Positions 1-32,617 of a DNA stretch of 32,617 nucleotides are shown here, in pieces (position 1 is the stretch's first letter; the number at the start of each line of letters is the position of its first letter). Source of the DNA: Desulfurivibrionaceae bacterium (GTDB taxonomy: Bacteria > Desulfobacterota > Desulfobulbia > Desulfobulbales > UBA5123); the NCBI GenBank assembly GCA_030145325.1, contig JAQYVW010000035.1, forward strand, positions 1 to 32,617, in the 5' to 3' direction. A program made the translations under genes and the position numbers. Under the pieces are notes generated by a model. The model was not told the DNA's origin. It worked only from the letters and a program-made list of their open reading frames with translations, and made no database searches.

Positions 1-97
1 TTCGATGAACACCTTTTGCCAGTTGTTAAAGTCCGGGCTTAGCATCGTTGGGGAATTTGCTGCTTGCCTTGGTTGTCATTTTTTCTGGAGGGAGAGA

Positions 98-3000
98 ATG
101 GAATATTCAAGAATGAAAAGATCTATTTTGTCGCGGCGAAATGTTTGTGCGATTGTATTTTTGTTATTTGGCTTTTGGGGATTTTGTCCTGATTCTGTAG
201 TAGCGGATAACTCAGTGGAGAGTATTACCCAGGGGCAATACATTCAGAAGCTTGCAGAGAAGATACCTGGAAGTTCTTTGTTGCCTCCAGATGCAACCTC
301 GTTTGACTTACAGCAGCTCTATAATTTTGTTGTCAGTCGTCTCGAGTCACGTGGAATTATTATTGGATCCACGGCAGAGGCGGATACTCCTCTTACTCGT
401 AAAGACTTCATTAATATCACATATTCATTTTTGAGTGAAGCGCCACTTGCTTCAGATATGGAACGTAAATATTTTCTTAAAGAAAAGGGAATTGTTAATC
501 CTAATGATATAGGTATTTTTACTAGTTTTGAGGGTTTGGTGCGGGCCACCCGTTTTACGAGCAACGAAACTGTTGATGTGTCCAGCGCGGTTCCTGTTCT
601 CTTCAAAGATAAAATTGAAACGGATGAGGATTCTCGGGTTGTCTTGCGTTTTGATGACATGTCGGTGTTGACTCTTGGTGAAGAGAGTCTTGTCCTGATT
701 AATGAGATGTTATACGACCCGCAAAGTAAATCGCGGCAGACGGTTATAAATCTTGTCCGGGGCAAGTTACGGGTTAAGGCTGCCAAGATTTCCAGTGTCA
801 AAACCAATTTTGAAATACATACCCCCACTGCTGTAATCGGTGTTCGTGGCACTGAATTTTTAGTTGATGTCGATCGCAAGGGGCATACCAAGGTTATCAC
901 TTTAGAGGGCCTCGTGTCCATGAAGCCGCTGCCGAAGGTCAGGGAGAGGGCAAGTGGTCAGTCCGATCATCAAGCTGAGGGGCAAGAGGGTGAGGGTGAA
1001 CAGAGCGATGAGTCTGGAGGCGATGAAGGGCAAGGTGCCGACGTCGGTGGATCCGGTGACTCCTCTGGCGAAGGTGGTGAAATTTTGGTTGGGGCAAACG
1101 CTGGAGGGTCTGTTGGTGCCGATGGCGCCCTTGAACAGTTGGAATTGACGCAAGTTGATATTGATGCGGCGGTGCAACCAACCACCATGGTTAACCCGGT
1201 GGTCATTGATAATAATGGTAGTGTTGACTCTAGAGAAGTTGATGAATTGTTGTCAGGAGGCGGATTGGTCCCGACGATTGCTGGCCCCAACGATGAACCG
1301 CCAGAGGACGAACCGCCAGTGGATGAACCGCCAGTGGACGAACCGCCAGAGGTTTATCGGCCAGAGGTTAATCCTGGTGATTTGGATTCTGACGGTGATA
1401 GTTATTCAAATAATATAGATGTTTTTCCTTTTGATCCGTTGGAATGGGCAGACAGCGATGGTGATGGGGTGGGTGATAACGGTGATGCTTACCCTCAGGA
1501 TGCAACTCGTTGGCTCGCTTCTTCAATAGATATAAGCGAATTTGCAGCGAGTTTCCAGGAAGATCTTAGTACTGAGCTAAACGCATTGGGGATCGAAAGT
1601 TCCATGATTCTCTCTGCTAAGGAGAAGGTTTATCAAGAAGCTGGCTATAATCTTGCTGCTTTAGCTAATGACGACTGGAATTCCTATTTTGGTTCTGCGG
1701 TCAATGGCTCTTTCGGTGGTCTAGGTGAGGAGATGAACTTTAGTGATGATGATTACTCGCGTCACCCAATAGGATTTATCTTTCCCTTTTACGGTAATAC
1801 CTATGATGATCTATACGTCACTTCAAATGGTTGGATAGCGTTAACTAACTCCACAGAAACAACTGAGTATAGTTCGCTGTGGGAGTACTGGTTATACGAA
1901 GAATATAGAGATGAAACCACCGGTCAAATTGATGAACGTTGGAACCAATTGCTTGATAATAATTATGCAACCATCGCTCCCTTCGGAACTGACCTTGATC
2001 CACGTTACGGTGGCGAAGTTTTCATTGAAACAAGTGAGGATAACAATAAGTGGCGGGCACAATGGGTACGTTTACCTCACTATGGCGATAGCAATGCCAC
2101 GGAAAGCAGTTTTTCTCTAACCCTCTTTTCTGGAGGAGAGATTGCGTTCCTTTATGACGGTCTTAATGAATCGGAAGATGATTGGTTTAGTCTCTTAGTC
2201 GGAATTTCTCCTGGCGCAGACAGCGAGGGAGTGGCGCCGCCAACTTCTTATATCGATATTTCTGATTACTCGCCAAGTCAGCCTTTTGTCGGTGATCCCG
2301 GTGCGGCGATTTTTGAGGGTTTCTATAATGACGGGGATAGTGATTATGTCTATGATTTTGATCTTGACTATACCGCCGTACTTTTTGAACCATATTTGCT
2401 GAACGGTGCAGTTGGTTATACCATGACCCCGTTTTCTTCGGCTCAACTGGTCGAACCTGCCAATTTGGATGAAGCCTATGCGTTACGGCAAGGAGCTAAT
2501 CTTGCCGGTGCCGATGAAATTGCCGCTGGTTTTCTGCCCAGTCAATATGCTTACGGTCTCCAAGTTGGTGATTACATCAATCAGGAATTGTATGAAGCCA
2601 TTGATTCAAGTGAACTTCTTGCTTATGCGGTGCAGGTTGAGGAAGATGTTGTCAACCGTGAAGCATTGGCGACGGTTCGCGACCATGGTGATGAAATGTT
2701 CGCCAATGGTGAATGGAGTAGTCGTAACGAACTTTGGTATACCGTGAACAATGTTCTTGACTACGGCTCCATCCGGAAGCGTGATGCGGCGTTGGCCGAA
2801 ATTGCCGACGCCAAGGCGGGTAGGGTGTTGAAGGATGCCCACGGTAATTGGCTCCGTGTCCAGCAGTATCTATTCAGGCCTGATCCTAATACAATCCAGG
2901 TTGTGGATGTTAATCTGCGTGCTGCCGGCGCCGATGAGTTTGCTGGTTTGACGGTAATGGATTGGCGGACTCGTTTCACCTCTGTGGTTCCTGCCGGTAG

Positions 3001-3613
3001 TGATATCCTCACCTTGCCGTGGAGTGACTATCTCACCACCCAGGAGGTGGGTAGTGAGAGATCTGTCGCTAATGCGACCTCTTACGAGTTGAGTAGCATG
3101 TCCGTGAACTTCCGGCATGGAAGCGACAGTCTCACTGAGTCGAGAGGGTTTGATTCAACCTTAGCTGGTCGTCAGGTTCTTACTGCCGGGACTGAAGCCC
3201 TAGAAGTCAACGGGAAACTATTCGCTTACGACAGCTCGGTGGGTTCGGCCTCTACCTATCTGGTTGAAACCATTTCCGGAGAGTCCAATCTTCCCTTCCA
3301 TTACTATATCCGTGATGAAAATAACGATTACGGTTGTATAGATTTTTATGGTTTCGTTGTTGGTAATGCCCTTGATAGTTCCAGCACTGGCTTGATTACC
3401 GGCTACGAGTCTCTTGATATTAGTAATATCTGGGAGGCCCTGCTTGTCAATATGGCCGGAGGGGTTAATATCGGCAGCAATAATCTCGAGATTTATTTCG
3501 ATGAATATTACAGTGATCTTGGGCTTCTGAACCAACCCATCGATATTATTTATGTTCCTTTGCCGAGTATGGAATGGAAAACCCCGGCAGAAGCTTATCA
3601 GCCTCCTGGTTGA
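98..3613 (+). CDS. Secreted FecR-domain protein with TSP3-like calcium-binding segment
   Basis: Large exported protein of 1171 residues. I place the start at ATG 98 because GGAGGGAGAGA lies directly before it; an upstream in-frame ATG at 5 has no such site. Residues 1-37 read as a signal peptide (basic start, hydrophobic core, then VVADN). Residues about 165-290 form a FecR domain, with the hallmark TPTAVIGVRGTEFLVDV near 242. An acidic Gly/Ser-rich linker follows, then an EPPxD proline repeat (about 399-418) and a DSDGD...DSDGDGVGD segment (about 430-465) like thrombospondin type 3 calcium loops. I do not recognise the last 700 residues as a known domain. FecR domains in periplasmic proteins often work in envelope signalling or ligand sensing. 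The downstream outer-membrane barrel and CHASE2 cyclase suggest one signalling operon; this is inferred. No sigma factor or TonB receptor partner is present, so it is not a classical Fec regulator. Confidence 0.85.
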   Translation: MEYSRMKRSILSRRNVCAIVFLLFGFWGFCPDSVVADNSVESITQGQYIQKLAEKIPGSSLLPPDATSFDLQQLYNFVVSRLESRGIIIGSTAEADTPLTRKDFINITYSFLSEAPLASDMERKYFLKEKGIVNPNDIGIFTSFEGLVRATRFTSNETVDVSSAVPVLFKDKIETDEDSRVVLRFDDMSVLTLGEESLVLINEMLYDPQSKSRQTVINLVRGKLRVKAAKISSVKTNFEIHTPTAVIGVRGTEFLVDVDRKGHTKVITLEGLVSMKPLPKVRERASGQSDHQAEGQEGEGEQSDESGGDEGQGADVGGSGDSSGEGGEILVGANAGGSVGADGALEQLELTQVDIDAAVQPTTMVNPVVIDNNGSVDSREVDELLSGGGLVPTIAGPNDEPPEDEPPVDEPPVDEPPEVYRPEVNPGDLDSDGDSYSNNIDVFPFDPLEWADSDGDGVGDNGDAYPQDATRWLASSIDISEFAASFQEDLSTELNALGIESSMILSAKEKVYQEAGYNLAALANDDWNSYFGSAVNGSFGGLGEEMNFSDDDYSRHPIGFIFPFYGNTYDDLYVTSNGWIALTNSTETTEYSSLWEYWLYEEYRDETTGQIDERWNQLLDNNYATIAPFGTDLDPRYGGEVFIETSEDNNKWRAQWVRLPHYGDSNATESSFSLTLFSGGEIAFLYDGLNESEDDWFSLLVGISPGADSEGVAPPTSYIDISDYSPSQPFVGDPGAAIFEGFYNDGDSDYVYDFDLDYTAVLFEPYLLNGAVGYTMTPFSSAQLVEPANLDEAYALRQGANLAGADEIAAGFLPSQYAYGLQVGDYINQELYEAIDSSELLAYAVQVEEDVVNREALATVRDHGDEMFANGEWSSRNELWYTVNNVLDYGSIRKRDAALAEIADAKAGRVLKDAHGNWLRVQQYLFRPDPNTIQVVDVNLRAAGADEFAGLTVMDWRTRFTSVVPAGSDILTLPWSDYLTTQEVGSERSVANATSYELSSMSVNFRHGSDSLTESRGFDSTLAGRQVLTAGTEALEVNGKLFAYDSSVGSASTYLVETISGESNLPFHYYIRDENNDYGCIDFYGFVVGNALDSSSTGLITGYESLDISNIWEALLVNMAGGVNIGSNNLEIYFDEYYSDLGLLNQPIDIIYVPLPSMEWKTPAEAYQPPG
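1292..1351 (+). repeat. Four tandem 15-bp units encoding EPPxD linker
   Basis: Four near-identical 15-base units of the type GATGAACCGCCAGAG encode the linker DEPPE-DEPPV-DEPPV-DEPPE. Units differ only by GAT/GAC and GAG/GTG changes, and a degenerate fifth unit follows. The period is a multiple of three, so gain or loss of units would change linker length without breaking the frame. It joins the FecR domain to the calcium-loop segment. Confidence 0.85.
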
Positions 3614-3642
3614 TCTCTTTCCACTCTAAGCAAAGGAGAGGC

Positions 3643-3720
3643 ATGATGCTGAATCGGGAAGGAACGTTTTGGGTTTGTTTTTCGGGATTAAAATTTGCTA
3701 ACGGAATCATTCTGATATGA
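3643..3720 (+). CDS. Short leader ORF (25 codons) coupled to the outer-membrane protein gene
   Basis: An ORF of 25 residues starts at tandem ATGs (3643 and 3646) behind the best ribosome-binding site of this interval, AAAGGAGAG at 3632-3640. Its TGA (3718-3720) overlaps the ATG of the barrel gene at 3717 as ATGA. The barrel gene has no clear Shine-Dalgarno of its own, so translation of the leader could deliver ribosomes to it. The peptide begins MMLNREGTFW and resembles no family I know. The AGGAG may also pair with CTCCT at 3603-3607 at the end of the FecR gene, which would hide the site. Coupling is inferred from the arrangement; the peptide may have no function of its own. Confidence 0.5.
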   Translation: MMLNREGTFWVCFSGLKFANGIILI

Positions 3721-4997
3721 AAAATAATGCATGTTGTCGGGGAGGTTATTCAGTTTTGAAAAGTCTTACGGGAATTATGTGTTTGGGTCTGTTGCTTGCG
3801 GTGACGACCAATACCGTTCAGGCCAAGGATGAGGCGCAGGGTGGCGATGCTACCCCCGGCAAATTCGATTGGCTCCTTCAGGCCACTGGTTATCTTACTC
3901 ATTCCCATTTGATGGGGGCATCGCAAATTTTGGGTGGCAATGGTTCCTTGGTGGTGGCACCGGTTTATCAGTTCGATCAGAGCAAGGCTGTGATGCTCCT
4001 CTACAACGGTTCTTATCGGAAGTCAAAACAGATTTATGCTCAGGATGAAGGGCCTAAACTTTTCTCCGAAGATCAGAGTCATAGTGTTACGCCAACCTTC
4101 CGGTATGTCTGGTCGCCTAAGTTTACGATCAGTCCTTCAATATTCTACACCGAGGTGAGGACGAAGGAAACCTCAGCCGATAGCTGGGGTAACGGCCTTT
4201 ATAATTACCGGGATATTGGGGGGGGGGTAAACGGCGAGTATACCCTCAATTCCGACAAGGATGGAAAAGAACTCTTAACCATCGGTTTGCAGCGATATCG
4301 TCGCAAATACCCAAATTTTAGTTCTTTGGCGTCCATGGCCGGCATACCTTTTGAAGAGCGGGAAAAGGATTTTGATGGCACCTTGCTTGCGGCCTCTTAT
4401 GCAAAGATCCGTGCGGGTTGGGCTGCCAAGAGCTCTATTTCCATCCTTGATAAGAATTTCGTCGATAAGCAGGTGGAAACTTCCACCGGCGGGCGGACTG
4501 GTGACCGGCAACATGATTATGTCGCGACGCTGGGTGAGGAATTATCTTACCGCTTTAATGATGATCTAACTGGGTCTTTGCATTGTTCGGTGGCGTATAC
4601 CCAGAGTAATCAAAATCTTGCGGAAGGTTCATTCCCGATCATTACCTTTCATTCTGACTACTATGATTCTCTGGCCTTCACCATCAAGCCTGGTCTTTCT
4701 TACACCCAAAAGCTTGCCGACGAACGGAAAATTACCTACGTTGCGACCTATGGTTTGAGTAAGCTTCATTACTATGATCGGCGGGCTAAAAATGTCGCTG
4801 GTACGTTGCTGAGCGAGGAGGAAAACGATTGGACCCATATCCTCACTCTTAACGCGGTTTACGCTTTGGATAAACATTGGAATATCGGTGCCATTGCCGA
4901 GTACAACAAGGCTAGCTCCAACATGCGTGATGAGCAGGTGTATCGATATAATTATGAGATTTTAAATCTGTCTGCAGGTTTTTCATATCGTTATTAA
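3717..4997 (+). CDS. Outer-membrane beta-barrel protein, possibly phase variable
   Basis: Predicted 426-residue exported protein. The N-terminus carries a signal peptide with an unusually long, Cys-containing basic part, then the core MCLGLLLAVTTNTVQA and cleavage near AKDEA. The rest alternates polar and aromatic or hydrophobic residues with many Tyr, Asn and Gly, and ends in AGFSYRY, typical of the last strand of an outer-membrane barrel. I cannot assign a ligand. It sits between the FecR protein and the CHASE2 cyclase in the same direction, so the three probably form an operon spanning outer membrane, periplasm and inner membrane. Its ATG overlaps the stop of the leader ORF. A TTG at 3756, after GGGGAGG at 3738-3744, is an alternative start that would shorten the signal peptide. 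A run of ten G inside the gene is odd and may allow frameshift switching. Confidence 0.75.
   Translation: MKNNACCRGGYSVLKSLTGIMCLGLLLAVTTNTVQAKDEAQGGDATPGKFDWLLQATGYLTHSHLMGASQILGGNGSLVVAPVYQFDQSKAVMLLYNGSYRKSKQIYAQDEGPKLFSEDQSHSVTPTFRYVWSPKFTISPSIFYTEVRTKETSADSWGNGLYNYRDIGGGVNGEYTLNSDKDGKELLTIGLQRYRRKYPNFSSLASMAGIPFEEREKDFDGTLLAASYAKIRAGWAAKSSISILDKNFVDKQVETSTGGRTGDRQHDYVATLGEELSYRFNDDLTGSLHCSVAYTQSNQNLAEGSFPIITFHSDYYDSLAFTIKPGLSYTQKLADERKITYVATYGLSKLHYYDRRAKNVAGTLLSEEENDWTHILTLNAVYALDKHWNIGAIAEYNKASSNMRDEQVYRYNYEILNLSAGFSYRY
4218..4227 (+). repeat. Homopolymer of ten G inside the barrel gene
   Basis: Ten consecutive G residues encode Gly-Gly-Gly and the first base of the following Val, about 170 codons into the outer-membrane protein gene. 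In this copy the frame is intact. Gain or loss of one base would truncate the protein. Poly-G tracts of this length in surface-protein genes are known contingency loci in other bacteria; here switching is inferred. Confidence 0.9.
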
Positions 4998-5060
4998 GAG
5001 AAGTAGTCGGCAATGTTTTAACAAGTGGTGTCTGGTCTTGCCGGTTCCGACAGGATCTGT

Positions 5061-7343
5061 ATGAAGTCTTTTATTAAGCTTAATCAATATTCAATTTTTG
5101 TAGTCGTCACCATCGCGGCTTTGATTCTCCCCTTTGTTGCGCCTAATTTCACCAGCCGTCTTGAATTGTTCGTTCAGGATCTCTATTTTAATCTGCGTGG
5201 TCCCATTACTCCTGGCGATGAGGTTGTTATCGCCACCATTGACGAGAAGAGTATTGACAAGCTTGGCCGTTGGCCTTGGCATCGCAATGTTATGGCCGAC
5301 CTTGCTGATAGCCTTAGCGATTATGATGTTAAGGTCTTTGGTTTTGATATTGTTTTTTCATCACCAGAAACTGTTGTCGGCGTTGAGCAGCTTCAGCAGG
5401 CTCGTCGCGCCCTTGCCCACGGTGCTGGTGTCGATGATTCTGTGCTCGCCTCTCTTGATCAGGCCGTTAGCGAGGTCGATACCGACCAGCGTTTTTATGA
5501 GTCCCTAAAGCATTCCCGCCGCGCCGTCCTTGGTTATTTCTTTCATTTTTCGCGCCAGGGGCTTGAGCATCTCTCCGAAGCTGATATGGCCGACTACCTG
5601 CGCGTAGTTGCCAAGTCTCGTTATTCAGGGATAAAGAAGGAGCCGGGGGCAAACCTTCGAGATTTGAGTTTGCGCACCGCCTATGCGGTTGAGAGTAATA
5701 TTGGTAAAATTGCTGCTGCCACCAAGAGGGCCGGCTACTTTAACTTCTACCCGGATGTTGATGGGTCGGTGCGAAGGGTGCCTTTACTGGTTAAGTATCG
5801 AGATATGGTGGAGAGGGAGGATGGTGATGACTACATCTTTCCTCCCCTCTCGCTTACGGTCCTAAGAAAGTATCTGAAGAGCGCTATCCTGATTTGGATT
5901 GACCCGGTGGGGGTTGAGAAGGTGGCGCTGATGGGGCTCAAGTCCATCGAAATTCCGACTAATCAGCGGGGTGAGATGCGGATTAACTATTACGGTCCCG
6001 GTAATACCTTTCCCCATTATTCCATCGTTGACATTCTGGAAAAGAAAATTCCGCCTCAACAGCTCAAGGGCAAGATTGTTCTTGTCGGCCCCACCGCAAC
6101 CGCCATTGAGGACTTGCGGGTAACTCCATTCGACAAGGTCTTTCCTGGGGTTGAGGTGCATGCAACGATTATAGATAATATTCTCCATGGCCGTGTTCTT
6201 TCCGATCCTAATTTCCCTTCGCTGTTGATTGATTTTCTTTCTGTCTTGGTTGTCGGTTTTTTCTTGTTGTGGGCGCTTTTGCGTCTTGGCCCGTTTGCGG
6301 GCGGAGCGGTTGTGCTTTCCACGGCCGCATTGATCATGGGTGGGCATTATTATCTTTTTAGCCAACGGCTGATGGTGTTGAATTCGGTACCCCCTCTTCT
6401 GGAGTTGTCTTTTGTGTCCCTGGCTCTGCCCGTCTATCGTTTTGTCCTCCAGGAGAAAGAAAAACGCTATATCCAGGGTGCTTTCAGTCAATATCTGTCG
6501 CCGACGGTTATCGAGCAGATCATTAAAAATCCTTCACTGCTGAAGCTTGGTGGTACTCGCAAAGAGATGACGGTTTTCTTCTCTGATATTGCTGGGTTTT
6601 CATCGGTTTCGGAAATACTTGACTCGCAAGCACTGGTCAAGCTTCTCAACGAATATCTCACCGCTATGACTGAGATAGTTCTTCACTACAATGGCACCAT
6701 TGATAAGTATGAAGGTGATGCTATTATCGCTTTTTTTGGTGCCCCCATGGATGATCCGGAGCACGCTAAAAAATGTTGCCTGATGGCTCTCGATATGGTG
6801 ACTAAACTTTCTGAGTTGCAGGATAAATGGGAGTCTGAGGGTCGCCCTCGGCTTAAGGTGCGGATGGGAATTAATACCGGCACCATGGTTGTTGGTAACA
6901 TGGGGTCCGATATGCGAATGGATTATACGGTCATGGGAGATTCCGTAAACCTTGCCGCACGTTTAGAGGGAGCCAATAAGGAGTATGGCACCGGGATAAT
7001 GATTAGTGAAAATACCTATAATTCATGTCGCAACGATGTTGAGGTGCGGGTCCTTGATTCAATTCGCGTAGTTGGTAAGAAAGAGGTTGTTGTTGTCTAT
7101 GAATTATTGGGATGTCAGGGGACGTTGACCGATAACCAACAGGAGTTGTTGGCCTTATATAATGACGGGCTCCGTTTGTATCGAGAGCGTGAGTGGCGAG
7201 GAGCGATGGATCTTTTTGCCCGCATTCTGGAAATCAACCATGACGATGGTCCTGCTCTCACCTATATGGAGCGTTGTTTGGATTATTTGATTAGGCCTCC
7301 AGGCAAAAACTGGGACGGGGTGTATGTCCTGAAAACTAAATAG
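5061..7343 (+). CDS. CHASE2-domain class III adenylyl cyclase
   Basis: Inner-membrane cyclase of 760 residues, expected to make cAMP from ATP. I chose ATG 5061, with AGGA five bases upstream; the GTG at 5025 has no ribosome-binding site. Residues 10-30 are a membrane segment, about 35-385 a periplasmic CHASE2 sensor domain, about 390-470 three membrane helices, and about 500-660 the catalytic domain. Metal-binding Asp509 (FSDIAGFS) and Asp553 (KYEGDAI) are present, as are transition-state Asn630 and Arg634 (DSVNLAARLEG). Lys549 and Thr623 occupy the purine-selecting positions and form the Lys/Thr pair of bacterial CyaC-type adenylyl cyclases. The last 70 residues are helical and TPR-like. No residue needed for a homodimeric cyclase appears to be missing. 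Its place after the FecR and barrel genes suggests that CHASE2 reads an envelope signal, but the ligand is unknown. Confidence 0.9.
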   Translation: MKSFIKLNQYSIFVVVTIAALILPFVAPNFTSRLELFVQDLYFNLRGPITPGDEVVIATIDEKSIDKLGRWPWHRNVMADLADSLSDYDVKVFGFDIVFSSPETVVGVEQLQQARRALAHGAGVDDSVLASLDQAVSEVDTDQRFYESLKHSRRAVLGYFFHFSRQGLEHLSEADMADYLRVVAKSRYSGIKKEPGANLRDLSLRTAYAVESNIGKIAAATKRAGYFNFYPDVDGSVRRVPLLVKYRDMVEREDGDDYIFPPLSLTVLRKYLKSAILIWIDPVGVEKVALMGLKSIEIPTNQRGEMRINYYGPGNTFPHYSIVDILEKKIPPQQLKGKIVLVGPTATAIEDLRVTPFDKVFPGVEVHATIIDNILHGRVLSDPNFPSLLIDFLSVLVVGFFLLWALLRLGPFAGGAVVLSTAALIMGGHYYLFSQRLMVLNSVPPLLELSFVSLALPVYRFVLQEKEKRYIQGAFSQYLSPTVIEQIIKNPSLLKLGGTRKEMTVFFSDIAGFSSVSEILDSQALVKLLNEYLTAMTEIVLHYNGTIDKYEGDAIIAFFGAPMDDPEHAKKCCLMALDMVTKLSELQDKWESEGRPRLKVRMGINTGTMVVGNMGSDMRMDYTVMGDSVNLAARLEGANKEYGTGIMISENTYNSCRNDVEVRVLDSIRVVGKKEVVVVYELLGCQGTLTDNQQELLALYNDGLRLYREREWRGAMDLFARILEINHDDGPALTYMERCLDYLIRPPGKNWDGVYVLKTK

Positions 7344-7350
7344 GTGGCTG

Positions 7351-7707
7351 ATGCGGTTAGGAGAATTTTTGGTTGCAAAAGATTTGGTCACCGTGGCAGA
7401 TGTTGAGCATGCCCTTGAGACCCAGAGGCAGACCAAGAAATTTTTGGGCTCTTTGGCTGTGGAAGTAGGTCTTCTTTCCCGGCTGGAAAATATTCAGATT
7501 ATTATGGAGCAACAGAAGAGTGGCGGCAGTTATGGGGAAGTGGCGCAAAGGCAGGGATTACTCACCAAACAACAGATTGAAGAATTGGTTGATTTTCAGG
7601 AAAATACCCGCCTATCCCTTGGCAAGGTGTTGGTGGCGGAAACTTCTTTAAGCAGGTTTGATCTTCTCATGACTCTGAAGGAATATGTGGAAAGGTATAA
7701 AAGCTGA
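7351..7707 (+). CDS. Stand-alone MshEN-like protein with four 29-residue repeats
   Basis: Small soluble protein of 118 residues, seven bases after the cyclase stop, with AGGTGG overlapping that stop. It consists of four units starting at residues 2, 31, 60 and 89, each 24 residues plus a 5-residue spacer. This is the spacing of the MshEN (GspE N-terminal) c-di-GMP-binding motif, which has paired 24-residue motifs with a 5-residue gap. Unit 1 keeps RLG at its start and Gln25 at its end; units 2 and 3 keep LG or YG, Gly-Leu-Leu and the final Gln. Units 2-4 lack the initial Arg/Lys, and unit 1 has Asp where Gly is usual, so nucleotide binding is uncertain. No ATPase domain follows, unlike GspE or MshE. 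Translation is probably linked to the cyclase, suggesting a regulatory partner or adaptor. Confidence 0.7.
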   Translation: MRLGEFLVAKDLVTVADVEHALETQRQTKKFLGSLAVEVGLLSRLENIQIIMEQQKSGGSYGEVAQRQGLLTKQQIEELVDFQENTRLSLGKVLVAETSLSRFDLLMTLKEYVERYKS

Positions 7708-7828
7708 AGGCAAGGAAGCGCTATGTCCAGCTTTGAGTGATTGCATCGATGCCCCTTCTGTGCTATGAGATGGAAGATATTGAGTATTTTGTCCCTCCGG
7801 TTACTCTCTCCCGACAAGGCCGTATTGT

Positions 7829-8140
7829 ATGCTCCCCCAATTTTCAATCCGGGAACGAAAAAGATTCTGGACATTATTCAGCGTAATGCTGCTGGTTTTT
7901 TGTCTGTGGTTGTTTTTTGCGCCCAATGGTGTGGTTCGTTACTATCGGTTGCGTCAGGAAATCGCCGAGCTCAAGCAAGAGAATGAAATTCTTGAGCAAC
8001 AAAAGAGCTCCCTTGCCGAAGATATTGAGCGGCTTAAAACGGACCCTGCCTACCTTGAAGAGGTGACCAGGGATAAGTATGGGTTTATTCGTAAAAATGA
8101 GATGATTTTCGATTTTTCCAAGCGGCGGAAAAAGCATTGA
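7829..8140 (+). CDS. ftsB: FtsB/DivIC-family septum formation protein
   Basis: Protein of 103 residues with the bitopic FtsB/DivIC layout: short cytoplasmic N-terminus, one membrane helix (about 13-32, FWTLFSVMLLVFCLWLFF), then a heptad-type coiled coil rich in Glu, Gln and Leu (about 38-68), and the conserved tail DPAYLEEVTRDKYGFIRKNE. FtsB/DivIC works with FtsL and FtsQ/DivIB in the division complex. Length fits the family. The ATG has AAGG nine bases upstream. It lies about 120 bases after the MshEN-like gene with no terminator seen between them, so it may be co-transcribed with the signalling genes. That neighbourhood is unusual; ftsB is often found beside enolase or sugar-nucleotide genes. 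The family is clear, but whether it is ftsB or a DivIC paralogue is less certain. Confidence 0.8.
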   Translation: MLPQFSIRERKRFWTLFSVMLLVFCLWLFFAPNGVVRYYRLRQEIAELKQENEILEQQKSSLAEDIERLKTDPAYLEEVTRDKYGFIRKNEMIFDFSKRRKKH

Positions 8141-8226
8141 CGCGTCAGGTTGGCACGTGTTATCTCCAATGTGGTTAGTTGATCAGGTTGCTATATATCT
8201 TGCCTCTAAGAGATCAGGGAGACTAC

Positions 8227-8640
8227 ATGAATAACGATCATGCCGAGTCCGAAAGAAGAAAGGAGCAACGGTTCAAGGTTAATGAGCAGGCCATTGCTGT
8301 GCTTAAGGTCGGTAATAATTTTTCCAGGCTGGGGCGAATTGTTGATGTCAGCCTTAGTGGCCTTGCCTTCGATTACTTGTTGATGGATGGTGTACCTCAG
8401 CAATTGAAGCGAGATGATGAGGTTGGCGAGATATCCATGAATATCATTACCGAAGACGGGCATATGGTTTTGGTTGGTGCTGCTGTGCAACCGGTAAACG
8501 ACCGTCTTCTGCAGAGGGAAGAGCGATTTTTCGCTTCAGTTCCCACCAGTCGTTGCGCTGTTCATTTTAATTCTCTTTCCGCAGCTCAGGGTGAGCAGCT
8601 TGGGGAGTTTATTCTCCAGCGGGCGGTACTTAATTCCTGA
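8227..8640 (+). CDS. PilZ-domain protein, likely c-di-GMP effector
   Basis: Small soluble protein of 137 residues made almost entirely of one PilZ domain. The two c-di-GMP contact motifs are intact: RxxxR at Arg11-Arg15 (RKEQR) and DxSxxG at Asp40-Gly45 (DVSLSG). I use ATG 8227 with AGGGAG just upstream; an in-frame TTG at 8179 has no ribosome-binding site. No output domain is attached, so it would act by binding a partner. It is the last gene of the rightward block and is followed by an intrinsic terminator. It is close to the MshEN-like protein and the cyclase, which brings candidate c-di-GMP readouts next to a cAMP source. The domain call is firm; the partner is unknown. Confidence 0.85.
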   Translation: MNNDHAESERRKEQRFKVNEQAIAVLKVGNNFSRLGRIVDVSLSGLAFDYLLMDGVPQQLKRDDEVGEISMNIITEDGHMVLVGAAVQPVNDRLLQREERFFASVPTSRCAVHFNSLSAAQGEQLGEFILQRAVLNS

Positions 8641-8667
8641 GTTCTTTTTTAGTTTTTTTCCTTCGCT

Positions 8668-8692
8668 TGCGGTTCTCGCCGCATTGTTTTTT
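8668..8692 (+). terminator. Rho-independent terminator after the PilZ gene
   Basis: A five-pair G/C-rich stem TGCGG/CCGCA with loop TTCTCG is followed by TTGTTTTTT. It lies 28 bases after the PilZ stop and would end the rightward signalling transcript. Confidence 0.7.
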
Positions 8693-8693
8693 C

Positions 8694-8828
8694 GTAACTG
8701 CTCACATAATCGAAGTATCGGAGTTTCCCTTTGGTCGCTTACCTGTTCAGAGGACGATGCCTCGAAGGTCTCGCAGGCTCGCTATCTGCGTCTCCGCGAC
8801 CCTGTAAGTAGTTATATTTTTTCTTTTT
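8694..8828 (+). ncRNA. Unidentified structured element, possible small RNA or mobile repeat
   Basis: The gap between the convergent PilZ and glycosyltransferase genes folds well on paper. The closing stem is 8694-8702 with 8807-8815, nine pairs of which two are G-U, so it works only as plus-strand RNA. An inner stem is GGTCGC 8733-8738 with GCGACC 8796-8801. It encloses two hairpins: ACCT/AGGT plus GAGG/CCTC with loop ACGATG (8741-8769), and CGCAG/CTGCG with a nine-base loop (8772-8790). A T-rich tail (8816-8828) follows. No conserved reading frame is evident, no tRNA T-loop or SRP motif is visible, and the length is short for 6S RNA. I see no clear promoter. It could be an sRNA or an interspersed palindromic repeat. 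The closing stem overlaps the stop of the minus-strand gene. Confidence 0.35.
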
Positions 8829-9834
8829 CCTCAATTGTCGCAAGTACCCGTTCAACAGTGATTGCCTGCATACATTGCCAGTTGTCGCAAGGTTTCCACG
8901 CATAACATGGCGAGCATGACAAATCTTCACGAATAACGGTGTGCTGTTCTCCGTATGGACCGGTGCGGGTTGGGTTTGCTGGCCCGAAGATGGCGAAGAC
9001 TGGTATTCCTAACGCCGCAGCGATATGCATCGGGCCGGTGTCGTTGGTAATGAAGTATTTGGCATTGCCGATGATGGGGATAAGTTCCTTGATGGATGTC
9101 TTGCCTGCCAAGGAAATGGCCTTGCCCTCAGCATGTTGCATAACCTCGTTGGCGACGGATTGATCCGATTTACTACCGATTAGCACGGTTGGCAGGTCGA
9201 GCCGTGCAGCCAGTTGTCCGAAGCGTTGCGCGGGCCAGCGGTTTGCTTCTTTGCCGGCCGCAGGGGTCATGACCACGTATTCCTTAGGCAACTCTTTGCA
9301 GATGGAGGGGTTCTTTTCGTAGGGGGCAAAGGGGTAGTTGATGGTGCCCAAGCGGCAGCCCATGGCTTCAGCGATTTTCAGATAGCGGTCGATGGCATGG
9401 ATTTTCATGCTGCCGTGGATTCGGTGGGTGTAGAAAAAAGTACTTCCTTCGTCCGCCTCCTTGAAGCCTAGTTTGTATTCGGCATTTGCCGCCAGGGTGA
9501 TCAGGCCACTGCGTAGCAGGCCTGACAGATCGATGGAGACATCGAAGCGTTCTTGGCGTAACCCTTTGCCAAGGGAAACAATATCCTTGAAGGTTTGGCG
9601 AATATTTTTCGGTCGCTTCCATTTATCTTTGTCGATAATCCATAAGCGGTCGATGAGCGGATGGCCTTCAAGGAAGGTGTGCAGACCTCTGGCCACCAGC
9701 CAGTGGATTGAGGCGGAGGGGTAACAGCGTTTGATGGTGTCGAGAAAGGGCAGGCTGTGGACGATGTCGCCCAAGGCGCTTGGTTTGATGATCAGGATTT
9801 TTTTAGGCGGCTTGGGGAGCGGCAGCGGTTTCAC
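8812..9834 (-). CDS. Family 9 glycosyltransferase, WaaC-like LPS heptosyltransferase
   Basis: Protein of 340 residues with a GT9 fold. The N-terminal motif IIKPSALGDIVHSLP (Gly22-Asp23) matches heptosyltransferase I (WaaC/RfaC) more than WaaF, and the C-terminal half has TNDTGPMHIAAALGIP and FGPANPTRTGPYG, the ADP-heptose-binding part of the family. The role would be to add L-glycero-D-manno-heptose to the Kdo or first heptose of the LPS inner core at the cytoplasmic face. It begins with GTG, overlaps the gmhB stop by four bases (GTGA) and has GAGGAAA upstream, so translation is coupled. The C-terminus has a Cys cluster CSPC...C....CM also seen in the neighbouring WaaF, possibly a metal or structural site. 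Family is certain; WaaC rather than another core heptosyltransferase is likely. Confidence 0.85.
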   Translation of the reverse strand: MKPLPLPKPPKKILIIKPSALGDIVHSLPFLDTIKRCYPSASIHWLVARGLHTFLEGHPLIDRLWIIDKDKWKRPKNIRQTFKDIVSLGKGLRQERFDVSIDLSGLLRSGLITLAANAEYKLGFKEADEGSTFFYTHRIHGSMKIHAIDRYLKIAEAMGCRLGTINYPFAPYEKNPSICKELPKEYVVMTPAAGKEANRWPAQRFGQLAARLDLPTVLIGSKSDQSVANEVMQHAEGKAISLAGKTSIKELIPIIGNAKYFITNDTGPMHIAAALGIPVFAIFGPANPTRTGPYGEQHTVIREDLSCSPCYAWKPCDNWQCMQAITVERVLATIEEKEKI

Positions 9835-10430
9835 GGCGTTTCCTCAGCCGTACTGCCTTTGAGGTCTTCGCTGATCCAGGTTGCGGCTTCATAGAGATCT
9901 TCGGCCACGAAGCTGGGCTGGATGGTTTGGGTGGGGCCGATGTAAGTTTGGTCGCCGCGACCGTATCCGGTTAGTACCAAGATGCCCGTGGCCTGGCACT
10001 GGTGAGCGGCTTTTAGGTCGGACCAGCGATCTCCAACCACATAGGAGCGGGTAAGATCGAGATCAAGGTCTGCCGCTGCCTTCAGAAACATCCCGGCCTG
10101 TGGCTTACGGCAATCACATTGAATACGGTATTCAGGCAGTTTCGCTTCTGGGTAATGGGGGCAGATGTAGATACCGTCCACGTGTGCTCCGGCCTCGGCC
10201 AGTTGTTGATGCATAAGTGCGTGCACTTCATCCAGCAGTTCCTTGGGAAAGTAGCCTCGAGCAAGCCCTGATTGGTTGGTAACCACCACCACCGGGATGT
10301 TCGCGTCGTTTAAAAGGCGAATGGCTGCGGTCGCACGTGGCAGTAACTGGAATCGGCAGATGTGGTTGATGTATCCCATCTGTTCGTTGATGGTTCCATC
10401 CCTGTCCAGAAAAACAGCTGGTTGGCTCAT
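9831..10430 (-). CDS. gmhB: D-glycero-beta-D-manno-heptose-1,7-bisphosphate 7-phosphatase
   Basis: HAD-family phosphatase of 199 residues that removes the 7-phosphate during ADP-heptose synthesis for the LPS core. The nucleophile and acid/base motif FLDRDGT gives Asp9 and Asp11. Motif II is VVVVTNQSG, and the late motifs are CRKP and VGDRWSD. The zinc-binding set typical of GmhB is visible as Cys90, His92, Cys105 and Cys107. I use the ATG at 10430, preceded by AGGAAA, rather than the longer frame to 10508. It overlaps the waaF stop by one base (TAATG) and runs into the next glycosyltransferase with a GTGA overlap. All three genes serve heptose incorporation. Length and motifs are complete. 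Confidence 0.92.
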   Translation of the reverse strand: MSQPAVFLDRDGTINEQMGYINHICRFQLLPRATAAIRLLNDANIPVVVVTNQSGLARGYFPKELLDEVHALMHQQLAEAGAHVDGIYICPHYPEAKLPEYRIQCDCRKPQAGMFLKAAADLDLDLTRSYVVGDRWSDLKAAHQCQATGILVLTGYGRGDQTYIGPTQTIQPSFVAEDLYEAATWISEDLKGSTAEETP

Positions 10431-11476
10431 TATGTTTCCTTGCTGTTGTTTTGCAGCTGCATGGCTACACTTGCGGCAATTTCGGCAACGGAGATGTCTG
10501 TCATGCAACGGAAGTCGCTTTTGCAGTGGGTTTTAAGGCAGGGTCGACAAGGGAGATCCTTCTGGATGACCACTGCGTTGTCGGCATAGGGGCCGGTGGC
10601 CACCGCATCGGTGGAACCGAAGATGGCTACCAGTGGGGTCTTGAGTGCTGCCCCCACATGCATCAGACCGGAGTCGTTGGTGACGAAGGAATCGCAGGCG
10701 CCGATCAGGGCCATGGCTTCGGCCAGATTGGTTTTCCCGGCCAGATTGATGATCCGATCCGGGGCCTGGGCCTTGATGGCCTCGGCGACGCTGTTATCAG
10801 CTTTGGTGCCGAAAACCAGCAGGGTGGCATTATGTTCCTCGCCAAGACGGGCAGCCAGGGCGCCGTAGCGTTCGGCTGGCCAGCATTTGGCTGGGCCGTA
10901 GGCGGCGCCAGGGTTCAGGCCAATGGTGGGGCCTGTTGTCGGCGCGGCGGTAAATTCGCGCGCCCAGGCTACGGTTTCCGGTGGCAATTCAAGAAAAAGC
11001 TCGTCCGAACCGGGGGTAAGGCCCAGTTGGTGGAGCATATCTTGATAGTAATGGACTTGATGAACCTTTCTTATCTCCCGGCGGATCTTGGCTCGGTGGG
11101 TGAGTAGTAGCGAGCGACCATCGGTGGTGTATCCTGCTCGGTTGGGAATGGCGGCGAGCTTGCCGATCAGGGCAGCTTCAAAGGCGTTTTGGAGATAAAT
11201 GGCCAGATCAAAGTGGCGCTGGGCCAAGGTGCGGCCCAATCGCCAGATGCCGGTTATTCCCTGATGGCGATCCTTTTTGCGGTAAAGGATCACTTCGTCA
11301 ACGTGTGGACTGGCCGCGAAAACATCGGCAACCCAAGGGTGGGTAAGAATAGAGATCACTGCCTCGGGGAAATTTTCCCTGATGGTGCGGATCGCCGGCG
11401 TGGTCATGATGGCATCGCCGATCCAGTTGGTGGAGCGGATTAGGATATGGCGGGGTTTTATGTCGGTAAGGGGCAT
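10430..11476 (-). CDS. waaF: ADP-heptose:LPS heptosyltransferase II
   Basis: GT9 protein of 348 residues. The N-terminus ILIRSTNWIGDAIMTTP (Gly20-Asp21) and the middle motif NPGAAYGPAKCWPAERY are signatures of WaaF, which adds the second heptose to the LPS inner core. The C-terminal TNDSGLMHVGAAL and FGSTDAVATGPY complete the nucleotide-sugar site. The tail has the same Cys-rich pattern (CRPC....C.....CM) as the next GT9 gene. It is the first gene of the leftward heptose operon waaF-gmhB-waaC-like. ATG start; the upstream ribosome-binding site is weak (AAGA). The operon is divergent from rpsB across a 314-base gap. Confidence 0.92.
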   Translation of the reverse strand: MPLTDIKPRHILIRSTNWIGDAIMTTPAIRTIRENFPEAVISILTHPWVADVFAASPHVDEVILYRKKDRHQGITGIWRLGRTLAQRHFDLAIYLQNAFEAALIGKLAAIPNRAGYTTDGRSLLLTHRAKIRREIRKVHQVHYYQDMLHQLGLTPGSDELFLELPPETVAWAREFTAAPTTGPTIGLNPGAAYGPAKCWPAERYGALAARLGEEHNATLLVFGTKADNSVAEAIKAQAPDRIINLAGKTNLAEAMALIGACDSFVTNDSGLMHVGAALKTPLVAIFGSTDAVATGPYADNAVVIQKDLPCRPCLKTHCKSDFRCMTDISVAEIAASVAMQLQNNSKET

Positions 11477-11553
11477 GGTCTTGTTGTTTATCTAGGAGCG
11501 TGGACTTCGAATTCGGCAGAATCGGCCCAAAATCCCAGGACTATTCATTACGA

Positions 11554-11559
11554 ATTATA
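11554..11559 (-). promoter_or_regulatory. Possible -10 box for the heptose operon
   Basis: A perfect TATAAT on the minus strand lies about 78 bases before the waaF start. The base run at the -35 distance (ACCTAA) is poor, so the assignment rests on the -10 box and position. The nearby CTACTTAGGTAG (11573-11584) is a small palindrome of unknown role just upstream of it. Confidence 0.3.
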
Positions 11560-11654
11560 ATTACCAGACACGCTACTTAGGTAGGAGTGAATTAAACAAT
11601 GTGCTTTTTTTGGTAGCCGTCGTCAAGGTTTTTGTGTCCAATTGTTCTTCCGCC

Positions 11655-11683
11655 TTGCAAAAAAGAGTTCAGGGTGTTAATAA
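11655..11683 (+). promoter_or_regulatory. Sigma70-type promoter of the rpsB cluster
   Basis: TTGCAA at 11655-11660 and TAATAA at 11678-11683 are separated by exactly 17 bases. Transcription would start near 11690 and give an rpsB leader of about 100 bases. Strong positions and the following structured leader support it. Confidence 0.55.
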
Positions 11684-11703
11684 AATTTGTTTTTTAACCC
11701 ACA

Positions 11704-11757
11704 CATCCCGGGAAAATTTCCCTTTGGTGCCCCGAGCAGGGGTTGGGCTTCGGGATG
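11704..11757 (+). promoter_or_regulatory. Structured rpsB leader, candidate S2 autoregulatory site
   Basis: CATCCCG (11704-11710) and CGGGATG (11751-11757) can pair as a perfect seven-base outer stem. Inside are GGGA/TCCC with an A/T loop (11710-11722) and CCCC/GGGG with loop GAGCA (11730-11742). Alternative pairing of CCCGA with TCGGG is also possible. Competing folds just before a ribosomal-protein gene suggest feedback control by S2, which is known for rpsB in gammaproteobacteria; here it is inferred. Confidence 0.45.
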
Positions 11758-11790
11758 GAGGAATAACCAAAACCTATTTAAGGAGCAGTT

Positions 11791-12579
11791 ATGTCGCACA
11801 TTGGAATGAAAGAAATGTTGGAGGCCGGTCTTCATTTTGGTCACCAGACCCATCGCTGGAACCCTAAGATGAGACCCTTTATTTTTGGGGCTCGCAACAA
11901 GATTTATATTGTTAACCTTGATAAAACCTTGCCGCTTTTCAATACGGCTTATGATGCTCTTAGTGACGCGGTTGCCAAGGGTGGCACGGTCATGTTTGTT
12001 GGTACCAAGCGTCAAGCCCAGGACATCATCCGTGAAGAGGCTGAACGTTGCGGGATGTTTTTTGTCAACCATCGTTGGCCCGGCGGCATGCTCACCAACT
12101 ATCAGACCATTAAGAAGAGTGTTGAGCGGTTGAAGAGCTACGAAGGAATGAAGGAAGATGGATCCATCAACCTTTATAAGAAGAAAGAAGCGCTCAAGAT
12201 CGAAAAGGATCTGGTTAAACTTGATCGCACCTTGGGCGGGATCAAAAACATGCGCAGCCTTCCTTCGGTTATCTTTGTAGTTGATCCTCGTCGCGAGCAG
12301 ATCGCCATCAAGGAAGCTAATACCCTTGGTATTCCGGTCGTTGCTTTGGCTGATACCAACTGTGATCCCGATGGTCTTACCTATATCGTTCCCGGTAACG
12401 ACGATGCGATCAAGTCTATCCGTTTGATTACCTCTAAGTTTGCCGACGCTATCCTTGCTGGCAAGGAAAAACAGGCTGCTGCCAAGCAGGCTGAGGCTGA
12501 CAAGGCGGCAGCACCTGAGATGGTAGCCGCTGAAGCCGAGATGAAGAAAGGCGGTGAAGCTGCACCTGCTGCAGAATAA
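11791..12579 (+). CDS. rpsB: 30S ribosomal protein S2
   Basis: Protein of 262 residues matching S2 throughout: N-terminal [20 protein letters not shown], the central [17 protein letters not shown], and [21 protein letters not shown]2 joins the small subunit late and is needed for initiation on leadered mRNA. The C-terminal 40 residues are an Ala/Glu/Lys-rich extension typical of many S2 proteins. ATG with AAGGAG six bases upstream. It is the first gene of the translation and envelope-precursor cluster, with tsf next. Expression is likely set by the promoter and folded leader just upstream. Confidence 0.98.
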
Positions 12580-12662
12580 TTCGTTTAGGTTACAGATCGT
12601 CGTTACTGGCCGTTGTTGGCTTGCCTGTTGTTCTCAGACAGGTCGTGGTTTTTACAATTATA

Positions 12663-12703
12663 GTATGAGCGGCTGGCGTTTACTCGCAGCCGTTCATACT
12701 TTT
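12663..12703 (+). terminator. Attenuator-like hairpin between rpsB and tsf
   Basis: A 13-pair stem (12663-12675 with 12687-12699, one G-T pair) has an 11-base loop and is followed by only four T. It lies just before the tsf ribosome-binding site. A smaller hairpin, CCTGT/ACAGG (12624-12642), precedes it. The short T-run suggests partial termination or mRNA end protection, allowing S2 and EF-Ts to be made in different amounts. Confidence 0.55.
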
Positions 12704-12723
12704 ATAGAAGAGGAGTTGTAGCT

Positions 12724-13317
12724 GTGAGTATTACTAGTCAGATGGTCAAAGAGCTTCGCGACAAAACCAACGCGGGGATGATGGATTGTAAGAAGGCATT
12801 AACCGAAACCGGCGGTGATATGGATAAAGCCGTTGATTTGTTGCGGCAAAAAGGTTTGGCTGTTGCTCAGAAGCGTGCCGGTCGTGCCACCAGTGAAGGA
12901 ATCGTTGAGACTTACGTCCATGCTGGTGGTAAGTTGGGGGTAATGGTTGAGGTTGGTTGCGAGACCGATTTTGTTGCCAAGACCGATGCCTTCCTTGAAT
13001 TTGCCAAAGATATTGCCATGCATGTTGCTGCCGTTAATCCGGTGGGGTTGAAACGTGAGGAAGTTGCGGCTGATCTTGTTGACCGTGAGCGGGCGATCTA
13101 CACCCAGCAAGCCCTTGATTCCGGTAAGCCTGAGAACATCGCTGAGAAGATCGTTAACGGTAAGATGGATAAGTTCTACTCCGAGGTTTGCCTCATGGAG
13201 CAGAAATTTGTTAAGAATCCCGATGTGTCAATTCAAGATTTGCTCAACGAGCTGATTGCCAGCATGGGCGAGAATATTTCCATTAAGCGTTTTGCCCGTT
13301 TTCAGATTGGTGCATAA
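12724..13317 (+). CDS. tsf: Translation elongation factor Ts, short form
   Basis: Protein of 197 residues that exchanges GDP for GTP on EF-Tu. The N-terminal UBA-like module (VKELRDKTNAGMMDCKKAL) and the TDFVAK motif at 81-86, which contacts EF-Tu, are intact. It lacks about 85 residues relative to the 283-residue E. coli protein, so it has one core subdomain like the Thermus form. This short form is found in several phyla and is not a truncation here: the end FARFQIGA is a normal C-terminus. GTG start with AGGAG eight bases upstream. Confidence 0.97.
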   Translation: MSITSQMVKELRDKTNAGMMDCKKALTETGGDMDKAVDLLRQKGLAVAQKRAGRATSEGIVETYVHAGGKLGVMVEVGCETDFVAKTDAFLEFAKDIAMHVAAVNPVGLKREEVAADLVDRERAIYTQQALDSGKPENIAEKIVNGKMDKFYSEVCLMEQKFVKNPDVSIQDLLNELIASMGENISIKRFARFQIGA

Positions 13318-13365
13318 GCGTTTAACAACAGGTTTGTTCGTAAATCTGCTTTAGCGGAGTTTAAG

Positions 13366-14091
13366 GTGACAAAAAGCAAGTACAAACGAGTACTTCTGAA
13401 GCTGAGCGGCGAAGCCCTGATGGGTGACGCCGCTTTTGGCATCAGTTCTAAGATGCTGGATTATGTGGCTGCAGAGATCAAGGGGCTGGTTGAACTTAAT
13501 GTCGAGGTTGGCCTGGTGATCGGCGCCGGTAATATCTTCCGTGGCGTATCCGGTGCTTCTGCCGGTATGGATCGCGGCGCTGCTGACAATATGGGGATGC
13601 TGGCCACGGTTATCAATGCCTTGGCCATGCATGACGCCTTGGAGCAACATGGGGTGCCAACCCGTGTTTTGTCAGCCATTCCGATGACCACCGTTTGTGA
13701 GCCTTACGCGCGACAACGCGCCCTCAGTCATCTTGACAAGGGCAGGGTGGTTATCTTTGCCGGCGGCACCGGTAATCCATATTTTACCACCGATACGGCA
13801 GCGGTTCTGCGTGGGCTTGAAATCAATGCCGATCTGATTTGTAAGGCCACCAGGGTTGATGGGGTCTATGATAAGGACCCCTTGGCCCATGATGATGCCG
13901 TCAAGTTTGACACTCTGACTTATACCGAGGTGTTACAGCGGCAATTGCGGGTAATGGATGCGGCTGGGATATCTTTAGCCCGTGATAATGGTAAGACCAT
14001 TGCCGTATTTAACATGAATAAGCCTGGTAATATGCGCAAAGCCTTTTGCGGAGAACCAGTGGGGACGCTGATTAAGGGGGAGGAAGCATGA
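13366..14091 (+). CDS. pyrH: UMP kinase
   Basis: Amino-acid-kinase-fold enzyme of 241 residues that phosphorylates UMP to UDP in the cytosol. Seen are the N-terminal [12 protein letters not shown], the glycine-rich [27 protein letters not shown], and the ATP/UMP part [16 protein letters not shown]. Full length for bacterial PyrH. GTG start with GGAG six bases upstream. Its TGA overlaps the frr ATG (ATGA), so the two are translationally coupled. The order tsf-pyrH-frr is conserved in most bacteria. Confidence 0.98.
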
Positions 14092-14645
14092 GTAATGAAA
14101 TCCTTGAGGCCATGAATGACAAGATGGACAAGAGCATGGATGCCTATCGTCGCGAGCTAACCAAGGTACGTACCGGGCGGGCATCATTGTCGCTGGTCGA
14201 TGGCCTAAAGGTTGTGGCATACGGGTCTCCCCAGCCTCTCAATCAGGTTGCGACTTTGACCATCCCTGAAAGCAGGATGATTGCCATCCAGCCTTGGGAT
14301 CCACAAATGTTGGCAGCCATTGAAAAGGCAATCTACAAGTCGGATCTTGGCCTAAATCCAGTTAACGATGGCAAGATTATCCGCGTCAATATCCCCCAGC
14401 TGACCGAGGAACGGCGCAAGCAACTGGTCAAGCAGGTTAAGAAGGTCAGTGAGGAGTATCGGGTCGCAATCCGTAATTCTCGCCGCGAGGCCATTGATGC
14501 CTTGAAAAAGCAGAAAAATAATAAAGAGATTGCCGAAGATGATCTCTTTAAGCTCCAGGATGAGGCGCAGAAGGAAACTGACCGGTTCATTAAAGCCATT
14601 GATGACACCATGGCCGAGAAAGAAAAAGAGGTCATGGAGGTCTAA
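14088..14645 (+). CDS. frr: Ribosome recycling factor
   Basis: RRF of 185 residues, which splits post-termination ribosomes together with EF-G. Family motifs are [20 protein letters not shown] near the start, the hinge and domain II around [21 protein letters not shown], and the C-terminal helix [22 protein letters not shown]. Its ATG overlaps the pyrH stop. It is complete, of standard length, and followed 11 bases later by uppS. Confidence 0.98.
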
Positions 14646-14656
14646 TTTCCCCGCCC

Positions 14657-15403
14657 ATGCAGTTTCCTCCCGAACTTGATCCCGATAAAATCCCGGTTCA
14701 TGTCGCCATCATCATGGATGGCAATGGACGTTGGGCTCAACAACGCAGTATGCCCCGGCCTTTGGGGCATAAGGTGGGTGTTGAGTCAGTGCAGGCTGTG
14801 GTTCGCGCTGCCGATGATCTCAATATTAAAGTCCTGACCCTCTACGCCTTTTCCACCGAAAACTGGAAGCGTCCTCCCTTTGAAGTTAATGCCTTGATGG
14901 GGCTCCTGAAGTCGTTCTTGCTGCGTGAACTGGAGACGATGCTTGAAAATAATGTTTCTTTGCGGTGCCTGGGGCAAAAGGATCGACTGCCCAAGGCGGT
15001 GCGGGAAACCCTGGATAAGGTAATCGCTGAAACAGCGGATAATGATGGTCTTATCTTTAATCTTGCCCTCAATTACGGGAGCCGGGTTGAAATTATTGAT
15101 GCGGTACAGGCCGTGGCCCATAAGTGTGAGGTCGGTGAGCTTGCTGTTGATGGAATTGATGAGGAGCTCTTTGCTGCTCATCTCTATACCGGTGGGCTAC
15201 CGGATCCAGACTTACTGATTCGCACCGGCGGTGAGGCCAGACTCAGTAATTTTCTCTTATGGCAGGCGTCGTACGCTGAAATATATTTTGTTGATACCCT
15301 GTGGCCTGATTTCAGAGAGGATGACCTTGTGGACGCCATTCGCGTTTATCAGGGGCGGCAGCGGCGGTTTGGCAAGACCGGCGATCAGGTGCAACAGTCT
15401 TGA
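14657..15403 (+). CDS. uppS: Isoprenyl transferase (undecaprenyl diphosphate synthase)
   Basis: Cis-prenyltransferase of 248 residues that makes the C55 lipid carrier for peptidoglycan, LPS and glycan assembly. Catalytic Asp21 lies in VAIIMDGNGRWA; LYAFSTENWKRP and the C-terminal RTGGEARLSNFLLWQ with the ExYF-like AEIYFVDTLWPDF are present. RTGGEA replaces the more usual RTSGEQ, a modest change. ATG 14657 has GGAGG 16 bases upstream, which is too far to be ideal, so translation may depend on ribosomes ending frr. It provides the lipid carrier that the STT3-like transferase later in the window would need. Confidence 0.96.
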   Translation: MQFPPELDPDKIPVHVAIIMDGNGRWAQQRSMPRPLGHKVGVESVQAVVRAADDLNIKVLTLYAFSTENWKRPPFEVNALMGLLKSFLLRELETMLENNVSLRCLGQKDRLPKAVRETLDKVIAETADNDGLIFNLALNYGSRVEIIDAVQAVAHKCEVGELAVDGIDEELFAAHLYTGGLPDPDLLIRTGGEARLSNFLLWQASYAEIYFVDTLWPDFREDDLVDAIRVYQGRQRRFGKTGDQVQQS

Positions 15404-15512
15404 GTGTTGAAACCTTCTCTTCTGTTGGTGCTGCTCGCCTTCTTCGGAACCAAACACCCCTTGACTTTTATAGCCAGATCCCGTTTTGTGTAGGGAAACC
15501 TTCACTTGGTAA

Positions 15513-16325
15513 ATGTTTGCTATGAAACGACTTATTACCGGATTGCTGCTCTGCGCAGGCTGGTTTTTGCTGGTTATGAATGGATCATTCCCCTTGTTCT
15601 GGGTGGTGGTGAGTGGGATGGGCGCTCTGGCTCTGTATGAATACGGGACCATGGTGCTTGTGGATTGTTCTCCTTCGGTCAAGTTGGCCGGTCTCGTTTG
15701 TGGCCTCTTGCCTTTTCTTACCGCGTTTAGTGGCAGTGCCGAGAACGTAGCGGCAGTTTTGCCCCTGGCCCTTTTTCTTTTGGTGGGCTTTGTCATCATT
15801 CGTTATCGGAGTCTTGGCGATCCTTTTATGGTCTTGAGCCGATCTGGGCTTGGGATTATTTACGTCGGTTTTTGTGGGGCCAATCTGATCCTCATTCGTC
15901 ATCAGCCTGGTGGCGTAGCGTGGTTGTTGTGGCTCACCGGCATCACTGTTGGCTCTGATTCCTTCGCCTATTATATCGGTCGACTACTTGGTAAACGCAA
16001 GCTTTGTCCGGCAGTGAGCCCTGGCAAAACAGTGGCTGGTTTTGTTGGCGGCTTAGTGGGTAGTGTTACGGTTTCCGTACTCCTTGCCGAGGTCCTCTTT
16101 GTTGGTCATGACCAGCTGCAAATTGCCATGGCCGCCGCTTTGTTGAGCTGTGTCGGGGTCTTGGGTGATCTTTGTGAATCGGTAATCAAACGAGCCATGG
16201 CTGTGAAGGATTCCGGTTCCATCTTGCCTGGTCATGGCGGCATTCTCGACCGGATTGATTCTCTTTTGTTTACCGCCCCGGTTCTTTTTAGTCTGGTACG
16301 ATTCGGTTTCCTGTCGGGAACCTGA
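15513..16325 (+). CDS. cdsA: Phosphatidate cytidylyltransferase
   Basis: Multi-pass membrane enzyme of 270 residues making CDP-diacylglycerol from phosphatidate and CTP. The C-terminal family signature is clear: [15 protein letters not shown] then [16 protein letters not shown]. About seven to eight hydrophobic segments precede and surround it. An in-frame TAA sits directly before ATG 15513, so the start is there or at ATG 15522; neither has a good ribosome-binding site. It follows uppS after 109 bases and precedes dxr, the usual order. Confidence 0.93.
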
Positions 16326-16351
16326 ATTACAGCCTTAAGCGTGAGTTGATG

Positions 16352-17596
16352 ATGAAAAATATAGTCGTACTTGGCTCCACCGGTTCCATCGGTTGCAATG
16401 TTCTTGAGGTGGTTCGACAATTCCCAGGACGGTTCCGGGTTATTGGTCTTGCTGCCGGTCGCAATATTTCTCTCTTGCGGGATCAGTTGGAGGCGTTTAA
16501 TCCGCAACTGGTTTCGGTGGCGGATGAAAAACTTGCCGGAGAGTTGCGTTCGTTGTTATCTCCCGAATGGCAGCAACGGATTGTCGCCGGGGTGGATGGT
16601 AACGTCCAAGTCGCCACGTTGGCCGAGGCGGATACGGTGGTTTCCGCCATTGTCGGCGGTGCTGGTCTGGTTCCCACCCTTGCCGCCATTGAGGCGGGGA
16701 AGGATGTGGCCCTTGCCAACAAGGAAACCTTGGTCATGGCGGGCGATTTGGTCATGGCGGCGGTAAAAAATAATAATGTGGCGTTGTTACCCATCGACAG
16801 TGAGCATAATGCTGTTTTTCAAGCATTGTCAGCGGGGCGGCGTGAGGATGTTGACAAGATTATTCTTACTGCCTCGGGCGGTCCTTTTCGTGAGTTTGCG
16901 GAAAAAGATCTATGGGCCGTGACCAGAGCACAGGCGCTGAATCACCCCAACTGGAGTATGGGTAACAAGATTTCCATTGATTCGGCAACCATGATGAATA
17001 AGGGCCTTGAGGTGATTGAGGCCCGCTGGCTCTTTGATGTGCCGGTGGAGAGAATTGAAGTTCTTATTCACCCCCAGAGTATTGTTCACTCCATGGTGGA
17101 ATACATTGACGGTTCGGTGGTGGCGCAGATGGGGGTGCCGGACATGAAGATTCCCATTGCCTATGCCCTCTCCTATCCAGAACGTCTGCGGCTTAATATG
17201 CCGCGTTTAAGTTTGGCAAAATGTAATGGCCTGACCTTTACGCCGCCTGATTTTAAACGCTTTCCGGCCTTGAAATTGGCATATCTGGCCTGCAAAAAAG
17301 GGGGCACGCAACCGGCAACGCTGAATGCTGCCAACGAGGTTGCGGTGGCGGCATTTCTGGAAGAACGGATCCGCTTCCCCGAAATTGCCTTGGTGGTCTC
17401 TGAAACCATCAATCGTCAGCCGGTGCAACCGGTTATTAATGCGACGACGGTGCTTGATGCCGATCTTGCTGCTCGGGTACAGGCTGAATCAGTGGTGGAA
17501 GCTTTGATGTTGAAGACCAAGCAGCGCCGGGGAGAAGAGGCGCCATGTCCGTCTCTGCCATCCAAATGTGATTCCTTTTCAGATATCAAACATTAA
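16352..17596 (+). CDS. dxr: 1-deoxy-D-xylulose 5-phosphate reductoisomerase
   Basis: NADPH-dependent enzyme of the MEP isoprenoid pathway, 414 residues. The NADPH loop is [39 protein letters not shown], the substrate loop [22 protein letters not shown] and [17 protein letters not shown] are all present. Tandem TTG-ATG-ATG codons begin at 16346; I take the second ATG (16352) because GTGAG lies six bases before it. The last 20 residues (after KTKQRRGEE) look like an unconserved tail. It feeds isopentenyl units to uppS in the same cluster. Confidence 0.95.
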
Positions 17597-17676
17597 GATT
17601 GTCTTGAGCAACCTTGTTGGTCGTTAATTTGCTGCGGCCATTTCTTCTAAGTTAAACAAACACATTGTAGATAATC

Positions 17677-18756
17677 ATGAATTCATTGGTTTCTTTTATT
17701 GTTCTTCTTGGCCTGCTCATTTTTGTTCATGAGTTAGGACATTTTCTCTTTGCTAAGTTGTTTGGCGTCAAGGTGCTAAAGTTTTCGCTGGGTTTTGGCC
17801 CCAAGGTGTTTGGTCGCCAATATGGGGAAACCGAATACCTGATTAGTGCTTTTCCTTTGGGTGGCTATGTGAAGATGCTCGGTGAGCAGCCCGATGAAGA
17901 GGTTGCCGTCGAAGATAAAGAGCGCTCTTTTTCTGATAAGCCGGTCTGGCAGCGGATGATTGTGGTGGCGGCTGGTCCCGTTTTTAATCTTTTGTTTGCT
18001 TTATTGCTGTTTTTTGCCATCTTTGCGGTGGCTGGGTTGCCGGATATGGTCTCAGGCACCGCCATTGGCGAGGTGACAGCCGATTCTCCAGCTGCCGCAG
18101 CTGGCTTAATGGCCGGCGACACGATTCTCGCCATTGATGGTAATAGCACTGAAACTTGGGAGGATGTCTCTCATCTGGTTGCCACCAGTGAAGGCCACAA
18201 ACTCACCTTGACCATCAGTCGTGATGGCAAGAGTATGAAACTTGTTGGTCAGCCCACCACGCAGCCAACCCGAAATGTTTTCGGGGAGGTGGTGGGGGAG
18301 AGATATCTTCTTGGTATATCCAGGCTTGATAAGCTAGTTTACCGGAAGGTTGGCTTTGGCGAGGCATTTGTGGCCGGTTGTAATCAGACCTGGGCCTTTA
18401 TCTATTTGACCGTGATGGGGATCGTCAAGATCATCCAGAGTGTGGTGCCAGCCTCAGAGCTAGGGGGGCCCATCCGCATCGCCCAGCTGGCTGGAGAACG
18501 TCTGCATGCCGGGATGCTCCATTGGTTGCATTTTATGGGGATTCTCAGCATTAACCTCGGGGTGTTGAATTTGTTGCCGATCCCGATTTTAGACGGTGGC
18601 CATCTGGCCTTTTTTAGTCTGGAGGCGGTGCGGCGGCGCCCACTATCCCTTGCCAGCCAAGAAAATTGGCAAAAACTTGGTTTGGTGCTCCTTGGTTCTT
18701 TGATGGTCTTTGTATTTTACAACGACATCGCCAGACTGTTTGGGGTGGGCGGCTGA
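17677..18756 (+). CDS. rseP: RIP metalloprotease RseP (site-2 protease)
   Basis: Intramembrane zinc protease of 359 residues. The metal motif HELGH gives His18, Glu19 and His22 in the first membrane segment; the third ligand motif NLLPIPILDGG has Asp306. One PDZ domain (about 120-185, with SPAAAAGLMAGDTILAIDGN) lies between, whereas E. coli RseP has two. The family cuts anti-sigma factors and clears signal peptides. ATG start without an obvious Shine-Dalgarno. It follows dxr by 80 bases and is followed two bases later by tsaB. The substrate here is unknown; no sigmaE/RseA pair is in the window. Confidence 0.95.
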   Translation: MNSLVSFIVLLGLLIFVHELGHFLFAKLFGVKVLKFSLGFGPKVFGRQYGETEYLISAFPLGGYVKMLGEQPDEEVAVEDKERSFSDKPVWQRMIVVAAGPVFNLLFALLLFFAIFAVAGLPDMVSGTAIGEVTADSPAAAAGLMAGDTILAIDGNSTETWEDVSHLVATSEGHKLTLTISRDGKSMKLVGQPTTQPTRNVFGEVVGERYLLGISRLDKLVYRKVGFGEAFVAGCNQTWAFIYLTVMGIVKIIQSVVPASELGGPIRIAQLAGERLHAGMLHWLHFMGILSINLGVLNLLPIPILDGGHLAFFSLEAVRRRPLSLASQENWQKLGLVLLGSLMVFVFYNDIARLFGVGG

Positions 18757-18757
18757 A

Positions 18758-19486
18758 ATGGCGCGTCACGGTAAAATTATTGCCCCAGACACGCCGTTGC
18801 TCTTTTCCATGGAAACCACAGGGATGTGCGGCAGTGTGGCTTTGGTTGCCGATGGTTTTTGTCTTGGCGAATTTTCCTTGCTAACCAAGGTGACCCATTC
18901 GCGGCGGTTATTGAGCGCAGTTGCTTGGCTTTTCGAGCAGGCTGAGTGTGATTGGGACAGTGTTAACGGCATCGCCGTGAGCTTGGGGCCTGGCAGTTTT
19001 ACCGGAATCCGCATTGGCCTCAGTACCGCCAAGGGGTTGGCAATGGCAACGGGTAAGCCCCTTCTTGGTGTTTCCACCTTGGATGCTTACGCCGGGCAGT
19101 TCGCTCATCTGGATAAACCGCTCTGTGTAGTTCTTGACGCCCGTAAAAAAGAAGTTTACGCCGCCTTTTACCAATGCCTCGGTGATGGTTCCATCCGACG
19201 GACAAGTGAGTATCTAGTAATGCCACCAGCGCAACTTGCCGCCCTTATCACCGTGCCTACGGTGATGGCAGGTGACGGAGCGGTGTTATACCGTGACCTG
19301 TTTACAAGCTTACTTGCCGAGAAGGCTTTAATGGTTGACTCAAGTTGTTGTTTTCCCCGTGCTGCTGCTGTGGGCAAAGCGGCCTGGTCCTCATGGCATG
19401 GGCAGGAGTTTCTAGAACCTGCGGTGGTGGCACCTATCTATGTCCGCGCCTCCGACGCGGAGTTGAACTTCATTCCTCCCTCTTGA
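18758..19486 (+). CDS. tsaB: tRNA t6A biosynthesis factor TsaB
   Basis: ASKHA-fold protein of 242 residues that partners TsaD and TsaE in making N6-threonylcarbamoyladenosine at A37 of tRNAs. Visible are SMETTGMCGSVALV at the start, THSRRLLSAVAWLF, the family hallmark VSLGPGSFTGIRIGLSTAKG, and LDARKKEVYAAFY. I chose ATG 18758, two bases after the rseP stop; the longer frame to 18710 lies inside rseP. Glu replaces the usual Asp of the LAIDT motif. Only a weak ribosome-binding site is present, so translation probably depends on rseP. It is the last gene of the cluster. Confidence 0.92.
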   Translation: MARHGKIIAPDTPLLFSMETTGMCGSVALVADGFCLGEFSLLTKVTHSRRLLSAVAWLFEQAECDWDSVNGIAVSLGPGSFTGIRIGLSTAKGLAMATGKPLLGVSTLDAYAGQFAHLDKPLCVVLDARKKEVYAAFYQCLGDGSIRRTSEYLVMPPAQLAALITVPTVMAGDGAVLYRDLFTSLLAEKALMVDSSCCFPRAAAVGKAAWSSWHGQEFLEPAVVAPIYVRASDAELNFIPPS

Positions 19487-19544
19487 AACAAGGATTACTT
19501 GCAAAGATGAGTAACCTCCTCGTTTCATTCCATTGCGTTTTTTT
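19484..19544 (+). terminator. Imperfect terminator hairpin after tsaB
   Basis: The tsaB stop is within TGAAAC (19484-19489), which pairs with GTTTCA (19522-19527). TTACT (19495-19499) pairs with AGTAA (19510-19514) inside, with a ten-base loop. A run of seven T follows at 19538-19544, about ten bases beyond the stem. The offset of the T-run makes this less certain than a standard terminator. Confidence 0.45.
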
Positions 19545-19907
19545 CAACTACTCTGCTTCCTGTTATTAGCATTTGTATGGTCTTGAAAAACTGTCTTATT
19601 CTCTGAATGTTTTGCTCACGCTAGAACTGGTTCTATGAATATCTTCTTGGGGCCTTTATTTAAGCAGTCGGGGACAGGTTTAATTACTGCAATCTGCACA
19701 TATAGGCATGTGGTAATTGCTTGTTGCCGGTTGCAGCGGGGCAAGGGTTATCCTTTGTTTTGTAATTGATTATGTTGTAGGATTCGTTAGTATTTAATTT
19801 CGTTCTTGTCTTTTGCAACCACTACCTAACATAAAATGTTACAGCTTTGGCCTTGAAACGTAGTCAAGTCAGTATAGGCAAACGCATATTAGGCATATTT
19901 ATTCCAC
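19545..19907 (+). other. Gene-free gap with a bulged hairpin, possible degraded repeat
   Basis: No convincing reading frame is seen in this 363-base gap before the histidine kinase. The stretch GTCGGGGACAGGTTTAATTA (19666-19685) resembles sequences I associate with repeats near REP-associated transposases. It leads into a bulged hairpin: AATTAC (19682-19687) with GTAATT (19713-19718), and CACAT (19697-19701) with ATGTG (19708-19712). The word TAGGCA occurs at 19703, near 19875 and near 19890, the last two just before the kinase start. No clear sigma70 promoter was found. Confidence 0.3.
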
Positions 19908-22091
19908 ATGATGAATATCAAAAGAAAAACAACTCTCATTGTTATGAGTATAATTATCGTCCTTAGCGCCATCCATGCCGGGGCGTCTATTTACTGGAGT
20001 CGTCGCAGTCTGGCGGAGGAACAAATTGAGCATCGGCGGTTGTTTGAAAAGAGTTACGAACAGATTACGAACCGGTTGGATAACTACCTTTCAAAACGGA
20101 TGAACGGTCTCTTGGTGCAAAAGGAGATATTGCGTGCTTTTCGCGACCGTGATCGGAAACGCCTTTATACCCTGACCAAAAAGAAATTCGAGGTGATCAA
20201 GAAAGAACTTCCCGGTTTCCCCATCTTGCATTTCCATACCCCTGACCATAAGAGCTTTCTGCGGGTTCATAAGCCAACTTTGTTTGCCGATGATTTGGAA
20301 AAGGTACGGCCAATGATAAGCCGGGTCATCCATTCCCGCCATGAAGAAAAGGGATTTGAGGTCGGGAAGTTTGCGATTATTTACCGGGTGGTGAGGCCGA
20401 TCTTTTATGAAGGTGAGTTTCTCGGCGTTTTGGAAATAGGTGGAGATACTGACTATATAATGAGAGAGTTACGCCTTCTTTTCGGTATGCCCAGCGCCTT
20501 GTTTGTCACCGACAAATCTCTTGGTTCATATCGAGCAAATACAAAATTCAAGAAGATAAGTGGCAGGGTAATGTTTTCGAGCAATGATGATCAACTCTTT
20601 GAGAATATAAAGGCCATTGACTTTGCAAAGGGAGGGAAGGTGGAAGTAGCTGGTAAAGAATATGCCTTATTGATTTCCGATCCCATTATTGATTTTAATG
20701 GCAAGTTGATTGGCAACATTGTTTCCCTGCAAGATCATAGTCGCGAAAATTCCTTGCAGAGAGAGATAGTATTACAGACCATGATTATGTCGATTCTCTT
20801 GCTTGTTTTGGTGAGCGTGGTGCTTGAGAAAAGTTTTGGACGGATGGTGGCTGATCTTGAGTCTAGCAATGAGCGGGCGTTGCAGGCCGAGAAGGCCAAG
20901 GGCGAATTCCTAGCCAATATGAGTCATGAAATCAGAACCCCGATGAATGCCATTATCGGTATGACTGAACTTACACTCAAGACCTCTTTGGACTCAAGGC
21001 AACGTCATATGCTTGATTCTGTTAAGGTTGCATCGCATAGCTTGTTGGGATTGTTGAATGATATCCTCGACTTTTCCAAGATTGAGGCGGGCCAGTTGCA
21101 ACTTGACAAGTATGTCTTTACTATTTCGGCCCTTGTTGATTCTGTGCAATCGATCATGGACATTAATGCCACCGATAAGAATATTTCCCTTCAGGTGCAG
21201 GCAAATTTTGATAATCTGCCGGAGTTTGTCGAAGGAGATGAACTGCGCTTGCGGCAAGTGTTGCTTAACCTGGTAAGTAACGCCATCAAGTTTACCGAGA
21301 AGGGGAGGGTTGTTGTCACGGTTGAGATGGTTTCGGAAAGATCAGATAACTCCATGGTCATGATGCTTTTTTCTGTTGTCGACACCGGTATGGGCATCCC
21401 GGTTGCCAAGCAGGATTCGATCTTTAAAAGTTTTAGGCAGGCGGATAGCTCAACGGCAAGACAGTTCGGAGGGACAGGTTTAGGACTTGCCATCTGCAAA
21501 CAGCTGGTTGAATTGATGGACGGGCGACTCTGGTATGAAAGTGAGCAGGGTAAGGGCGCTAGTTTCCATTTTACCGTTCCTTTGACGGTGGTCGATAAGG
21601 TCGTCCCCGAGGAGAAGAAAAAACTGGTTGAGGAAACGTTGAAACAGCTGTCTATCCTTCTTGTTGAGGATAATATGGCCAACCGCGAGCTGGCTCGAAT
21701 GGTTCTTGAGGAAGAAGGGCACGCGGTGACAACAGCTGTTGACGGGTTGGAAGCGCTTGAGGTGGTTGCTGAGCAGGATTTCAATGTTGTTCTGATGGAT
21801 GTGCAGATGCCGATCATGGACGGTTATACCGCTTGCGGTATTATAAGGGAATGTGAACAGGGAGGAGGGGAGATCAAGAACCTTTCCCCGGAATTGGCGG
21901 CAAAATTAGTAAACCGTATTCGTGGCGGTCATTTGGCGATTATTGCCATGACTGCAAATGCCTTGATGGGTGATAAAGAAAAATGCTTGCAGGCGGGGAT
22001 GGACGATTACCTTACCAAGCCGTTTCTCCCTGAACAGGTGGCAAGCGCTATCCAGCGTGTTACCGGTGGCAGCGCTAATTGTTCAGTGTAA
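19908..22091 (+). CDS. Hybrid sensor histidine kinase with periplasmic double-Cache sensor
   Basis: Membrane kinase of 727 residues. A first helix (about 9-28) and second helix (about 288-308) flank a periplasmic region that looks like a double Cache sensor ([20 protein letters not shown]). Then come a short coiled coil, HisKA with His340 in [12 protein letters not shown], HATPase_c with [17 protein letters not shown] and GGTGLGLAI, and a receiver with Asp631 in [11 protein letters not shown]. The receiver has about 18 extra residues before AIIAMTA compared with the second kinase in this window. Its output would pass to a separate Hpt or regulator; none is adjacent. Tandem ATGs at 19908 and 19911 lack a Shine-Dalgarno. 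It is a single-gene unit, convergent with the phosphohexomutase gene. The ligand is unknown. Confidence 0.9.
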
Positions 22092-22191
22092 TTGACAAGT
22101 CTAAATGTCAAACTAATCTCACCTCAACTCTGAAACGTCACATTTTGCCGGTTTTCCCTTCTTGTTCATGAGCGTAACGTATAGATTGGGC

Positions 22192-22217
22192 AAAAAGAGA
22201 ATTTTTCAAGATTCCCT
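22192..22217 (-). terminator. Rho-independent terminator of the phosphohexomutase gene
   Basis: On the minus strand AGGGAAT pairs with ATTCTCT (one G-T pair) across loop CTTGAAAA, followed by TTTT. It lies five bases after the stop codon of the leftward gene. Confidence 0.55.
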
Positions 22218-22221
22218 AAAG

Positions 22222-23958
22222 TTATGCATCGATAAGCCCAATCTCCGCAAGCATCGCTTGGGCTGCGGCGAAAAGCGCTTTTTTTCCTTTCTCTGTCCGA
22301 GCTTCGACATAGAATCGGACCTTGGGTTCGGTGCCGGAGGGGCGGATCATTAGCCAGCTGCCGTCGGCAAGGATCATTTTGCGACCGTCTATGTCGATAA
22401 CTTGGGCGACTTTTTTTTCTTCGCCACCCACCATGATGGTGGCGTCTACTTTGTACTTTTCCAGTCTGGCCAGGGTTTTGCCCAACTCTTCTCCTTGTTG
22501 GCTTACGGTCACCCCATCCCGATCCGGGTAGAAATAGCCGTAGGTGTCGCGTAGTTCTTGTTGGTAATCACCAAGGTTCTTTTGCAGGCTCAAGACCATG
22601 TCTATGGCCAGCAACAGGCCGATATATGCGTCTTTCTCGGGGGTATGACCGATGGTGGTGATGCCGTCCGATTCTTCAAAACAGATCAGGGCCTTATCAA
22701 TAACCGGCTTGAATTCCTTAAAACCGACTTTTGGTTCAAAAACCTCCTCCCCCAGGGTCATTGCCAACTGGTTAGCGAAATTGCTGGTGGCCACGGTTTT
22801 GGCGACCAGGCCTTTTTTGCCCTTTATTTCGTGGAGGAAATGATAGGCCATGGCCCCGAAGGTATTCATGTCGATTTCTGTTTCGCCATCGGTAAAGCGA
22901 ATACGGTCGGCATCTGGATCCATGATGATGCCCAGTTTGAGTGGTTCCGACCGATTTTTTAGGATATCGGTGACGGTTTTCATGTTGGCAGTGGAGGGTT
23001 CCGGGGCCACGCCGCCAAAGGTAGGGTCGTCGTTGTCGCGTAAGAACAGAAGGTGCGGGCTGTCCAGGTTATTAAACAGTTTGCGGACATGTACCCTGCT
23101 CGCGCCGTGAACGCAATCCACCGCTATGACCATATTGTCGGCTTCAGTAAAGGTTGCCATGGTTTGCTGATGATCAAGGCCATGTTTATCCCGGCCACGA
23201 CGCACCAGTTCAAACCAGGCCCCCAGTGCATCCAGTGGTTTGACCAGAGATGAATCTGGAGCTAGGGGCAGTGGCTGATCATCTTTGATTAATTGCCGGG
23301 CCAGGTCGGTAATGGTGTTGGTGATAACCGCAGCGGCAGGACCACCATCTGCAGCGTTAAATTTAAAGCCAGCATACTCCAGGGGATTGTGACTGGGGGT
23401 AAGGTTGATGGAAAAGGCTGCCTGGTGAATAAGTAACGATGCCGAAAGGGTGCCGGTGGTCGCTTCCCCGGCGTAAAGAACGTTAAAGCCATGGCTGGTA
23501 AGAACATCGCAAGCTGCGTGGGCCAATATTTCTCCCCCGAAGCGGTTGTCATAGCCGATCACACAGCCCCGTTGTTGCGCTTCAGCAAGGCTTTTGACTC
23601 CCAACGCTTCCCGGAGAGGTGATTCTTCTGCCAATTGCTCATAGATAGAAATGATGGCGGAGGTGACCAAGGCGATTGATTTCGCGAAAATATCCTTGCC
23701 GATGATCCCTCGCCAGCCAGAGGTGCCGAACTTAACCTCGGTTCTGGGCTGCATGATGTTGGTTTGTATCTCATCCTCAACCCTCAGGTAGGTATTATCT
23801 ATTTCCTTTTGCCAGGTAGCGTAATCAGCTGCGTCGTGGGGATAGTCGTCACGAATTTTGATTAATTCTTTGATCAGGGTAAAGTAGTCGCTGGCACCGT
23901 GATTGTCGGCAACCACATATTTTTCTAAAAGGGAAGTTGCTGTCCTGGCTTTGTTCAT
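22222..23958 (-). CDS. Phosphoglucomutase/phosphomannomutase family enzyme
   Basis: Alpha-D-phosphohexomutase of 578 residues that interconverts hexose 1- and 6-phosphates. All four family sites are visible: phosphoserine loop TPSHNP with Ser189, metal loop DPDADR, sugar loop FEESDG, and the phosphate-binding tail RPSGTEPKVRFYVEA. About 65 N-terminal residues precede the usual KFGTSGWRG start of domain 1. AGGAGA lies seven bases before the ATG. The gene is divergent from ppsA, so together they could steer pyruvate through PEP toward sugar phosphates for glycogen or LPS sugars; this is inferred. The sequence does not decide between glucose and mannose as main substrate. Confidence 0.88.
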   Translation of the reverse strand: MNKARTATSLLEKYVVADNHGASDYFTLIKELIKIRDDYPHDAADYATWQKEIDNTYLRVEDEIQTNIMQPRTEVKFGTSGWRGIIGKDIFAKSIALVTSAIISIYEQLAEESPLREALGVKSLAEAQQRGCVIGYDNRFGGEILAHAACDVLTSHGFNVLYAGEATTGTLSASLLIHQAAFSINLTPSHNPLEYAGFKFNAADGGPAAAVITNTITDLARQLIKDDQPLPLAPDSSLVKPLDALGAWFELVRRGRDKHGLDHQQTMATFTEADNMVIAVDCVHGASRVHVRKLFNNLDSPHLLFLRDNDDPTFGGVAPEPSTANMKTVTDILKNRSEPLKLGIIMDPDADRIRFTDGETEIDMNTFGAMAYHFLHEIKGKKGLVAKTVATSNFANQLAMTLGEEVFEPKVGFKEFKPVIDKALICFEESDGITTIGHTPEKDAYIGLLLAIDMVLSLQKNLGDYQQELRDTYGYFYPDRDGVTVSQQGEELGKTLARLEKYKVDATIMVGGEEKKVAQVIDIDGRKMILADGSWLMIRPSGTEPKVRFYVEARTEKGKKALFAAAQAMLAEIGLIDA

Positions 23959-24138
23959 CCGGGATTCTCCTGATTAATTTAAAAAGACTTGAATTTTGTG
24001 GTAAGAAATATTCTATACCATGCCATATGATGATTCTTGTTCTCAAGTTTTTTAAGATCCTGCGGTACCATTACCCATGCTTGCGATCTCTGCGAAGCTG
24101 TTTCATGGTGGATATATCTGCTCCTTGGTAAGATATTC

Positions 24139-24167
24139 TTGACCGGCAGGGATAGATTCGATATAAG
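24139..24167 (+). promoter_or_regulatory. Sigma70-type promoter for ppsA with flanking inverted repeat
   Basis: TTGACC (24139-24144) and TATAAG (24162-24167) are 17 bases apart. CAGGGAT (24147-24153) lies in the spacer and its exact inverse ATCCCTG (24188-24194) lies just past the expected start, 41 bases apart or about four helical turns. GTTT-GGC-AAAC sits between. The repeat could be a paired operator or, in RNA, a terminator-like stem followed by six T (24199-24204). The leader to ppsA would be about 200 bases. Confidence 0.5.
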
Positions 24168-24323
24168 AGAGGTTTGGCAAACGTTGAATCCCTGACTGTT
24201 TTTTGCATGGCTTAACCCGTTTTCATCTTTACGCACTAGTATAGAAATTATTTTTTTGCGTTTGGAGCGGTTAGTTCTGCTTTTTTTTTGAGCAGTCAAG
24301 ATGGGAATGTGTAAATAGAAATA

Positions 24324-24353
24324 TTGATTCAGTAAACTTTTATTAACTAAAAT
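24324..24353 (+). promoter_or_regulatory. Possible second ppsA promoter
   Basis: TTGATT (24324-24329) and TAAAAT (24348-24353) are 18 bases apart, close to the ppsA ribosome-binding site. It would give a leader of under 20 bases before the start. The A/T-rich surroundings weaken the case. The remaining interval from 23959 to 24377 holds no convincing gene. Confidence 0.3.
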
Positions 24354-24377
24354 TTGGTAACTCAGGAGATGAAGAAG

Positions 24378-26828
24378 ATGGGAAAACACGATGAGGACTT
24401 CATTCTTTGGTTTGACGACATCGGCATTGATGATGTTGCGATGGTGGGCGGCAAGAACGCTTCACTTGGCGAGATGTACCAGCATCTGACTTCCAAAGGC
24501 GTGGCCGTTCCGCACGGTTTTGCCATTACTGCTCATGCATACCGCCATCTGTTGAAGACAGCAGGGGTTGAGCAGGCCATTCTTGATGCTCTTGAGGGTC
24601 TCGATACCCACGATTTGCATAACTTACAGGCCAGGGGCGAGAAGGTGCGGGACATTATCCGGACCGCTGAGTTCCCCGAAGATCTGCGCAAGGAGATCGA
24701 AATATCCTACAAAAAGATGGAAGAAGAATACGGCGGCGATGTCGCTGTTGCCGTTCGTTCCTCTGCCACCGCTGAGGATTTGCCCGATGCCTCCTTTGCT
24801 GGTCAGCAGGAAACCTATCTGAACATTCGCGGCATGGATGCCCTTATCGATAACTGTCGCAAGTGTTTTGCCAGTCTCTTCACTAACCGCGCTATCTCCT
24901 ACCGTCACGACAAGGGTTTTGGACAGTTTGACGTTTATCTCTCCATCGTTGTCCAGAAGATGGTTCGCAGCGATTCTTCCAGTTCTGGCGTTATCTTCTC
25001 CATTGACACCGAGAGCGGTTTCGAAGACGCCGTCTTTCTAACTGGCGCTTGGGGGCTTGGCGAGAACGTGGTTCAGGGTGCAGTTAACCCCGATGAGTAC
25101 TACGTTTTCAAGCCCACCTTGAAGGAAGGCAAGCGGCCGGTGGTCAGCAAGCGGGTGGGCAGTAAAGAGATCAAGATGATCTACGACAACGATCCCAATA
25201 CCGAAGAGCCGGTGAAGAATATCCCTACCACTCCAGAAGAGCGGGGTAGTTACGTCATCAGCGATGACGAGATTCTGCAATTGGCTAATTGGGCCTGCAT
25301 TATTGAAGATCACTACAAGAAGGGCATGGATATCGAGTGGGCCAAGGATGGCGACGGTGTTAACGTCGGCACCGGCAAGCTCTTCATCGTCCAAGCTCGT
25401 CCTGAAACCGTTCACTCCCAGAGTAACAAGGGCGTGATGGAGACCTACAAGCTTAAAGAAACCGGTGGCAAGGTGCTGGTGGAAGGTTTGGCGGTAGGCG
25501 CTAAGATCGGCCAGGGTGAGGCTAACGTCATCAATGATGTCGTTGATATTCACGACTTCAAGAAGGGCCAGGTTCTGGTCACCGATATGACCGATCCCGA
25601 TTGGGAGCCGATCATGAAGATTGCCGGTGCCATCGTTACCAACCGTGGCGGTCGAACCTGTCATGCGGCGATTATTTCCCGTGAGCTTGGTATCCCCTGT
25701 GTTATCGGTACTGGCGACGGTACCAGCAAGATCACCGCTGGTCAGGATATCACCGTTTCTTCCGCCGAAGGCGAGACCGGTAATGTTTACGAAGGTCTGC
25801 TGGACTTCGAGATTGAGCGTCTTGACCTGGGTGATTTGCCCGCCACCAAGACCAAGATCATGATGAACCTGGCTATCCCCGAGAAGGCTTTCACTGAGTG
25901 TCAGATCCCTAACGACGGCGTGGGCCTGGCTCGCGAGGAGTTCGTTATCAACTCCCATATCGGCATCCATCCCCTTGCTCTCTATAACTTTGAAGAGTTG
26001 AAAGGAAAGGCCGGTAGTGATGCCAATGTGGCCGCCGTGGTTAAAGAGATCGAGGCGCGCACCACCGCTTATCCCGAGGACAAGAAGCAGTTCTTCATCG
26101 ATAAGGTAGCCGAGGGTGTTGGGCGGATTGCGGCAGGTTTTTACCCCAAGGATGTTATCGTTCGTCTTTCCGATTTCAAATCCAATGAGTACGCCAATCT
26201 GGTGGGCGGCACCTTCTATGAGCCTCAGGAAGAGAACCCCATGATCGGCTGGCGTGGCGCTTCCCGTTACTACGATCCTAAGTATCGTCCCGCTTTCGAG
26301 TTGGAGTGCAAGGGGTTGCTTAAGGCTCGTAACGACATGGGTCTCAACAACATCAAGTTGATGGTGCCATTCTGCCGGACCCCGGAAGAGGGCAAGAAGG
26401 TTATCCAGGTCTTGAAGGAATGCGGCCTGGTGCAGGGTGAGAACGGTCTGGAGCTCTACGTGATGTGCGAGATTCCATCCAACGTTATCTGCGCTGACGC
26501 CTTTGCCGACATCTTCGACGGCTTCTCCATCGGTTCCAACGATCTTACCCAGTTGGCTTACGGCCTTGATCGCGACTCCGGTCTCATCGCCGGTATCGCC
26601 GATGAGCGTCACGACGCAGTGAAGTTGTTGATCAAGATGGTCATCGACACCGCCAAACGGCGTGGCAAGAAGATCGGTATCTGTGGCCAGGGGCCGTCCG
26701 ATTTTCCCGATTTTGCCACCTTCCTGGTGGAGTGCGGCATCGACTCCATGAGTTTGATTCCCGATACTGCAGTCAAGACCCGTTTGGCTGTTGCGGCCAA
26801 GGAAAAAGAGATGGGCATTAACCCCTGA
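24378..26828 (+). CDS. ppsA: Phosphoenolpyruvate synthase (pyruvate, water dikinase)
   Basis: Enzyme of 816 residues making PEP, AMP and phosphate from pyruvate and ATP, the entry to gluconeogenesis. N-terminal ATP-grasp part: LWFDDIGIDDVAMVGGKNAS and AVRSSATAEDLPDASFAGQQ. The phosphohistidine domain has His429 in GGRTCHAAIISREL, and the C-terminal PEP domain has the catalytic Cys769 in IGICGQGPSD. The pattern fits PpsA (792 residues in E. coli) rather than pyruvate phosphate dikinase. I chose ATG 24378, nine bases after AGGAG; ATG 24369 touches that site. Codon use is strongly biased, consistent with high expression, and leaves a long open antisense frame. The divergent neighbour is a phosphohexomutase. 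Confidence 0.96.
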   Translation: MGKHDEDFILWFDDIGIDDVAMVGGKNASLGEMYQHLTSKGVAVPHGFAITAHAYRHLLKTAGVEQAILDALEGLDTHDLHNLQARGEKVRDIIRTAEFPEDLRKEIEISYKKMEEEYGGDVAVAVRSSATAEDLPDASFAGQQETYLNIRGMDALIDNCRKCFASLFTNRAISYRHDKGFGQFDVYLSIVVQKMVRSDSSSSGVIFSIDTESGFEDAVFLTGAWGLGENVVQGAVNPDEYYVFKPTLKEGKRPVVSKRVGSKEIKMIYDNDPNTEEPVKNIPTTPEERGSYVISDDEILQLANWACIIEDHYKKGMDIEWAKDGDGVNVGTGKLFIVQARPETVHSQSNKGVMETYKLKETGGKVLVEGLAVGAKIGQGEANVINDVVDIHDFKKGQVLVTDMTDPDWEPIMKIAGAIVTNRGGRTCHAAIISRELGIPCVIGTGDGTSKITAGQDITVSSAEGETGNVYEGLLDFEIERLDLGDLPATKTKIMMNLAIPEKAFTECQIPNDGVGLAREEFVINSHIGIHPLALYNFEELKGKAGSDANVAAVVKEIEARTTAYPEDKKQFFIDKVAEGVGRIAAGFYPKDVIVRLSDFKSNEYANLVGGTFYEPQEENPMIGWRGASRYYDPKYRPAFELECKGLLKARNDMGLNNIKLMVPFCRTPEEGKKVIQVLKECGLVQGENGLELYVMCEIPSNVICADAFADIFDGFSIGSNDLTQLAYGLDRDSGLIAGIADERHDAVKLLIKMVIDTAKRRGKKIGICGQGPSDFPDFATFLVECGIDSMSLIPDTAVKTRLAVAAKEKEMGINP

Positions 26829-26866
26829 TCTTTCTCGGGCCTTAGGCTCGATCAGCAGTAATAATA

Positions 26867-26904
26867 AAGCGGCGCATGACTTCAAGTCATGCGCCGCTTT
26901 TCTT
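26867..26904. terminator. Bidirectional terminator between ppsA and the STT3-like gene
   Basis: AAGCGGCGCATGACTT (26867-26882) and its exact inverse (26884-26899) form a near-perfect palindrome, with T-rich sequence to the right and A-rich sequence to the left. It can end ppsA transcripts on the plus strand and the converging STT3-like transcript on the minus strand. Confidence 0.85.
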
Positions 26905-26947
26905 TTATGGTTCAACCTTTCCGGTGGAGATGAAAAGGCGAGGTGTT

Positions 26948-29035
26948 TTATTGAGGAGTAAAAGACTCACCTTTTACCGCCCAAATTTGATACAAGGGCA
27001 TTTTTAGGTAGATGGGGCGAAAGTATTTTGGATCATATGTCGATTGTGCGTAGAGGCGGCTGGCTATGGATTGGGAGATGGCTTGATCCATAAGAACGCC
27101 GGAGTTGGCAGACTTGTTCATTACGAATCGATAGCCATGTTGCTGAGCATAATTTTTTTCCAGATATTGTTTGTTGTTCATGTACAACACCTGCTTAAGT
27201 GGGTAGGAAGCGTTTGTGGTTTTGGCAATGCCGCGGTTGAGGTCTATGTCTAATTCTTTATTAACGATATGGCCGTTGCTTTCCTGCAGATGGGTGAACG
27301 GTTGGTAAAGATATGTCTGTCCCGTCTGTTTGCTGAAATCCCAGTTGCCGTGGTAGAACCATCCCAGTTGAATATTTGCGATATCAAGCCACAGATACAC
27401 TGGCCGTTGGCTGACAGGGAAGAAGAAACTCAGCCACTGCTCGACCTCGTTTTTCCTAATCAGTTCGGATTGGAGGATGATTTCGTATCCCCCCTCAGGG
27501 CCTGCCGCAAAAACTTTTCTCATTAAAGAGAAACAGCGGGGCCAGTTTTGATGGCATAGATTGTAAACCTTGTCCACTCCGGCCATCCCTTTTTCGGCGT
27601 AAAATTGCATCCAGTTGGCCGCCATTCGGTAGTCATTGCTGGCCAAGGGAACTGCGAGGATGAAGATGTGTTTACCGTAATGGATTGAGCCGTCCGCAAT
27701 GGTTCCTCTTTTGGTATAATATTCAAGTGGATACCCATACCCCCAACTTGTCCAGATCACCGCGTTCGCTGGGGTCTTTTGCGCAATGATCGCCATGGCT
27801 TCATGTTGAAAAGGGAACCGGGCTGGGGCTTGACCATCGTCACGGCGTAGCTCTTTAATGTTCGGCAAGGCGATCATGGACAGAGAGAGAATGGCTAAAA
27901 TTTTTATCAACAGAGAGCGATCAGTCCGTCGCCAAAGTTCATAAAAAATTGCGGCCAGGCCAAGGGCAGTTATTGGGGCCAAGAAAATAATGAAGCGATT
28001 GGCAAATATCGACATGGCGCCGATTGCGGCAGGAATAAGCAAGAATAAGCTTTCTTTTTTCCATCGAAATACCAAGACCACAAATCCCAAGAGAGCAATG
28101 AGCAATCCCCCAATACTGCCTGTTGTCCTTGCGGCTATCTCTGCCAGGGGCGCTGCCTTCTGTTCGCCAACGCCAACACCGACCAAGGGGAACGGTGAGG
28201 GGTTGTTCTTGGTAATGTAGAGGAACATGTCTGAAATTTTTGACGATAAATAACTTCCTTGCCAAAAAAGGATAACGGTAGTGATGATCCCGAGGAGAAT
28301 CATGAACTTGACCCTTTCCTTGGAATTTTTCGGGCGATAGAAGAGAAGAATAGCGATGGCTAAAGGACAAAAGAAGGCAACGGCTACAACCTGAATAGCC
28401 ATTCCCCACCACCAGACTCCAAGGAAGAGACAGCAGACACTGGCCAGTAAATATCGATATCTTGAACTTGTGGTGGTGGTGGCGAAGCGATGGAGTAGAG
28501 CCGCAAAGGAACAAACAAGGGTAACATTCAGACAGTCGGTATCATACCAGCCGATGGCGGTTCGCGACGAGTATCCGCAAGAAAGAAGCGCAAATAGGGC
28601 AGCGACCAGTCCGGTGGTCGTGTCGCCGTAACTCTTGCCTAGAACATATACGGGCCACGCCAGGAGGATCCCCAGAAAAGCAGGAAGTATTAAGGCTATC
28701 CATTCCAGAGAGAAGGGAGTTACCTTGGCGACGGCGTAGGTCAATACAGATAATAAAGGCGGCGGGGTGGGACGGTTGACGCCAGCAGGGATAGCACGGT
28801 TGATATCAACGGGATCGTAAGTATCCTCCAGAAGGTCTCTAGCCAGCTGCAGATAGTAGAAGCCGTCTTGGGTAAGGATTAAAGGTGTTTCTTGGTAGTA
28901 AAATCTTTCGGGGTGGTCGTGCCAGTAAAATAAGTTGTCAACCCGAACAAAGAGACCTGCCGCCAGTACACAAAAAAACATTAAACCGATGAATAGGCGT
29001 CGTTTTATGAGAGAATCAGAGTCGTCGTGGGGCAA
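26948..29035 (-). CDS. STT3/PglB-family oligosaccharyltransferase with altered WWD motif
   Basis: Membrane protein of 695 residues, with about a dozen hydrophobic segments up to residue 390 and a soluble periplasmic C-terminal domain. The family transfers a lipid-linked glycan to Asn. Asp57 in TQDGFYYL and Asp165/Asp167 in GWYDTDCLN match the metal and catalytic sites of PglB, and APLAEIAART resembles the loop holding the catalytic Glu. The sequon-binding WWDYG motif is replaced by SWGYG (430-434, in WTSWGYGYPLEYYT), so both the first Trp and the Asp are lost. It starts with TTG after AAGGA. No pgl glycan-assembly genes are nearby, so the donor must come from elsewhere. The family is secure; substrate specificity, and even activity on Asn, is uncertain. 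Confidence 0.85.
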   Translation of the reverse strand: MPHDDSDSLIKRRLFIGLMFFCVLAAGLFVRVDNLFYWHDHPERFYYQETPLILTQDGFYYLQLARDLLEDTYDPVDINRAIPAGVNRPTPPPLLSVLTYAVAKVTPFSLEWIALILPAFLGILLAWPVYVLGKSYGDTTTGLVAALFALLSCGYSSRTAIGWYDTDCLNVTLVCSFAALLHRFATTTTSSRYRYLLASVCCLFLGVWWWGMAIQVVAVAFFCPLAIAILLFYRPKNSKERVKFMILLGIITTVILFWQGSYLSSKISDMFLYITKNNPSPFPLVGVGVGEQKAAPLAEIAARTTGSIGGLLIALLGFVVLVFRWKKESLFLLIPAAIGAMSIFANRFIIFLAPITALGLAAIFYELWRRTDRSLLIKILAILSLSMIALPNIKELRRDDGQAPARFPFQHEAMAIIAQKTPANAVIWTSWGYGYPLEYYTKRGTIADGSIHYGKHIFILAVPLASNDYRMAANWMQFYAEKGMAGVDKVYNLCHQNWPRCFSLMRKVFAAGPEGGYEIILQSELIRKNEVEQWLSFFFPVSQRPVYLWLDIANIQLGWFYHGNWDFSKQTGQTYLYQPFTHLQESNGHIVNKELDIDLNRGIAKTTNASYPLKQVLYMNNKQYLEKNYAQQHGYRFVMNKSANSGVLMDQAISQSIASRLYAQSTYDPKYFRPIYLKMPLYQIWAVKGESFTPQ

Positions 29036-29081
29036 GTCTAAATCCTTGAGGGCGCCGATTGAAACCGGTCAGTAGGCGGGA

Positions 29082-29255
29082 ATGCAAGTGTCATCGGTGG
29101 CAATCTTTCAAGCTATCCTGATTTTGGCATCGTTCTTGGTCGGCATGGGTAGCGTTGCTCTTGTTGAATTAAAAGTTGCCGGAGAGATGTTCTCCCCATG
29201 GGATTATGATGACCTGCGGTCATGGCTTGTTAAACCTACAAATAATCACGATTGA
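29082..29255 (+). CDS. Possible small membrane protein (57 residues)
   Basis: An open frame of 57 residues has a single hydrophobic helix (about 7-28, ILILASFLVGMGSVALVEL) and a soluble acidic and aromatic tail (MFSPWDYDDLRSWL). Start ATG 29082 with a weak AGGCGGG upstream. The residue pattern looks like a real protein, and I do not recognise it. Against it: it lies in the gap before the leftward STT3-like gene, where leader or promoter sequence is expected, and its end overlaps the convergent small gene by 20 bases. The hairpins GGAGA/TCTCC and ATGACC/GGTCAT in the same DNA could be the functional part instead. Confidence 0.35.
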   Translation: MQVSSVAIFQAILILASFLVGMGSVALVELKVAGEMFSPWDYDDLRSWLVKPTNNHD

Positions 29256-29394
29256 TCCGGCAGCCGAGATAGACCCCCAGTAGATTGCCGACAAAGCTCG
29301 TCATGTAGGCGGTCATCATGCTGATATGCCCGCCTAGCCACCAGCCAAGAGAGCCGAAAATCGTAATACTGGTTAACAGACATATTTTTTTCAC
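29236..29394 (-). CDS. Small glycine-rich two-helix membrane protein (52 residues)
   Basis: A 52-residue frame starts at GTG 29394 with AGGG about nine bases upstream: VKKICLLTS, then helix ITIFGSLGWWLGGHI, a short MMTAYMT turn, and helix SFVGNLLGVYLGCRI ending in NRDYL. The lysines at the start, the two Gly-zipper helices and the basic end fit a family of short conserved membrane proteins that I recall from related bacteria but cannot name. A well-formed promoter lies 92 bases upstream on the same strand. It precedes the STT3-like gene by 200 bases in the same direction, so both may share that promoter. Function is unknown. Confidence 0.6.
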   Translation of the reverse strand: MKKICLLTSITIFGSLGWWLGGHISMMTAYMTSFVGNLLGVYLGCRINRDYL

Positions 29395-29485
29395 TTGGAT
29401 ACCCTGTGGGGACGGTATGGCATTAACTGTGGAGACAATTGGTAAGGATAGCGGGCTGTCCCTCAGCCATTCTCATTAGTCTCTA

Positions 29486-29514
29486 AAATTAAACTTGCGC
29501 ACTTATAATGTCAA
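29486..29514 (-). promoter_or_regulatory. Sigma70-type promoter for the small membrane protein gene
   Basis: On the minus strand TTGACA (29509-29514) is a perfect -35 box, 17 bases from TAATTT (29486-29491). The leader of about 85 bases contains the hairpin GGCTG-AGGGA-CAGCC and an outer GAGAC/GTCTC pairing. The promoter faces the small gene and beyond it the STT3-like gene. Confidence 0.6.
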
Positions 29515-29770
29515 CTAGTGTCGCGTTAAGGATGAAATGCGGTGAAGTTGTGCCACGATTCTTTTGTCCTGAGGATCATCAGTTTTCCATACCGATATTT
29601 TAAGAAAAAAGTGAGCTCTGCCAGGAATTCGAGTATATTGTTAATTTGTTTTGCTGGCAGTTCAGCATTCCATGGGCGTTGTTACTTCCCTGGTTCCCCT
29701 CGTTTATACATCTAAAACCTGACTCACCATGCGCAAATGAGATCATGGTTCCAGAAACAAGGATCTGTGC
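29515..29770. other. Intergenic stretch without a recognised gene
   Basis: This 256-base gap lies between the divergent small gene and rlmA. I see no supported gene; a frame on the minus strand from 30190 runs through it but is mostly antisense to rlmA. It should hold the rlmA promoter, which I could not place. Confidence 0.4.
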
Positions 29771-30640
29771 ATGACATCTATTTTGCAGTGCCCCGTTTGT
29801 CGATTGACCCTGCAGCGAACAACCGCTGGCTACCAGTGCGCAGCGAAGCATAACTTTGATGCAGCCCGGCAGGGTTATGTTAATCTTGTTCTGGCCCATA
29901 AAAAACACTCCAAAGAGCCTGGGGACGACCCAGAGATGATCCAGAGCCGGAGAAGGTTTTTGAACCTCGGCTATTATGACCAAGTATCTGATCGTCTCAA
30001 CGAGACTGTTTGTGCCGCTCTTCCTGCTATGGGATGTAGTAGCGGTAGCAGCGTCCTTGATGCCGGTTGCGGTGAAGGTTTTTATCTCCAGCGGCTGAAA
30101 AGTGCTCTGGCCTATGGTCGTGAAGCGCATTCCCCCATTTTGTTTCACGGTGTCGATGTCTCTAAGTTTGCGGTTCGTCAGGCCACCCATCGTGATCGGG
30201 GTATGGATTGGTTCGTTGCCAGCATCAACGACTTGCCTTTTATTGATTCATCGCTGGATATCGTTCTGAATATCTTTTCGCCCGCCAACATCGCTGAATT
30301 TGCCAGAATCCTTAAGCCAAGTGGTAGTCTCGTTTTTGTCAGCCCCGGCCCCCGTCATCTCTACGGCTTGCGGGAGGTCATCTATCCGGTGACCAGAGAG
30401 CATGAAGAACCTACGATCCTCAAGAAGGCCGAAGAGCTTTTTGCTCTTTCCTCCGTGGACAGGATCACTTATCAACTGGAGCTCAATAGTAATCAGGTGA
30501 TCATGGATTTGTTGGCGATGACCCCTTATTTCTGGAACATTAATCGAGAGACCAAAGTCAAGGTGGCGGCTCTGGATCATCTGGCTTTGGATGTGGATGT
30601 AGAGATTCGTGTTTTCAATAAAAAGGTGGTGAAGCTGTAG
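29771..30640 (+). CDS. rlmA: 23S rRNA (guanine-N1)-methyltransferase RlmA-like
   Basis: SAM-dependent methyltransferase of 289 residues. The N-terminal zinc finger has Cys7, Cys10, Cys23 and His27 (CPVC...C...H), as in RlmA, which methylates G745 (or G748 in the RlmA-II branch) in helix 35 of 23S rRNA. It is followed by FDAARQGYVNLV and the family stretch DDPEMIQSRRRFLNLGYY. The SAM loop is VLDAGCGEGFY and the later motif is FSPANIAEFARILKPSG. Length is slightly above the 269 of E. coli. ATG with AAGGA seven bases upstream. It stands alone, convergent with the second histidine kinase. RlmA-I and RlmA-II cannot be separated by eye. Confidence 0.9.
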   Translation: MTSILQCPVCRLTLQRTTAGYQCAAKHNFDAARQGYVNLVLAHKKHSKEPGDDPEMIQSRRRFLNLGYYDQVSDRLNETVCAALPAMGCSSGSSVLDAGCGEGFYLQRLKSALAYGREAHSPILFHGVDVSKFAVRQATHRDRGMDWFVASINDLPFIDSSLDIVLNIFSPANIAEFARILKPSGSLVFVSPGPRHLYGLREVIYPVTREHEEPTILKKAEELFALSSVDRITYQLELNSNQVIMDLLAMTPYFWNINRETKVKVAALDHLALDVDVEIRVFNKKVVKL

Positions 30641-30679
30641 CGCTGGCGGGCTGAGGACTGTGGTGGGGCTAGGGTTGTT

Positions 30680-32617
30680 TTATTCTGTTGCCAATCTATC
30701 TGGTGACGAAAGATGTTTGCTGACGACCTTGATCAGTTCTTCCGAGCGGATGGGCTTTGATAGGTAATCGTCCATACCTGCGTCAAGGCAGCGATCTCTG
30801 TCTTCTTTGCGAGCATGCGCGGTGAGAGCGATGATGGGGATGTGGCCACCATTTCCCTTTTCTCTGGCGCGGATGGCGGTGGTGGTTTCGTAGCCATCCA
30901 TTTCCGGCATTTGGACATCCATCAGGATGAGATGGAAGGTGTCGGTTGGGAACAAGGCCAGGGCATCTTGTCCATCATCTGCTGTGGTTACTCGCCAATT
31001 CTGTTGTTTGATAATCTCAGAGGCCAGGGTTCGGTTGATGTATTCGTCTTCAACTAAGAGGATGTGAAGGTCTTTTGACTGGATTTTTGTTGCCCCCGGC
31101 AACGGTTCATTCTGTGCTGGTAAGTCTTGATAGGGCAAGGAACTGACCCCGAAGCGGGCGGTAAAATTGAAGGTAGTACAGTTTTCTTGGGTTATCTCTT
31201 GTTGAGCGGGGTTATGTTCAGCGGCAAGGTCGGTATTCTCAAGCCAGATCTTGCCATCCATCATTCCAACCAACTGGGAGCAGATCGTTAAGCCAAGGCC
31301 GGTGCCGCCATATTTGCGGCTGAATGAACCGTCAGCCTGACAGAACGGTTTGAAGATTGCCTCGCGCTTGTTGGAATCAATGCCTATGCCAGTGTCTCGA
31401 ACCGCAAAGTGCAGTTGTACCGCAGCATCTTGTTCTTCATGGAGGCAGACCTGAATGGTCACGGACCCTTTTTCGGTGAACTTGATCCCGTTATTGACCA
31501 GATTGATTATCACCTGAATCAGTCGTCCCGGGTCGCCCACCAGTGAGTCGGGAATTTGTTCGTCAATGTGCCAGGCAAGGGTTATTGATTTCTCCTCAGC
31601 TTTGATGCGCAGGAGACCCAAGGCACTATTGATGGTCTTTCTGAGGGAGAAAGGCGTATTTTCCAGTTCTAGTTTGCCCGCTTCGATCTTGGAAAAATCA
31701 AGAATCTCATTGACGATGTAGAGTAGGCGATCCGCAGAGTCTTTGATCATGGAGAGAAAGTTTCGATTCTGTGTCGAGGTGATTTTTTGCAGGACAATGT
31801 CGGTGAAGCCGATAATGCCGTTTAGTGGAGTACGGATCTCATGACTCATGTTGGCCAGGAATTCACTTTTGGCCCGACTTGCCGCTTCTGCTTCCTCCTT
31901 GGCTTGTAAAAATTCCTTGTTACGTATAGCCAGCGTTCTCTGCACCCGTTTGCGGTTTTTTTCCTCGCTACTGCGATGGATGATTTCGTTGAGAATGGGG
32001 GCGATGTGCCTGGCAATGGCTTCGAGTAGTTTGCGGTCATCGTCGGAGAACCCTGATTTTTTATTGGCCACCTGCAAGGTGCCGATCAATTTTTTTTGAT
32101 GGAGAATGGGGACACCCAGCCAGTTTTTAATGGCAATGTCACCTTCTGGAGTGGCAAAGGGGTGACAGGACAACATGGATTTATCGGTTAGTAATACCTT
32201 TCCCCACGCGCCTTGCCACTGTTCTGGGGGGAAAATGATATTTTTCTCCGACATTTGGCCTTTACCGTCAATGGTTCTGGTCATGGTTGGGCAGATCATC
32301 TCACCCTTTTCCCCAAGATAGCTAAAGATGCCTAGCCCGCACTGCATGCTGTTTAGGATGACCAGCAAAACCTCCCCGTACATTTTCTTCCCGGAAACGG
32401 TTAGGAAAACCTCGGAGATTCGGTTCCGCAGGGAAAGTTCTCTTTCTCGTTGGCGTAAGTCTTCCTCGGCTTCTTTTCTGGACAGGATTTCCTTAATCAG
32501 TTCATCGTTGACTAGAGCAAGATCGACAGTTCGTTCACTAACTCGCTCCTCAAGTTTCCGGTTGGCAAGTTGCAGCTCTTTTTTTGCCACCTTTCGTTCT
32601 TCAAATAGTTGGGCGTT
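30680..32617 (-). CDS. Hybrid sensor histidine kinase with GAF domain (5' end outside window)
   Basis: At least 645 residues; the frame stays open to the window edge through NAQLFEERK, so the GTG at 32590 is probably not the start. Seen in order: a coiled coil (LEERVSERT...), a GAF-type domain (about LLVILNSMQCGLGIFSYLG to NWLGVPILHQKKLIGTLQVA), a second coiled coil, HisKA ([16 protein letters not shown]), HATPase_c (NLVNNGIKFT, DTGIGID, GGTGLGLTI) and a C-terminal receiver (LMDVQMPEMDG, ALTAHARKEDR, Lys in LSKPI). The missing N-terminus probably carries a membrane or PAS/HAMP sensor. No partner regulator is visible. It converges with rlmA, with 39 bases between stops. Confidence 0.9.
   Translation of the reverse strand, partial: NAQLFEERKVAKKELQLANRKLEERVSERTVDLALVNDELIKEILSRKEAEEDLRQRERELSLRNRISEVFLTVSGKKMYGEVLLVILNSMQCGLGIFSYLGEKGEMICPTMTRTIDGKGQMSEKNIIFPPEQWQGAWGKVLLTDKSMLSCHPFATPEGDIAIKNWLGVPILHQKKLIGTLQVANKKSGFSDDDRKLLEAIARHIAPILNEIIHRSSEEKNRKRVQRTLAIRNKEFLQAKEEAEAASRAKSEFLANMSHEIRTPLNGIIGFTDIVLQKITSTQNRNFLSMIKDSADRLLYIVNEILDFSKIEAGKLELENTPFSLRKTINSALGLLRIKAEEKSITLAWHIDEQIPDSLVGDPGRLIQVIINLVNNGIKFTEKGSVTIQVCLHEEQDAAVQLHFAVRDTGIGIDSNKREAIFKPFCQADGSFSRKYGGTGLGLTICSQLVGMMDGKIWLENTDLAAEHNPAQQEITQENCTTFNFTARFGVSSLPYQDLPAQNEPLPGATKIQSKDLHILLVEDEYINRTLASEIIKQQNWRVTTADDGQDALALFPTDTFHLILMDVQMPEMDGYETTTAIRAREKGNGGHIPIIALTAHARKEDRDRCLDAGMDDYLSKPIRSEELIKVVSKHLSSPDRLATE

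Follow-up and report, generated by a model that had tools for sequence, protein, structure and literature searches.

In Vibrio cholerae MshE, each motif of the MshEN domain supplies Arg1, Leu2, Gly3, Leu17, Leu21 and Gln24 to the contacts with c-di-GMP (PDB 5HTL; PMC5013675). Tandem MshEN-like motifs also occur in the T. thermophilus pilus ATPase PilF, in which GSPII-C comprises three consecutive motifs. Within PilF, GSPII-B has an affinity of 6 nM for c-di-GMP even with Lys and Leu at the Arg position (PMC11731258), while GSPII-A does not bind, and a Ser in the first position of the second motif eliminates binding in GSPII-A constructs (PMC12002112). The behavior of GSPII-A and GSPII-B thus indicates that sequence alone tells little about binding, and other MshEN domains that do not bind are also on record (PMC5013675). 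As fusions of adenylate/guanylate cyclases with MshEN, and (MshEN_N)2 forms, have already been reported (PMC5013675), a link between c-di-GMP and a cyclase is not wholly new.

The 118-aa protein described here is encoded in a window of 32,617 nucleotides, i.e., the whole stretch of DNA that was analyzed. It shares with MshE the 24-residue motif followed by a 5-residue spacer, as well as Gly3 and Gln24 in units 1 to 3, and with PilF the tandem arrangement of motifs. In contrast to MshE, it has four units instead of two, carries the first Arg in unit 1 only, as the initial annotation had stated, and has an Asn (Asn47) at a stacking position. In addition, the T2SSE ATPase domain, for which Pfam gave no match, and the MshEN_C subdomain are both absent, and the length of the protein is taken up by the four units, in agreement with the earlier description of a protein without ATPase. 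By their published description, the cyclase fusions and (MshEN_N)2 forms resemble this locus in combining a receptor with a cyclase and in the idea of a doubled MshEN_N, whereas here the receptor and the cyclase are separate genes in one operon.

A stand-alone protein of four MshEN-like units

The gene starts with ATG, and its product was matched in three stretches by the NCBIfam model NF053729 (MshE-related c-di-GMP domain) with 62.3 bits and an E-value of 2.8e-17 (cut-off 38 bits). The initial annotation had named a profile search as a check on MshEN membership, and the match came from NCBIfam and not from Pfam: PF05157 (MshEN) was unreported even at E 10, and the sole Pfam match, FumaraseC_C, remained at 18 bits below its cut-off of 32.5 and was rejected as a helical look-alike that also surfaced in the fold search. 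Pfam was therefore dropped as a membership test. A sequence search of the PDB returned PilF (E 7.9e-7), the best stretch aligning residues 2-77 of the window protein with the GSPII-C region, and MshE (E 0.0013).

Four 29-residue units (24+5) starting at residues 2, 31, 60 and 89 had been proposed, and this register was upheld. When the relaxed MshEN motif from the literature, with its 11 positions per unit, was used for scoring, the protein reached 36 out of 44 (Table 1), while 3000 shuffles of the same protein gave a mean of 21.2 and a maximum of 27. The spacing is exactly 29 throughout, and no rival register (periods 26-32, all offsets) came near this score. None of the four units has the full relaxed motif, unit 2 deviating at positions 1 and 17. 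Judged from the sequence, this weakens the claim of c-di-GMP binding but not the kinship with MshEN.

AlphaFold2, provided with 32 aligned homologues, predicted eight helices, two per unit, with a mean pLDDT of 91.8 and a pTM of 0.65, and given this pTM the relative placement of the units is uncertain. Predicted residues 29-86 (units 2 and 3) would form the four-helix bundle and matched MshE in complex with c-di-GMP (PDB 5HTL) with an rmsd of 1.4 and a Z of 11.8. The next matches were PilF GSPII-B (Z 8.9-10.5) and fumarase look-alikes (Z 8.6), and Z values should be read with caution where helical bundles are compared. The same core and architecture were predicted for a distant four-unit protein with 31% identity to that of the window (Z 11.9), and a search of a viral structure library gave no convincing match. 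Based on the profile match and the fold match of the predicted model, the protein is considered MshEN kin. Which pair of units forms the core is disputed: both AlphaFold2 models favor units 2+3 on MshE, while NF053729, applied to unit pairs alone, ranks 1+2 first (44.2 bits) before 3+4 (28.1 bits) and 2+3 (21.4 bits). A simple tandem of (1+2)(3+4) domains is favored by the profile scores and at odds with the AlphaFold2 matches over 2+3.

Table 1. Coordinates of the features in the window and of loci elsewhere that are mentioned in the text.
Feature	Position	Strand	Basis or context
Stand-alone protein of four MshEN_N units	7351-7707	+	NF053729, motif register, AlphaFold2 model, dN/dS
Unit 1, RLGEFLVAKDLVTVADVEHALETQ	7354-7425	+	10/11 motif positions
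Unit 2, FLGSLAVEVGLLSRLENIQIIMEQ	7441-7512	+	9/11 motif positions
Unit 3, SYGEVAQRQGLLTKQQIEELVDFQ	7528-7599	+	9/11 motif positions
Unit 4, SLGKVLVAETSLSRFDLLMTLKEY	7615-7686	+	8/11 motif positions
CHASE2 and class III adenylate cyclase, presumed partner	5061-7343	+	Pfam CHASE2 211.8 bits, Guanylate_cyc 96.3 bits
AGGTGG, putative ribosome-binding site that overlaps the stop codon of the cyclase	7342-7347	+	Sequence and junction
DivIC/FtsB-like gene	7829-8140		Pfam; downstream of the MshEN gene
PilZ-domain protein with RxxxR (RKEQR) and DxSxxG (DVSLSG)	8224-8640	+	Pfam PilZ 28.3 bits, cut-off 22.5; motifs in the translation
Terminator-like site, strong	8668		Past the PilZ gene
Outer-membrane-like protein	3717-4997	+	Sub-threshold Pfam match only; upstream of the cyclase
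Large FecR-domain protein	113-3613	+	Pfam; upstream of the cyclase
Other CHASE2 cyclase, own genome	L106:9155-11380
PilB-type ATPase, own genome (G000:C127)	L111:1426-3663	+	N-terminal MshEN and C-terminal cNMP-binding domain in one frame
Orthologue in G003 (L003)	G003:C21:7351-7701	-	In-frame TAG
Four-unit protein	L117:1435-1848		Between CheR and CheB genes
Four-unit protein and upstream twin in tandem	L115:1453-1839		Near CheD
Four-unit protein with CheX domain	L116:1474-2340		Behind REC gene
Four-unit protein with REC and PAS	L072
Four-unit protein with J-domain-like N-terminus	L043:5967-6860	-	DnaJ 26.7 bits, just below the cut-off of 27.8

Linkage to one clade of CHASE2 cyclases

Pfam identified the neighboring gene as a CHASE2 protein with a class III cyclase domain, which confirmed that the MshEN protein lies beside a cyclase. 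The closest solved structure to its catalytic domain is that of P. aeruginosa CyaB (3r5g, E 2.5e-42). Aligned with CyaB, the class III adenylate cyclase set is complete, with roles as generally assigned in this class: the metal-binding Asp pair (FFSDI and EGD), the ATP-selecting Lys (IDK) and Asp (MDYT), and the catalytic Asn/Arg (NLAARLE). The gap between the cyclase stop codon and the ATG of the MshEN gene is 7 bp, a junction that suggests translational coupling of the two genes. The PilZ gene follows as the second gene 3' of the MshEN gene and is also found in the same-genus genome G002; with both motifs intact, its product is a candidate c-di-GMP receptor that looks better than the MshEN protein. 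FecR-like sequence also precedes another CHASE2 cyclase of the own genome (L106). Rfam reported no RNA family in the window.

Carriers of the MshEN orthologue and carriers of the orthologous CHASE2 cyclase are the same 4 of the 258 genomes of the class. In G002, G003 and G022, the orthologue (69, 57, and 42% identity, respectively) is located directly 3' of the cyclase, with gaps of 7, 2, and 145 bp, so that all four gaps fall within 2-145 bp. The same-genus relative is a Desulfobulbaceae MAG. Identity to the cyclase of the window amounts to 66% in G003 and 57% in G022, and the G002 contig contains the last 192 cyclase residues only, which are 79% identical. Next-best cyclases show about 40% identity or less, and the MshEN gene was absent near every one of these loci that was fetched. 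The naive odds of this coincidence are tiny; they have to be read with the fact that three of the four carriers belong to one family and are non-independent, while G022 represents another family of the same order. No match to either orthologue was found in the same-genus genome G001 (93% complete), and no four-unit protein adjoins the other three CHASE2 cyclase matches of the own genome. The expectation of linkage to cyclases elsewhere therefore held for the orthologues, all four of which are paired, and not for the majority of stand-alone four-unit proteins, which do not lie by cyclases. A general association of MshEN proteins with CHASE2 cyclases was likewise rejected, as all other fetched cyclase loci lack them and the nearest pair on the same contig elsewhere is about 40 kb apart. 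Linkage is limited to a single clade of CHASE2 cyclases that are orthologous to one another.

In the G003 orthologue, the codon for the conserved Gln25 is replaced by a single in-frame TAG, which, at a low contig coverage of 0.99 in this MAG, may be a sequencing error or a sign of decay. This stop codon would fit a frame that is not a gene or is a decaying remnant; such a reading is highly improbable for the window, where the repeat register is exact, given that the frame is unbroken in three genomes and that comparison with the G002 orthologue yielded a dN/dS of about 0.14 (dN 0.21, dS 1.44). This ratio indicates that purifying selection acts on the gene of the window.

Four-unit MshEN proteins recur in the order and in the phylum, where they are adjacent to or fused with modules of the chemotaxis, receiver, PAS and J-domain types (Table 1), and stand-alone forms were encountered in eight further genomes examined in the order. 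The other Desulfobacterota proteins (L034, L035, L037, L039, L041, L043, L072, L115, L116, and L117) have four units, as has the window protein, and those that were aligned are 22-33% identical to it, but their neighbors or fused domains differ. The proteins of the L043 type (about 300 aa) are apparently conserved throughout the order and adjoin a membrane protein of about 600 aa. No cyclase adjoins the chemotaxis-type clusters L115, L116 and L117 within the stretch seen. A stand-alone MshEN protein is thus not unusual in itself; the four-unit module is frequent in varied contexts and is therefore a general signaling part, which one lineage employs in partnership with the cyclase.

The occurrence of such proteins next to CheR/CheB, CheD, REC or unrelated genes would also be expected if the window protein were a c-di-GMP receptor or adaptor for an unrelated target, e.g., type IV pili, chemotaxis or the products of the downstream FtsB and PilZ genes, and merely shared the transcript of the cyclase. 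In the genus, the DivIC/FtsB-like and PilZ genes indeed come next, and the terminator-like site is positioned after PilZ. However, presence and absence of the gene track the cyclase exactly, and the cyclase stays constant while the genes further downstream, and the neighborhoods apart from the cyclase, differ in G003 and G022. We consider a mere sharing of the transcript unlikely.

Residues at the putative c-di-GMP site

Units 1 and 2 of the window protein retain most of the ligand-contacting residues, the equivalents being R2, L3, G4, V18, L22 and Q25 in unit 1 and F31, L32, G33, N47, I51 and Q54 in unit 2. The Gly at position 3 of units 1 to 4 and the Gln at position 24 of units 1 to 3 are kept in all four cyclase-linked proteins, G003 being counted by reading its TAG codon as Gln. 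In unit 3, G62, G69 and Q83 are unchanged across 32 homologues, and position 61 is Tyr in the cyclase-linked group and Phe in the remaining 28. Other positions deviate. Unit 1 has an Asp at motif position 10 where Gly is expected, and this Gly is lost in three of the four cyclase-linked proteins; position 1 of units 3 and 4 is mostly Ser or Pro in this group; the terminal, phosphate-binding Gln of unit 4 is replaced by Tyr or Phe family-wide where aligned; and in the G022 orthologue Lys, not Arg, opens unit 1. Asn47 (unit 2, position 17) sits at the site of the guanine-stacking Leu and is Asn in all four cyclase-linked proteins, while the 28 other aligned four-unit proteins have Val or Ile, and none has Asn.

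Because PilF GSPII-B binds with Lys and Leu at the Arg position, loss of the Arg in units 2 to 4 is not decisive alone. More informative, in sequence terms, is the conserved Asn of unit 2. The residues may thus be read in both directions: a replacement at position 1 can be tolerated, Asn47 is an outlier and unit 4 lacks its Gln, and we therefore regard the chances for and against c-di-GMP binding as nearly balanced, with c-di-GMP a plausible ligand.

If binding was lost, the protein might serve the CHASE2 cyclase constitutively, as a helical scaffold or an activator, comparable to XpsE and PilF GSPII-A, which have the fold without binding. Such a degenerate adaptor would agree with the Asn47 that is restricted to the cyclase-linked proteins, with the Gly missing at position 10 of unit 1 in three of the four, with the prevalence of Ser or Pro at position 1 of units 3 and 4, as Ser at this position of the second motif does away with binding in PilF GSPII-A (PMC12002112), and with the documented non-binding MshEN domains (PMC5013675). 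Retention of Gly3 and Gln24 in the cyclase-linked proteins (with the G003 codon read as above) and the 6 nM binding by the Arg-less GSPII-B (PMC11731258) argue against it, and we regard this possibility as doubtful, if by no means negligible. Rather unlikely, in our view, is a separate c-di-GMP-sensing subunit that tunes the cyclase in trans, and so couples c-di-GMP to cAMP, with units 2 and 3 as its core, units 1 and 4 paired either mutually or across to a second protomer, a split cooperative site, and a specificity altered by Asn47.

A possible connection of c-di-GMP and cAMP

The most likely role of the protein is that of a dedicated regulatory partner of the upstream cyclase. This rests on the kinship, the register, the predicted fold, the cyclase residues, the operon geometry, the pairing in two families and the purifying selection. 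Cyclase and MshEN protein would be made from one operon, with translation probably coupled, and the small helical protein would dock on the portion of the membrane cyclase that lies in the cytoplasm. Binding of c-di-GMP between units 1 and 2 would then shift the docking contact and change the cAMP output. The physical interaction, c-di-GMP as the ligand and the direction of the effect are what we infer, and for this trans-acting mechanism as a whole we put the chances a little short of even.

Since the own genome yielded 31 GGDEF and 11 cNMP-binding matches, c-di-GMP and cAMP are both plausible messengers here. The PilB-type ATPase of the same genome, combining MshEN and cNMP-binding domains (Table 1), is possibly another point at which the two may meet. 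Both CHASE2 cyclases and four-unit MshEN proteins occur commonly in the lineage, for which our literature search found no study. If the partnership holds true, the pair would represent a compact and genetically separable link from c-di-GMP to cAMP. The finding also highlights a recurrent four-unit MshEN module outside the secretion ATPases, either as a stand-alone protein or with J-domain, REC, PAS or CheX partners.
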